Shown in pieces: positions 1 to 52,644 of a DNA stretch of 52,644 nucleotides. The notes under the pieces were generated by a model. That model was given only the letters and a program-made list of their open reading frames with translations. It did no database searches and was not told the origin of the DNA. The DNA is from Sphaerochaeta sp. Phil3 (lineage in GTDB: Bacteria > Spirochaetota > Spirochaetia > Sphaerochaetales > Sphaerochaetaceae), in contig MSGT01000072.1 in assembly GCA_001940825.1 (NCBI GenBank), positions 1 through 52,644 on the forward strand. Reading direction: 5' to 3'. The position numbers and the translations under genes were made by a program. Every line of letters starts with the position of its first letter. Within the stretch, counting starts at the first letter, position 1.

Positions 1-45
1 CCCGACTTTTGTTACAGCCCCTTGGTCTCTTTCAAATGAGAATCC

Positions 46-990
46 TTACTTCACCAAAGCCTCGGCCTTGGCGGCGATGTCATCGGCTGTGAAATTGAAG
101 GACTTGAGGAGGTAGTCAAGCTTGCCGACCTCTCCAAAGCGCTCGCCAACGTTGACGAAATCCATCTTGGTAGGACATGTCCTTGCAAGGTGGGCGGCTA
201 TTGCCTCTCCTACACCGCCAGCATAGCGGGCGTTCTCGCAAACAAGGATGCGACCGGTCTCACGGGCGGCCTTCTCAATGATATCGGTATCAAGCGGTTT
301 GATCGTGTGCATGTCGATGAGTCGTGCCTTGATGCCCTTTTCGGACAGGCTGTCGCAGGCCTTCTCCGCCTGTTCCATCATTGTCTCGCCGGTTGCGACT
401 ATGGTAAGGTCTGAGCCTTCACGCACGACGATGCCCTTTCCAAGCTCGATCTTCGTGCCAACAGGATAGCGGTGCGTTGCGCCCTTTCTGCGGATTCTGG
501 TGTAAGAGCTGTGGCCGCTTTCGTATGCCTGGCGCACAAGTTCATAGCAGCTCTGGGTGTCGGATGGATCAAGGATGATGAGATCCGGAATAAGTCTCAT
601 AAGTCCAATGTCCTCGAAAGGCATGTGCGTGCCGCCGTTGAGCTGGGCAGTGACACCTGGGTCAGTACCAATGAGGTGTACGCGCCTCTTTGCATAGTTG
701 ACGGAAAGGAAGAACTGGTCGTAGGCCCTTCTTGAAGAGAATACGCCAAAGGAGTGTGCGAATGGAACGAATCCCATTGAAGAAAGACCTGCGGCAACAC
801 CAACCATATTGGCCTCTGCAATGCCGCAGTTGAAGGCACGGTCAGGGAACTGTTTGAAGAAGTTTCCGCTTCCAATGCAGCTTACGAGGTCTGCATCAAG
901 AAGAACGACTTCTGGGTGCTCCGTTGCAAGATCCGTTATGGCTGCGACCATTGCATCCCTCATGTTGGAAATCGTGGATGTATCTCTCAT
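46..990 (-). CDS. transketolase, C-terminal subunit
   Basis: This is the pyrimidine-binding plus C-terminal half of a split transketolase, 314 aa. With its partner it moves two-carbon ketol units between sugar phosphates in the cytosol (non-oxidative pentose phosphate pathway). The stretch FNCGIAEANMVGVAAG (about residues 53-68) carries the glutamate that activates thiamine diphosphate in this family. The C-terminal Rossmann-like part follows from about residue 190. The start overlaps the stop of the N-terminal subunit gene by 4 nt (ATGA), so the two are translationally coupled and must be made together. Length is usual for the split form. The split architecture is common in anaerobes and spirochaetes. 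A sulfoacetaldehyde- or DXS-like role is less likely. Confidence 0.93.
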   Translation of the reverse strand: MRDTSTISNMRDAMVAAITDLATEHPEVVLLDADLVSCIGSGNFFKQFPDRAFNCGIAEANMVGVAAGLSSMGFVPFAHSFGVFSSRRAYDQFFLSVNYAKRRVHLIGTDPGVTAQLNGGTHMPFEDIGLMRLIPDLIILDPSDTQSCYELVRQAYESGHSSYTRIRRKGATHRYPVGTKIELGKGIVVREGSDLTIVATGETMMEQAEKACDSLSEKGIKARLIDMHTIKPLDTDIIEKAARETGRILVCENARYAGGVGEAIAAHLARTCPTKMDFVNVGERFGEVGKLDYLLKSFNFTADDIAAKAEALVK

Positions 991-1820
991 TTTGCACCTC
1001 CAGTTAGAGCTTCGATTGCCCTCTCTTCATCTTCATGGCTTACGACCATGCTGTGATTGGCCTTGATTCCTTCACCAGGGAGATACCCCTTGCTCTTTAT
1101 GGTGTCAAGAATGATCATGCTTGGTCTGTCCTTGGCCTGCTTTGCACACTCTATGGCATGGGCTATTTGGTTGAAATCGTGGCCGTTTATGCGCTGGACA
1201 TGCCAGTTGAAACCAAGCCAACGGGTGTCTATGTTGTCCATGTTTATGATGTCCTGCGTGTAGCCATCAAGCTGCTGGCGGTTGAAATCCGTGAAGGCTA
1301 TGAGGTTTCCAAGCTTTTGTGTGGATGCGAACTCGGCGGCCTCCCACACCTGACCTTCCTGGCTTTCGCCATCGCCAAGCATGAGGTATGTATATGAGCT
1401 TTCACCCTTGAGCCTTTGTCCAAGGGCAATCCCAACGGCTGCGCTTGCACCCTGTCCAAGAGAACCCGTGGTGAAGTCTATTCCAGGGGTCTTGAGCATA
1501 TCGCAGTGGCTCGGAAGGTTTGTGCCTCCCTGATTGAGGGTCATGAGCCATTCCTTTGGGAAAAAGCCCTTCTCCGCAAGCGTTGCATACACTGCGGGAC
1601 CTGCATGACCTTTTGAGCACACGAACCTGTCGCGGCCTTCCATGTGTGGATTGGAAGGGTCAACGTTCATTTCATGGAAATAGAGATATGTAAGGATCTC
1701 GATTATGGACATGGAGCCGCCGATATGTCCGTTTCCAAGATGTGCTATCTCATGGATTGTGGACACACGCAGATCCGTGGCCTTGGCCTTCAATGCCTCC
1801 AAAGTCTGGGTATCAAGCAT
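987..1820 (-). CDS. transketolase, N-terminal subunit
   Basis: This is the diphosphate-binding half of a split transketolase, 277 aa. It binds thiamine diphosphate and Mg2+ through the GDGESQEG...FTDFN motif (about residues 148-180). An early HxGHIGGS-like segment (AHLGNGHIGGSMS, residues 27-39) is typical of transketolase. It is first in a two-gene operon and overlaps the C-terminal subunit by ATGA. The ATG at 1820 is preceded by AGAGAGGA as ribosome binding site and, further upstream, by a good sigma70-type promoter. Together the two genes make one functional enzyme. Confidence 0.94.
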   Translation of the reverse strand: MLDTQTLEALKAKATDLRVSTIHEIAHLGNGHIGGSMSIIEILTYLYFHEMNVDPSNPHMEGRDRFVCSKGHAGPAVYATLAEKGFFPKEWLMTLNQGGTNLPSHCDMLKTPGIDFTTGSLGQGASAAVGIALGQRLKGESSYTYLMLGDGESQEGQVWEAAEFASTQKLGNLIAFTDFNRQQLDGYTQDIINMDNIDTRWLGFNWHVQRINGHDFNQIAHAIECAKQAKDRPSMIILDTIKSKGYLPGEGIKANHSMVVSHEDEERAIEALTGGAK

Positions 1821-1889
1821 AAACGTTCCTCTCTTTTCATCGCGTTTGGCATAGAAATGCTGTCACTGCATTCAAAGCACGTGTCTGCT

Positions 1890-1918
1890 AATATATCACA
1901 TTACATTGGAACATGCAA
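1890..1918 (-). promoter_or_regulatory. sigma70-type promoter of the transketolase operon
   Basis: On the minus strand TTGCAT (1918-1913), a 17-nt spacer and TATATT (1895-1890). It lies about 70 nt upstream of the transketolase start and points the right way. Inferred from sequence only. Confidence 0.6.
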
Positions 1919-1953
1919 AAGTCATTCGCATATACCATCCTTGGCTTGGAATG

Positions 1954-1982
1954 TTGTATACGAAAGTCCATTCTGATAGAAT
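1954..1982 (+). promoter_or_regulatory. candidate promoter of proS
   Basis: TTGTAT (1954-1959), 17-nt spacer, TAGAAT (1977-1982), 63 nt before the proS ATG. The -35 is imperfect. It is back-to-back with the transketolase promoter in the 224-nt divergent gap. Confidence 0.45.
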
Positions 1983-2044
1983 AAGCCAGCTGTCCAGACG
2001 TCCATATCCAACACGTTCTTGAAGTACAGCAAGGAGATGCAAAG

Positions 2045-3766
2045 ATGAGAATGAGCAGACTTTTTTCAAAGACCCTCAGAGAAGCTCCAAACGGAGCGGA
2101 CTGCAAAGGGTACGAGTATCTGTTGAGGGCCGGCTACATAGACCAGCTGGCGACCGGAATATTCTCTCTCCTCCCTCTAGGATTCAGATCCATCCAGAAG
2201 ATCTCCTCCATAGTCAGAGAAGAGATGAACGCATTGGGAGCCCAGGAGATACTCATGCCAGTAGTCAACCCCGGAGATCTATGGAAGGAGACAGGAAGAT
2301 TCTACAGCATAGACCGAGAAATGAGCCGCTTCAAGGACCGCAACGACCGCGACATGTGCCTTGCGATGACACATGAAGAATGCGCCACGGATCTAGGAAG
2401 GAACATCATTGACTCCTACAAGAGGCTTCCTCTCCTCGTATACCAACTCCAGACAAAATGGAGGGACGACCCAAGACCAAGGGCAGGCCTCATAAGAGTG
2501 AGGGAGTTCACCATGAAGGACAGCTACAGCTTCGACAAGGACCAGGAAGGCCTTGAGAAGGTGTACAAGGCGCACTACGATGCGTACTTCAGGATCTACA
2601 AGAAATGCGGACTTCCTGTAATAGCGGTTGGAAGCGACAGCGGCATGATGGGAGGCAAGGTGGCCCATGAATACATGTACCTCTCACCAATTGGAGAGGA
2701 CACGATTATCACCTGCCCCTCCTGCGGATACACTGCGAACCGTCAGGTAGCAAGGTTCCAGAAGGACTACTATCCAGAAGAGCCAAAGGCAAAGGAGCTC
2801 GTCGAGACTCCAAACACCAAAACCATAGAAGACCTGGTGAAGGTCCTTGGCATACCCGCCCGCAAAACCGCAAAAGCCCTATTCATGGTTGGAACATTCA
2901 TAAACGACGAGACCGGCGAAGAACACACGAAGCTCGTGGTTGGAATCGTGCGCGGTGACATGGACATTGAAGAGAACAAGCTCCAGAACGCAGCAAAGGC
3001 CAACTCTCTCAGACCTGCACACGAAGAGGAGATCCTCGAAGCAGGCATTATACCCGGCTTTGGTTCTCCAATTGGCGCAAGGGAAGGCACCATCGTAATA
3101 GTGGACGACTCAGTGGCCAAGTCCAACAACCTGGTCGCCGGAGCCAACAAGGAGGGCTTCCACTACATCAACACCAACTTTGGCGTAGACTACAATGGAA
3201 CGGTTGCAGACATAGCAAGCGCCGCACAGGACTACAGATGTCCTGTCTGCGGAAAGCCTCTGAACTCCTCCAAGGGCGTTGAGGTTGGCAACATCTTCCA
3301 GCTTGGCACCCGCTACTCAGAGGCCATGAACTGCTACTACCAGGACGAAAACGGTGCACGCAAGCCTGTCATCATGGGGAGCTACGGCATTGGAATAGGC
3401 CGTCTTCTCGCCTGCCTTTGCGAGGAATACAACGACGAACGCGGCCTCATGCTCCCAATCGCAGTCGCACCATACCAGGTCCACTTCATAAGCCTCATCA
3501 AGGAGACCGATGTCTCCGAGCGCATATATTCCCAGCTCGAAGCCGCCGGTATAGAAGTCCTCTTCGACGACAGGAAGGAGACAGCCGGCGTAAAGTTTGC
3601 AGATGCGGATCTTATTGGAGTTCCAATTAGAATCACTCTTGGCAACAGAAGCTATAAGGACGGCAAGTGCGAAGTCAAACTCAGAAGCAACGAGGATGAA
3701 GTCATGAGCTTTGACCTTGAAAACCTCGTTTCAGAGATAAAAGACCTCATTGCCAAGATTTCATAA
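2045..3766 (+). CDS. proS: prolyl-tRNA synthetase (bacterial type, with editing insert)
   Basis: Class II aminoacyl-tRNA synthetase of 573 aa, which charges tRNA-Pro with proline in the cytosol. The length matches the long bacterial ProRS form that carries a cis-editing (INS) domain between motifs 2 and 3. Visible landmarks are the N-terminal RAGYIDQLATGIFSLLPLG segment, motif 2 (TKWRDDPRPRAGLIRVREFTMKDSYSFD, about residues 137-164), a CPSCGY metal-like knuckle opening the insert near residue 225, a second CPVCGK near 398, and motif 3 (SYGIGIGRLLACLCEE, about 447-462). A C-terminal anticodon-binding domain follows. AAGGAG lies 8 nt before the ATG. It is a single gene, divergent from transketolase. 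Confidence 0.97.
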   Translation: MRMSRLFSKTLREAPNGADCKGYEYLLRAGYIDQLATGIFSLLPLGFRSIQKISSIVREEMNALGAQEILMPVVNPGDLWKETGRFYSIDREMSRFKDRNDRDMCLAMTHEECATDLGRNIIDSYKRLPLLVYQLQTKWRDDPRPRAGLIRVREFTMKDSYSFDKDQEGLEKVYKAHYDAYFRIYKKCGLPVIAVGSDSGMMGGKVAHEYMYLSPIGEDTIITCPSCGYTANRQVARFQKDYYPEEPKAKELVETPNTKTIEDLVKVLGIPARKTAKALFMVGTFINDETGEEHTKLVVGIVRGDMDIEENKLQNAAKANSLRPAHEEEILEAGIIPGFGSPIGAREGTIVIVDDSVAKSNNLVAGANKEGFHYINTNFGVDYNGTVADIASAAQDYRCPVCGKPLNSSKGVEVGNIFQLGTRYSEAMNCYYQDENGARKPVIMGSYGIGIGRLLACLCEEYNDERGLMLPIAVAPYQVHFISLIKETDVSERIYSQLEAAGIEVLFDDRKETAGVKFADADLIGVPIRITLGNRSYKDGKCEVKLRSNEDEVMSFDLENLVSEIKDLIAKIS

Positions 3767-3827
3767 GGCTTTTTGAAACTTTCTCTAGCGTTTTGTAACC
3801 TTTTTACTTTAAACTTGGTGTATAGGT

Positions 3828-3860
3828 GACTGTGCGGCTTCTCGACGGAGCCGTGCAGTC
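3828..3860 (+). other. 12-bp hairpin in the leader of the barrel-like gene
   Basis: GACTGTGCGGCT (3828-3839) pairs with AGCCGTGCAGTC (3849-3860), with two G-T wobbles and a 9-nt loop. No T-run follows, so it looks like a leader structure (stability or regulation) 33 nt before the ATG at 3894 rather than the proS terminator. Confidence 0.5.
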
Positions 3861-3893
3861 GAACACGGGTAGAAAGAAAAAAGAGGTGCAAAA

Positions 3894-4565
3894 ATGAAAA
3901 CTTCAAAGAAAGTGGTCGCAATTCTTGCGATTCTGGCTATCGTTTGTGTATCTGCATTCGCAGTTGAAACAGAAACGACGGTAAAGAAATCCAATTGGAG
4001 TATAAACGCCGGAACTTCATACGGCGTCTCCCACATAGGAGGTTCCTATAATCTTGGACGCTGGGAGTTTGGAGGGAACCTTTTCACAGGTTTTCCAAAC
4101 CTTGCGATCATAAGCTGCGTGAACGCCATTGAAAACGGAGACGAAATGCCAACCTTTCTCGAAGCGATGCAGCTGTGCTTCATTGCATACGCAGGGAACA
4201 TAAGTGCAATGTACGATGTCACAAAGAGCGACAAGTTTGATGTGGACTTTGGTTTTGCACTGTCAGGACTATCCACAGGATCTGTTATGAGAGAGGCGTT
4301 TTCAAGTTCAGGGTTCCAAGGAGCTGGAGTCATCTCCGTAGACGTTGCGGCAAGACTCAAATGGAACCTCAACGACCACAGCGGAATCTACGCCGCCACA
4401 GAGCTTCCACTTGCAGGAATATTTATTGCAAATCAGACAGAAAGCGAAACGAACGAAAACACAACCAGTGCAATCCCATTTGCAGTTCTGACTCCTGAGT
4501 TCATTCCTGCCGCATTGATTCTCATGCTCTATACGGCAAGGATCGGCTACGTCTACAGCTTCTAA
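3894..4565 (+). CDS. putative outer-membrane beta-barrel protein
   Basis: Exported protein of 223 aa. Residues 1-24 are a clear signal peptide (KTSKK then a hydrophobic stretch to CVSAFA, cleavage expected after AFA). The mature part alternates polar and aromatic/hydrophobic residues with many Gly and Ser, as in strand-forming segments (WSINAGTSYGVSHIGGSYN, WEFGGNLF, FDVDFGFALSG). It ends GYVYSF, and a C-terminal Phe is typical of substrates of the BAM outer-membrane assembly machine. No family was recognised by eye, so the barrel assignment is inference. GAGGTG precedes the ATG. It stands alone, with a leader hairpin upstream and a strong terminator downstream. Confidence 0.55.
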   Translation: MKTSKKVVAILAILAIVCVSAFAVETETTVKKSNWSINAGTSYGVSHIGGSYNLGRWEFGGNLFTGFPNLAIISCVNAIENGDEMPTFLEAMQLCFIAYAGNISAMYDVTKSDKFDVDFGFALSGLSTGSVMREAFSSSGFQGAGVISVDVAARLKWNLNDHSGIYAATELPLAGIFIANQTESETNENTTSAIPFAVLTPEFIPAALILMLYTARIGYVYSF

Positions 4566-4583
4566 ACTCAAGGACATCGGGCT

Positions 4584-4622
4584 AAAAAAAGCTTCAAGGC
4601 CAACAACCTTGAAGCTTTTTTC
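4584..4622 (+). terminator. rho-independent terminator after the barrel-like gene
   Basis: GCTTCAAGG (4591-4599), 7-nt loop, CCTTGAAGC (4607-4615), flanked by an A-run before and TTTTTT after. The stem extends through A/T pairs and is symmetrical, so it may also stop the ankyrin gene coming from the other strand. Confidence 0.9.
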
Positions 4623-4657
4623 ATGTCTAGTGGCGTTTCAGGCCATCAAAAGCGCTA

Positions 4658-5167
4658 TCAAAGACCAAGCTGCTTGAGGATGGTGATGATGTAGGCGCGC
4701 TTTTCCCTGCGAGCGTATTCCATTACGTTGTGGCCCTGCCAGTCGCACATGTTCACGTCTGCGCCACAAGCAAGGAGCTGGGAGAAAATCCTTGTGTTCT
4801 CGTTGGACTGCACAGCCATGATGAGAGGGGTCTCGCCAAGATAGTTGCGGGCGTTGACATCGGCGCCGGCGTCTATGAGGGCCTCGACAACCTTTGGATT
4901 AGAGCACTTGTTGGCTGCAAGGTGAAGAGCGTTGGATTTGTACTTTGGCTCCACTGCGTGTATGTCTGCGCCTGCGTGTATGAGGGCCTTGAGTACGACG
5001 ACATGCGTGTTGTACTGTGCGGCGAGCATTATTGGACTCATACCCCAATCGTTGGTGCAATTGACATCGGCACCAAGCTTGACAAGGTCGTGGATCTCCT
5101 TGGCCTTGGTTGCGGACACTGCTGCAGAAAGAAGCTTCTTGTTCAGTGTTTTTTGTTTATTTGTCAT
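4658..5167 (-). CDS. ankyrin-repeat protein
   Basis: Small 169-aa protein made almost wholly of ankyrin repeats, which form a protein-binding solenoid. Four to five repeats can be read: GADVNCTNDWGMSPIMLAAQ (about 33-52), GADIHAVEPKYKSNALHLAA (67-86), GADVNARNYLGETPLIMAVQ (101-120) and GADVNMCDWQGHNVMEYARR (135-154). There is no signal peptide or membrane segment, so it is probably cytosolic. A weak AAGG ribosome binding site precedes the ATG. It is a single gene with no partner nearby, so its target cannot be guessed. Confidence 0.85.
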   Translation of the reverse strand: MTNKQKTLNKKLLSAAVSATKAKEIHDLVKLGADVNCTNDWGMSPIMLAAQYNTHVVVLKALIHAGADIHAVEPKYKSNALHLAANKCSNPKVVEALIDAGADVNARNYLGETPLIMAVQSNENTRIFSQLLACGADVNMCDWQGHNVMEYARREKRAYIITILKQLGL

Positions 5168-5213
5168 TTCCTTACCTTCTTATTCTTTCCAATAATGAAA
5201 GATACTAAAGCGG

Positions 5214-5242
5214 ATTATTTCAGAAAAACCAATTAATGTAAA
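5214..5242 (-). promoter_or_regulatory. candidate promoter of the ankyrin gene
   Basis: On the minus strand TTTACA (5242-5237), 17-nt spacer, AATAAT (5219-5214), about 47 nt upstream of the ankyrin start. Confidence 0.4.
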
Positions 5243-5318
5243 CCTTTGGACCCTTCTTGGATGCTTACATTTCAAATGTTTTGGATGTTTTTCACTTTCC
5301 TACTCAAAGGGTTTGCAC

Positions 5319-5324
5319 TATAAT
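5319..5324 (+). promoter_or_regulatory. -10 box upstream of adenosine deaminase
   Basis: Perfect TATAAT with only a weak -35 (TTTCCT-like). Transcription would start near 5331, inside the 5' part of the long open frame, which supports the GTG start at 5368 rather than an earlier one. Confidence 0.45.
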
Positions 5325-5367
5325 CAACCAAAGGCTTTTTCAGAAAGGTTTTCACAGGAGGAATGCG

Positions 5368-6459
5368 GTGATTCCACACGACATTATTGAAAGGGTTCCA
5401 AAAGTCGAGCTTCATGACCATCTAGACGGGGGTCTCAGACCTTCCACCGTCATAGACCTTGCACGCCAATACGATGTTTCGATTCCAAGCACGGACGAGA
5501 AGGAGCTTAAACTATGGTTCGAGCAGGGCTGCAAACTCAAGAGCCTTTCGTTGTATTTGGAGACATTCTCCGTCACCAATGCCGTAATGCAGACCCCCCA
5601 GTCTCTAACAAGAGTCGCCTACGAAGCGGTTCAGGATTGGCACAAGGAGAACGTGGTCTACGGGGAAATCCGTTTTGCACCAATCCTCCATACGATGAAC
5701 GGACTCACTATGGATCAGGTCGTCCAAGCGGTGCTTGAAGGAATGGAACAGGGAAAAAGAGAAACAGGCGTACACTATGGGGTGATTCTTTGCGCCATGA
5801 GGAACCAAAGCCCAAACGTAAGCCTTGAAGTAGCAAAGCTTGCAACTGCATACAGAGACAGAGGGGTCGTGGGATTCGACCTTGCAGGGGATGAAAGCGG
5901 CTTTCCTCCCAAAAAGCACATAGAAGCGTTCCAGTACATCAGAAACAAGAACTTCAACATAACAATCCACGCAGGAGAGGCCTTTGGACTTGAATCCATC
6001 TGGCAGGCAATCCAAGTATGCGGTGCCCATAGAATTGGACACGGAACACATCTTGTGGACGACATGAGTCTTGACGGGCTTCGTATAGAGTCAATGGGGG
6101 ATCTTGCCCACTTCATCCAAGACAAGAGAATCCCTTTGGAGATGTGCCTTTCCAGCAACATTGGAACAGGAGCCGCCAAGAGCTTTGGAACCCATCCCTT
6201 CATAGTGTTCTTCCGCAACCATTTCAGGGTATTCCTGTGTACTGACAACCGCCTTATGAGCAACACAAGCATGACCAAGGAAATGGAAATCGCCTGCGAC
6301 AACTTTGGCCTCACCCTCAAGGATCTTGAGAAGATAAGCGTGAACGCAATGAAGAGCGCATTCGTACACCACGACGAGAAGCTTGTGATAATCTACGAAA
6401 TCATCAAGAAACAGTTCGCGGACCTTAGGAAGGAGTTTGGATACTCGGACTGGAACTGA
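5368..6459 (+). CDS. add: adenosine deaminase
   Basis: Deaminates adenosine and deoxyadenosine to inosine and deoxyinosine in purine salvage; 363 aa, a normal length. The metal and catalytic residues of the family are visible: HDHLDGGLRP near the start (HxH zinc ligands), HAGEAFG (zinc His and catalytic Glu, near 202-208), HRIGHGTHL (near 221-229) and SSNIG...FLCTDN (metal Asp near 296). The open frame extends 37 codons upstream, but that part has no family similarity and contains a TATAAT box. AGGAGG at 5356-5361 sits 6 nt before GTG at 5368, so that start is chosen. With tdk and deoC elsewhere in the window, this points to active nucleoside salvage. Confidence 0.93.
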   Translation: MIPHDIIERVPKVELHDHLDGGLRPSTVIDLARQYDVSIPSTDEKELKLWFEQGCKLKSLSLYLETFSVTNAVMQTPQSLTRVAYEAVQDWHKENVVYGEIRFAPILHTMNGLTMDQVVQAVLEGMEQGKRETGVHYGVILCAMRNQSPNVSLEVAKLATAYRDRGVVGFDLAGDESGFPPKKHIEAFQYIRNKNFNITIHAGEAFGLESIWQAIQVCGAHRIGHGTHLVDDMSLDGLRIESMGDLAHFIQDKRIPLEMCLSSNIGTGAAKSFGTHPFIVFFRNHFRVFLCTDNRLMSNTSMTKEMEIACDNFGLTLKDLEKISVNAMKSAFVHHDEKLVIIYEIIKKQFADLRKEFGYSDWN

Positions 6460-6482
6460 TCCATTGGATTCCCCTCCTGGGT

Positions 6483-7160
6483 CTACAGATTCTCCTTCCA
6501 CACCTGAACGGGATTGAGCCTGAACCTCACTAGGCAGTACAACCACGCAACTGCAATGCTTGAAAGATGGATCAGATGCGCCACTCCCCCATTGAGCCCC
6601 ACGATCTGGTCGAAAAGCTCAATTGCAATGAACACCATCACTGCAATTGGCATCTTCATTGGAATGAAGAAGAAAAGCAGCACCCTTGCCTGAGGAAACA
6701 GCACAGCAGCAAGGAAAAGCAGCGCATAAATGGAGCCCGATGCCCCTATGATCACCGCTGCAAGCGCACCCTGCAGCAAATAGAACACGTAGCTTACAAC
6801 ACCACCCAAAACGCCGCACACGAAGTAGAACAGCAAGAACTCCCTTGTCCCCACAGCCCTCTCTAAGAGCTGTCCAAACATTATGAGCCCCAGCATGTTG
6901 AACAAAAGATGCGAAAAGCTGCTGTGCACGAACATATAGGTGAAGAACTGCCACACCCACCCCATATTCACGCATCCGGGTATCAACCCAAGCCAATATA
7001 TGAGAGGCAATCCCTTTATGCGAATGTTCGCATAGTTCACGAGCATATAGACAAGCACATTCACCATGACCAAGTACATGGCAGCGTTGGAATATGTATA
7101 CTTGAATTTCTTGTTGAGAAGTCCATCTTTGAGCATACAGTAAAAATAGGGATTGGACAT
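6483..7160 (-). CDS. rhomboid-family intramembrane serine protease
   Basis: Inner-membrane protein of 225 aa with about six membrane segments. Family marks are HSSFSHLLFNMLGLIMFG (the conserved HxxxN helix), GASGSIYAL (nucleophile Ser in GASG, about residue 142) and the final VAHLIHLSS segment that should supply the catalytic His (about residue 188). The usual small-residue motif AHxGG around that His is here AHLIHLSS, so packing of the dyad may differ. It is convergent with add, leaving only 23 nt between the two stops and no obvious terminator. The substrate is unknown. Confidence 0.85.
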   Translation of the reverse strand: MSNPYFYCMLKDGLLNKKFKYTYSNAAMYLVMVNVLVYMLVNYANIRIKGLPLIYWLGLIPGCVNMGWVWQFFTYMFVHSSFSHLLFNMLGLIMFGQLLERAVGTREFLLFYFVCGVLGGVVSYVFYLLQGALAAVIIGASGSIYALLFLAAVLFPQARVLLFFFIPMKMPIAVMVFIAIELFDQIVGLNGGVAHLIHLSSIAVAWLYCLVRFRLNPVQVWKENL

Positions 7161-7359
7161 GCTTAAGTCAACCTTATTACATTCTTCTTCATTTTAACTT
7201 TTTATGTAACAAATATAACATTTTGTGGAAGAAAATACATTTTGCTCTTTATTTTATGTATTATTATGTGAATAATGGTCACAGAAATTGCATTCTCCAA
7301 GTCTGAATACATTACCCAAAAGTGCAAAGCACAAATCCAGGCACTTGCAGTTTCACAGC

Positions 7360-7400
7360 GCTGGGTTGGCTTTCTCTCCCATTCAACCAGCCAACCCAGC
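7360..7400. repeat. perfect 12-bp inverted repeat (hairpin)
   Basis: GCTGGGTTGGCT (7360-7371) and AGCCAACCCAGC (7389-7400) separated by 17 nt. No T-run, so it is not a standard terminator. It abuts the degenerate repeat copy. Confidence 0.75.
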
Positions 7401-7409
7401 CTTCTTTCT

Positions 7410-7490
7410 TGACAATTGGTTCATCTGCTACGTCAGTTCGCTCGGGCCGTACCAAAAGTACTATCCTTCGCTTGTATCCTTGAATATGGC
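7410..7490 (-). repeat. dispersed repeat, copy A
   Basis: Read on the minus strand, a core GTACGGCCCGAGCGAAC followed by GTAGCAGATGAACC matches GTACGACCCGAGCGAAC and GCAGTAGATGACC at 38940-38973, with a similar AGTAC-rich lead-in and an ACCAA..CAAGAAA tail. About four fifths of some 55 bases match by eye. Confidence 0.6.
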
Positions 7491-7627
7491 TTGAATACCG
7501 GCGAAAGTTTTGCATGTTGAGGGTCAGCTGCGAGCATTTTTCTTCATTTTGACGAATTTTGAGCGTTTAGGAAGAAAATTTTCTTCTTCTTTTACGTTTT
7601 CAAGGGTTTATGAAGAAAACGCTGGTC

Positions 7628-7656
7628 TTTCAATTTGAGCTATAACAGAGTATAAC
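7628..7656 (+). promoter_or_regulatory. promoter of rlmE, implying a leaderless mRNA
   Basis: TTTCAA (7628-7633), 17-nt spacer, TATAAC (7651-7656). The ATG begins 7 nt after the -10 box, so transcription would start at or next to the start codon. No ribosome binding site is present. Confidence 0.5.
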
Positions 7657-7663
7657 TTATGAC

Positions 7664-8263
7664 ATGGCGACAAGCAGAAGAGACACAGCCGATTCCTATA
7701 CCCAAAGAGCCCACAAGGAGGGCTACCCTGCCCGCAGCGTCTACAAACTGGAGGAAATCCAAAAGGCCAACAACATCATCAAGCCAGGCGACACCGTCCT
7801 TGATGTTGGAGCCGCCCCTGGCAGTTGGACGCTCTATACCCACAGGATGCTTCTCAAAGGAAGAGGAACCATCATAAGCGTGGACCTCAACCCTTTGAAC
7901 CTCAACCCGGTTCCTCCAACAGTGACGGCCTATGTAGGAGATGCCTTCTCAAAGGAGATAAGGGAGAAGCTCACGAGCCATGGCCCTTTCGATGCAATCA
8001 TAAGCGATGCCGCCCCAATGACGACAGGAAACAGGACGGTTGACACTACAAGAAGCGAGTGGCTTGCAGAGCAGGTCGTAATCCTGGCCCAGAAGCAGCT
8101 CAAACAGCATGGGAACCTCGTCATCAAGATATTCCAAGGCGGAGGCCAACAGCAGATACTCCAGACCATGCGCAGCATGTTCACGAAGGCCAAGACTCTC
8201 AAACCAAAGGCCTGCCGAGTGGACAGCTTTGAAATCTACCTCATAGGTCTAGACAAGAAATAG
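7664..8263 (+). CDS. rlmE: 23S rRNA 2'-O-ribose methyltransferase RlmE (FtsJ/RrmJ)
   Basis: Methylates the 2'-OH of a U in the 23S rRNA A-loop using S-adenosylmethionine; 199 aa. The RRDTADSYTQRAHKEGYPARSVYKL start, the SAM motif VLDVGAAPGSW (about residues 46-56), SDAAP (about 110-114), LVIKIFQGG (about 150-158) and FEIYL (about 190-194) provide the K-D-K-E catalytic tetrad. The ATG at 7664 has no Shine-Dalgarno sequence but lies 7 nt behind a -10 box. It is a single gene. In many bacteria rlmE sits by ftsH, but not here. It is convergent with htpG and shares a symmetrical terminator. Confidence 0.93.
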   Translation: MATSRRDTADSYTQRAHKEGYPARSVYKLEEIQKANNIIKPGDTVLDVGAAPGSWTLYTHRMLLKGRGTIISVDLNPLNLNPVPPTVTAYVGDAFSKEIREKLTSHGPFDAIISDAAPMTTGNRTVDTTRSEWLAEQVVILAQKQLKQHGNLVIKIFQGGGQQQILQTMRSMFTKAKTLKPKACRVDSFEIYLIGLDKK

Positions 8264-8298
8264 TGGTGAAAGTTCCTCGCCAAAAACCTCTATTTACA

Positions 8299-8332
8299 AC
8301 GAAAAGGTGACATCTCTGTCACCTTTTCGTGC
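8299..8332. terminator. hairpin terminator between convergent rlmE and htpG
   Basis: ACGAAAAGGTGACA (8299-8312), TCTC loop, TGTCACCTTTTCGT (8317-8330): a perfect 14-bp stem. The T-rich 3' arm and A-rich 5' arm make it usable from both sides. Confidence 0.75.
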
Positions 8333-8391
8333 AAAACGTCGTTTTTTGTGCATCAAAGTACGGCCATGCTCTACCTGACACAGCCATGCCT

Positions 8392-10251
8392 TTAAAGAGC
8401 AAGAAGAGTGTGCAGCTTGCGAGAGAACTCCGCAGGCTCCTTTGGCATAACACCCTCAGAAAGGAGTGCTTGGTCAAGCAGGACGCTTGCTGCGTCTGCA
8501 ACAAAGGAATCGTCCGAGGAATCCATGATCTTCTTGACGAAAGGATCATCAGGGTTGACCTCAAGGATAGGGGCGCTGCCTTCGTAGTCCGACTGACCCA
8601 TTGCTTTGAGAAGCTGCTGCATCTGAACGGATGGGTCGTTCTCGTCTGTCACTACAACGGCAGAGACTCCTGAAAGCCTCGTGGAAACGACAACATCCTT
8701 GACCTTGGAGCCAAGGGCCTTCTTGAACTTCTCGGCGACCTTTGAGCCCTCTTCCTGGACTTTCTTCTTCTCGTCGTCAGACATGAAGTCATCCATTGCA
8801 CCGCTCTTGTTCACGGCTTTGAGAGGGATGTCCTCGAACTTGCCAATGGACGAAATGACGATATCGTCAATGTCATCGGTCATAAGAAGGACCTCTATGC
8901 CCTTCTCCTTGTACGATGCAAGAAGTGGCGAATTGCGAAGTGTCTTCTCGTCTGAGCCCGTAATGTAGTAGATGCTCTTCTGGTCGGCGACCATGCGTTC
9001 CTTGTAGGCCTTAAGAGATGTGTAGCCATCCACAGCTGTGCTCTTGAAGCGCACAAGTCCTAGAAGCTCGTCCCTGTTTGCGTAGTCTTGGTAGAGGCCT
9101 TCCTTGAGAGGGCGGTTGTACTGTTCTATGAACTTTGTATAGAGCTCAGGGTTCTGCTCCGATATCTTCTTGAACTCTCCAAGAAGCTTCTTCACGGAAG
9201 CGTTCCTTATGGTCATCATGACCTTGTTCTGCTGAAGGATCTCACGTGATACGTTGAGAGGCAGGTCTTCGCTGTCTATTATGCCACGCACGAACCTTAG
9301 ATAGGTTGGCAAAAGCTCCTTGTCATCGTCCGTTATGTAGACACGTTTGACATAGAGTTTCACACCTGGCTTGTAGTCCGCATGGTACATGTCGAACGGA
9401 GCCTTTGCAGGGATGAAGAACAACGTGGTGTACTCCGTGGCACCCTCGGCCTTCGTATGGATGTAGAAGAGAGGGTTCTCGCTGTCGTAGCAGGTGTTCT
9501 TGTAGAACTCGTTGTAGTCCTCTTCCTTGAGGGAGCTCTTGCTACGAGCCCAAAGTGCAGCGGCACTGTTTATCTTCTCTACCTTATGCTCCGTACCTGT
9601 GACGTTGTATTTGTCATCGTATGTATTCTGGTCGTATGCAAGATAGATTGGATATGCAATGTGGTCGCTGTACTGCTTGACGAGGTTCTCGATCTGCCAT
9701 CTGTTGGCATATTCCTTGCCTTCATCGTTGAGATAGAGCACGATTGTGGTTCCACAGCCCTCACGCTGGGCTTCCTCTATGGTGTACTTCTCCTTGCCGT
9801 CGCTGGACCACTTGAAGGCTTCGTCGCTGCCGTATGCCTTGGATGTGACCTCGACCTTGTCAGCCACCATGAAGGCGGAATAGAAGCCTACGCCAAACTG
9901 ACCAATGAGGTTGCTGTCCTTGCGCTGCTCGTCCGTAAGGTTGGAGATGAACTTCTTCGTTCCGGAGCGAGCTATCGTACCCAAGTTCTCATTTAGCTCT
10001 TCATGGGTCATACCAATGCCGTTGTCGGCGATTGTCAGAGTTCTCTTGTCCCCTTCTGTGAACGATATGTCTATCCTAAGCTCGCCCTCAGGAGTCTTCC
10101 CATCGACAAGGGTCTTGTACTTGAGTTTGTCCAAGGCATCCGATGCATTTGAGATGAGCTCTCTAAGGAATATCTCCTTATGTGAATATAGTGAATGGAT
10201 TATCAGATTCAAAAGCTCCGATACTTCCGTTTTGAACTGTTTGCGTTCCAT
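8392..10251 (-). CDS. htpG: molecular chaperone HtpG (Hsp90)
   Basis: Bacterial Hsp90, 619 aa, a cytosolic ATP-dependent chaperone. The GHKL ATPase marks are present in order: ELISNASDALDKLK (about residues 30-43), DNGIGM (about 77-82) and GQFGVGFYSAFM (about 116-127). The middle domain carries the RVYITDDDKELLPTYLRFVRGI(I/V)DSEDLPLNVSRE segment (about 307-341), and the C-terminal dimerisation domain follows. The C-terminal MEEVD tail of eukaryotes is absent, as expected. GGAGG lies 7 nt before the ATG. A GNRA-capped hairpin stands in the leader. It follows the ROK gene on the same strand with a 101-nt gap, so it probably has its own promoter (TTGCCG-17-TAACTT is a weak candidate). Confidence 0.97.
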   Translation of the reverse strand: MERKQFKTEVSELLNLIIHSLYSHKEIFLRELISNASDALDKLKYKTLVDGKTPEGELRIDISFTEGDKRTLTIADNGIGMTHEELNENLGTIARSGTKKFISNLTDEQRKDSNLIGQFGVGFYSAFMVADKVEVTSKAYGSDEAFKWSSDGKEKYTIEEAQREGCGTTIVLYLNDEGKEYANRWQIENLVKQYSDHIAYPIYLAYDQNTYDDKYNVTGTEHKVEKINSAAALWARSKSSLKEEDYNEFYKNTCYDSENPLFYIHTKAEGATEYTTLFFIPAKAPFDMYHADYKPGVKLYVKRVYITDDDKELLPTYLRFVRGIIDSEDLPLNVSREILQQNKVMMTIRNASVKKLLGEFKKISEQNPELYTKFIEQYNRPLKEGLYQDYANRDELLGLVRFKSTAVDGYTSLKAYKERMVADQKSIYYITGSDEKTLRNSPLLASYKEKGIEVLLMTDDIDDIVISSIGKFEDIPLKAVNKSGAMDDFMSDDEKKKVQEEGSKVAEKFKKALGSKVKDVVVSTRLSGVSAVVVTDENDPSVQMQQLLKAMGQSDYEGSAPILEVNPDDPFVKKIMDSSDDSFVADAASVLLDQALLSEGVMPKEPAEFSRKLHTLLAL

Positions 10252-10271
10252 TTTTCTTCCTCCAAATCAAA

Positions 10272-10289
10272 GAGGAACTTGCGTTCCTC
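10272..10289 (-). promoter_or_regulatory. GNRA-tetraloop hairpin in the htpG leader
   Basis: On the transcript GAGGAAC, loop GCAA, GUUCCUC: a perfect 7-bp stem closed by a GNRA loop, ending about 20 nt upstream of the htpG start codon and just before the GGAGG ribosome binding site. Could act as an RNA stabiliser or thermosensitive element. Confidence 0.5.
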
Positions 10290-10352
10290 CATCGTCAAAG
10301 TTAATAAAAACACCCTGCCACGGCAAGTGAACGGGAGAAAGAAGAAAGCTAT

Positions 10353-11468
10353 TTACAGCAGGCCTTTTACATCTTCCAGGAGGGATGTCATGTACACCCA
10401 GGTGTCCAAGGCGCTTTCAGCGGCGGCTACCATGTTGGCTTTGTCTCCAAGGTTGGAACGTTCCAGGACAAGACCGCTGCACATGCCACGAAGCGAATCG
10501 AGCTTGGAGTCAGGTATTGTGGAGCCCTCACCTCCTATGACGACCTTTGACGAACCAACGACCTGAGAGGACAGAACCAAAGCACGGGACAGGGCCGCCA
10601 GCGCTTCTTCATCCACTTTGTCCCAAAGGTCTTTGAGATGTGCATCCATGCTGTTGGAGAGCGCCCATGCACTGGCAACGGCTTCAAGACAGCCAATCTC
10701 CCCACACCAGCAAAGGCCTGTGGATGAGACCTTGAGATGCCCAAAACGGTTGCAGTTTCCAAAGACCTTGCCGTCCTCGACGAACGCAAGGTTGAAGCCA
10801 TCGCTCCAATCAAGGTACATGATGGGGCCAACGCAGTCCAAAAGACCACTGCCGTATGAGGCAAAACGCTCAGCAGCAACCAAAGCCGTGGTTGAGTTGC
10901 ACACAACGGCCTTCAGCTTCAACACCTGCGAGAAGGCATCTCCAAGGGGGATGTTCCCCCAAGGAAGGTACGGACATTCGAGGACAACGCCACCATCAGA
11001 GGAGATACGACCGCCTACTGTGACACCAACACCCAAGATTCTTTGGGGATCAACGAGTTTCATGACCCTGATGCAGCTTTTTATGATTCCAACACAAAAC
11101 TCCTCGACCTTGACGTCAACTATGGTTGGAATGCGCTCGAACTTGACAACGTTGGCCGTCATATCGCACAGGGCTATGGAGGTGTTGCGTCTTCCAATGT
11201 CTACTGAAAGCACATAGCGCGCACTTGGCACGAGCTTCAAGGCCGTGGGCTTCCTGCCGTTGACGGCCTCCATCTTGCCAAGTTCCTCCACAAAGCCGTC
11301 GGCCAAAAGGGAGTCCACGATCTCGCCTACTGAGACTTTGTTCAGTTCAAGCAGGCGCGCAAGCTCCGCTTTGGAAAGGTTTTCACCCAACCTCAAGGAA
11401 CTCAACACACGAGCGGTGTTTATGGACCTTGCAGACTTTGGTTGGGAAAGCTTCATTGAAGGATTCAT
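10353..11468 (-). CDS. ROK-family transcriptional regulator
   Basis: NagC/XylR-type sugar-responsive regulator, 371 aa. The N-terminal winged helix-turn-helix (residues about 10-70: SINTARVLSSLRLGENLSKAELARLLELNKVSVGEIVDSLL) is fused to a ROK sugar-kinase-like domain starting at YVLSVDIGRRNTS (about 90). The ROK zinc motif is intact: GHLKVSSTGLCWCGEIGCLEA (about 250-270). The usual catalytic N-D of ROK kinases is replaced (VCNSTTALVAAER), so it should bind but not phosphorylate a ligand. The open frame extends 18 codons upstream, but the ATG at 11468 overlaps the Nudix stop by ATGA and has AAGGAG in front, so that start is used. Last gene of the opp-Nudix-ROK run. Confidence 0.85.
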   Translation of the reverse strand: MNPSMKLSQPKSARSINTARVLSSLRLGENLSKAELARLLELNKVSVGEIVDSLLADGFVEELGKMEAVNGRKPTALKLVPSARYVLSVDIGRRNTSIALCDMTANVVKFERIPTIVDVKVEEFCVGIIKSCIRVMKLVDPQRILGVGVTVGGRISSDGGVVLECPYLPWGNIPLGDAFSQVLKLKAVVCNSTTALVAAERFASYGSGLLDCVGPIMYLDWSDGFNLAFVEDGKVFGNCNRFGHLKVSSTGLCWCGEIGCLEAVASAWALSNSMDAHLKDLWDKVDEEALAALSRALVLSSQVVGSSKVVIGGEGSTIPDSKLDSLRGMCSGLVLERSNLGDKANMVAAAESALDTWVYMTSLLEDVKGLL

Positions 11469-12046
11469 AGGATCTCCTTGAGTTTGGAATTGAGTTTTGC
11501 ATATATGTGGTCTACCACCCATCTTTCTGCTGGGGAAGGTTTTGTCAGGGCTTCGTCAAGTCCAAACCATGCAACAGCCTTGTTTTCGTCGGCCTTCACT
11601 TTGAGGGGCGCAGAGTCATCGGCCTCAAGGAGGTATGAGACATTGAGGTGCATATGGCTTGGGACGTAGAGCCCGTTCTTGTAGTGACCGTCCACAGGCA
11701 GCTGTTCGATTGAAAAGATGGAAGGGCTCACAGGAAGGGCCTCAACACCGGTCTCTTCACGGGCTTCGCGCATGGCCACGGCAAGAAGGTCCTCGTCTCC
11801 ATCGGCATGGCCGCCGGTCCATGACCACGAATCGTATATCCTATGGAACACCATGAGGACCTTGGTGCGCGAGCGGTTCACAATCCAGGCCGATGCCGTC
11901 ATGTGGGCCTTTAGATTGGATCTCAGAAAAATGTCTGGAGAGGTGCGAAGATAGTCGAGGATGACATACTTGTCCAAACGTTCCTGATCGTTGTACGGCA
12001 CATAGCCTTCCAACATGTCGGCAACCTTACAGGATCCACAGGACAT
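11465..12046 (-). CDS. Nudix hydrolase
   Basis: Hydrolyses a nucleoside-diphosphate-linked compound; substrate not predictable; 193 aa from the chosen start. The Nudix box is complete: GGHADGDEDLLAVAMREAREETG (Gx5Ex7REUxEExG, about residues 87-109). The N-terminal MSCGSCKVADMLEGYVP contains a CxxC pair. The open frame runs 26 codons further into oppF, but the ATG at 12046 begins 27 nt after the oppF stop and follows GAGG. The 4-nt overlap with the ROK regulator suggests the pair is co-translated, in line with transcriptional read-through from the opp operon. Confidence 0.85.
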   Translation of the reverse strand: MSCGSCKVADMLEGYVPYNDQERLDKYVILDYLRTSPDIFLRSNLKAHMTASAWIVNRSRTKVLMVFHRIYDSWSWTGGHADGDEDLLAVAMREAREETGVEALPVSPSIFSIEQLPVDGHYKNGLYVPSHMHLNVSYLLEADDSAPLKVKADENKAVAWFGLDEALTKPSPAERWVVDHIYAKLNSKLKEIL

Positions 12047-12072
12047 TCGCCATCCTCGCCTTTTACAGGGTC

Positions 12073-13152
12073 TCAGCCCTGCGAGACTATCTTGGAGTAC
12101 TTCTCGAACTCGGCATCGTCGCAAAGGACGAAGTGGCCGGGTTCCACCTCTCTGAAGGAAGGTGTGCTGTTCCTATAGTCATGGTCTGCAACAGGATTGT
12201 AGACGATTCTCTTTCTGTTCTTCTCGTAGTTTGGATCAGGCTGAGGTATTGCACTCAGCAACGACCTTGTGTACGGGTGGAGAGGATGGCGGAAAAGCTC
12301 GTCTGACGGAGCGAGCTCCACCATCTTTCCGTAGTACATGACGCCGATTCTGTCAGAGAAGTATTTGACGACGCTTAGGTCATGGGCAATGAACAGAATC
12401 GTAAGACCCATGCTTTCCCTAAGGTCGTTGAGAAGGTTCATGACCTGTGCCCTAATGGACACATCCAAGGCGCTTATTGGCTCGTCTGCGATTATGAGGG
12501 ATGGCTCCATGATGATTGCGCGGGCTATTCCAATCCTCTGGCGCTGACCACCGGAGAACTCATGCGGGTATCTTGAAGCATGCTCCCTTACAAGACCAAC
12601 GGTCTCAAGCATCTCGTAGACCTTGTTGTCTATGTACTCCTTGTCCTTTATACCCTTTATGATGAGGCCTTCTGCAATTATGTCACGAACGGTCATACGA
12701 GGGTCCAGAGAAGCGATAGGATCCTGGAAAATCATCTGAATCTGGTTCAACAGGCTACGATCCACATTCTTGTGGTCGGCTTTGGCGCTTTTGATTGCAG
12801 CCCTGTTGTCCTCAATGACCTTGTTGAGCTCCTCGAGCCTTGCAGGGTCCTTGCAGGAGGACTTCTCCTTCCTTGCAGCTGAGATTGCATCCTTGTAGGA
12901 CTGGATTCCTGCACATATCCTCTGGCCTTTGAAGTAGACGCTGCCGCTTGTGCAGTCGTACAGCCTAATGATGGACCTTCCAGTTGTGGTTTTTCCACAT
13001 CCGGACTCGCCAACCAGGCCAAAGACCTCTCCTTTGTGGATATCGAAGCTTACATTGTCCACGGCCTTGTTGACGGTGGTCCTGTCAAGCTTGAAGTACT
13101 GGCAAAGGTTCTCCACCCTAAGTAGGACTTCCTTGTTTGAAACTTCGCTCAT
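12073..13152 (-). CDS. oppF: oligopeptide ABC transporter ATPase OppF, with a short insertion
   Basis: Second ATPase of the peptide importer, 359 aa. Walker A GESGCGKT is at 48-55, the Q-loop FQDP at 142-145, signature FSGGQRQR near 206, Walker B LIIADEP near 226 and the C-terminal Opp/Dpp signature HPLHPYTRSLLSAIP near 300. Between Walker A and the Q-loop, residues about 83-135 are a charged, probably helical stretch (SYKDAISAARKEKSSC...DHKNVDRSLL) that makes the spacing about 40 residues longer than normal. It overlaps oppD by ATGA with GGAGGTG as ribosome binding site. It works as a heterodimer with OppD. Confidence 0.92.
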   Translation of the reverse strand: MSEVSNKEVLLRVENLCQYFKLDRTTVNKAVDNVSFDIHKGEVFGLVGESGCGKTTTGRSIIRLYDCTSGSVYFKGQRICAGIQSYKDAISAARKEKSSCKDPARLEELNKVIEDNRAAIKSAKADHKNVDRSLLNQIQMIFQDPIASLDPRMTVRDIIAEGLIIKGIKDKEYIDNKVYEMLETVGLVREHASRYPHEFSGGQRQRIGIARAIIMEPSLIIADEPISALDVSIRAQVMNLLNDLRESMGLTILFIAHDLSVVKYFSDRIGVMYYGKMVELAPSDELFRHPLHPYTRSLLSAIPQPDPNYEKNRKRIVYNPVADHDYRNSTPSFREVEPGHFVLCDDAEFEKYSKIVSQG

Positions 13153-15290
13153 TTGGCACCTCCGTTCATCCTTGCAATACGGTCGCGCACAATCTCTGGC
13201 ATCTCAACATGCGGTGCATTTGGATGCAGAAGCCATGTGGCTGCATAGTGGGTATCTGTTATCTTGAACATTGGAGGCTGCTCCTCAAAGTCTATCTCCA
13301 TTGCATACTTGTTCCTTGCCGCAAAGGCATCGCCCTTTGGAGGATAGATCATGTTAGGTGGCGTTCCAGGTATGGATTCAAGCTTGTTGCCCTTGCTGTC
13401 CAGATCTGGAATGGAGGCCAAGAGGGCCCATGTGTATGGGTGGGCTGGGTGATAGAAGATCTCGTCGGCCGTTCCATACTCCACAATCTTTCCTGCATAC
13501 ATGACGGCGATTCTATCAGCCATGTTTGCAACGACTCCAAGGTCATGGGTTATGAAGATGACAGAGAGATTCCTCTCCTCCTTGAGCTTGTTGATGAGCT
13601 CAAGGATCTGGGCCTGTATGGTTACGTCCAAAGCGGTTGTAGGTTCATCGCATATAAGGATGTCAGGATTTGCAGTGAGGGAGATTGCAATGACGATCCT
13701 TTGTCTCATACCACCTGAGAATTCGAATGGATACTGTCTGTATCTCTTTCTCGCTTCTGTGATTCCAACCTGCTCCATGACCCTTATGGCACGGTCCTTT
13801 GCCATTGACTTGGTAACGACCCTTATCTCAGCCATTGCGGTGTCGCGCAGCCACAGCATGAAGGAGCGGCTTCTCTTGTCAAAGTCGAACAGGGAGACAT
13901 CTGAAACTCTCTTCTCGAACTGCTGCTGCATGTTGGAGAGAATCTTCACAAGGTTCTCCTGAACAAGCTTGAGGTCTGCAAGCGACAGCGGAGCAACCTT
14001 TGCCTCAGGAGCCTTTCCCTTGGCTTCCAGCTTCTCATAGCGGGCCGTCTGCTTGAGGAACCTCTTCTCCTCAGCCTGGTTGCGGGCAATGTCGTCGTAG
14101 TATGTCTTCACGGCGCTGTCTATGCTTACGCGGAACGTGTAGGCATAGCTGTCCTTGACCGTTTCAAGAGGATCAATGGCCTTTTCGACAGCATCCGAAA
14201 CGCCTTTGACGATCCTATCGACATCGGCCTTGTCCGGCATGTCGGACGAGAGCCTTCTCTTTGCCTCGGCAAGGACCTCCAACGCCTTCTTCATATCCTT
14301 CACGGACTTGTCTGACGTGTACTCCAAGGCCTTCTTGATATCGGCTATGAAACCGATTATGAAAGGACTTCCAAGGCTGGCTGCGGTCTTCTTGTTCAAG
14401 GCTGTTGCATCCTCGTCTCCAAGTACGTTGCCATCCAGCACCGTCCAGCATCCAAGAGCGAAGAAGTCAGGGACCTCCTCCTCTATGGCGGCCTTCAACA
14501 AGGAACAGCCCTTCTCAAGGAGAGGAACCATCTCATCGTAGTTGTGGGTCTTGGCGGCGCTGCGTGCGGCCTTCATTATGGAGGAATACAGTTCTTTCAC
14601 AGTATCCGCATCGTTGACGACGAATCTGTCAACTGAGGCCTTGAAGTAGTCCACGACCTCCTTTGCCTCTGAAACAGGATTTGCAACGGCCTCCTTCCTT
14701 ATGGCAAGGAGCATGTCCTCAGCCGCCTTGAGACCTGCAACCGCATTCGAGTGTGCCTGAGAATAAGGGGCTTCGTACTTCGACTGTACGCCAATTATCT
14801 TCTTGAACGTAGAGAAGCGGTCCTTGTCCTCATCGCATCCACTTGCCTTCATTGCATCGTCAAGAGCTGCAAGGGTTGCAGAGAGCTTCTTGTGGCTTTC
14901 CTTCCTGTTGGCCTTGTTCTTCAGAAGCATGGCCTCTGTTATCTGGTTTCCAATCCTCATGATTGGATTGAGGGACGAAAGCGGATCCTGGAACACCATG
15001 GAGATCTTGTCTCCGCGAATCTTGTGGTAGTCGTCCTCGCTTATCTTCAAGAGGTCCCTTCCATCGTAGAGGATCTCACCGCTTTCAACTATTGTGTTTG
15101 CAGCGGAGATTCCAAGGATGGTCTTGCTGGTCGCGGACTTTCCGCTTCCGGACTCACCTACGATTGCAAGGGTCTCCCCTTTGTAAAGATCGAACGAAAT
15201 GTCCCTTACAGCCTGAAGCTTTCCGTTTATGGTCCTGAACGATATGGTGAGGTCCTTGACCTGAAGTTTCTTTTCTCTTTCGTTGCTCAT
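13149..15290 (-). CDS. oppD: oligopeptide ABC transporter ATPase OppD with ~360-residue insertion
   Basis: First ATPase of the peptide importer, 713 aa against about 330 normally. Walker A GESGSGKS (about 46-53), Q-loop FQDPLSSLNP (about 101-110), signature FSGGMRQR (from about 525), Walker B ILICDEP, H-loop FITHD and the HPAHPYTWALLASIP tail are all intact. The extra mass lies between Q-loop and signature: about residues 135-490, a largely helical Ala/Lys/Asp/Glu-rich segment with coiled-coil-like character. The frame is open throughout, so this is not a degraded fusion. The chosen ATG at 15290 overlaps the oppC stop (TGATG); a GTG one codon earlier is possible. The function of the insert is unknown. 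Confidence 0.9.
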   Translation of the reverse strand: MSNEREKKLQVKDLTISFRTINGKLQAVRDISFDLYKGETLAIVGESGSGKSATSKTILGISAANTIVESGEILYDGRDLLKISEDDYHKIRGDKISMVFQDPLSSLNPIMRIGNQITEAMLLKNKANRKESHKKLSATLAALDDAMKASGCDEDKDRFSTFKKIIGVQSKYEAPYSQAHSNAVAGLKAAEDMLLAIRKEAVANPVSEAKEVVDYFKASVDRFVVNDADTVKELYSSIMKAARSAAKTHNYDEMVPLLEKGCSLLKAAIEEEVPDFFALGCWTVLDGNVLGDEDATALNKKTAASLGSPFIIGFIADIKKALEYTSDKSVKDMKKALEVLAEAKRRLSSDMPDKADVDRIVKGVSDAVEKAIDPLETVKDSYAYTFRVSIDSAVKTYYDDIARNQAEEKRFLKQTARYEKLEAKGKAPEAKVAPLSLADLKLVQENLVKILSNMQQQFEKRVSDVSLFDFDKRSRSFMLWLRDTAMAEIRVVTKSMAKDRAIRVMEQVGITEARKRYRQYPFEFSGGMRQRIVIAISLTANPDILICDEPTTALDVTIQAQILELINKLKEERNLSVIFITHDLGVVANMADRIAVMYAGKIVEYGTADEIFYHPAHPYTWALLASIPDLDSKGNKLESIPGTPPNMIYPPKGDAFAARNKYAMEIDFEEQPPMFKITDTHYAATWLLHPNAPHVEMPEIVRDRIARMNGGAK

Positions 15291-16822
15291 CACTCGTCTG
15301 CTCCTCTCAGTGCTGGGTTGAAAGCGTCCCTAAGGCCGTTTCCAAACAGGTTGAACGAAATCTCAAGCAGAGATATGAACAATGCTGGCATGAATATAAT
15401 ATGTGGATACGTTGCAAGGTAATCCTTTCCATTGGCGAGCATGGTTCCAACGCTTGTCATCGTGGAACTCTCAAGATTGATGATTCCAAGGTAGGTAAGG
15501 CTGGACTCGCTGAATATGACACCTGGGATGACGAGGACGGATCCCGTTATTAGCGTTCCAAGCGAGTTTGGGAATATATGCTTGAACATAAGCCTTCCGT
15601 TGCTTGCACCAAGCGTCCTTGCAGCAAGTACGTACTCCTGTCCCTTGAACCTATAGAACTGCATCCTGACGCGCGATGCCATGCTAATCCATCCTGTAAG
15701 CACGAATGCAAACAGGAGGCTCCACACAGGACCCACCTTCTTTGCCAGGTGCAGCTGGAACAGCGTAGCCACGACAATGAACGGGATGTCCACAAGTATG
15801 TCGCTTATCCTTTCCATTATGAGGTCCAACGCTCCACCAAAGTAGCCTTCAACGGCACCGTACATGGAGCCTATGAAAAGGTTGATGATGGATATGGCTA
15901 TCGCAAATATGAAGGAGAACCTCGCCCCAGCGGCAAGACGTGTGAATATGTCCTGTCCCAAAGCGTTGGTTCCAAATACGAAACAAGGCTCAAATCCATA
16001 TCTATACTGGAAATATGTGTACTTGAAGATACGGCACTTGTAGGAGACGGACGTAGAGTCGCCTGTGACCGTAGCATAGCGGTAGCGGTCCTTTGCCTCT
16101 GCATCCTCAAGGCCGGGGTCGCCTGCAATCCTCAACGAGCTGTAGTTGCCGTCGTTTCCGCTTGTCTTGTAGACGTTCACGAAGTTGCCGTTCCTATCAA
16201 GGGTTGCTACACCCTTCTGGTTGGCTTCGTACCAGATGTTCGCATCCGATACGTTCTTGGTCTTGATTGCAGGGTATATGACCTGTATTCCCGTCTCGTT
16301 CTGCCAAGCCTGAAGGTCGTCGTACTGCTCCTGCGAAAGGGTCATGTACAGGAATCCGTTTGAGGTGTAGCTGTCGAGCTTTGCATCGTACAGAACTCTG
16401 CCGTCCTCAGTGGACTCCTGTCCGTAGACCTTGCGCACGACATCGAACCCCGTCTCCTCTTCGATAGCCTTGTAGTAGTTGAGGTTGTTCTCCGTAAGCT
16501 GGACCTTGTGGCAGCCGTCCCAGCCAAGCCACTGGAGGTGCTTGGTCTTTGGAAGGAGCTTGGTATACGTGAGGTATGTCGTATCCGTAAGGCTCCTGGA
16601 ATATGTGGTCTCGCAGAACATTGGAACCACAATTGCGTATATCACGAGGACCAGAATGATTATGGAGGCTACGATGGAGCTCTTGTTCATCCTGAAACGA
16701 TGCCATGCATCCTCAAGATACCCAATCTGCTTGGTTTTGAACTTTTCATCACTGGAGGAGCGGTTGTTGGTGAAACGGAACTTCTCGGCAGGGATGTTCT
16801 TGTAGTTGTCAGTATTTGCCAT
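15290..16822 (-). CDS. oppC: oligopeptide ABC permease OppC with large extracytoplasmic insert
   Basis: Second permease of the importer, 510 aa against about 300 for typical OppC. The first membrane helix is about 49-70. The canonical FGTNALGQDIFTRL follows only at about 283-296. The 210-residue stretch between them should lie in the periplasm; normally it is about 40. It is rich in Tyr and Asp/Asn and has four Cys. The core permease helices then follow, with the ATPase-coupling loop ARTLGASNGRLMFKHIFPNSLGTL (about 405-428). The start overlaps the oppB stop by 14 nt. The insert could contact the equally enlarged binding protein. Confidence 0.92.
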   Translation of the reverse strand: MANTDNYKNIPAEKFRFTNNRSSSDEKFKTKQIGYLEDAWHRFRMNKSSIVASIIILVLVIYAIVVPMFCETTYSRSLTDTTYLTYTKLLPKTKHLQWLGWDGCHKVQLTENNLNYYKAIEEETGFDVVRKVYGQESTEDGRVLYDAKLDSYTSNGFLYMTLSQEQYDDLQAWQNETGIQVIYPAIKTKNVSDANIWYEANQKGVATLDRNGNFVNVYKTSGNDGNYSSLRIAGDPGLEDAEAKDRYRYATVTGDSTSVSYKCRIFKYTYFQYRYGFEPCFVFGTNALGQDIFTRLAAGARFSFIFAIAISIINLFIGSMYGAVEGYFGGALDLIMERISDILVDIPFIVVATLFQLHLAKKVGPVWSLLFAFVLTGWISMASRVRMQFYRFKGQEYVLAARTLGASNGRLMFKHIFPNSLGTLITGSVLVIPGVIFSESSLTYLGIINLESSTMTSVGTMLANGKDYLATYPHIIFMPALFISLLEISFNLFGNGLRDAFNPALRGADE

Positions 16823-17792
16823 TTGCCTTGCTCCCTATTCTGATTCTTGGGTCGATGAATCCATAGCTTAGGTCAAGCAGGATTCCTGATGCCAGTCCAA
16901 TTATGGTGTAGAACGCAGACAACAGCATGAAGAAGTTGTAGTCCCTTGCCGTGATCGAGTTTACATACAACGGTCCAACGCCTGGAACGACGAAGATGTT
17001 CTCTATGATCAGAGAACCACCTATTATTCCAATGAACTCGGCTATGATCATTGGAAGGATGACGACCATGGCGTTCCTAAGGGCGTGCCTTCTTGTCGTC
17101 TGAGCCTTTGTAAGACCCTTTGTTCTTGCAAGAAGGAGGTATTCGCTCGTGAGGACCTCGGTCAGCTCCGCACGTGTGAAGCGAGCAAAGCCCGCAATAG
17201 AACCAAAGGCGAGCGAAATGACCGCAGGAAGCATGGAATGGAACATTGAAGCGGAGAAGTAGTTCGTTCCGCTGTTCATCACAAGAGGGAACAGCTTTAG
17301 CTTGAAGCAAAGGAAATACTGCACAAGGAATGCGTACACATAGCTTGGCACTGATACGAATATCATGACGCCCGTGGAGATCACATGGTCCTGCCACTTG
17401 TTCTTCTTGAGTGCGGCGTAGATGCCAAGAAGAAGTCCAAGCGGAACGGCGAACACCATGGCGTACACGTTGAGCAGAATCGTTGCCGGAAGCTTGCTCA
17501 GGAACACCTGCATGCAGTCCTGTCCAATGTAGAGCGATTCGCTAACGCCCCACTCACCCGTGAGAAGCGTCCTTGTTATGAAGTTCCAATACTGCTGGAT
17601 CAGGGGGATTGCGTTTCCGTTTGCATCCACAAGTCCCTGTCTCACCCTTCTTTGCAGGACGAGCGACATGTCCTTTCCAAACTGCTGGGCCGGTATGTTT
17701 GGCAGCAGCCTTATAAGGATGAAACACCCTGAAATGATTACGAAGAACGTCAGAAGCATGAGAAGTACACGCTTTATGACATATTTGACCAT
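16809..17792 (-). CDS. oppB: oligopeptide ABC permease OppB
   Basis: First permease of the importer, 327 aa, a normal length for OppB. The N-terminal helix YVIKRVLLMLLTFFVIISGCFILIRLLP is typical. The coupling loop is LARTKGLTKAQTTRRHALRNAMVVILP (about 222-248). The C-terminal segment ends DLSYGFIDPRIRIG as in the family. The ATG at 17792 is preceded by AGAGAGG with 6-nt spacing; a TTG two codons earlier is less likely. It is separated from oppA by 158 nt that contain a terminator-like hairpin, so it is probably expressed at a lower level than oppA. Confidence 0.93.
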   Translation of the reverse strand: MVKYVIKRVLLMLLTFFVIISGCFILIRLLPNIPAQQFGKDMSLVLQRRVRQGLVDANGNAIPLIQQYWNFITRTLLTGEWGVSESLYIGQDCMQVFLSKLPATILLNVYAMVFAVPLGLLLGIYAALKKNKWQDHVISTGVMIFVSVPSYVYAFLVQYFLCFKLKLFPLVMNSGTNYFSASMFHSMLPAVISLAFGSIAGFARFTRAELTEVLTSEYLLLARTKGLTKAQTTRRHALRNAMVVILPMIIAEFIGIIGGSLIIENIFVVPGVGPLYVNSITARDYNFFMLLSAFYTIIGLASGILLDLSYGFIDPRIRIGSKANGKY

Positions 17793-17892
17793 ATTCAACC
17801 TCTCTCTATGGCAATGCGCAGGGACGCATACAGCCCGATGTCTCTGTATTCAGCATCGTCATGAATCTCCATGTATTGCCATATATTCAGAG

Positions 17893-17934
17893 CAAAAAAG
17901 CCTCACCGGCACCTTTTTTGGTGCCGATGAAGCT
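17893..17934 (-). terminator. intercistronic terminator/attenuator hairpin between oppA and oppB
   Basis: On the minus strand AGCTTCATCGGCACC (17934-17920), loop AAAAAA, GGTGCCGGTGAGGCT (17913-17899), then TTTTTT: 15 pairs with two G-T wobbles. It should stop part of the oppA transcripts before oppBCDF. Confidence 0.85.
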
Positions 17935-17956
17935 GCTCTTTCGAAGAAACTATACC

Positions 17957-20425
17957 CTAGTTGTACTTGAGGACGTAGTTCTGAGAAGCACAGTATGCAT
18001 CCCATTCTGCGTCTGTGTAGTTGTAGGTGTAGTACTTGATTCCACCGCGGCCCATACCAAAGATGTAGTTCTCGGTGTAGTACTTGATCTGCATACCCTT
18101 GAGGGAAGCGGATGCATCGCCCATGATTGGAATTTCTTCGTATGTCATGAGGACTGCCATCTCAAGTGCTGCAAGGATGTCGAGCCTTGTCTCTGGATCG
18201 TTGTCAGCATCTCCGCAGGAGTACTCGATGCCCTCACCCTTTGCAGGTGTGATTGTGCGAGCCTCGCCCATCATGATTTCGTTCCAGTCTCTAACGGATG
18301 CCGTGTAGTCAACACCATGGATGTTGATCGTGATGTTTTCCTTAGTGGTATCCCAGCATGGATTGTACTGGTAGTTTGAGGATGTGTAGGCTTCCATGAG
18401 GTTGTATGGATCAAGTGTGGAACCTGTCCAACCAACGCCAAAGAGCATGTCAACCTGACAGTTCTTGAGTGCATCAGCAAAGCCGTTTCCAAGGGTGTCA
18501 TCCCTTGTGAACCTGAGCTTGCCTTCGAACTTGGTTCCCTTGACTGCCTCTGTGTAGCAGTTCACAAGGTACTCGTAGCCGTTGTTGTAGAACTTGGATG
18601 TTCCGTTTGGAGTTCCAATCTTGATCTCAACGACATCGGTCTCTTTCATGAGTCCCTGTGCGATTGCCATGTCGTATGCTACATCATAGAGCTGCTTTGC
18701 CTTTGTGAGGTTGTAGCCAGTGATGGACTCGATGGCCTCGTCTACGTCTTCGTAGAGCTTGCCGTCGCCAATGTCATCCTTGAGGCCCCAGAAGTTGACG
18801 AGGACGTTCTTTGCCTGGTTAGTGGAGCGGTACGGAGTTCCGTTCTCTGGGTCGCAAATGATGAGGTCTGAGTAGAGGCCAAAGCCTGGCTCGTTCGTTG
18901 GGCTCGTTGCAAGGCAGAAGTCCGCTCTGTTGAGGGCGAAGCTCATTGCCTGTCTGAACTCAAGGAGAGTGAGGATGGTCTTGTTGATGCCAGCACCTGC
19001 TGCAGCCTGCATGGTTGCAAGCTTCTCTGGGTCTGGGTTGAATGCCATGAAGAACACGCTGTCGCCTGGTGTGTAGTAGCAGTAGTCTGACAACGAGTAT
19101 GTCTTCATGTCGTCGATTGTAAGTCCATAGCCGTCAAGCTTTCCCTGGAGGAAGAGCTCAAGTCTTGTGGATGCCTCTGGGACGTAGTCCGTCACGATGG
19201 ACGTTGTCTGGTAGAGGTCTGGTCTGTCGTTGAACAGATAGTAGTTGTCGTTTCTCTCGAGTACGAACTGCTTGTCTGCCTGAAATGATGTGAGCTTGTA
19301 TGGGCCGTAGGAAGGTGTCGTCTCTGCGGATGTGCAGTATGTGTTGGTGTAGACACCGTCAACGATGCTCTCGCATGCATCATAAAGGTCTATCTTGACA
19401 AGGTTTGTGCTTGTGAGTGAGTACAGGAGGTAGAAGCCCTTGAGAGGCTTTGTGAGGCAGATGAGGATCTCATAGTCGCTGAGAGCCTGGTAGCCGACCT
19501 CTGACCAATCAAGTGGTGCATATGTTGCGGCATAGACGAAGTAGTTAGGAACATCGTCCTCTGTCTCGCCCCAGTTTGGATTGTTTGTCGTTACAGGAAC
19601 GAAGAGAGCGTAGTTCTCGTCTGTGAGAGGGATGAGACCCTTGTCATCAGCCTTTGCCATGAGGGCTTCCCAGTTGGTTGTGTCGAAGTAGTCGCTGCCG
19701 TATGCACCAACGTAGTCGTTGAGGGTGTTGTTGTTCGTCCAAGCAAGGGCGAAGTCAAGGCCAATGTAGACCGGCTCTTCTTTTGCGGAGTAGTACTGTC
19801 CGTCTGCACCCTTGTGGAGGTCAGCCATTGTGTAACCTGCGTTTGCACCGTTGTCGAGCTCGACCGTCTTGCCCTGATAGAGGTATTCCTTTGCATTGTA
19901 GACGACCATGTTGCCGCTGTAGAGGTTGTCAGCACGGTAGTTCTGTGCAACTGGGTTGAGAAGTCTCTTCTGGGATTCAACGAAGTCGTATGCGTTGATT
20001 GGCGTACCGTCGTCCCACTTGAGGTCCTGTCTGATCGTGATGACATATGCCTGGTTGACGGAGCCCTCTGTGATTCCATACTTGCCAACGTACTCTGCCG
20101 TTACATCCTTAGGCTCGCCCACAGCGATTGCAGGAACGACCTTGTAACCGGTCTCGTCCTCGTTGTAGTCGAATGTGTAGAAACCGTCCTGGATGTAATC
20201 ACCAATCTCAGTCTCGGTGTTGGTCTCATAGGTATGAGTGTTCCAGTTGGTTGGGAAGACAGAAAGTGCCTGGTTGAATGTATATGTTGCAGGCGCTGCA
20301 GGAGCAGTTGTCTCTGTCTTTGCAGGGGACTGTGTGGTGGTCTGCTTTGTAGCCTCGGATCCGCCCTGAGCGAATGCGGAGAATGCAACAGCGAGAACCA
20401 GCAGCAGAACTGTCAGTTTCTTCAT
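17957..20425 (-). CDS. oppA: oligopeptide ABC transporter substrate-binding protein (enlarged)
   Basis: Periplasmic peptide-binding protein of the OppA/SBP_bac_5 type, 822 aa against roughly 540 normally. The signal peptide (residues 1-20, MKKLTVLLLVLAVAFSAFA) ends in AFA, followed by QGGSEA and a Thr/Ala linker; there is no lipobox Cys. The SBP_bac_5 core is recognisable from YVITIRQDLKWDDGTPINAYDFV (about 122-144). The open frame extends 49 codons upstream, but GGAGG lies 8 nt before ATG at 20425, directly ahead of the signal peptide. First gene of the operon, with promoter at 20514-20542 and operator-like repeats beyond. Extra length here parallels the inserts in OppC and OppD. Confidence 0.9.
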   Translation of the reverse strand: MKKLTVLLLVLAVAFSAFAQGGSEATKQTTTQSPAKTETTAPAAPATYTFNQALSVFPTNWNTHTYETNTETEIGDYIQDGFYTFDYNEDETGYKVVPAIAVGEPKDVTAEYVGKYGITEGSVNQAYVITIRQDLKWDDGTPINAYDFVESQKRLLNPVAQNYRADNLYSGNMVVYNAKEYLYQGKTVELDNGANAGYTMADLHKGADGQYYSAKEEPVYIGLDFALAWTNNNTLNDYVGAYGSDYFDTTNWEALMAKADDKGLIPLTDENYALFVPVTTNNPNWGETEDDVPNYFVYAATYAPLDWSEVGYQALSDYEILICLTKPLKGFYLLYSLTSTNLVKIDLYDACESIVDGVYTNTYCTSAETTPSYGPYKLTSFQADKQFVLERNDNYYLFNDRPDLYQTTSIVTDYVPEASTRLELFLQGKLDGYGLTIDDMKTYSLSDYCYYTPGDSVFFMAFNPDPEKLATMQAAAGAGINKTILTLLEFRQAMSFALNRADFCLATSPTNEPGFGLYSDLIICDPENGTPYRSTNQAKNVLVNFWGLKDDIGDGKLYEDVDEAIESITGYNLTKAKQLYDVAYDMAIAQGLMKETDVVEIKIGTPNGTSKFYNNGYEYLVNCYTEAVKGTKFEGKLRFTRDDTLGNGFADALKNCQVDMLFGVGWTGSTLDPYNLMEAYTSSNYQYNPCWDTTKENITINIHGVDYTASVRDWNEIMMGEARTITPAKGEGIEYSCGDADNDPETRLDILAALEMAVLMTYEEIPIMGDASASLKGMQIKYYTENYIFGMGRGGIKYYTYNYTDAEWDAYCASQNYVLKYN

Positions 20426-20513
20426 CTTCATTTCCTCCATGAAAATTATTTCCGTTGCTATATGACCAAAATGGCTCGACGAGCCGTTCTGATTAATCAT
20501 TCGGATGGCGTAT

Positions 20514-20542
20514 ATTTTAACAGTGCGATGGCTTTCTTTCAA
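20514..20542 (-). promoter_or_regulatory. promoter of the opp operon
   Basis: On the minus strand TTGAAA (20542-20537), 17-nt spacer, TAAAAT (20519-20514). It lies about 90 nt before the oppA ATG, a good match to sigma70 consensus. Confidence 0.6.
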
Positions 20543-20566
20543 CCACTTCCATCCAAATGCGATTTT

Positions 20567-20594
20567 TAACAAATGTTGTTATGTTTTATAACAA
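20567..20594. promoter_or_regulatory. operator-like cluster of TAACAA/TTGTTA half-sites
   Basis: TAACAA (20567-20572), TTGTTAT (20576-20582) and ATAACAA (20588-20594) form two overlapping palindromes 25-50 nt upstream of the oppA -35 box, the position of an activator or a repressing dimer pair. The binding protein is unknown; the ROK regulator encoded in the same run is one candidate. Confidence 0.45.
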
Positions 20595-20622
20595 AAAGTT
20601 ACAGTAAAGTTCCAATCGGAAC

Positions 20623-21090
20623 TTACAGGTTGTTGTATACCAGAAGCAACGCCACGGACACCAAGAAGTAAGCACCGCCAGAGATGAGGAATTCCTTCAC
20701 CGTCCCCCTATTCTTGTGCTTGCGCTCCCTATAAGCGCTGTAGGACTCCCTTTCGTTGGTTTCGTAGTCCTTCTTCCTAAGGTTCAGCATGGTTCTTGCA
20801 GAGTATGTAAGGCCATCCGTTATCCCGTTGTCGAACGTCCATACGAGAGCTCCAGCTACAAGGAGTATGGCTCCGGCTGCAAAGAAGGCATCGCACACTA
20901 TGCGCACGATATCCTTTGCATCCTGGGTGTCGAACACCCCTTTTGCAAGAAGCAACGCCAACGCTATGACGGCTCCAACTGCAAAGCAGACCAAAAGCTT
21001 CTTTGGCTTTAGGCCTTTGTTTGCGGTTTTGGACGTTTCAACTGCGTTGTTCTCTATTTCTCTTATATCTTTGTTTTCCTTGTCTTCCAT
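20623..21090 (-). CDS. small membrane protein, DUF3899-like
   Basis: Protein of 155 aa with a charged N-terminus (EDKENKDIREIENN), a hydrophobic helix near 40-58 (LLVCFAVGAVIALALLLAKG), a second near 70-92 (AFFAAGAILLVAGALVWTFDNG) and a third at the C-terminus (GGAYFLVSVALLLVYNNL). Between the second and third is DGLTYSARTMLNLRKKDYETNERESYSAYRERK, a pattern I associate with DUF3899 proteins; that match is from memory and not tested. The open frame starts further upstream inside the MATE gene, but AGGAG before ATG at 21090 fixes the start 44 nt after the MATE stop. Probably co-transcribed with the MATE exporter. Confidence 0.7.
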   Translation of the reverse strand: MEDKENKDIREIENNAVETSKTANKGLKPKKLLVCFAVGAVIALALLLAKGVFDTQDAKDIVRIVCDAFFAAGAILLVAGALVWTFDNGITDGLTYSARTMLNLRKKDYETNERESYSAYRERKHKNRGTVKEFLISGGAYFLVSVALLLVYNNL

Positions 21091-21133
21091 AATGGCTCCT
21101 TTGCTGTGGTTTTCATGACTCAGGGACATCGGT

Positions 21134-22633
21134 CTAGGAGGTGGTGGCCCTGCCCTTTGGTCCGCGTTTTTCAAGCGACCGTCTGAAATCGTCCAGGACG
21201 GCCTTGCCTTCCGGCGTGACGGGGCGTATCCATTTGCCGGTGTAGAGGTGGATCGTCATGAGGATGTAGCGCACGATCTCATCGCAGTAGCACAGCGAGA
21301 ACACGATGAGGATGGGTTGTTTGAACTTGAGGCCGGCAAGGCACACCGCAGGGAGGACCATGACGTACATGAAGCCCATTTCAAGGGCTGTCCCCGTGAA
21401 CGAGTCGCCCGATGCCCTGAATGTGTCGTTCATGGACCAGTTGCCCATTCGTATGACGGCGGCGCAGCTGTAGATGAGAACAAGAGAGCTACAGATTGCA
21501 AACGACTGGCCGGAAAGCCCCATTGCGGTGAAGGCGTATGGCTTTATTAGGTTTACGACGACTCCCTCGATGAGGATGCAGATCTGGCACATTGGTATGA
21601 GCCTCTTGGCGCGCTCGTATGCGAGCCTCAGCTCCCCTGCCCCAACGCACTTGCCAACTACGACTGACGATGCATTGGAAAAGCCGGAGAAGAACCCCAC
21701 AATGAAGCCCTCGAAGGTCCTGAACACGGCAAGTGCGGCTATGGCCTGCTCGCTCTGCCTCCCCAAAACCATGTTTATGGTGAGGTTGCCAATGCCAATG
21801 AACACTTCGTTGCAAATGATTGGGAAGCTCTTTCTGAAGAACTCCCTGACCTTGTCGCCCTTCCATGCGAAGTGGTCCTTGAACATGAAAAGATAAGGAT
21901 ACTTCGCCGCTGCAGCCAAGACCATGATTACTATGACATTGATGGCAGAGGAGCATACAGTGGCCAAGGCTGCGCCCTGTACACCCATTGCCGGGAAACC
22001 CCAATGCCCGCCAATGAGGGCCCAATTCAGGAGTATGTTGCTGAAAACACTGCATATTGCAGCGTATAGTGGTATCTTCACCCTTTCCGTAGCCCTTAGT
22101 AGGGCACTCATAGCTATGGCTGTAACCTGGAACGGATATGCATAGCCTATGACCTTGAGGTATTCGATGCCTATCTCCTGGATGACGACTTTGTCCGTGT
22201 ACATTCGCATGATGGTCTGTGGGGTGAACAATGCAAGGCCTCCAAAGATGAGGCTCACCGTCATCATGCATGCCCATGTAAGTCCAAAGCTGCGGGCTAT
22301 GCCTTTGTGGTCCTGGGCACCCCAATACTGCGAGAAGAACAGCATTCCTCCGCCTACGAACCCCCAATAGCCTGCAAGCATGAGAAGCGCGTACTGCGAG
22401 CACAGTCCAACGGCTCCAACGGCATTCTCTCCTAAAGGAGCTATCATCATGGTGTCAACCATGGTCCCCGTAGTCGAAAGGAGGTTCTGAAGCGCGACCG
22501 GCACAGCTATGACGGCCACCCTCTTTATGAAATCCTTGAGGTCGAAACGCTGAGGCTTGGACAGTGTGTCAATAGCTGTTTCTTCTGGAGTATCAATCGA
22601 GTTGTCCATGACTGGTATAATATCAAACGACAT
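21134..22633 (-). CDS. MATE-family efflux transporter
   Basis: Multidrug/toxin exporter of the MATE family, 499 aa with about 12 membrane helices, using a Na+ or H+ gradient. The family pattern is clear: VALQNLLSTTGTMVDTMMIAPLGENAVGAVGLCSQ near the N-terminus, and the internally repeated half with GIGNLTINMVLGRQSEQAIAALAVFRTFEGFIVGFFSGFSNASSVVVGKCVGAG (about 285-340). The ATG at 22633 has AAAAGGA almost touching it, so the start is not certain (a second ATG eight codons on has no better site). It leads a two-gene run with the DUF3899-like protein. Substrate unknown. Confidence 0.93.
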   Translation of the reverse strand: MSFDIIPVMDNSIDTPEETAIDTLSKPQRFDLKDFIKRVAVIAVPVALQNLLSTTGTMVDTMMIAPLGENAVGAVGLCSQYALLMLAGYWGFVGGGMLFFSQYWGAQDHKGIARSFGLTWACMMTVSLIFGGLALFTPQTIMRMYTDKVVIQEIGIEYLKVIGYAYPFQVTAIAMSALLRATERVKIPLYAAICSVFSNILLNWALIGGHWGFPAMGVQGAALATVCSSAINVIVIMVLAAAAKYPYLFMFKDHFAWKGDKVREFFRKSFPIICNEVFIGIGNLTINMVLGRQSEQAIAALAVFRTFEGFIVGFFSGFSNASSVVVGKCVGAGELRLAYERAKRLIPMCQICILIEGVVVNLIKPYAFTAMGLSGQSFAICSSLVLIYSCAAVIRMGNWSMNDTFRASGDSFTGTALEMGFMYVMVLPAVCLAGLKFKQPILIVFSLCYCDEIVRYILMTIHLYTGKWIRPVTPEGKAVLDDFRRSLEKRGPKGRATTS

Positions 22634-22702
22634 TCCTTTTGTCTGTATTCGAGCACCATATGTACTTTCATGTTCATTTGTTGCATTTACTCCAATTCCT
22701 TT

Positions 22703-22730
22703 TTGCGTTGTTGTGTTTCTGTTGTATAAT
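22703..22730 (+). promoter_or_regulatory. promoter of the flavodoxin-like gene
   Basis: TTGCGT (22703-22708), 16-nt spacer, TATAAT (22725-22730), giving a leader of about 85 nt. Confidence 0.55.
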
Positions 22731-22820
22731 TCAAATGTGGTTGTCCCTTTTTCGAGGCAGGGTTTTCAATGAGACCCAAAACGAGCAAAAGAGGCAAAAA
22801 GGGCAACCGAGGAGGCAACA

Positions 22821-23411
22821 ATGAAACGCTGCAGCATCATAATCCACAGCACGAACGGAAACTGCTTTACAATGGGCTCCTTCCTCAAGGAGGAGCTGGA
22901 GAAGAGAAACGTAGACGTAAGGTTCTACAGGGTCGAAGACCCAGACCTCCACATCCTTGCAAACGAATCCGAGACCGTGAACAACTGCTACGAAGACATA
23001 ACGGCGCTTCCAATCGCCACACCTGAAAAACTCGTCAAAAGCGACATGATAATACTTGGATGCCCAACGGTCTTTGGCAACGTCACAGCAGAGATGAAAT
23101 CCTTCATAGACAGCACCATTGGCATGTGTGACGACAAAGCGCTGGCCGACAAGTTCTTCGCCTGCTTCACCGCCTGCCGCAACTCGCTCTGCGAAGGCAC
23201 TCGTACACTGGACACGCTCATCTACTGGTCGCAGAACATGGGTATGCTCCACATTCCATTTGGAATCCACAACGAAATCCCACACTGCAACCAACCCGTC
23301 CAAGGCATCGTCCACTGCGAGGGCAAAGACGGCCTGATCTCCCCTGCACCACAGATAGGCCTTGAACTCGCCGCCTATGCCGATGACCTTGCATCCTACA
23401 TCCAAGAATAG
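22821..23411 (+). CDS. flavodoxin-like NAD(P)H:quinone oxidoreductase (WrbA-type)
   Basis: FMN-binding flavodoxin-fold protein of 196 aa. The phosphate-binding start IIHSTNGNCFTMG (residues 6-18) corresponds to the flavodoxin T/S-x-T-G-N-T loop. MIILGCPTVFGNVTAEMKSFIDS (about 75-97) matches the WrbA signature GxPTxFGNMxxQMKxFxD. GAGGAGG lies a few nt before the ATG at 22821. WrbA proteins make two-electron quinone reductions and protect from oxidative stress. That is likely here, though simple flavodoxin/NADPH-FMN reductase activity cannot be excluded. Single gene with its own promoter and hairpin terminator. Confidence 0.75.
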   Translation: MKRCSIIIHSTNGNCFTMGSFLKEELEKRNVDVRFYRVEDPDLHILANESETVNNCYEDITALPIATPEKLVKSDMIILGCPTVFGNVTAEMKSFIDSTIGMCDDKALADKFFACFTACRNSLCEGTRTLDTLIYWSQNMGMLHIPFGIHNEIPHCNQPVQGIVHCEGKDGLISPAPQIGLELAAYADDLASYIQE

Positions 23412-23485
23412 ACTTTTCGATTACGCTGATCCAAATCAAATAGACTGGGTGTTATGCCACTTTTTTTCAACTTTCCTTCGTTTTT

Positions 23486-23534
23486 GTGACACGGATGTCA
23501 CTTTTTCTTTGAAATTCCAAAGAAAAGTGACATC
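23486..23534. terminator. overlapping alternative hairpins between convergent genes
   Basis: GTGACA (23486-23491) pairs with TGTCAC (23496-23501), followed by TTTTT: a terminator for the flavodoxin gene. Alternatively GATGTCACTTTTTCTTTG (23494-23511) pairs with CAAAGAAAAGTGACATC (23518-23534), with one bulge. The two share the GATGTCAC arm and cannot form together. Confidence 0.65.
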
Positions 23535-23570
23535 TTCGATTCCTTATGCTACAAGGAGACGAGAGTTTTT

Positions 23571-24869
23571 CTATTTCAGTTCCGCTGAGGCGATGTAGAC
23601 GGTGTCAATCAAGGCGGGGATGTCCTTCAGGTCTACGCTTGAGAAGGCAAGCCTGATATGGTGGTCGTCCAAGCGGATCACACCTGTGCAGTACTTGTCC
23701 AAAAGGAGGTGACGCAGGTCTTCTGCATTGCAGGAACATTCAAAGCTCATGAAGTAGCCGCTGTTGAAAGGAAGAGGAACCAGATCCCTACGTTCCGAAT
23801 ACTTGGACAAGGAAGACTTCAATGCATCGTACCTGAGTTTTATCTTCTCGACAGCAGCCGTCTTCTCCTCGTAGTACGACGAATCCGTCATTCCCTTGAC
23901 CAATATGTTCTGGGCCGATGTCGAACAACAGGAAAGCGTTCCTCTCAATGCACCCATGGTCTTTTGGACCAAGGCATCGTACAGCTCTTCAGAGAAGCCT
24001 TTACATCCGTATGTTATGAAAGCGACCCTAAAGCCCCAAACCATCTCCTCTTTGGTAGCGGCATCGCACTTGACGGCAAGAAGGTTCTCGCTGCAGTTGC
24101 AAAGACGTGCGAATAGGCTCTCCTTACATACATCCTTTTCAAAGAACAGCCCAAAATAGGCATCATCTGTGATAACTACAAGCTTCTTTCCAGAATTGGA
24201 GTATCGTTTGAGAACCTCTTCAATCTCCAAGGCCTCTTCGCTGGTTGGAGTGTAGCCGGTTGGATTGTTTGGGAAGTTGAGAATTACAACCGCCTTATCG
24301 CCGGTTGAAGACAAGGCCGCATCAAGCCCTGAAACGTTGAAACCGGCAACGCCTTCCTTTGAGTAGGAGAAGTTGTCGAAAAGGACCTTCCTCGCCTGGC
24401 GCTGTTCGTCCAATATAAGGTCGTAGTTCTCCCAGTACATCTTTGGAAGGACTACACTGTCCCCTTCGTCAACGAAAAGGGAGCAGACCAAACTCAATGC
24501 ATTAGTAAGACCGGCAGCAACGACAGGCATCGATATGCAGGCACCTGCCATGGAAGGGTTCTTCTCAAACATACGATCCTTCCACAATGACCTGAGGGCT
24601 GGAACACCTCCCATTGGAGCGTATGGGAAGATCTCGCCAACCTTCAAGGAAGGAGAGAAGAACTCCTTTACTGAAGAAAGGCACATGGCAGAGCCTTCCT
24701 CCAAAGCCACGCCAATGGTTGCATTGAAGCGGGAGGCCTGCTTCTTGGCCTCAGCGGACTGCACGATTATGCCTTTTGGTACATACATGCGTCTGCCATA
24801 GTTGGATAAAAGGCCTCCAACACAAGTCGAATCCAAAACAGCATTCAGTTTTTCAGCCAACTGGTTCAT
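23571..24869 (-). CDS. aminotransferase class I/II (PLP-dependent)
   Basis: PLP-dependent aminotransferase of fold type I, 432 aa. Seen are LNFPNNPTGYTP (about 218-229), DDAYFGLF (about 257-264), the Schiff-base lysine in CDAATKEEMVWGFRVAF (about 292-308; K in ATKEE) and the C-terminal HHIRLAFSS (about 408-416) with the carboxylate-binding Arg. The variant lysine context DxATKEExxWGxRV, rather than the common SK-x-x-G-x-R, marks a specific subfamily. ATG at 24869 is chosen because GGAGG stands 6 nt upstream; the open frame extends six codons more. It follows tdk after 41 nt in the deoC-tdk run. Substrate amino acid unknown. Confidence 0.85.
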   Translation of the reverse strand: MNQLAEKLNAVLDSTCVGGLLSNYGRRMYVPKGIIVQSAEAKKQASRFNATIGVALEEGSAMCLSSVKEFFSPSLKVGEIFPYAPMGGVPALRSLWKDRMFEKNPSMAGACISMPVVAAGLTNALSLVCSLFVDEGDSVVLPKMYWENYDLILDEQRQARKVLFDNFSYSKEGVAGFNVSGLDAALSSTGDKAVVILNFPNNPTGYTPTSEEALEIEEVLKRYSNSGKKLVVITDDAYFGLFFEKDVCKESLFARLCNCSENLLAVKCDAATKEEMVWGFRVAFITYGCKGFSEELYDALVQKTMGALRGTLSCCSTSAQNILVKGMTDSSYYEEKTAAVEKIKLRYDALKSSLSKYSERRDLVPLPFNSGYFMSFECSCNAEDLRHLLLDKYCTGVIRLDDHHIRLAFSSVDLKDIPALIDTVYIASAELK

Positions 24870-24910
24870 AGAAAACCTCCAAAACAATCACGATGCAATC
24901 AATGCAAATA

Positions 24911-26053
24911 TCAGAACAGCAAACCCTGATCCAGAGACACAGGCCTTCTGTTGTCCGCCAAGGTCCTTGTCATGTACTCACGGTTCAACGAAAGCTCGTT
25001 GACGAACCTTACAAGCAGATCCTCCGATACAAGGTTCTGCTCGTTGAAGAGGAACATCAAAGCCTTCTCCGCAATGTAATCGGGCTTGAGGGAGTTGAAG
25101 TATATCTCCTCGTTGGGATTGCCTTTGTAGCGGGTGCAGATGTTCTTGTACAGCTCGCTCTTCTTGATGTTGTACTTCAGGCTTTCGATTTCAGATCTAA
25201 GGCGTTTCACGTTGCCTTTGCTGGCCTCCTCTGCAAGCGGTTTGAGGTTGAAGAACGTGTACTCCTTGCCAGGGAGGAAGTGGTGTTCGTCGCAGCGTGA
25301 TGCGTAGTTGGGGTTGTCGGAACCGGTCTTGGCGCCATCCCCTCCAACCACGATGAGTGGGTCGAAATAGAGAGCCGGGCACTCGCAGCCATCCACGTCG
25401 TAGTACCTGTACGTATAGAAGGCATCCTTTATGCAGTCGCTATGTTCGCAGTAGGCGGTCAAAGGAATTACGTCCGTTGCTATGTCCAGCATGAGGCGAG
25501 CGGACGAATTGAAGATATCCCTTCTGAAATTGAGGATGAGCGTTGGGAAAATGAACATGACCCCGCGCTCGACGCTCTCATTCCGCACGACATAGGCAAG
25601 CCGTTCATCGAAGAACGACGCTTCGTCTATTATGTAGGTTCCAACGTTTGGATTGTCCTCGACGACCTTCTCGAAGTCGAACGAGTCCCTTATGCGGGCT
25701 ATGTTCTCACCGCAGCGTATATACCCGCTTCTGAAGGCCATGGCATCCTGAGGGTACTCCTGAAAGCGAGCACCATCAAGCTGGCTTCTTATGAAGAAGA
25801 CGTTCCTTCTATCAACATCTCCAGTACTTGTGAGGGCACGGACCTTTGCACCCTTCTTCTGGGCCACTGAGGCATCACGCCACACGCGGGCGGCGAACTC
25901 GGTCTTGCCGGAACCCATGGGACCAATGAGGAGGACCCTTCTTCCCGGGCGTGTGAAATCGAAATGAGAGAACGACTTATGAACTTCAAGCGTTGGAAAA
26001 CCCAAACTCTTCAGAAAATCCTCGCTGGACCCTACAGTATCGACAGAAACCAT
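24911..26053 (-). CDS. tdk: thymidine kinase (TK1 type) with long C-terminal extension
   Basis: Phosphorylates thymidine with ATP in pyrimidine salvage. The TK1 set is present: P-loop GPMGSGKT (about residues 44-51), Walker-B-like IIDEASFFDE (about 139-148), then the zinc/lasso region CEHSDCIKDAFYTYR (about 200-214) and IVVGGDGAKTGSDNPNYASRCDEHH (about 232-256). At 380 aa it is nearly twice the usual ~190. About 35 residues precede the P-loop, and about 115 follow the core, partly Lys/Glu-rich and helical. It lies between deoC (64 nt upstream) and the aminotransferase, fitting a nucleoside salvage operon. The extension is of unknown use. Confidence 0.85.
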   Translation of the reverse strand: MVSVDTVGSSEDFLKSLGFPTLEVHKSFSHFDFTRPGRRVLLIGPMGSGKTEFAARVWRDASVAQKKGAKVRALTSTGDVDRRNVFFIRSQLDGARFQEYPQDAMAFRSGYIRCGENIARIRDSFDFEKVVEDNPNVGTYIIDEASFFDERLAYVVRNESVERGVMFIFPTLILNFRRDIFNSSARLMLDIATDVIPLTAYCEHSDCIKDAFYTYRYYDVDGCECPALYFDPLIVVGGDGAKTGSDNPNYASRCDEHHFLPGKEYTFFNLKPLAEEASKGNVKRLRSEIESLKYNIKKSELYKNICTRYKGNPNEEIYFNSLKPDYIAEKALMFLFNEQNLVSEDLLVRFVNELSLNREYMTRTLADNRRPVSLDQGLLF

Positions 26054-26116
26054 AAACCCTTCCTGTTATCGTCTTTCGTCAAGGGGCCACCAAGGCCCAT
26101 TCGCTTCCTCTCCTGC

Positions 26117-26776
26117 CTACTTTGCTGCCTCTTCGCCCTGCACTATTGCAATGCCGGCGCTGCATCCCAGACGGTTGGCACCAGCCTTGACCATCTTGAC
26201 TGCATCCTCGTAGGTTCTGATTCCACCTGCGGCCTTCACACCAACGTTTGGGCCAACGGTCTTCCTCATAAGGGCCACATCCTCTTCCTTGGCGCCCCAC
26301 TTGGAGAAGCCCGTGGACGTCTTCACGAAATCCGCACCGGCCTTGACGGACAACTCACACGCACGCACCTTCTCTTCGTCCGTGAGGAGGCATGCCTCGA
26401 TGATGACCTTGAGGTGCTTGTCACCGCAGGCCTTCTTGACTTCGCGGATATCGTTTTCCACCAAGTCGTCCTTACCATCCTTAAGCCAGCCGATGTTGAT
26501 GACCATGTCAACTTCCGTTGCACCTTCTTCCACTGCGCACTTGGCTTCGTATGCCTTTGCCTTGGTGCACATTGCACCAAGAGGGAACCCAACGACTACA
26601 CACACATTCACACCTGTGTCCTTGAGCTGCTGAGCGCAGAACTTCGTCCAGCATGTGTTCACGCACACACTTGCGAACTTCCACTGCTTTGCCTCGTCGC
26701 AAAGCTTCTGGATCTTCTCCTGCGTTGCATCCGCAGCGAGCACCGTATGGTCTATATAGGATGCTATGTTGCTCAT
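26117..26776 (-). CDS. deoC: deoxyribose-phosphate aldolase
   Basis: Splits 2-deoxyribose-5-phosphate to acetaldehyde and glyceraldehyde-3-phosphate in deoxynucleoside catabolism; 219 aa, normal length. [15 protein letters not shown] opens the TIM barrel. [10 protein letters not shown] (about 63-72), [14 protein letters not shown] (about 89-102), the Schiff-base lysine in [10 protein letters not shown] (about 150-159) and VKAAGGIR (about 178-185) are the family motifs. The open frame continues 145 codons upstream, but that part is not homologous; GGAGGAG is 7-8 nt before ATG at 26776. First gene of deoC-tdk-aminotransferase. A CTTTGG-ATTT-CCAAAG palindrome lies in its leader. Confidence 0.95.
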
Positions 26777-26803
26777 ATCAAAACTCCTCCTGTTTGCTTT
26801 TGA

Positions 26804-26819
26804 CTTTGGATTTCCAAAG
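26804..26819. promoter_or_regulatory. palindrome upstream of deoC
   Basis: CTTTGG, ATTT, CCAAAG: a perfect 6-bp inverted repeat 28 nt before the deoC start. Could be an operator or a leader hairpin; nothing shows which. Confidence 0.35.
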
Positions 26820-26860
26820 CTTTCCACAAGCTTATCCCAAAAAGCGTGGAGAAACAACGC

Positions 26861-26889
26861 TTGACTTGCAGTTATTCGAACAATACTGT
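26861..26889 (+). promoter_or_regulatory. promoter of the Nudix-AKR operon, implying a leaderless mRNA
   Basis: TTGACT (26861-26866), 17-nt spacer, TACTGT (26884-26889), then 7 nt, then ATG at 26897. No ribosome binding site lies between. Confidence 0.5.
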
Positions 26890-26896
26890 TGATTCC

Positions 26897-27475
26897 ATGA
26901 CCACTGTGCAGGAACTCGAGAACAAGGACGAAGCCGTATGGACCGCAGTCTGGAAGGATTGGAAACCCAGCTGCGTATGCACCGTATGCTACATCCTTGA
27001 TGGAAAAGGAAACGTACTTCTCATAAGACGCAAGAAGGAAGGCTTTGGAAGCGGCAAGGTCAGCGCCCCGGGTGGACACCTGGAACTTGGAGAGACCGTT
27101 GAACAGTGCTGCACAAGGGAGACGTTCGAGGAGGTTGGACTTGTCGTAGAGGATCCGGTCCACGTTGGACTTCTCAACTTCAAGATTCCAGGAAACGACA
27201 TGGAGGGACATGTATACATTGCAAACAAGTTCTCAGGAGTCTTGAAGGAGACGGAGGAGGCCCAGCCCTTCTGGAACCCGGTTGACAACCTTCCATTTGA
27301 CAGGATGTTCGCAGACGATGCGGTGTGGTTGTCACATGCCCTGAACGGAGAATGCTTCGTATTGGATGCTCCATGCGATGAGGATGGCGCTATGCTTTCC
27401 TATAGATTCAGGCTGTGCAAAAGCTCCGAATGTTTTGGAAGGTTTGGCAACAATGGCCCAGTTTTGAAGATATGA
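26897..27475 (+). CDS. Nudix hydrolase (MutT/8-oxo-dGTP diphosphatase-like)
   Basis: Nudix protein of 192 aa. The box [23 protein letters not shown] is complete (about residues 59-81) and preceded by [34 protein letters not shown], the arrangement of MutT-like enzymes that clean oxidised nucleotides. Substrate is inferred only. The open frame could begin with GTG at 26846, but ATG at 26897 has a promoter placed so that the mRNA would begin at it. It overlaps the aldo/keto reductase start by ATGA, and divergent deoC lies upstream. Residues before the catalytic core ([20 protein letters not shown]) look like a short helical leader. Confidence 0.82.
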
Positions 27476-28398
27476 GCGGTTTTGTTTTTGGAACATGGCA
27501 ATGTGCGCCATCAGATGGTTTTTGGTGCAATCAGGACCCACTTGAAAGCGAAAGGCTTCTGGGTCAAGCCGTGCGTATGGGGATACGATCCTTCGACACA
27601 GCACAGAGCTACGGAAAAGGCCGTGCAGAGCAGCTTTTGGGAAAGGTTCTGTCACGCTTTCCAAACGAAGGCTTTAGGGTCGATACCAAGATTATGCCAA
27701 CCACAAAGGATCCTTTGGATCTTGTCAGGCTTAGCCTTTCAAGGCTTAGGGTGCAGCGTTTGAACAGGCTCTACCTCCATTGGCCAAGAACCGGCTTCAA
27801 TGCTGCAATGTTCATTGAAGGGATGGCTAAGTGCAAGGACATCGGTCTAGTGGAGAAGGTTGGGATATGCAATGCGCCGTTGGATTATCTTGGAAACCTG
27901 TGTAGAGAGCTTGCAGAGAGGAGCGTTGCGCTTGATTGCCTGCAGGTGCCGGTGTCGCTGCTTTGGACGAGGGATTTGGACGACACGCTTGCATTTTGCC
28001 ATGACCATGGGATTGAGGTTGTGGCGTACAGTCCAATGGGCATGGGACTGCTGTCAGGAAAGTACGAAAAGGCCGACGCCCTTGACGATGCACGGGCGAA
28101 CCTCTTCTGCTTCAAGGAACCATGCTTTGCTACGTATGGAAGATTGTTGGGGACGTTGAAGGAAGTTGCCTTTGCACACAACGTTTCATGCTCGACCATA
28201 GCGCTGGCCTGGACGGCTTCGTGCGGTGTGGATTCTATAATTCTTGGAGCATGCAGCTTGGACCAACTCAAGGCGAACGTCTCTGCATTGGACATGCACT
28301 TGGATGACGGAGAGTTCCTGGCTTTGAAGCAGGCTGGAGAAGAGCTTGCTGCGTGCAGCCGTCAGGTTTGCGACAACATCTTTTCATACAAATGGTAG
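27472..28398 (+). CDS. aldo/keto reductase
   Basis: NAD(P)H-dependent oxidoreductase with the AKR TIM barrel, 308 aa. Catalytic tetrad context is visible: FDTAQSYGKGRAEQLLG (Asp and Tyr, about residues 41-57), TKIM (Lys, about 72) and LYLHWPR (His, about 102). KVGICN and VAYSPMGMGLLSGKY follow as usual, and the cofactor-binding end SIILGACSLDQLKAN is present. The frame opens earlier (27415), but ATG at 27472 overlaps the Nudix stop by ATGA and starts right before the family-typical FVFGTWQ. Second gene of the Nudix-AKR-YigZ run. Substrate unknown. Confidence 0.88.
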   Translation: MSGFVFGTWQCAPSDGFWCNQDPLESERLLGQAVRMGIRSFDTAQSYGKGRAEQLLGKVLSRFPNEGFRVDTKIMPTTKDPLDLVRLSLSRLRVQRLNRLYLHWPRTGFNAAMFIEGMAKCKDIGLVEKVGICNAPLDYLGNLCRELAERSVALDCLQVPVSLLWTRDLDDTLAFCHDHGIEVVAYSPMGMGLLSGKYEKADALDDARANLFCFKEPCFATYGRLLGTLKEVAFAHNVSCSTIALAWTASCGVDSIILGACSLDQLKANVSALDMHLDDGEFLALKQAGEELAACSRQVCDNIFSYKW

Positions 28399-28451
28399 TT
28401 GGGTTAGGATTTGGCATGAGGTGGAGCCTTGTCAGGAAAAGGAAGTTTTGA

Positions 28452-29045
28452 ATGAAGGTCTTGAAGGAAGAACGCACGGTGGAAATTGTGGTGAAGAAGT
28501 CTCGCTTCATAGCAATTGCAAGGACATGCACCTCCCCTGCCCAAGTGAAAAGCCTTGTGGATGAGACACGCTCAAAATACGAAGGGGCGACCCACGTTGT
28601 ACATGCAGCGGTCATGGGAAACCAGTTCTCCTTCTCAGACGACCACGAACCAAAGAACACTGCGGGAAGACCTGTATTCGAGGTGGTCAAGGGTTCTGGA
28701 ATCACGAACATAATTGTGCTGGTTGTCCGCTACTTTGGAGGGACCTTGCTTGGTACAGGTGGCTTGGTCAAAGCATACGGAGACAGTGCAAAGGCAGTGC
28801 TTGATGGCATAGAAACGGAGGAACTCGTACAAAAGACAAGGTTCTCCATGGAGATAGGCTACGAACTCTACGAAAGCATGAAGCGCCTTCTCGCCTCTTT
28901 GGATGCAGTTGTAGACAAAGAGGATTTTGGAACGACTGTAGTGTTGGGAGGATCTGTACCTGCAGATGTCTTGGACAAGTTGCGGGCTTGCGTCGCGGAC
29001 ATGACCAACGGCAGGTGCAAAGTGGAAACTCCAAGTCAATCGTAA
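28452..29045 (+). CDS. yigZ: YigZ/IMPACT family protein
   Basis: Conserved protein of 197 aa of the YigZ (UPF0029/IMPACT) family. The N-terminal domain carries the diagnostic FSDDHEPKNTAGRPVFEVVKGSGITNIIVLVVRYFGGTLLGTGGLVKAYGD (split here as SDDHEPKNTAGRP near 62-74 and VVRYFGGTLLGTGGL near 90-104). The C-terminal ferredoxin-like DUF1949-type domain follows. IMPACT proteins in eukaryotes regulate translation through GCN1; the bacterial role is unsettled. AAGGAAG precedes the ATG. It lies 53 nt after the aldo/keto reductase on the same strand. Confidence 0.9.
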   Translation: MKVLKEERTVEIVVKKSRFIAIARTCTSPAQVKSLVDETRSKYEGATHVVHAAVMGNQFSFSDDHEPKNTAGRPVFEVVKGSGITNIIVLVVRYFGGTLLGTGGLVKAYGDSAKAVLDGIETEELVQKTRFSMEIGYELYESMKRLLASLDAVVDKEDFGTTVVLGGSVPADVLDKLRACVADMTNGRCKVETPSQS

Positions 29046-29092
29046 TGCCAAACCATTTGCCAATCCTCGATGCCGTAATGTCTTGTAGTCTA

Positions 29093-29121
29093 TTGACAAA
29101 GATTCAAAGTACCATTATCGT
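29093..29121 (+). promoter_or_regulatory. promoter of the tRNA cluster
   Basis: Perfect TTGACA (29093-29098), 17-nt spacer, TATCGT (29116-29121); start expected about 5 nt before the first tRNA. Confidence 0.65.
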
Positions 29122-29132
29122 TTTAACGCTAT

Positions 29133-29217
29133 GGATGGATGTCCGAGAGGTCGAAGGAGGCGGTCTTGAAAACCGTTGAGGTGCAAGCCTCCGGGGGTTC
29201 GAATCCCTCTCCATCCG
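29133..29217 (+). tRNA. tRNA-Ser (anticodon UGA)
   Basis: Acceptor GGATGGA pairs with TCCATCC; discriminator G. Anticodon loop CTTGAAA gives TGA. A long variable arm (type II tRNA), T-arm with TTCGAAT. No CCA encoded. First of three tRNAs. Confidence 0.95.
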
Positions 29218-29230
29218 TAACTTGAATATT

Positions 29231-29317
29231 GGAGCGATGGCCGAGCGGTCGAAGGCGCTTCCCTGCTAAGGAAGTATACTGGTAACGGTATCCGGGGTTC
29301 AAATCCCCGTCACTCCG
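29231..29317 (+). tRNA. tRNA-Ser (anticodon GCU)
   Basis: Type II tRNA with long variable arm; anticodon loop CTGCTAA gives GCT. T-arm CGGGG-TTCAAAT-CCCCG is perfect. The acceptor GGAGCGA faces TCACTCC, leaving a C-A mismatch at the fifth pair. Discriminator G; CCA not encoded. Confidence 0.93.
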
Positions 29318-29323
29318 AAGAAT

Positions 29324-29397
29324 GAGATCGTAGCTCAGTTGGATAGAGCATCAGATTGCGGATCTGAGGGTCAGAAGTTCGAATCTTCCCGGTCTCA
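29324..29397 (+). tRNA. tRNA-Arg (anticodon GCG)
   Basis: Acceptor GAGATCG pairs with CGGTCTC (one T-G wobble), discriminator A. The anticodon stem TCAGA/TCTGA encloses loop TTGCGGA, anticodon GCG for CGC/CGU codons. Most bacteria use ACG (inosine). No CCA encoded; the terminator starts immediately after. Confidence 0.93.
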
Positions 29398-29434
29398 AAG
29401 CAAGAGGGACTCCAAAGAGAGTCCCTCTTGCTTT
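29397..29434 (+). terminator. terminator of the tRNA cluster
   Basis: AAAGCAAGAGGGACTC, 6-nt loop CAAAGA, GAGTCCCTCTTGCTTT: a perfect 16-bp stem directly abutting tRNA-Arg. The T-run is short (CTTTG), but the stem is very stable. Confidence 0.85.
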
Positions 29435-29911
29435 GATATCGTGGAAGTCTTTGTGGCTCTTGCACTAAAGAGGCAGAACCTGGTCGCTCACGACACCACA
29501 AGGACCACCACCCCACTACTCCTATCAATATGCACTAGTCAAGAAATCTGTATTGAATCTGCGTTACATGACAGTTTGAGGTGACATAAAAGGCCTTCAT
29601 TTCACTGTTTATGTGCATTCCTTTGCCTAGAAAAGAGGTTTTTTGCTGTTTTTATGTCCTTTTGGACATGCATCTGGGGCAGGATTGCCTCTCAAAGCCT
29701 CAAGCTGAGGATGCTTTCCAAAGAGAGAGGCCGTGTCATATCGCTTTACCGCCACACTCTGAAAAGTCACATCCAAAGAGGTTCCTTCATTGAACTTCAA
29801 ATCAACTGCTTTGTGAAACATCTTTCAATTGAAAGGTGGAAGCTTTATGTACTTCTCCGTCTTCCACATCTCCTCCAGCTCCTTTTGGTACTTTTGAATG
29901 GAACAGCCCCT
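29435..29911. other. 477-nt intergenic stretch, no gene seen
   Basis: Between the tRNA terminator and the stop of the small membrane protein. Open frames here are short, lack ribosome binding sites and show no family pattern. A small ATGTCC-TTTT-GGACAT hairpin lies near 29665. Possibly remnant sequence. Confidence 0.5.
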
Positions 29912-30349
29912 TCACAGCACAGCATTCATGTAGCTTATGGCAATGTGGCAGGGAGCGAATATGACAGAACCTACAACCAATGGGTAGTTCCTGGTTAGTA
30001 TTCCGCTTTCCAGGAACAGCAACGAAGGCAGAATGGACAATGCAAGGGCCTTGCGGACGGAGCTCTCGTTCCAGAAAGCGATCCATCCCAAAACATACAA
30101 TCCAACAAGAATCGCACCAACGATCAAATAGAAGCTCTTGGCACCATCGAACAGCCATCCTCTGCATAGTCCTGGAATGGAGATGAACATGAAAAGGAAG
30201 CACGAAAAACGGCCTATTTGCTCTAGGACCTCAAGTTTTTTATTGGAAAACTTGTTCACAAAGCCATCGGCATTGGTTGCGGCGAATACGATATTGGGGA
30301 CGAGTATCACAGCCACGAACAGTAGGCCATACCAATTGAGCCATTTCAT
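29912..30349 (-). CDS. small membrane protein of unknown function
   Basis: Protein of 145 aa with about four hydrophobic segments: WYGLLFVAVILVPNIVFA (about 5-22), FSCFLFMFISIPGL (about 47-60), FYLIVGAILVGLYVLGWIAFW (about 71-91), and ALALSILPSLLFLESGIL with VVGSVIFAPCHIAISYMN at the end. Not recognised with certainty. The frame is open far upstream inside the DUF998 gene, but GGAGG is 7 nt before ATG at 30349, and this ATG overlaps the DUF998 stop by ATGA, so the two are co-translated. Confidence 0.7.
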   Translation of the reverse strand: MKWLNWYGLLFVAVILVPNIVFAATNADGFVNKFSNKKLEVLEQIGRFSCFLFMFISIPGLCRGWLFDGAKSFYLIVGAILVGLYVLGWIAFWNESSVRKALALSILPSLLFLESGILTRNYPLVVGSVIFAPCHIAISYMNAVL

Positions 30350-30987
30350 GCAACGGCCTCCTTTCCTCCATCGAAACCTTTGAAGAGATATACTCCCAGG
30401 ACCGCATTGAAGCCCACGGCTGAAATGGTGCTGAACCGCTCCACAACACCAAAATAGCCACTTGGCACGAGGTTCACGCCAAGGCCTCCAAACATCATCA
30501 TTGCCAAGGCAACCGCAGCCCAGACCGATAATGAACGGCACGTCCTCCCCTTGAGGCAGCCGGCAATAATGAGTGCCAAGGAAACTATCGAAAGAAGTAC
30601 GACGAACGCTGTAACGACAAGATGCATGGTGTTCTGGAATCCGGAAGGAAGCCCTGCCGCCGTCAACGGGAACATTGCATATCCAACAGCGCTTGTCCAG
30701 TTCATTACGGCGAAAAGATAGACGCCAAGCCTAAGGATCCTGTTGTAGCTGTGCCTTATGGCGACACAGCACATCGTGCAGCATACAATCCCGCAAGGAG
30801 AATACAAAGCGGAGAGCTGGTTCCAAAGGACCCTTGACGGAGCACTGTCTGCTGAAAGGTCGCTCACCGCCTGCGCCAACCAGTTGTATCCAGGAAAAGC
30901 CAATGGCGAAAAGCACATGGCAGCCATATACGAAAGCATGCTTACGATTCCAAGCAGCCCCAAGTAGTTTACGAGAGTTTTTTTCAT
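30346..30987 (-). CDS. DUF998-family membrane protein
   Basis: Membrane protein of 213 aa with six hydrophobic segments. The N-terminal FPGYNWLAQAVSDLSADSAPSRVLWNQLSALYSPCGI (split here: PGYNWLAQAVSDLSA near 32-46) matches the DUF998 hallmark of a periplasmic P-x-YN-x-L-x-x-x-VSDLSA loop after helix 1. The biochemical role of the family is not known. First of a two-gene operon with the 145-aa membrane protein (ATGA overlap). No regulator nearby. Confidence 0.8.
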   Translation of the reverse strand: MKKTLVNYLGLLGIVSMLSYMAAMCFSPLAFPGYNWLAQAVSDLSADSAPSRVLWNQLSALYSPCGIVCCTMCCVAIRHSYNRILRLGVYLFAVMNWTSAVGYAMFPLTAAGLPSGFQNTMHLVVTAFVVLLSIVSLALIIAGCLKGRTCRSLSVWAAVALAMMMFGGLGVNLVPSGYFGVVERFSTISAVGFNAVLGVYLFKGFDGGKEAVA

Positions 30988-31067
30988 GCGTAGTGGCTTA
31001 CACCCAATGATACTGCCATGTCAAGAAACGTTAGAAATAGAACCAAAAAATGATGCGACCGCAAATA

Positions 31068-31949
31068 CTACTCGTCCGCTCTTGAAGGATTCGAGGATGT
31101 CTTTCTGTTGTAGTATTGGAGTGGGGTTATCCCAACCTTCTTTTTGAATATCGCATTGAAATACGAAGGATCACCGAACCCGCATTCATGGGCTGTTATG
31201 GAAGCGGAATGAGTTTTAAGAATTGACAAACAGGCTTTTGCAATCCTCACATTGGTGAGATACGTATTGAAGGTAAGCCCAGACATCTGTTTGAACCAAT
31301 GACAGAAATAGTTCCTTGAAAGATTTATACTGGAAGCCGCATCCTCTAGGGAAATGTTCTTCATGTAGTTCTGCTCCGTCCACTGGATTATGGAATGAAG
31401 AGCCTGATTGTTCTGCTCCGAGAAGCTTTCCCGTACACTGCGAGAGGTCCTAACCTCCGAAAAGACTATATCGAATATCTGAAGAAGTTCTGACATGCAA
31501 AGAAATATGTTGTCATCGTCTTCGATCATCTTCCGGATCAGACCAAGAATATCATCGAATCTTGAAGAGGTATGGTTTAGGTCATTTATACCTACACCAT
31601 GGATTTTGAGGATTTCATTCAAATCCAAATATCTGGAAAGATATTCAAGTGAAATGTGCATGACATAAACGCAGCCCTCCCCTTTCTTGAGAGAGACGGA
31701 ATGGACTATGTTGGGAGGTACAATTACAACCGTATTGCCTGCTATTTGAATGGTGTCATATTCGACCACGGCATAGCCTTCTGCATTGCAGCAAACGGTA
31801 AGTTCTATGGAATTCGAATAATGCATGATGGCAAAGTCGTCTTCTAACAGAGTCTTCTGTTTAATTATGTACGGTGCTGTATACGAAAAACTGTTCTGCT
31901 CCACCAAAGAGAATGGAGGATTCTTACCATACACAAGTCTTTCGCTCAT
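31068..31949 (-). CDS. AraC-family transcriptional regulator
   Basis: Activator-type regulator of 293 aa. The N-terminal part (about 30-130) is cupin-like, with GNTVVIVPPNIVHSVSLKKGEGCVYVMHIS as ligand-binding beta barrel. The C-terminal double helix-turn-helix is standard: NISLEDAASSINLSRNYFCHWFKQMSGLTFNTYLTNVRIAKACLSI then ITAHECGFGDPSYFNAIFKKKVGITPLQYY (about 197-285). ATG at 31949 follows GGGAGA; the longer frame begins with an unlikely TTG. It is divergent from the sugar-acid operon and most likely senses its substrate or a pathway intermediate and activates it. Confidence 0.92.
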   Translation of the reverse strand: MSERLVYGKNPPFSLVEQNSFSYTAPYIIKQKTLLEDDFAIMHYSNSIELTVCCNAEGYAVVEYDTIQIAGNTVVIVPPNIVHSVSLKKGEGCVYVMHISLEYLSRYLDLNEILKIHGVGINDLNHTSSRFDDILGLIRKMIEDDDNIFLCMSELLQIFDIVFSEVRTSRSVRESFSEQNNQALHSIIQWTEQNYMKNISLEDAASSINLSRNYFCHWFKQMSGLTFNTYLTNVRIAKACLSILKTHSASITAHECGFGDPSYFNAIFKKKVGITPLQYYNRKTSSNPSRADE

Positions 31950-31968
31950 AAGTACGTCTCCCAACAGT

Positions 31969-31996
31969 AATATAACACAACTTTTATAATTGTAAA
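31969..31996 (-). promoter_or_regulatory. promoter of the AraC regulator gene
   Basis: On the minus strand TTTACA (31996-31991), 16-nt spacer, TATATT (31974-31969). The remaining AT-rich gap to the aldolase gene must hold the activated promoter; no strong -35/-10 pair is seen there, as expected for an activator-dependent one. Confidence 0.5.
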
Positions 31997-32189
31997 CATT
32001 AATATTTTAAAGCTGCATCAATCAAAAAATACAACATATTTCTTCCAAATCAAAGAGTTACTAACAAACAACTCAAACATCGCAAAAGTTTCCACCAACA
32101 TTAAACGTAATATTTTAATATCTTTCCTTAAGTATTTACGATTGTAATCCAGGTATTGCCATGAAACAATTCATCTATACGAGGTGACT

Positions 32190-32846
32190 ATGAAAGACGC
32201 TTATTCGGAAATTTTGGAAACGAAGGTCATAACGATATGCAGGCGAATCTACGGGGAAGACCTTCTAAGACTTGCAGAAGCACTTTGCAAAGGCGGAGTC
32301 AGATGCATTGAGGTTACATTCGACCAAGTGGACCAGAACTGCATGGAAAAAACCCAAACGGCAATACGGAGTCTGAAAGACAGCTTTGGAGCCTCTATAC
32401 ACATAGGTGCAGGTACTGTACTATCAAAAGAACAGGTCCTTGCTGCAGCGGACGCAGGAGCGGAATTCATAATATCCCCAAACGTGGATTCCAACGTAAT
32501 AGACGAAACCCTTGGACTTGGACTCCTTTCGATTCCTGGAGCCATGACTCCAAGCGAGATACTGATGGCACACAACAGAGGCTCCCAGCTTATAAAGCTG
32601 TTTCCAGCTGGAACACTTGGCCTCAAATACCTCAAGGACATCAAGGCTCCTATAAGTCATGTTCCCCTCCTTGCAACGGGAGGAATCACAGAGGAGAACT
32701 TTGAAGACTATCTCAAAGCAGGTGCTTGCGGAGCGGGAATAAGCGGAAGGCTCACGGACAGAAAAGTCATAGAAGCAAAGGAGTTCGAGGAGTTCACAAG
32801 AAGGGCGAAGGCCTTCGCGGACATAGCAAAGGAGGCCGGAAAATGA
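32190..32846 (+). CDS. eda: KDPG / 4-hydroxy-2-oxoglutarate aldolase
   Basis: Class I aldolase of the Eda family, 218 aa, which cleaves 2-keto-3-deoxy-6-phosphogluconate (or its galactonate epimer) to pyruvate and glyceraldehyde-3-phosphate. IEVTF carries the catalytic Glu (about 41); IGAGTVLSKEQVLAAADAGAEFIISPNVD is classic; the Schiff-base lysine is in SQLIKLFPAGTLG (about 135); ATGGI and AGACGAGISGRL follow. GAGG stands before the ATG at 32190 (a GTG two codons earlier is in frame). First gene of the operon; it overlaps the kinase by ATGA. Confidence 0.93.
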   Translation: MKDAYSEILETKVITICRRIYGEDLLRLAEALCKGGVRCIEVTFDQVDQNCMEKTQTAIRSLKDSFGASIHIGAGTVLSKEQVLAAADAGAEFIISPNVDSNVIDETLGLGLLSIPGAMTPSEILMAHNRGSQLIKLFPAGTLGLKYLKDIKAPISHVPLLATGGITEENFEDYLKAGACGAGISGRLTDRKVIEAKEFEEFTRRAKAFADIAKEAGK

Positions 32847-33862
32847 AGTTCGTAGGTTTTGGAGAACTCCTTGTAAGGCTCAACCCAGAAGGATACTACA
32901 AATTCCCACAGGCAAACTGTTTCAATGTAGGATATACTGGAGCAGAAGCGAACATAGCGGTTTCTCTTTCATACATGGGTGTTCCAAGCTCTTTCGTCAC
33001 AGAATTGCCAAAGAACGAAATAGCGGATTGCGCCATAAGACGGCTCATGATGTATGGAGTCCAAACCAACGACATAATCAGAAAAGGCGAAAGAATTGGA
33101 GTCTACTACTTGGAGAAAGGAGCCTCTCAAAGGCCCTCGAAGATAGTGTACGACAGGAAATATTCAGCCGTTTCGCAGTCCAAAAGAGAAGACTATGATT
33201 GGGATGCCATCATGAAGGATTCTACTTGGTTCCATTTTACGGGTATCACAGCAGGGCTGAGCCCCAACATGGCGAACATTTGCAAAGATGCATGCATTGC
33301 GGCGCACAAGGCGGGTGCAATGGTAAGCTGCGACCTCAACTACAGGAAAAACCTTTGGTCCCCAGAACAGGCCCAAGCGACGATGAAATCCCTTATGCAA
33401 TACGTGGACATCCTAATTGGAAACGAAGAAGACACCGAGAAAGTCCTTGGGATAAGGGCCGATGACTCTGACATAACGGGCGGAAATCTGAACATTGCAG
33501 GATATGAAAAGGTTGCAAGACAGCTCGTAGACACCTACGGATTCAAGGCGGTGGCCACAACTCTTAGAGGTTCCATCTCCGCATCAACCAACGAATGGTC
33601 GGCCGTCCTATATAAAGATGGAGAGTTCAGAAAATCCAAGAACTACACAATCCAACTTGTAGACAGAGTTGGAGGGGGAGACTCCTTTTCAGCTGGCCTT
33701 ATCTATGGTTTCATGAATGGATATCCAAACCAGAAGACCCTTGAGTTCGCAACGGCGGCTTCGTGCCTGAAGCAGACTATGGAGCAGGACTTCAACCTGT
33801 CGTCTGTAGACGATGTCTTGAATCTAGTCAATGGCAATGGTTCCGGAAGGGTTCAGCGCTGA
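32843..33862 (+). CDS. kdgK: PfkB-family sugar-acid kinase (2-keto-3-deoxygluconate kinase)
   Basis: Ribokinase-fold kinase of 339 aa. KFVGFGELLVRLNP opens the fold, GYTGAEANIAVSLSYMG (about 31-47) contacts the sugar, and the PfkB signature DRVGGGDSFSAGLIYG (about 273-288) holds the catalytic Asp and anion hole. Placed between the KDPG aldolase and a sugar-acid dehydratase, it most probably phosphorylates 2-keto-3-deoxygluconate or -galactonate. GGAGG lies in the end of eda, and the ATG overlaps the eda stop by ATGA, so the long upstream open frame is not used. Confidence 0.9.
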   Translation: MKFVGFGELLVRLNPEGYYKFPQANCFNVGYTGAEANIAVSLSYMGVPSSFVTELPKNEIADCAIRRLMMYGVQTNDIIRKGERIGVYYLEKGASQRPSKIVYDRKYSAVSQSKREDYDWDAIMKDSTWFHFTGITAGLSPNMANICKDACIAAHKAGAMVSCDLNYRKNLWSPEQAQATMKSLMQYVDILIGNEEDTEKVLGIRADDSDITGGNLNIAGYEKVARQLVDTYGFKAVATTLRGSISASTNEWSAVLYKDGEFRKSKNYTIQLVDRVGGGDSFSAGLIYGFMNGYPNQKTLEFATAASCLKQTMEQDFNLSSVDDVLNLVNGNGSGRVQR

Positions 33863-33886
33863 CAAAGGTTTTGAAAGGAGGAGAGC

Positions 33887-35053
33887 ATGAAAATAGAGAA
33901 CATTGAGGTTTTCATCCTCAACACACCATTGGAAACGGTTTTTTCCTACTCGCAGGGCGATGTAGTGAAAAGGAGTTCCGTCATTGCAAAGGTTACTTTG
34001 GAGGATGGAACTACAGGCTGGGGAGAAAGCCTCTGCCATGGACAGCAACCACCAGAAATGGCGGCTTCAATAGTCGAATACTGCTACAAACCCCTTCTGA
34101 TTGGAAGGGATTCTGCGGATATAAGCCCAATATGGGAAAGTCTTTACAACACAACACGCCCATTTGGCACTGCTGGAGCAGTAGTCAATGCGCTGAGCTG
34201 TATAGACATAGCCCTGTATGATTGCCTTGGGAAACAAACGAATCAACCTGTATACAACCTTCTTGGTGGCAAGTACAGAAACAGAATAAAGGCATATGCC
34301 ACAGGCTTCCACTGGAAGAAGGAGAGCAAGTTTCCTGAAAGTTGGATAGAAGAGGCACAAAGACACCTTTCCAAAGGCTTCAAGGGTCTCAAACTCAAAA
34401 CCGGTCACGGAGTTGAGTGGGATGTAAAGAACATCAATGCGGTAAGAAAGTCCATTCCAGACGATGTATTGCTTATGGCTGATTTCAACTGTTCATACAG
34501 CTTTGGCCAGGCGAAGAAGCTTATAGACGGAACGAGGGAAGCGAACATGTATTTCTACGAAGAGCTTCTTGTTCCAGAGGATATGGATGGATACAAAACC
34601 TTACGGTCAATGACATCGGCCTGCATAGCCTCAGGCGAAAACATGTTCACGAAGATACAATTTGCAAAGTGGATGACCAATGGTGCGCTGGATATCTACC
34701 AGCCGGACCTCTGCTCTGCCGGAGGATTCACGGAGATGAAGAAGATCCTTTCCATAGCGGAGGCCACCAACAGCAGAGTCATCCCTCATGTATGGGGCAG
34801 TGGCATTGGATTGGCAGCGGCATTGCAGTTTTTGGCAACTGTACCCAAATGTCCAAACTCAATCTATGGAGACGAACCCCTGCTTGAATTCGACCAAAGC
34901 GAACACCCGTTTAGAACCAAACTAATCAAAGAGCAGTTCGTCCTTAATCCAGACGGATATGTCGACATTCCAAGCAACCCAGGCATTGGGGTCACTGTCA
35001 ACGAAGACTGCATAAAGGAATACGGATACAAAATTTCAACTGCAAAGTTGTGA
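33887..35053 (+). CDS. enolase-superfamily sugar-acid dehydratase (mandelate racemase subgroup)
   Basis: Metal-dependent enzyme of 388 aa with N-terminal capping domain and TIM barrel. Catalytic KxK is in FKGLKLKTGHG (about 162-172). Metal ligands are in MADFN (Asp, about 195), YEELLVPEDM (Glu, about 221) and IASGENMF (Glu, about 247). The DIYQPDLCSAGG Asp and the general-base His in VIPHVWGSGIG (about 299-309) complete the mandelate-racemase pattern. With the kinase and aldolase it should dehydrate an aldonic acid to a 2-keto-3-deoxy acid; which aldonic acid cannot be read from sequence. AGGAGG precedes the ATG. Confidence 0.85.
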   Translation: MKIENIEVFILNTPLETVFSYSQGDVVKRSSVIAKVTLEDGTTGWGESLCHGQQPPEMAASIVEYCYKPLLIGRDSADISPIWESLYNTTRPFGTAGAVVNALSCIDIALYDCLGKQTNQPVYNLLGGKYRNRIKAYATGFHWKKESKFPESWIEEAQRHLSKGFKGLKLKTGHGVEWDVKNINAVRKSIPDDVLLMADFNCSYSFGQAKKLIDGTREANMYFYEELLVPEDMDGYKTLRSMTSACIASGENMFTKIQFAKWMTNGALDIYQPDLCSAGGFTEMKKILSIAEATNSRVIPHVWGSGIGLAAALQFLATVPKCPNSIYGDEPLLEFDQSEHPFRTKLIKEQFVLNPDGYVDIPSNPGIGVTVNEDCIKEYGYKISTAKL

Positions 35054-35076
35054 TTCATAAAAAAAAGGAGAAAAAC

Positions 35077-36075
35077 ATGAAAAAGACTATCGTTTGTCTT
35101 ATGATCGTTGCACTTTCAATGTGCATCGCATTCGCCAACGGCTCCAACGAAGCAACAGGCGGAAAAGTTGTCATAAAAATTGGCAACACCGTAACGCAGG
35201 ACCACGCATGGAATGTCGCAATCGATAAGATGGCGGAACTTGCAAAGGAGTATTCGAACGGTCGTATAGAAATCCAGTGCTATCCAAACAATACACTTGG
35301 AAATGAATCGGACATGATTGAAAGCCTTAGGAATGGAACTCTTCAGATGCAGGTTGCAGACCCTTCGGCCGGTTCAAGCTTCTGTAAGCAGTTCGACCTC
35401 TTCGTCCTCCCCTTCCTGTGGAGGGACAAGGACCATTGGACAAAGGTATTGGACGGACCAATAGGAAAAGAGTATTCAGAGCTCATCGAAAAAGAATGCG
35501 GGATCAAGATTCTTGGTTACTGGGGTGGCGTTTCAAGGAACATCATCTCCACCAAGAAGCAGATAAAGTCCATCGACGATCTCCAGGGCTTCAAGCTTAG
35601 GCTCGCACAGTCGGAGTTGAAGTTCAAGGTTTGGAACGCGGTTGGAGCACTTCCTGTCGCCATCTCACTTTCTGAAACATACTCCGCCATGCAGTCAGGC
35701 GTTTGCGATGGGATGGAAAACGAAATGCCTTCCCTCCTTACAGGAAAGTTCTATGAACCAGCAAAAAACATGACGATGACGGAGCATGAAATCACAGTGA
35801 GACCTCTAATGATCAATGCGGCATTCTACAACAGCCTTGACGATGAATGCAGGGACGCTTTGGATAAGGCGGTTGCTGAAGCAACGATTCTTGCAAGGGA
35901 ACTCGAAGCAAAGGCTGCAGAAGAGGCCAAGAAGACGATGGTTGAGACATACGGAGTACAGGTCTTCGAAATCGACAAGCAACCTCTCATCGACAGAACT
36001 GCAAAGGTCTTTGAGGAGTTTGGAAAGGAAACAGGGCTTACAGACGTCATCGAAGCAATAAAGAACACAAAATAA
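35077..36075 (+). CDS. dctP: TRAP transporter substrate-binding protein DctP
   Basis: Periplasmic binding protein of a TRAP transporter, 332 aa. The signal peptide (MKKTIVCLMIVALSMCIAFA) is followed by NGSNEA. The DctP core contains LGNESDMIESLRNGTLQMQVADP (about 72-94), the LPFLWRDKDHW segment (about 108-118) and the key substrate-carboxylate arginine region GFKLRLAQSE (about 169-178). GGAG lies before ATG at 35077; the frame opens nine codons earlier inside the dehydratase end. In this operon it should capture the sugar acid. A hairpin separates it from dctQ. Confidence 0.93.
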   Translation: MKKTIVCLMIVALSMCIAFANGSNEATGGKVVIKIGNTVTQDHAWNVAIDKMAELAKEYSNGRIEIQCYPNNTLGNESDMIESLRNGTLQMQVADPSAGSSFCKQFDLFVLPFLWRDKDHWTKVLDGPIGKEYSELIEKECGIKILGYWGGVSRNIISTKKQIKSIDDLQGFKLRLAQSELKFKVWNAVGALPVAISLSETYSAMQSGVCDGMENEMPSLLTGKFYEPAKNMTMTEHEITVRPLMINAAFYNSLDDECRDALDKAVAEATILARELEAKAAEEAKKTMVETYGVQVFEIDKQPLIDRTAKVFEEFGKETGLTDVIEAIKNTK

Positions 36076-36107
36076 ACTAAAGGACCAAAGAGGGTTCATT
36101 GGGCTTT

Positions 36108-36142
36108 AGGCCTTGTCAGAAGGCAATTTCCTGACAAGGCCT
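36108..36142 (+). terminator. intercistronic hairpin between dctP and dctQ
   Basis: AGGCCTTGTCAG (36108-36119), 11-nt loop, CTGACAAGGCCT (36131-36142): a perfect 12-bp stem with a weak T-rich tail. Probably tunes dctQM below dctP by attenuation or by protecting the upstream mRNA. Confidence 0.75.
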
Positions 36143-36175
36143 TTACCTTACGAAACTCTCTTTTCTGGAGTCGTT

Positions 36176-36649
36176 ATGAAAAAGATATCAGCGTTTCTGT
36201 CAAAAGCACTTGAAATCATTCTTATGGTTCTTCTGGCTCTTTTGACTCTGTTCACATTCTCTCAGGTTGTATGCCGTTTCGTTCTAAAAGTATCCATTTC
36301 TTGGAGCGAAGAAATAGTAAGGATGACGTTCGTTTGGATGATATTGATAGGTGCTGCCCTTGGGACCAAGGAATGGTCGCACCTTTCCATGGAAATATTC
36401 ACCGACCACTTAAAAGCCTCTGCAAAAAGAAGGCTTATGCTCGTAGTATACGTCTTCGTGTTCGTCATATATGCCCTTTTCTTCTATGCAGGGCTACAGT
36501 ACTGCATCAAATGCATTGGGAAAAGCGCAGTCACGATGCGTGTCCCTTCAAACATTGTCTATTCAGCAATTCCCATAACCTGTCTGATTGGCATGTTTTT
36601 TACAATAGAGCATTTCATTGATGATTTAAAAAAGCCGGAGGCAATATGA
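36176..36649 (+). CDS. dctQ: TRAP transporter small permease DctQ
   Basis: Small membrane subunit of the TRAP transporter, 157 aa with four helices. ALEIILMVLLALLTLFTFSQVVCRFVLKVSISWSEEIVRMTFVWMILIGAALG (about 11-63, given here as the QVVCRFVLKVSISWSEEI region) is the DctQ signature, and the segment WSHLSMEIFTDHLK follows. ATG at 36176 has GGAG upstream. It overlaps dctM by ATGA. It bridges DctP-bound substrate delivery and the large channel subunit. Confidence 0.9.
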   Translation: MKKISAFLSKALEIILMVLLALLTLFTFSQVVCRFVLKVSISWSEEIVRMTFVWMILIGAALGTKEWSHLSMEIFTDHLKASAKRRLMLVVYVFVFVIYALFFYAGLQYCIKCIGKSAVTMRVPSNIVYSAIPITCLIGMFFTIEHFIDDLKKPEAI

Positions 36650-37935
36650 ACATAGCTGTTTTGTTTCTTGGAATGATTGCATTCATGCTCGTTGGAGTGC
36701 CTTTGGTGTTCTCAATCCTTGCAATCTCAATAGTCGTCCTAATGATCTTCACGGGGATTCCACTCTGGCAGGTTGCGCAAAGGTTCTTTGCGGGAGTAGA
36801 CAGCTTCGTACTAACAGCCATACCCTTCTTCCTGCTTGCCGGCAATATAATGAACGAAGGAAAGATCACGGACAAGCTCCTCAACCTATCCGATGCCGTT
36901 GTAGGTCACATAAGAGGAGGACTGGCCCACGTCAACGTTCTTGTGTCGTTCCTGTTCGGAGGGGTCTCAGGCTCCGCTGTAGCCGACACCTCTGGAATAG
37001 GAGCCATGCTGATTCCCGCAATGATAAAGAAGGGATACTCAAAGGAGTTCTCCGTCTCCGTCACTTGCTGTTCATCAGTCCTAGGTCAAATCGTACCTCC
37101 AAGTCTTATAATGATAATCTATGCATCCACTGCAAACACCTCCATTCAGGCGATGTTCATGGCTGGACTGCTTCCTGGGGCTTTCCTTGCACTAATGATG
37201 ATGGTCATTTCCTATTTCTATGCCATCAGGTACAACTATCCAAGAGAAGAGAAGATGACGTGGAAACAGAGGGGAAAGGTTTTCCTCAACTCCATAACAA
37301 CTCTCATTATGCCATTGATAATCATTGGAGGTGTAGTCTCTGGACTTACAACAGCAACAGAATCTGCTGTCATAGCTGTGGTCTACGCCCTTGTAATCAC
37401 GATGTTCGTAGACAAGACGGTAGATCTGCCAAAACTCAAAAAGATTCTCATAACAACTGCAAAAGGAAGTGCCGTGAGTCTTTTCTGCATTGGTGCTGCG
37501 AACGTCTTTGGGTATCTCATGGCCTACTTCAGGGTGAACATACTGGTTTCCCAAATGTTCGCTTCGTTGAATCTTGGAAGAACAGGTTTCATATTCGTCA
37601 CTTTCTTGTTGTTCCTGGTTCTTGGATGCTTCATGGACTCGACACCAGCAATATACATCTTCGTGCCCATAATAGCACCACTTGCAGCCCAGTACGGCAT
37701 ACATCCAATACATATTGGAATGATAGTCTGCCTTACTTTGGCGTTTGGTCTGATAACGCCTCCATATGGGCTTTGCCTACTGCTTTCATGTCAGATTGCA
37801 AAGATAAACCCAAAGGCAGCATTGAAGGATGTTGGAATTATGCTTGCAGGAATCACCCTAGTGTTGATTCTCCTGTTCATGCTTCCTGATGTTCTGCTTT
37901 TCCTTCCTCGCTTGATTTGCCCTGCATACGTGTAG
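36646..37935 (+). CDS. dctM: TRAP transporter large permease DctM
   Basis: Large Na+-coupled channel subunit, 429 aa, about 12 helices. Family marks include AIPFFLLAGNIMNEG (about 57-71), LFGGVSGSAVADTSGIGAMLIPAMIKKGYSKEFS with its GxSGS(A)xAD motif (about 103-136), QIVPPSLIMIIYAS and the second-half LLFLVLGCFMDSTPAIYIFVPI. The translation start overlaps the dctQ stop. Last gene of the sugar-acid operon, which imports by ion gradient instead of ATP. Confidence 0.95.
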   Translation: MNIAVLFLGMIAFMLVGVPLVFSILAISIVVLMIFTGIPLWQVAQRFFAGVDSFVLTAIPFFLLAGNIMNEGKITDKLLNLSDAVVGHIRGGLAHVNVLVSFLFGGVSGSAVADTSGIGAMLIPAMIKKGYSKEFSVSVTCCSSVLGQIVPPSLIMIIYASTANTSIQAMFMAGLLPGAFLALMMMVISYFYAIRYNYPREEKMTWKQRGKVFLNSITTLIMPLIIIGGVVSGLTTATESAVIAVVYALVITMFVDKTVDLPKLKKILITTAKGSAVSLFCIGAANVFGYLMAYFRVNILVSQMFASLNLGRTGFIFVTFLLFLVLGCFMDSTPAIYIFVPIIAPLAAQYGIHPIHIGMIVCLTLAFGLITPPYGLCLLLSCQIAKINPKAALKDVGIMLAGITLVLILLFMLPDVLLFLPRLICPAYV

Positions 37936-37984
37936 TTTTATATCATAAGGCATAAGGCCATTGCATATATTTTGGTTACGTTCT

Positions 37985-38010
37985 GGTTGCAGCCTTCTTT
38001 GGCTACAACC
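37985..38010 (+). terminator. terminator of the sugar-acid operon
   Basis: GGTTGCAGCC (37985-37994), TTCTTT loop, GGCTACAACC (38001-38010), one C-A mismatch, then TCTCTTTTAT. Confidence 0.7.
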
Positions 38011-38079
38011 TCTCTTTTATTGAAAAGTAGGCTTTTTCACACCAAAAACTTATTGAAAAGTTGGTTTTGGAAGCACTAC

Positions 38080-38109
38080 TTGAAGAATCGAAGGCTTTTC
38101 TGATATAGT
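38080..38109 (+). promoter_or_regulatory. promoter of the tRNA-Ser(GGA)/SRP RNA unit
   Basis: TTGAAG (38080-38085), 18-nt spacer, TATAGT (38104-38109), 13 nt before the tRNA. Confidence 0.5.
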
Positions 38110-38122
38110 TTGCAGTGCTATT

Positions 38123-38208
38123 GGAGAGATGTCCGAGTGGTCGAAGGTGCACGATTGGAAGTCGTGTAAGGTCAAAAGCCTTCGGGGGTTCGAATCCCCC
38201 TCTCTCCG
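38123..38208 (+). tRNA. tRNA-Ser (anticodon GGA)
   Basis: Acceptor GGAGAGA/TCTCTCC, discriminator G, anticodon stem CACGA/TCGTG with loop TTGGAAG (anticodon GGA), long variable arm, T-arm with TTCGAAT. No CCA. The SRP RNA begins 13 nt later. Confidence 0.95.
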
Positions 38209-38221
38209 TTTTTTTGTTTTT

Positions 38222-38330
38222 GCCGGAAACAGATTCTGTGCTGCCCGCCGCCACCCAACCCCGCCAGGACCGGGAGGTAGCAACGGTAAGTGGTTGGAGG
38301 GAGAGACGCAGGTGATTTGTTTCCGGCTTT
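38222..38330 (+). ncRNA. ffs: signal recognition particle RNA (4.5S, small bacterial type)
   Basis: About 106 nt. Terminal stem GCCGGAAACA (38222-38231) pairs with TGTTTCCGGC (38318-38327). The conserved SRP54/Ffh-binding core GCCAGGACCGGGAGGTAGCAAC (in parts: GCCAGGACC, tetraloop GGGA, GGTAGCAAC; 38263-38284) matches domain IV with its asymmetric and symmetric internal loops. The tetraloop is GGGA rather than GGAA. A TTTTTCTTTT run follows the terminal stem and ends transcription. The RNA works with Ffh to target membrane proteins. Confidence 0.9.
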
Positions 38331-38354
38331 TTCTTTTCAAAGCTCATGTGCCAA

Positions 38355-38432
38355 TCTAGCCACTCTGGACACTCTTGCCGTTCTAGTCTCTCTAGCCTAT
38401 CTGGACGTTCTAGCCGCTCTAAAACGGTCTAG
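38355..38432 (+). repeat. 9-nt tandem repeat, block 1 (TCT-rich)
   Basis: About eight and a half units: TCTAGCCAC, TCTGGACAC, TCTTGCCGT, TCTAGTCTC, TCTAGCCTA, TCTGGACGT, TCTAGCCGC, TCTAAAACGG, TCTAG. One unit is 10 nt. In frame it reads as a Ser-rich tripeptide repeat after an ATG at 38346, closed by TAG; there is no ribosome binding site. Confidence 0.75.
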
Positions 38433-38451
38433 TTTTAGGAATGCAGAACAA

Positions 38452-38491
38452 TCAGGTGCGGTCAGGTACCATCAGGTACACTCAGGCACTC
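38452..38491 (+). repeat. 10-nt tandem repeat (TCAGGTACNN)
   Basis: Four units in register: TCAGGTGCGG, TCAGGTACCA, TCAGGTACAC, TCAGGCACTC. Confidence 0.8.
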
Positions 38492-38533
38492 TCTAAAACG
38501 CTCTACCTTCATCATGATTCAACGGCATTCAAC

Positions 38534-38587
38534 AGCCCTAAGAGCCCCAACGGTCTCATAAGCCCCAAGAGCCCAAACAGCCCCGCC
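38534..38587 (+). repeat. 9-nt tandem repeat, block 2 (AGCCCCAAN)
   Basis: Six units: AGCCCTAAG, AGCCCCAAC, GGTCTCATA, AGCCCCAAG, AGCCCAAAC, AGCCCCGCC. It lies in a 65-codon open frame (38441-38638) where it reads SPK/SPN tripeptides; coding status is doubtful. Confidence 0.75.
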
Positions 38588-38764
38588 ACACGTCAAAGCA
38601 TACAAAAGCGGCCACCTCTCAAGAAAGGAAGCCGTTGAAAATTCAAGCAAAGCACACAGTGCCCTAGAAAACTTCGCTGGGATTTCTGCCAATATCCCAG
38701 AAGCAAAATGCGGGACAGTATTTGTTATACGCCCGCATGAAGCGACAAAGGAGATTGCAGAAAA

Positions 38765-38990
38765 ACCAAGAAACTTGGTTCGCAGGTATTTGCGATGCAG
38801 TACAAGGAAGAAGGACACAGACAGTACTTTCTGTACGGCTGTGTCCGCACTGACAACGTAATGCCTGCAAAGACCAAGAAACTTGGTTCGCAGGGATTTT
38901 GGCTCAGCTACAAAGATGGGAGCAAGGGACAGTACCTGCTGTACGACCCGAGCGAACCGATGCAGTAGATGACCAAAAGACCAAGAAATT
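38765..38990 (+). repeat. ~108-nt imperfect tandem repeat with ACCAAGAAACTTGGT palindrome
   Basis: The 22-mer ACCAAGAAAC/TTGGTTCGCAGG occurs exactly at 38765-38786 and 38873-38894 (108 apart), and a truncated ACCAAGAAATTAG at 38980 (107 further). Each is followed by a diverged unit with TACAA..AAGG..CAGTAC..TGTACG. The first unit contains hairpin GGACACAG/CTGTGTCC (38813-38846). The third copy runs into the end of the iron-transport ATPase gene. A further copy lies at 7410-7490 on the other strand. Confidence 0.75.
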
Positions 38991-40125
38991 AGAGGACGTG
39001 AACGGAAGCGGCGTCAAATACCAAGTGGCAGGAGTCGCCCACGTTGTAGATCTTCTTGTTCTTTGGATTGTGCTCCTCAAGTTTGACGAGGGTGTCGCCA
39101 ACCTTGACATGGTAGTTCTGGTATGAACCCATGAAACAGGAGAGGACGACCTTGCAAGGAAGACCTCCTTCGTCTGCAAGGCTTGCGGCCTCTGGACGGA
39201 GAACGACGGTGTAGTTCTCGCCAACCTTCATCTTTGGACTCAGCTCGACACGCGTCTTGTTTCCTTCGATATCAAGGACGGCGTAGCCGGAGTCCTCGCC
39301 CAACATCGGGCCGTGGAGGAAGTTGGCTTCACCAATGAAATCGGCTACGAACTCGTTGACTGGGTGGTAGTAGATTTCGTGAGGGGTGCCCATCTGGGCG
39401 ACGACGCCTTTGTCCATGATGATGATCTTGTCGGAGATGGCCATGGCTTCGCTCTGGTCGTGGGTGACGTAGATGGCCGTGATGCCCACCTCCTGCTGGA
39501 TGCGGCGGATCTCGGTGCGCATCTGGACGCGGAGCTTTGCATCAAGGTTGGAAAGAGGCTCGTCGAAGAGAAGGACGCTTGGCTCGATTACAAGTGCACG
39601 GGCAAGGGCGACGCGCTGCTGCTGGCCACCGGAAAGCTGGTTGGTCATGCGGGCCTCCATGCCTGTAAGCTCAACCAAGTCAAGGATCTTCATGACCTTT
39701 TCACGGATGACGTCCTTTGGCATCTTCCTAAGTTTGAGGCCGTATGCCACGTTGTCGAAGATGTTGTAGTGAGGAAGAAGCGCATAGCTTTGGAACACCA
39801 TGGCGGTATCGCGCTTGTTTGGAGTGAGAGCGTTGATAGCCTCGTCTCCAAGATAGATCTCGCCTTCGTCAGGGCTTTCGAAGCCGGCTATCATCCTAAG
39901 GGTCGTGGTCTTTCCACAGCCTGATGGTCCAAGCAGAGTAACGAACGAACCTGGCTCGATCTCAAGGGAGGTGTCCTTGACGGCATAGAAGTCCTTGCCC
40001 GTCTTTGGATCCTTGTAGATTTTGGAGATATGCTCAAGGCGAACGCCTTTCTTGGTCTTTCCATTTGTTTTTTCAGTGGTCTTTTCAATAGTTTTGCCAG
40101 TTGATTTGTCAATAGTGTTTTCCAT
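38989..40125 (-). CDS. ABC transporter ATPase, ferric iron/polyamine type
   Basis: ATPase of an FbpC/AfuC/PotA-type importer, 378 aa. Walker A GPSGCGKT (about 68-75), Q-loop VFQSYALLPH, signature LSGGQQQR (about 163-170), Walker B VLLFDEP, H-loop YVTHDQSEAMA and the C-terminal TOBE-like regulatory domain (about 265-378) are in order. The N-terminus has an unusual Thr/Lys/Glu leader (KSTGKTIEKTTEKTNGKTKK, about 6-25) before the ATPase core starts at VRLEHISK. GGAGG in the end of the permease gene serves as ribosome binding site. The 3' end is invaded by a truncated tandem repeat copy. Confidence 0.92.
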   Translation of the reverse strand: MENTIDKSTGKTIEKTTEKTNGKTKKGVRLEHISKIYKDPKTGKDFYAVKDTSLEIEPGSFVTLLGPSGCGKTTTLRMIAGFESPDEGEIYLGDEAINALTPNKRDTAMVFQSYALLPHYNIFDNVAYGLKLRKMPKDVIREKVMKILDLVELTGMEARMTNQLSGGQQQRVALARALVIEPSVLLFDEPLSNLDAKLRVQMRTEIRRIQQEVGITAIYVTHDQSEAMAISDKIIIMDKGVVAQMGTPHEIYYHPVNEFVADFIGEANFLHGPMLGEDSGYAVLDIEGNKTRVELSPKMKVGENYTVVLRPEAASLADEGGLPCKVVLSCFMGSYQNYHVKVGDTLVKLEEHNPKNKKIYNVGDSCHLVFDAASVHVL

Positions 40126-40127
40126 TA

Positions 40128-41840
40128 TTATTCAACCTCCGTGATTTTCTTGCTTGTACCAAAGTGCTTGATGAAGAGGTTCATCAGAAGAACGGCACCG
40201 TAGGTTATGATGATGAGAATCGTTGCGAACGCGCAGGCAAGTCCGTAGGAGCCCTTCTCCGCAAACTCGTTTATCTGGACGGTAATGAGCAGGTACTGCG
40301 GCGTGACCAGCAATATGATAGCCGATATTGCCGTGATACTCCTTACGAACGCCGTGACAAGGCCGCTGAGGAACGAATCTTTTATAAGCGGCAACGTCAC
40401 CGAGGTGAACACCTTGAAGCTATCGGCACCCATGTCATAGGCCGATTCCTCTATGGATTTGTCTATCTGCCGCAAAGCCGCTATTCCGCTTCGCGTTCCA
40501 GTAGGAAGGGACCTTATGACAAAGACTATCACAAGGATGAGGCCTGTTCCATAGAGTCCCTGAAGTATTCCAGTGTGGAAGAGACCTCCGCTGAAACCAC
40601 GGATGTATCCAACGCCAAGTACCGTTCCAGGAACAGCCATGGCAAGCATGGAAACAGCCTCTATGAAGCCTTTGGCCTTGAATTTTCTCTTTACAACGAG
40701 GTAAGAGATTATCATTGAAAGCAATGCCGTGATAGGAGCTGCAATCAAAGAAAGCCTAAAGGAGTCGCCAAAAGCCTTGAAACCCTTGTAGCGGGTGAAG
40801 ACGAGCTTGAACCACTTGAGCGTCAACGGGAAGAACTTGTAGCCCCAAGTGGGGAACAAAGCACCAATTGGAACGCAAATGTACATGAGTATTACGAACA
40901 TTGCACCAAGGGAGCACAGGACTGTAAGGGGAATCCTCACGCTCTTGTCCTCTATGAGCATCCTTCCTCTAGAAGCCTTTCCTGTGAGAGTTGCCGTGGA
41001 CTTGGCTTCAAGGACGTATTTTTGGACGATGAACATTGCAAGTGTTATGCACAAAAGGACAACTGCCATTGCAGCGGCTCCGGCCTTGTCGTATGCACCT
41101 GTTATCTGAAGGTAGATCGTCGTTGCCAAGGTATCGTAGCTTCCTCCAATTATCATAGGGTTGGCAAAGTCAGCAATCGACTCTATGAATGTGACAAGGA
41201 ACGCATTTCCAATACCAGGAAGAAGAAGCGGAAGCGTGACGCTCGTGAAGACCTTCATGCGACTTGCGCCCATGTCGCGGGCAGCTTCCTCCAGCGATGG
41301 GTCTATGTTCTTGAGAAGCCCCCTGAACATCATGTAGCAGACAGGGAAGAACGTAAGAGACTGGACTATTGCAATCCCCCAGAATCCGTAGACGCTGTTG
41401 TCATATATGTTCAAGAGGTATCTCGTTATGATTCCAGCCTTTCCAAAGAGCATTATCATGGAAAGGGAAAGCACGAACGGAGGAGAGACGACAGGCAGCA
41501 TGGAGACGACCTTGAAAAGTCCTCCTGCAAATTTGCCTATCCTCACGTATACCTCTACGTATGCAAAGAGAAGTCCTACTGCGGTTGCAATGATGCCTAC
41601 GACGAATCCAACCTTGAGCGTGTTGGTTATTGCAGTAGTGAACTTAGGCATCTTGAAGACCCTTTTGAAAACGGAGAAGGAGAACCCTCCGTCACCAACG
41701 AAGCTATCCACAAGCAGGATTGCAAGCGGATACAGAATGAAAAGGGTCAGAAAAGTTATGAGCAATACTATGGTTGTAACCAGTATGGGGTCCGCCAAGA
41801 GCTTTTTCTTGTCAAGGGAAGCACCCTGTCCTCTAGCCAT
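40128..41840 (-). CDS. ABC transporter permease, two fused domains (FbpB type)
   Basis: Inner-membrane permease of 570 aa made of two homologous halves, each with about six helices, as in the iron(III) permeases FbpB/AfuB. Each half has the ATPase-coupling loop: EEAARDMGASRMKVFTSVTLP (about 190-210) and EESAYDMGADSFKVFTSVTLP (about 462-482). GGAGGG stands before the ATG at 41840. It sits between the binding protein gene (separated by a hairpin) and the ATPase gene. Metal specificity follows the family; 2-aminoethylphosphonate-type systems look similar. Confidence 0.93.
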   Translation of the reverse strand: MARGQGASLDKKKLLADPILVTTIVLLITFLTLFILYPLAILLVDSFVGDGGFSFSVFKRVFKMPKFTTAITNTLKVGFVVGIIATAVGLLFAYVEVYVRIGKFAGGLFKVVSMLPVVSPPFVLSLSMIMLFGKAGIITRYLLNIYDNSVYGFWGIAIVQSLTFFPVCYMMFRGLLKNIDPSLEEAARDMGASRMKVFTSVTLPLLLPGIGNAFLVTFIESIADFANPMIIGGSYDTLATTIYLQITGAYDKAGAAAMAVVLLCITLAMFIVQKYVLEAKSTATLTGKASRGRMLIEDKSVRIPLTVLCSLGAMFVILMYICVPIGALFPTWGYKFFPLTLKWFKLVFTRYKGFKAFGDSFRLSLIAAPITALLSMIISYLVVKRKFKAKGFIEAVSMLAMAVPGTVLGVGYIRGFSGGLFHTGILQGLYGTGLILVIVFVIRSLPTGTRSGIAALRQIDKSIEESAYDMGADSFKVFTSVTLPLIKDSFLSGLVTAFVRSITAISAIILLVTPQYLLITVQINEFAEKGSYGLACAFATILIIITYGAVLLMNLFIKHFGTSKKITEVE

Positions 41841-41925
41841 AAACCCTCCTTTGTATCACGGAAGGGTTTCCAACAACTACGGAATCCGGAGCAACAAGGA
41901 TTCCAGGAAACTCCTCCAAAACGAA

Positions 41926-41957
41926 ATGAGGATGGCAGCACCTGCCACCATCCTCAT
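41926..41957 (-). terminator. intercistronic hairpin between binding protein and permease genes
   Basis: ATGAGGATGG (41926-41935) and CCATCCTCAT (41948-41957) pair, with an inner GGCAG/CTGCC extension; there is no strong T-run. Same position in the operon as the hairpins after dctP and oppA. Confidence 0.65.
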
Positions 41958-41993
41958 CATGACAAACACTTATGTCAATCACAAAAAGTCCAG

Positions 41994-43115
41994 TTACTTG
42001 ACCTGGAACCTTGTTGTGTCGCCTGTTGCTGCACCGGCGTTTGCAAGAGCATCCATGACTTCCTGGATGTATGTCTTGATGTTTGCCGTTGCATCATCGA
42101 AGTCGTAGTCGATGACGTTGTTTGGATCAAGACCAAACTCGTATGCAACCTGTGGCTGCTCTGCGTTGTCGAGAACGAGGAACTGGTAGGATCCGTTCTC
42201 CTTGGCAAGGTTCACGCAGTCTGGGCTGAGAGCATACTCGATCCAGAGCTTTGCTGCGTTCTGATGCTTTGCTCCCTTGAAGATTGCAGTTGCACCAATC
42301 TCGCATGTCGTGCCGCTTGATGGAATCACGAGACCAATGTTGTCGTAGCCGTTGTCAACGATCTGATAGATACCGTCATGGAGGAAGCCAATGCCAATGA
42401 CGCACTCGCCTGTTCCAACGTTCTTGGAAGGACCGGAACCGGACTTCGTGTAGACTTCGATGTTCTTATCCAGGTCAACGAGGTACTGGATGCCAGCATC
42501 GTGGCCGTACTTCTGGATGACTGTGTTGATGACAAGCTTTGCCGTTCCAGCAGTATTGTAGTTGGAAAGCCATACAAGACCCTTGTACTCAGGCTTGAGG
42601 AGATCTGGGAAATCCTGTGGAGCCTCAAGACCCATTCTTGTGAGTTCGTCCTTGTTGTACATGAATCCAAGGAGACCTGTGTAGATTCCGTACCAAAGGT
42701 TGTCAGCATGCTTGTATACAGGCTTTGCAATGTGCTTTGCATTGACTGCATCGTATCTCTCAAGGAGACCTTCTGCTGCTACGACGTTGTAAGGGTCCGT
42801 CGTACCGCCGAACCAAACGTCTGCGGATGGATTGCCGTTCTCTTCCTCGATCTTGGCCTGGACCTCACCTGTTGAAAGGCGCTGATAGGTCGTCTTGATT
42901 CCGAAGAGTTCCTGGAAATGCTCGCAAGCCGCTGCAAGGTACTCCTCCTCGCAAGAGCCATAGACGACGAGCTCGCCCTCAGCCTGAGCGGCTGCAACGA
43001 GAGCTGCATCGTAACCTTCCACTGTGGTTCCTGTTGTGGCTTCAGCTGCAGCCTGAGCGAATACGCTTGTGCAGATGACAGCAAGAACGAGCAGAACAAC
43101 TGTAAGTTTTTTCAT
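41994..43115 (-). CDS. ABC transporter substrate-binding protein, ferric iron type
   Basis: Periplasmic binding protein of 373 aa. The signal peptide (MKKLTVVLLVLAVICTSVFA) ends in VFA, followed by QAAAEA; there is no lipobox. The mature start ELVVYGSCEEEYLAAACEHFQE, then QAKIEEENGNPSADVWFGGTTDP and AKLWIEYALSPDCVNL are typical of the SBP_bac_6/8 FbpA-AfuA group. Fe3+ is the common cargo, but the tyrosine ligands cannot be placed with confidence, so phosphonate or another anion is possible. GGGGG stands before the ATG. A TATAAT promoter is upstream, divergent from dnaX. Confidence 0.85.
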   Translation of the reverse strand: MKKLTVVLLVLAVICTSVFAQAAAEATTGTTVEGYDAALVAAAQAEGELVVYGSCEEEYLAAACEHFQELFGIKTTYQRLSTGEVQAKIEEENGNPSADVWFGGTTDPYNVVAAEGLLERYDAVNAKHIAKPVYKHADNLWYGIYTGLLGFMYNKDELTRMGLEAPQDFPDLLKPEYKGLVWLSNYNTAGTAKLVINTVIQKYGHDAGIQYLVDLDKNIEVYTKSGSGPSKNVGTGECVIGIGFLHDGIYQIVDNGYDNIGLVIPSSGTTCEIGATAIFKGAKHQNAAKLWIEYALSPDCVNLAKENGSYQFLVLDNAEQPQVAYEFGLDPNNVIDYDFDDATANIKTYIQEVMDALANAGAATGDTTRFQVK

Positions 43116-43183
43116 TTATTCCCCCTTTACTCCAAAGGAGACGGCTAAAAACCACCCCCTTTGAGAATAATAAGCTAAGGATG

Positions 43184-43211
43184 ATTATACTTCATTTCAC
43201 CCAGCATTCAA
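43184..43211 (-). promoter_or_regulatory. promoter of the iron-type ABC operon
   Basis: On the minus strand TTGAAT (43211-43206), 16-nt spacer, TATAAT (43189-43184). The ~65-nt leader carries a direct repeat of AAAGGGGG and a CTCC-TTT-GGAG mini-hairpin near the ribosome binding site. Confidence 0.6.
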
Positions 43212-43235
43212 GTAGTTTTTTGGAGCAACTTTTGC

Positions 43236-43241
43236 TATCAT
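43236..43241 (+). promoter_or_regulatory. -10 box of dnaX, implying a leaderless mRNA
   Basis: TATCAT, 6 nt before the ATG at 43248, so transcription should start at or beside the ATG. The -35 is poor (TAGTTT at 43213-43218). No ribosome binding site lies before the start. Confidence 0.4.
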
Positions 43242-43247
43242 TGAACC

Positions 43248-45098
43248 ATGGCGTATGAAGTAACAGCAACAAGAAGAAGACCGCAGCAATTCGAAAGCCT
43301 TGCAGGACAGGAGTTCGTAGTATCTACACTCAAGAATGCAATCGAGCAGGGACGCATCGCCCATGCATACCTTTTCAGCGGCCCAAGAGGTGTAGGAAAG
43401 ACGACAAGCGCGCGACTTCTCGCAAAAGCCCTAAACTGCGTCCATGGTCCAACCGCCACACCATGCGGCGAATGCGACAACTGCAAGGGAATTGCAAAGG
43501 GAAGCAGCCTTGACGTAATAGAGATAGACGGAGCCAGCAACACCGGCGTAAACGATGTAAGAGCCATAAAGGAGGAAGTCCTCTTCCCTCCAACGTCGTC
43601 CCGCTACAAGATATACATAATAGACGAAGTCCACATGCTGTCCCAAAGCGCATTCAATGCACTTCTAAAGACCATTGAGGAACCACCTGAGTACGTCGTC
43701 TTCATCTTCGCCACGACAGAGACCCAAAAGGTCCCCGCCACCATAAGAAGCCGCTGCCAGCAGTTCAACTTCCAGCTGATCCCTCTTGAAACCATAGAGA
43801 AGCTCCTTGGTGATGCGGCTCAGGAAATGGGCATAAAGGCAGACAAGGACGCCCTCTTCTGGATTGCAAAGGAAGCCACAGGTTCAATGAGGGATGCCTA
43901 CACCCTCTTCGACCAGGTCGTATCGTTCTCCAACGGAGAGATAACCTTGGACAAGATCCGTGAGAAGCTTGGAGTCGTGGGCATGGAGCGCATAGGCCAG
44001 ATCATGGCTGACATCCTCTCACGCAGGCAGAGCGCCGCAATGGACAAGGTCAACGACCTATTGGCCAAGGGAGTCAGCACAGAGCAGGTCATCAAGGACT
44101 TCACGGACTACTTCAGGACCCTTCTTCTCATCAAGGAAGGGGTGAAGAGCGAGAACGTCCTTGGCGAACGCATGGAATCCTTCCCGCCAGAGATAAGGAC
44201 AGCCTTCAACGAAGAGCAATTGGAAGCAGGCCTCGATCTTTTTCTGAACCTCTACCGAGACATACGCTATTCACTCAACCCGCGCTTCGAACTCGAACTT
44301 GCAGTCTCCAAACTGTCACGCCTACGATATGTGGCATCAAATGCAAGTGTATTGGAACAGCTGGCACGACTCAAGAACGACCTCGTCACCGGCACCATCA
44401 CGCCGCTCAACCCCGCGCTTGCCGACCAGAAAACAATAGAGCCACAGGCAGCGACACCTCTACAGACAACCACCCCAAAGACCGATGTCCCTGAGACCGC
44501 CCCTTCAAAGAAAAGCTCATCCCCTGCGCCAACGACGACTCCAGAATCCAGCAATGCACAACCTGTTGTCCAAGAACCGCAACCTGTGGTTGCGCCAGCT
44601 GTTGAAACACCGCACGAGGAGGAAAAGGTACACGGGGCACAGCCAACTCTGGAAGGCCTCAAAGGAGTCCTCCCCCAGGGAATCGTGGATGTTAAGAACG
44701 AAGACGATGGCCTAGTTCTTTGTTTTGCAAACAAATTATTCTATCAACTTGCACTCAGAAGCCTTCAAAAGGTAAAGGACGATGTATCGGCAAAGCTTGG
44801 AGCCCAGGCGAACGTAGTGCTGGCGCTGTCAGAAAGGAACGAAACGCAGCCTCAGCCAGAACCGGCTGTTCAGGCACCTTTGAACGAGGCAGTCCCTCCA
44901 GAGACTCCAGCAAAGGCACAGCCTGTACAAACACCCCCAAAACCAGAACCGCAGGCAGCTGTACCCATCCAAGGTGCAGCTCCAACCCAAAGTACAGCTC
45001 CAACCCAAGTGAAGACGATGAACGCCTTGGAAGAGGAGAGAAAGAACCTGATAAACGATTTGATTCTTGCCTTTGACGGCAGAGAGGAGAAGATATGA
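43248..45098 (+). CDS. dnaX: DNA polymerase III subunits gamma/tau
   Basis: Clamp-loader ATPase of the replisome, 616 aa. Walker A GPRGVGKTTSARLLAKALNC (about 45-64), the zinc module CGECDNCKG (about 73-81), Walker B YIIDEVHMLS (about 124-133), sensor FIFATTETQKVPATIRSRCQQFNF (about 152-175; SRC arginine finger). The C-terminal third (from about 390) is a Pro/Ala/Gln/Thr-rich linker, with a two-copy 18-nt repeat near 44972-45010, ending in a short helical tail. No convincing slippery heptamer for a gamma product was found. Overlaps ybaB by ATGA, the conserved dnaX-ybaB-recR order. Confidence 0.96.
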   Translation: MAYEVTATRRRPQQFESLAGQEFVVSTLKNAIEQGRIAHAYLFSGPRGVGKTTSARLLAKALNCVHGPTATPCGECDNCKGIAKGSSLDVIEIDGASNTGVNDVRAIKEEVLFPPTSSRYKIYIIDEVHMLSQSAFNALLKTIEEPPEYVVFIFATTETQKVPATIRSRCQQFNFQLIPLETIEKLLGDAAQEMGIKADKDALFWIAKEATGSMRDAYTLFDQVVSFSNGEITLDKIREKLGVVGMERIGQIMADILSRRQSAAMDKVNDLLAKGVSTEQVIKDFTDYFRTLLLIKEGVKSENVLGERMESFPPEIRTAFNEEQLEAGLDLFLNLYRDIRYSLNPRFELELAVSKLSRLRYVASNASVLEQLARLKNDLVTGTITPLNPALADQKTIEPQAATPLQTTTPKTDVPETAPSKKSSSPAPTTTPESSNAQPVVQEPQPVVAPAVETPHEEEKVHGAQPTLEGLKGVLPQGIVDVKNEDDGLVLCFANKLFYQLALRSLQKVKDDVSAKLGAQANVVLALSERNETQPQPEPAVQAPLNEAVPPETPAKAQPVQTPPKPEPQAAVPIQGAAPTQSTAPTQVKTMNALEEERKNLINDLILAFDGREEKI

Positions 45099-45391
45099 AC
45101 CCATTCGAACTTTTCAAGAACATGGACAAGATAAAAAGCCAGGCCGAGGAGATGAAGGCCAAGGTGGCCACAATAAAGTGCAGCGGCTATGCATACGGCA
45201 ACATGATAGAAGCCGTTGCAAACGGAAACATGGAGATTGAAAGCCTCAAGATAGATCCATCGCTTGTAACGGAGCAGAACAAGGCAATGCTTGAGGTCCT
45301 TGTGGCATCGGCTGTGAACACAGCTCTGAAGAACGTGAAGGACAGGATCTCACAGGAGGCGGGACAGGCCCTCTCGCAGTACGGAATATGA
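45095..45391 (+). CDS. ybaB: YbaB/EbfC family nucleoid-associated protein
   Basis: Small DNA-binding protein of 98 aa, usual length, that forms tweezer-like dimers on the nucleoid. MNPFELFKNMDKIKSQAEEMKAKVATIKCSG begins with the long helix, then GNGNMEIESLKIDPSL-type strands (here VANGNMEIESLKIDPSLV, about 41-58) and a helical end. Both ends overlap by ATGA with dnaX and recR. It acts with RecR-linked DNA repair or chromosome organisation, as inferred from universal gene order. Confidence 0.94.
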   Translation: MNPFELFKNMDKIKSQAEEMKAKVATIKCSGYAYGNMIEAVANGNMEIESLKIDPSLVTEQNKAMLEVLVASAVNTALKNVKDRISQEAGQALSQYGI

Positions 45392-45978
45392 CAGCATTGG
45401 AGAATCTGACAAAGCTCCTCTCCCGCCTTCCCGGAGTAGGACCAAAAAGTGCGTCACGCATCGCATTCTCGCTCATAAAGACGCCAAAGGACTATAACAG
45501 ACTGCTGGCTGAGGACATAGCCACAATTCAGGAGAAGGTGCATCCCTGCTCGATATGCGGTTCATTCACAGAGACAGACCCCTGCCCTGTATGCACGGAC
45601 ACGACAAGGGACAGGTCCATGCTATGCATTGTGGAACAACCGCAGGATGTCATGACAATACAGGCTTCAGGAGCCTACAACGGGCTTTTCCATGTCCTTG
45701 GAGGAGCCATAAACCCTCTCAATGGCGTTGGTCCTGAGGATCTAAGCTTTGGAAAGCTCTTGGAGCGCATAGAGGCAGGATCTTTCTCAGAGATAATCAT
45801 TGCAACGAATCCAACGGAGGAAGGCGACACAACGGCCTTGTACATAAGGCACGTCCTCAAAAGCCATCCAGAGCTCAACCTCACACGCCTTGCGTCAGGA
45901 CTTCCCATTGGCGGAGATCTTGAATACGCAGACAGAACAACCCTGACCCGCTCGTTCAGAGGAAGGGTGAAGCTGTAG
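45388..45978 (+). CDS. recR: recombination protein RecR
   Basis: RecFOR pathway mediator of 196 aa. The N-terminal helix-hairpin-helix LLSRLPGVGPKSASRIAF (about 8-25), the zinc finger CSICGSFTETDPCPVC (about 54-69), the Toprim domain from SMLCIVEQPQDVMTIQASGAYNGLFHVLGG (about 76-105, read in parts) and the C-terminal RLASGLPIGGDLEYADRTTLTRSFRGR are all present. It ends 3 nt from the stop of the convergent djlA-like gene, so the two transcripts must overlap at their 3' ends. Confidence 0.97.
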   Translation: MTALENLTKLLSRLPGVGPKSASRIAFSLIKTPKDYNRLLAEDIATIQEKVHPCSICGSFTETDPCPVCTDTTRDRSMLCIVEQPQDVMTIQASGAYNGLFHVLGGAINPLNGVGPEDLSFGKLLERIEAGSFSEIIIATNPTEEGDTTALYIRHVLKSHPELNLTRLASGLPIGGDLEYADRTTLTRSFRGRVKL

Positions 45979-45981
45979 TAT

Positions 45982-46809
45982 TTACTTTATCCCGCGTTCC
46001 TTGCAGATGAGCTCGTAGGCTTCCTGGATTTCGCGGAACTTCTTCGTCGCATATTCCTTGAATTCGTCCGCCATGCCCTTGGCCGCAACGGTATCGGGAT
46101 GGAATTCGAGGATGAGCTTTCTGTATGCCTTTTTGATTTCGGCCTCGGTTGCGCTTTCGGTAAGGCCTAGGACTGCATAGGCCTTTGAAGGGGTGCTTGC
46201 GACTCCGTAGCGGCGTTTGATGCTTTCAAGAACGGACTGAGGGATCTGAAACCTGCGTGCTGCGTACTCAATGAGCCTTTCCTCGTTCTTGGAAACGACG
46301 CCGTCTGCATTTGCAACCCTGTAGAAGATATCGATCATGAGCTGCAGGATTGATGGGGAGTTTCTGAAATTGCTGTAGAACTGGTCGGCAAGGCTCTCGA
46401 ATGTTATGTTCTGCTCCAAGGCATTGTTGAAGATGTTCACCGCATTGTAGTAGCTCTGACCCGTAAGGTGCAGGTCGTTGACCATGAACTCGCTTACCTT
46501 TCGCTTTGCGTTCTCGCTTACGGTACCATCGGCCGATGCAAGCTTTGCAAGCATCGAGAAGGCTCCAACAAAGAACACCATCTGGGATCTTCCATAGCCT
46601 GTATTGAAGAAGAAGCGCCTAGAATAGTCGTTTTGCGAGTAGTTTGAGCCATCGTTTTGAGTTCTCTGGTAATCCTGGGAATCATTTGATTCTTCAAACT
46701 CAGAACTTTTGTCTATCATGTGGCCAAAGACCGCACCAGCTATAAGGCCAAGCGGTCCGCCAAGAAAGAACCCTAAGGTTCCGCCTATTATCTTACCAAG
46801 CCATCCCAT
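45982..46809 (-). CDS. djlA: DjlA-like co-chaperone: TerB and J domains
   Basis: Protein of 275 aa. The N-terminal Gly-rich hydrophobic segment (IIGGTLGFFLGGPLGLIAGAVFGHMID, about 6-32) is a DjlA-type membrane anchor with glycine zipper. A TerB-like helical domain follows (about 75-190: FSMLAKLASADGTVSENAKRKV and YRVANADGVVSKNEERLIEY). The C-terminal J domain (about 208-275) has the essential HPD in LILEFHPDTVAAKG. It should stimulate DnaK at the membrane. The start overlaps the glycosidase stop by 1 nt (TGATG), so translation is coupled. Confidence 0.9.
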   Translation of the reverse strand: MGWLGKIIGGTLGFFLGGPLGLIAGAVFGHMIDKSSEFEESNDSQDYQRTQNDGSNYSQNDYSRRFFFNTGYGRSQMVFFVGAFSMLAKLASADGTVSENAKRKVSEFMVNDLHLTGQSYYNAVNIFNNALEQNITFESLADQFYSNFRNSPSILQLMIDIFYRVANADGVVSKNEERLIEYAARRFQIPQSVLESIKRRYGVASTPSKAYAVLGLTESATEAEIKKAYRKLILEFHPDTVAAKGMADEFKEYATKKFREIQEAYELICKERGIK

Positions 46810-48227
46810 CAGAGTTTGTCAATAAGCATGGAGCACTTGCCGCTAGGAATTGGCAGTGTCTTCTTCTTTTTTTCATCGATGATCTCTATCGTGAAGTAAT
46901 AGAGCTTCTCACTTTCAAGCCTTATCTCCCAACCTCTTGCGTTCTTGTTGCTAAGAATAGTGATTAGGTTCCTCTTGAGCGAAAGCTTTTCTATTCCCAT
47001 GACTTCGAGGCTTGGAACCATCCAGTAGACTGTCTTTCTTGGAAGCGATACATCAAGTCCTATTATATCCTCAATCATGAGGGTTATCGTCACAAGACAG
47101 ACCTGAGGAAGGAACTTCCTTCTTGGGAAATCCCCATCAGCTGCAGGAGTCCCTTCCTTGGTTGGGAGATAAGCCTCCCAGACATCACCAGTCTTTCCTT
47201 CCTCTGGATGTAGGGTATCGAGCATGAAGTAGACATGCCTTATGGCGCATTCACGTGCAAATACATGTTCTCCATACTTTTCAAGACCCTTGACCACACA
47301 ATAGACATTGGAAGGAACGACGGCTCCGCAATATCCCTGGACGTTCTCCTTGTAGCAAGGGGAATCTACGCTCACGCTTGGGAACGGATTGTCGGTACCA
47401 AAGTAGTTGGGATCCTTGAGGAGCTCTATCATGGATGCAGCCTTTTCGTCGTTTGGAATCTCAGCAAGGAGAGTCCAGTAGGCTCCGATCATCTTGAGAG
47501 GTATGCGCTGTTCCTGGGTATCCAGGTCATAGTAGAAATTGGTCTCAGGATCCCACATGAGGTTGTTTATCCTGGTCTTGAGCGAGAAATAGAGCCTCTT
47601 GTACCTGAAGCTGAGCTCCTTGTCGTTCAGGATATCGCCAATGTTGGACATATAGAGGGCGTTCAAAGCCATGAGGGTATTGAAATCAACAGGATAGACT
47701 GTGTTCTCCCTAGGGACATTGCCCGTAAGACAAGAGCTTATAGGAACGCTGAAAAGACCGTTCTCCTTCTGGAAGGTTGCCTTGAGCCAGTTGAAGTAGT
47801 TTTCAAGGAACGGAACTATATCCTTGAGTCTCTTCTTGTTTCCAATCTTATGGTAGAACATGAACTCGATGTATGCAAAGAGTGGAACGACGACTCCTTC
47901 AGGATTGTCTTCAGTGAATATAGGAGAGCCGTCTGCAACGCTGTACTGCGCCCTTATGGCACCGTTCTCCTCCTGCTTGGAATAGAAGAAATCCAACATG
48001 TCGAACGGCGAGTAGACCTGATTGCTATAGTTGAGGAAGAGAGATGAAAGGCAGCAGTCGAACTGGCCTATCGTCTCTTGGTCGTTGTACGAGACGTAGT
48101 TACCGGTAAAGCCGTTTTCCTCTGTTCCCTTCTTCCAAAACTCATCAATCCAAACCCAAGCTCTGTCATAGAGGTCAACGAAATCCTGATCGTAAAAATG
48201 AATTGATGGTATAGCTTCGCGGTCCAA
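46809..48227 (-). CDS. (alpha/alpha)6-barrel glycoside hydrolase, GH37/GH63-like
   Basis: Cytosolic protein of 472 aa (no signal peptide). It resembles trehalase/mannosylglycerate-hydrolase-type GH37/GH63 barrels: RVWIDEFWKK-like opening, ENGAIRAQYSVADGSPIFTEDNPEGVVVPLFAY, FQKENGLFSVPISSCLTGNVPRENTVYPVDFNTLMALNALYMSNIG (in parts), NLMWDPETNFYYDLD and IPLKMIGAYWTLLAEI. Substrate not identifiable. The open frame starts with ATG at 48263, but that ATG lies inside a hairpin with a U-run. AGGAG at 48239-48235 is 7 nt before TTG at 48227, so this TTG is the better start. Coupled to the DjlA-like gene. Confidence 0.7.
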   Translation of the reverse strand: MDREAIPSIHFYDQDFVDLYDRAWVWIDEFWKKGTEENGFTGNYVSYNDQETIGQFDCCLSSLFLNYSNQVYSPFDMLDFFYSKQEENGAIRAQYSVADGSPIFTEDNPEGVVVPLFAYIEFMFYHKIGNKKRLKDIVPFLENYFNWLKATFQKENGLFSVPISSCLTGNVPRENTVYPVDFNTLMALNALYMSNIGDILNDKELSFRYKRLYFSLKTRINNLMWDPETNFYYDLDTQEQRIPLKMIGAYWTLLAEIPNDEKAASMIELLKDPNYFGTDNPFPSVSVDSPCYKENVQGYCGAVVPSNVYCVVKGLEKYGEHVFARECAIRHVYFMLDTLHPEEGKTGDVWEAYLPTKEGTPAADGDFPRRKFLPQVCLVTITLMIEDIIGLDVSLPRKTVYWMVPSLEVMGIEKLSLKRNLITILSNKNARGWEIRLESEKLYYFTIEIIDEKKKKTLPIPSGKCSMLIDKL

Positions 48228-48242
48228 TTGGATGCTCCTATC

Positions 48243-48279
48243 ATAAAAAAACCCCAATATCATAAGTCGAAATTGGGTT
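48243..48279 (-). promoter_or_regulatory. terminator-like hairpin in the glycosidase leader
   Basis: On the minus strand AACCCAAT (48279-48272), 13-nt loop, ATTGGGGTT (48258-48250, one bulged G), then a run of seven T. It lies just after the expected transcription start (about 48280) and just before AGGAG and the TTG start, as an attenuator would. Confidence 0.6.
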
Positions 48280-48286
48280 AATATAT

Positions 48287-48315
48287 CTTATATCACGTTT
48301 TCGTTCTGCCGTCAA
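48287..48315 (-). promoter_or_regulatory. promoter of the glycosidase-djlA operon
   Basis: On the minus strand TTGACG (48315-48310), 17-nt spacer, TATAAG (48292-48287). Close to consensus; start expected near 48280. Confidence 0.65.
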
Positions 48316-48345
48316 ATAAATTGTAAGAAAACTGTAAGGGAAAGT

Positions 48346-48370
48346 CCAATGGAAAAAGGCTTTTCCTTGG
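48346..48370 (-). terminator. hairpin after the antitoxin gene
   Basis: CCAATGGAAAA (48346-48356) and TTTTCCTTGG (48361-48370) pair with one bulge. On the minus strand it follows the antitoxin stop by about 50 nt; no clear T-run. Confidence 0.45.
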
Positions 48371-48418
48371 TTAAAAAATGTAGTCCAGACACCCTTATTT
48401 CAATAAAACATTTATGAA

Positions 48419-48679
48419 TCAGGGCTCTTTCACCTCTTGCACCTCTTGGGCTTTCCCTTCCTCCAATTGCTTCTTTGATTCGATCAACCAAGAAAAATTG
48501 GCAGAGTCCGCCCTAATGTAGGTGTTTTCAATGAGATTGTTGAACGCGTCTTCGTTGATTATCACAACGTTTCCACCCTCTCCCTTTCTGGTTACAACCA
48601 CAGTCTCATAGTCTTCAGAGACGGCTTTCATATAGGTACTCATGCCCGACTTAAGCTTAGAATAGTCAACAGACATCAT
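48419..48679 (-). CDS. Phd/YefM-family antitoxin, apparently orphan
   Basis: Small protein of 86 aa. SVDYSKLKSGMSTYMKAVSEDYETVVVTRKGEGGNVVIINEDAFNNLIENTYI (read in parts, about 3-55) follows the Phd/YefM pattern: N-terminal DNA-binding half, the VVVTR strand, NVVII and the E-x-T-Y(L/I) end, then a charged tail that would neutralise a toxin. No RelE/YoeB/Doc-like toxin lies downstream, where one is expected: only 155 nt remain before the glycosidase promoter and hairpins. It lies 53 nt after the second DUF262 gene on the same strand, so it may belong to that operon. Two adjacent ATGs, no good ribosome binding site. Confidence 0.75.
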   Translation of the reverse strand: MMSVDYSKLKSGMSTYMKAVSEDYETVVVTRKGEGGNVVIINEDAFNNLIENTYIRADSANFSWLIESKKQLEEGKAQEVQEVKEP

Positions 48680-48732
48680 TTTCTACTTATATCCAAACAC
48701 AAGCTACTGTATTCGTCAAACGTCAACGAAAC

Positions 48733-50844
48733 TCACCCTTTCAAGTATTCTTTGAGAAGAAGAATCCTGTCCTCGCAATCAATACCACCTTCTTGTTTAA
48801 TTGACAACATATCAACTTCAGAATCATCTTCTGTTCTCAGAATCTTGTAAGAATCGTTTTCACAAATGATATACAAACCAGAAGGAAAGGTTAAACGTTG
48901 CCCATACCAAGTCCTATCAACATGCGCTTCATCCGCACACCAAAGATAAGGCATATATGAGTTTGACGACAAATTTGAACTGGTTTGCAATACGGTGTAA
49001 AGATACGGACTCTTCGAAGCATCTTCGTTACGATACTGCCCATAAGCACCTGGCCTGAATTCATTGTATTTGACATAGTAATACTGGAAACTAAATGAGT
49101 GCTTTTCTTCCATTTCGGAGAGAAAACCATCAATCTTTTTCTGTAAAATGTCATTTGTAAAAGAGGAACACGTTTTCAACAGGTCTATCAAAATCCTATG
49201 AGTATTATCAAACCCTTCATAAGAACTCCTATGGAACAATTTAATCCAAGAATCCTTTCGTGAAGAAGATCCAAACTGGTAGAGATGGTTTCTTCCCTCA
49301 TATTGGGAATAATTCCCAATAGACATAAGAGCGCAATCAACCTTGTCCCAATCACAATCAAACAGAGTATAGAAGGCTTCAACCTTATCAAGATTGTCCA
49401 GGCCTACAATACCTATTTGCCCATGCAGCAAATCGTGATCCTCCAATTTAAACAGACTATCAATATCGGACTGAGAGTTCGATGTGGCAAGAAAACAAAT
49501 TTTTTCCTTTTCTTCCTGTAGTTGGTGTCCATTGAAATTGAGAGCGATTGAGTCGTCTATTTTACCCGTAAGAATAATTGAATCAATTTGGGACAAGATT
49601 CCAGGAATTCTGTTTCCCGAAACCCTTTCAGCAATTTCATCTTCAGAATTCTGAATTAGATTATTCACTATTCTTATTCTTCGGCCAAAAGCATCACCAA
49701 CGGCATCCTTGTTCTGAAGATAAACAACGATAGAATACAAAAGCAAGAATCTATTCATTGGGAAGTCGTCGGAATGCAAGCAATCCCCAAAAATATCAAT
49801 TTCAACTCTTTCACCGACAAGGATTTTTCCAGCTTCATGCTCATGTGCCATAAAAGACACAAGGAACTCTTCTACGGAGAAATCACCACACCAACAGTCA
49901 AAGAAGGCCTCTAGAAGTTCTATGTTCTTCATAGAAGAAAAAAGCTCTCCGATAAGAGAAAAAACATCTGACGAATAGAATCTAGGGGATTCTCCGTTTT
50001 TATAGCAAATAACGGCACAGATAAATTTAAAATATCTAAGAAATTCATTGTCTGTTGTGGAATCTTCAGCTCGATATTTCCACAACAAATCCGACCATTC
50101 TCTATCAATCTTTCCAGCAATTCTAGCGGAAACACAAGGGGATAGTTTTCTTATAACCCTTTCCAACTCCGCTTTGAAGTGTTCGAACAATGTAAGAGGC
50201 TTCCCTCTTGAATTCATTTTGATATAAAGATCATCGGTCAATCCCATTTCCTTTACTGGTAGGAAATAAAAGCTGATAGCCCCGGATTTGAGTTTTTCCC
50301 ATAGGCCTTCCACTTTAGAGAACTTTGAATTGATTGAATCCAACATCACCAACATAGAACTCACAGTTGCATCCTTCTTCCAATCCAAAGGGAACCAGGG
50401 TTGATTGATTATTTCATTGGAAAGGGAACCCGAAAATGAAGGATGAAATTCAATCAGTTCTAAACAAAAATCCCTAGCGCTGGGTCTTGTTTCATAAGAA
50501 AAACCTTTAAGAAAAAGACACTCCGTTTCAGGGACATTCTCTTTTCGAGCCGCATACCAGTAAAGCAAAAACAAAGTCGTTAGTCTTTGTTGCCCGTCAA
50601 GAGGAGTCATTACTCCTTTTTCATCAACATCTCCATAAATAAAATCCAATGTGATGGGTTTCTCTACAACAGCGGAATACAGGGACTCCAAGAACCTTTC
50701 CCTTATGCGTTCGATTCCAAGATCTTTCCGACCTTGTGCATAGTCCCTCTGAATAATTGGAATTACTATTTTACGGATAGCAACAGACTCGTTATCAGAA
50801 CCAACTTCGAATATATCAGCAAAAGTATGTAGGGTAGCACTCAT
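48733..50844 (-). CDS. DUF262-domain protein, large form without HNH
   Basis: Protein of 703 aa. The N-terminal DUF262 (ParB/Srx-like NTPase or nuclease fold) shows IPIIQRDYAQGR (about 28-39) and the diagnostic MTPLDGQQRLTTLFLLYWY (about 79-97). A long helical body follows (SRGKPLTLFEHFKAELE is the usual third motif, about 222-238). The C-terminal part (KYNEFRPGAYGQYR, LSSNSYMPYLW) is of a type I associate with large DUF262 proteins, but there is no DUF1524 HNH motif. ATG at 50844 has AGGAGA upstream and follows the stop of the other DUF262 gene after 1 nt. Base composition is visibly AT-richer than the core genes. A defence role is inferred. Confidence 0.82.
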   Translation of the reverse strand: MSATLHTFADIFEVGSDNESVAIRKIVIPIIQRDYAQGRKDLGIERIRERFLESLYSAVVEKPITLDFIYGDVDEKGVMTPLDGQQRLTTLFLLYWYAARKENVPETECLFLKGFSYETRPSARDFCLELIEFHPSFSGSLSNEIINQPWFPLDWKKDATVSSMLVMLDSINSKFSKVEGLWEKLKSGAISFYFLPVKEMGLTDDLYIKMNSRGKPLTLFEHFKAELERVIRKLSPCVSARIAGKIDREWSDLLWKYRAEDSTTDNEFLRYFKFICAVICYKNGESPRFYSSDVFSLIGELFSSMKNIELLEAFFDCWCGDFSVEEFLVSFMAHEHEAGKILVGERVEIDIFGDCLHSDDFPMNRFLLLYSIVVYLQNKDAVGDAFGRRIRIVNNLIQNSEDEIAERVSGNRIPGILSQIDSIILTGKIDDSIALNFNGHQLQEEKEKICFLATSNSQSDIDSLFKLEDHDLLHGQIGIVGLDNLDKVEAFYTLFDCDWDKVDCALMSIGNYSQYEGRNHLYQFGSSSRKDSWIKLFHRSSYEGFDNTHRILIDLLKTCSSFTNDILQKKIDGFLSEMEEKHSFSFQYYYVKYNEFRPGAYGQYRNEDASKSPYLYTVLQTSSNLSSNSYMPYLWCADEAHVDRTWYGQRLTFPSGLYIICENDSYKILRTEDDSEVDMLSIKQEGGIDCEDRILLLKEYLKG

Positions 50845-50845
50845 T

Positions 50846-52591
50846 TCACATCTCCTGTTTTTCAAAATGTATTGGGCTTTGGAGGTATTGTTGTAAAACA
50901 ATATTTATTGCATTTATATAATCTTCTCGATCCGCAGGCCCCCAGAAATGAAGCTGAGCATCGGAGGATTTTGTATAATACTTTAAAAAGACCATCTTCG
51001 TGCAGAATGGAATGTATTGTCCTTTTTTATCCATATTGACAATTTCGGTTCTTTTTACATCGAATGTTGAGTTGTTTAGGGCTGCATTGTCCCTAGCGTT
51101 AAGCAAGGCCATATTCGAAATACAATGCAAATAATCAAGACTTCCTGGAACAGAGAGCTTTCTCTCGACTTGTTCCTGAATACCGTTGAATTCATCACCC
51201 GTCAACCTTGGGTTTTTAAGAGCGGCCTGCATCCGTAAGACCAAATCAGAATCGTTATCAACTACTTGAACAGAAGGCAATTGATATCTAATCCATTCTT
51301 TCTGATCCTCTTGCTTTCGCAACCCCTTCGATTGTTGGGCATGGATATGTTCAAGGCTCCATACAACCCTCCCATTGTTATCCATCTTGAACAGATTAAA
51401 AGGAAACCATTGTGTTTTTTCGCCATTTCTACGAACGGATTCAACATTGAAAAGCAGTAGCAACCTCGTCATCTTTCTTTTTGGGGTGGCATTTTCATAA
51501 CTAAGATCAGAATAGTTTTCGGGAATCTTGATACTGTCACGAATCAAATCATCGAGAGACTCCCCAAAAGCTTCCTTTGTTTTATCTTTGGAAGCATCGT
51601 ATACATCCTGCAATGTACAGTATTCCGAGGCAATCAAATATCCAATTTTATGAAACAACTCATGGTTTTCATACCAATCTTTCAGAATCAAGAAAGTGTG
51701 CTGGATTCTTCTCCAAATTTCTTCTAAGCACATTTCGCTACGCATGGAATCAAACTTAAAAAAAGTATAATAGACCTCTCTGTTATCACAGGGCTTATTT
51801 GCAATCAGATCCAAAACCAAATCTATCCTAGTTTGGAAACTGCCATTCGTAGTATTTGTTAGAAAAAACCAAAAAGAATCGTTATGAAGTTCCCTTTCAA
51901 CGTTATCCCATTGAAGTGCAATTTCTTCCTTCTTCTCCCGTGTAATCCCAGAATTGGCTCCTTCGCTAAGAAACATAGCTTTTACCAGTTCAGCATTGGT
52001 CAATGGGATTCTTCCAACATTGAGCCTTGTAAACATATCAATTGCAGATTCATCATCGTTTGCAGGAACTTCATACCAAATGACTTTGACAATCTTATCA
52101 AAATACCCATTTATATCAGTTAATACAGATTGTTTGTTTTTGTTTTCAAACCAATTCTGAATATTCTCATAAGCATTACAGATAAACCAAAAATCGATGT
52201 TTTCATTCCTTCTTGAAGAATCCAACTCTTTTAGAAAACTTTCTTGCTTGTCTCTTGTTTCATAAAACAAAGAGAACTGAGGACTTGGAAGGAATCCTTT
52301 GCTTCCAATATTCATGTATTTATAAATAAGATAAATAGTTGTCAACCGTTGTTGTCCATCAACGATCTCATATTTTCCATCTTTTCTACGAAGAACAACA
52401 GGTTGAAGACAGTAATTCGACGTGCCTCCAGTTGCATAAATATCGTCTAATAGTCTGTCAATCTCAGTTTTTCCCCATCTGTAGCCTCTCTGATATGAAG
52501 GGACATAAAAATCCCCCTTGATATCACCAACAGCTTTCAACTCAAAAAACACTTCTTTATCCATACCATTTAAACTCCTTCTTTCAATCAT
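50846..52591 (-). CDS. DUF262-DUF1524 protein (GmrSD-like), putative defence nuclease
   Basis: Protein of 581 aa. DUF262 domain: FYVPSYQRGYRWGKTEIDRLLDDI (about 28-51) and YEIVDGQQRLTTIYLIY (about 74-90), then MFTRLNVGRIPLTNAELVKAMFL (about 182-204). The C-terminal DUF1524 HNH-like nuclease part is shown by VWSLEHIHAQQSK (catalytic EHI-x-x-Q context) and ISNMALLNARDNAALNNSTFDVKR. This is the architecture of GmrSD type IV restriction enzymes, which cut modified phage DNA. Two starts are possible: ATG 52591 after AAGGAGG (chosen) and ATG 52564 after AAGGAG. AT-rich, at the window edge; upstream genes are unseen. Confidence 0.85.
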   Translation of the reverse strand: MIERRSLNGMDKEVFFELKAVGDIKGDFYVPSYQRGYRWGKTEIDRLLDDIYATGGTSNYCLQPVVLRRKDGKYEIVDGQQRLTTIYLIYKYMNIGSKGFLPSPQFSLFYETRDKQESFLKELDSSRRNENIDFWFICNAYENIQNWFENKNKQSVLTDINGYFDKIVKVIWYEVPANDDESAIDMFTRLNVGRIPLTNAELVKAMFLSEGANSGITREKKEEIALQWDNVERELHNDSFWFFLTNTTNGSFQTRIDLVLDLIANKPCDNREVYYTFFKFDSMRSEMCLEEIWRRIQHTFLILKDWYENHELFHKIGYLIASEYCTLQDVYDASKDKTKEAFGESLDDLIRDSIKIPENYSDLSYENATPKRKMTRLLLLFNVESVRRNGEKTQWFPFNLFKMDNNGRVVWSLEHIHAQQSKGLRKQEDQKEWIRYQLPSVQVVDNDSDLVLRMQAALKNPRLTGDEFNGIQEQVERKLSVPGSLDYLHCISNMALLNARDNAALNNSTFDVKRTEIVNMDKKGQYIPFCTKMVFLKYYTKSSDAQLHFWGPADREDYINAINIVLQQYLQSPIHFEKQEM

Positions 52592-52644
52592 TTTACCCCC
52601 CCTCCTTAAAATCAACTAAAAAAACTTCTCAAACTGAACGACCA

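Follow-up and report, generated by a model that had tools for sequence, protein, structure and literature searches.

Three ORFs, all on the minus strand, were identified at one end of the window, which is the whole 52,644-nucleotide stretch of DNA analyzed here and an entire contig (C72). Gene A (50846-52564, minus strand) is predicted to encode a 572-amino-acid (aa) subunit resembling GrwA of the type IV restriction system GrwAB, which is GmrSD-like and comes from WASA strains of V. cholerae (PMC12137116). An alternative in-frame ATG of A at position 52591 would give a protein of 581 aa, and a good ribosome-binding site is found there also. The contig ends 53 to 80 nt upstream of A, with sequence visible only downstream of this gene. 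Gene B (48733-50844, minus strand), predicted to encode a GrwB-like subunit of 703 aa, starts 1 nt past the stop codon of A, and its likely ribosome-binding site, as read from the sequence, lies within the last codons of A. The third ORF (48419-48679, minus strand) is located 53 nt downstream of B and encodes an 86-aa YefM/Phd-type antitoxin. The assignments of A and B are based on Pfam matches, alignment invariants, and AlphaFold models, and that of the antitoxin on Pfam family PF02604 and on matches to YefM in the PDB. The ORF and Pfam analyses agree with the sequence-only reading of this locus, which had described a DUF262-DUF1524 gene, a DUF262 gene without HNH 1 nt further on, and a YefM-type antitoxin gene after another 53 nt, all on one strand. 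The same reading had called all three genes AT-richer than the core. This holds for A and B (GC contents of 0.369 and 0.383 and GC3 values of 0.354 and 0.358, respectively, with 0.494 GC for the contig up to position 48263) but not for the codon usage of the antitoxin gene (GC, 0.444), whose GC3 of 0.563 lies in the range of host genes (0.56 to 0.62).

The N-terminal DUF262 domain of A contains Q25 and R26, a DGQQR motif (residues 69 to 73), and an FxxxN motif (residues 178 to 182) and is followed by a helical linker and a C-terminal DUF1524 His-Me nuclease domain with E405, H406, N484, and N493. Pfam identified GmrSD_N in A (6.6e-35), as well as a weak and partial match to GmrSD_C (1.3e-4; 22.3 bits, under the cut-off of 23). 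The catalytic residues R73, H406, N484, and N493 were invariant in all 66 A-B pairs compared, and the spacing between the two asparagines was 9 in every pair. The AlphaFold model of A (mean pLDDT, 80.6) resembled SspE (Z, 17.1), DndI (Z, 16.2), and BrxU (Z, 6.8) across most of its length; the alignments used for the structure models left out plasmid-derived rows. A thus has the hallmarks of a single-chain GmrSD enzyme, namely, DUF262 and DUF1524 together in one protein and an SspE/BrxU-like fold, with GmrSD_C scoring slightly below the Pfam cut-off.

In B, the only Pfam match was to GmrSD_N (8.7e-19). Its N-terminal DUF262 domain contains QRD (residues 32 to 34), DGQQR (residues 83 to 87), and YxxxN (residues 207 to 211) motifs and is followed by a helical middle part and a long C-terminal region without HNH. 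R87 was invariant in the 66 pairs, and none of the 66 B proteins contained an HNH motif. The AlphaFold model of B (mean pLDDT, 85.4) resembled DndI and SspE over approximately residues 1 to 444 (Z, ~13), and a Foldseek search of the PDB with the whole model gave no confident match (best E value, 0.6). No specific family for B was found in PADLOC, NCBIfam, or PHROGs. PADLOC-DB 2.0.0 (2023), which predates GrwAB, has no dedicated model for B and gave only short, weak SspE, Orf5, and HEC-06 matches over DUF262.

Homologues of B were collected from named genomes, 139 genomes of the window's family, 393 genomes of its phylum, a sample of the family Lachnospiraceae (that of L024), a sample of the Dethiobacter phylum, and plasmids. 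A gene for A was located directly upstream and on the same strand in 86 of the 87 B genes surveyed (with near-duplicates L029/L030, L033-L036, and L075/L136 among the counted loci), and relatives were gathered with B as the query, so that this rate is that of B with A and not of A with B. The two genes mostly overlapped or were a few nucleotides apart. The sole exception (L027) lies at a contig edge, where the last 47 codons of A are still present. With B as the query, A was upstream in each of the 23 loci that came from named genomes, which represent several phyla, and the A-then-B order was also seen in 12 of 13 loci on viral contigs. In two genomes belonging to the same family as the window, A and B are naturally fused (L059:6251-10186, minus strand, 1,311 aa; L065:1472-5581, plus strand, 1,369 aa), with the A profile matching at the front and the B profile at the back of both proteins. 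Because of this pairing and the two spirochete fusions, A and B are regarded as a single unit. This unit is widespread across phyla: matches to the B profile, some of them weak, were obtained in ~11% of the sampled genomes of the window's phylum, and the pair is also present in Bacillota, Bacteroidota, Actinomycetota, Pseudomonadota, and Campylobacterota, in viral contigs, and in plasmids of several phyla, where the copies are annotated as two neighboring DUF262 genes.

Two further features were noted near such pairs. A third DUF262 gene (L075:10282-12108, minus strand) is convergent to the A-B pair on an Entomospira culicis plasmid, and in two members of the Dethiobacter phylum sample a 136- to 139-aa protein that weakly matches HARE-HTH and has a subthreshold Phd-like stretch is encoded just upstream of A (L196:6935-7354 and L197:6960-7370, both on the minus strand).

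The survey bears out the fixed pairing of the 703-aa protein with a DUF262-DUF1524 protein that had been proposed from the window, and the Pfam matches, the pairing, and the SspE/DndI/BrxU-like model are in line with the accompanying view that the pair is GmrSD related and probably defensive. It could also be argued that A works on its own as an ordinary GmrSD-type enzyme of one chain, with B as an accessory protein providing, for example, protection against phage inhibitors. The architecture of A is complete with respect to GmrSD, SspE, and BrxU, and an option of this type has been named for TgvA by the authors describing TgvAB (PMC11411939). However, A and B always occurred together in the B-based searches where the contig shows both, the two are fused in nature, and GrwAB needs both of its genes (PMC12137116), which makes this explanation unlikely.

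We consider it highly probable that A and B together make up a type IV (modification-dependent) restriction system with two proteins, of the same kind as GrwAB, and that the antitoxin has no role in it; the pair is probably functional as a restriction system. The gene order, the coupled start of B, and the two fusions are consistent with A and B being cotranslated and acting as one complex. Both DUF262 domains would bind and hydrolyze a nucleoside triphosphate (NTP) via their DGQQR pockets, thereby licensing activity, as judged from the conservation of these residues and from GrwA R81A and GrwB R86A, which are published mutants of the DGQQR arginines (PMC12137116). Recognition of modified incoming phage DNA would fall, at least in part, to the C-terminal two-thirds of B, a variable region marked by replacement or fast divergence, and the DNA would then be cut by the His-Me nuclease of A, whose residues are conserved. 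The earlier proposal that the second DUF262 protein is a sensor is compatible with this scheme, in which B is plausible as a sensor or a partner subunit. Both models have their closest PDB relatives in SspE and DndI, and the system might instead sense a signal other than modified phage bases, such as phosphorothioation in the host, which SspE and DndI sense, and work with a partner system encoded elsewhere. No dnd or ssp genes were found beside the pairs whose neighboring annotation was read, however, and GrwAB acts alone in E. coli (PMC12137116), so that we regard phosphorothioation sensing as decidedly improbable.

The antitoxin matches PF02604 (Phd/YefM; 1.6e-10) and is a homologue of YefM (structure 2a6q; E value, 1.1e-6), but in contrast to YefM-YoeB modules, its gene has no adjoining toxin gene. 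No toxin-like ORF adjoins positions 48419 to 48679, and no YoeB was found across the whole genome to which the window belongs, in a search whose positive control was detected in E. coli; the absence of a toxin had been read correctly from the window. The genome contains two ParE genes, both on other contigs: one on C64 and one on C58 beside a second Phd gene. The latter two, a Phd-type antitoxin gene followed by a ParE toxin gene (C58, 63394-63925), form an apparently complete module. The nearest relative of the antitoxin found was a YefM protein (49% identity) encoded in L079 and followed by a YoeB-like ORF.

A Phd/YefM ORF was located downstream of B in only 2 of the 80 loci having at least 400 nt of downstream sequence, i.e., in the window and in L040. 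In L040, a complete Phd-ParE module (PF02604 and PF05016) is present, its antitoxin gene being located 54 nt after B; that antitoxin and its counterpart in the window share 23% identity, and 15 Phd matches were obtained in the L040 genome. Among the other 138 genomes of the family, 18 of which carry the A-B pair, the antitoxin of the window gave one weak partial match, on a contig different from that of the pair in the same genome.

The similarity of nine congeneric genomes to the window stops at approximately position 48330, just past the antitoxin gene, and in these genomes the gene flanking a neighboring 484-aa gene is instead a conserved one, called radical-SAM-like on the basis of its sequence rather than of a family search. 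Since the nine genomes lack the antitoxin gene at this site and the similarity ends there, the antitoxin gene is placed inside a strain-specific insert, whose approximate edge (no strand) lies at 48330-48418. Its host-like GC3 would also have fitted a long-resident host gene; this explanation was dropped because of the absence of the gene from the site in the nine congeneric genomes. Rather, the composition of the antitoxin gene suggests an arrival separate from that of A and B. In the genome to which the window belongs, the radical-SAM-like gene that flanks this site in the nine congeneric genomes lies on another contig (C8, 33241-36765; L244), where it is inverted with respect to its neighbors and is followed by AT-rich accessory ORFs and the contig end; the insert may have its other edge there.

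The three genes had originally been read as one candidate defense unit, with the YefM-like protein either as a repressor of the operon or as a safety device that holds A-B in check. This is very improbable: although the antitoxin gene is on the same strand as the pair, close downstream of B with no terminator-like site between the two, and inside the strain-specific insert, and although L040 has a Phd-type antitoxin gene at nearly the same distance, the linkage is confined to two loci, the L040 antitoxin belongs to a different toxin-antitoxin type with a ParE toxin of its own, the GC3 of the antitoxin gene differs from that of the pair, and the gene is virtually absent from the other family genomes, including those with the pair. 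The three-gene unit was rejected on these grounds of linkage, composition, and differing antitoxin types, and with it the role of repressor or safety device. The antitoxin is most readily explained as an orphan YefM encoded at the insert's edge, unrelated to the pair and presumably without a role in its activity, an explanation that keeps it from being annotated as a defense component.

While the DUF262 domain of B kept pace with A in the 66 pairs, B diverged faster in its middle and C-terminal parts. Between L130 and L133, which belong to one genus, the DUF262 domains of B are 86% identical and the rest of B is 32% identical (shuffled baseline, 24%; maximum, 28%), and blastp detected no significant similarity in B past approximately residue 308. 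In A of the same two loci, an identity of 80% to 90% falls to ~50% in the C-terminal half. A mosaic pattern was also seen in B of L137 and L140, where the DUF262 domains are nearly identical and the remainder is very different. Clear examples of C-terminal replacement are few and come mainly from one genus. These patterns suggest that the part of B beyond DUF262 is a recognition region that is exchangeable or evolves very fast and that B could combine an NTP-driven core that stays constant with a recognition part that can be swapped. More tentatively, B may be a modular, HsdS-like specificity subunit, with the DUF262 domain as a constant "socket" for A, the swappable or diversifying C-terminal two-thirds determining what is recognized, be it a DNA modification or a feature of the phage, and the C-terminal half of A covarying; we consider this possible but less likely than not. 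How such enzymes recognize modified DNA has been called unknown in a review (PMC12409362), and the changes in B outside DUF262 offer a handle on this question.

Among known systems, the single-chain GmrSD family (Eco94GmrSD, BrxU, SspE, and DndI) shares the architecture and fold of A, but its members are lone proteins, whereas A of the window has a second DUF262 partner. ptuXYZ (DUF262, an ATPase, and a YoeB-like RNase; PMC11980606), a known link between DUF262 and a toxin, was rejected, as its gene content differs. TgvAB of V. cholerae VPI-2 is a two-protein GmrSD-like type IV system and a relative of GrwAB (PMC11411939). It resembles the pair in having DUF262 in both proteins and DUF1524 in one, but its DUF262-only gene is the first of the two, whereas that of the window is the second, and it resides in a type I restriction-modification operon. 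TgvA has been described as distinct from GrwB outside DUF262.

The closest counterpart is GrwAB, for which both genes as well as GrwA R81, GrwB R86, and the nuclease residues H431, N521, and N530 are all required; phage Bas24 escapers were altered in DpdA, the inserter of a 7-deazaguanine modification (PMC12137116). In GrwAB, as in the window, two adjacent codirectional genes encode first a DUF262-DUF1524 protein and then a DUF262-only protein with a long C terminus, and QR, DGQQR, and (F/Y)xxxN motifs and the H...N(+9)N nuclease residues are present. R87 of B is equivalent to R86 of GrwB, and R73, H406, N484, and N493 of A are equivalent to R81, H431, N521, and N530 of GrwAB. The two systems come from Spirochaetota and V. 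cholerae, respectively, and are likened by architecture and motif positions and not by direct sequence identity; no Vibrio pair was found in the plasmid and E. coli searches. As to the proposal of a less-described variant, the kind has been described experimentally (PMC12137116), and the two findings named in advance as telling against the three-gene unit, an unlinked antitoxin and an already catalogued pair, both essentially hold. Because the layout and gene order are the same and the equivalent residues are invariant in all 66 pairs, the pair is filed as GrwAB-like and, as matched by architecture and motif positions, is a member of this recently described kind, whose two-gene layout is widespread beyond V. 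cholerae.
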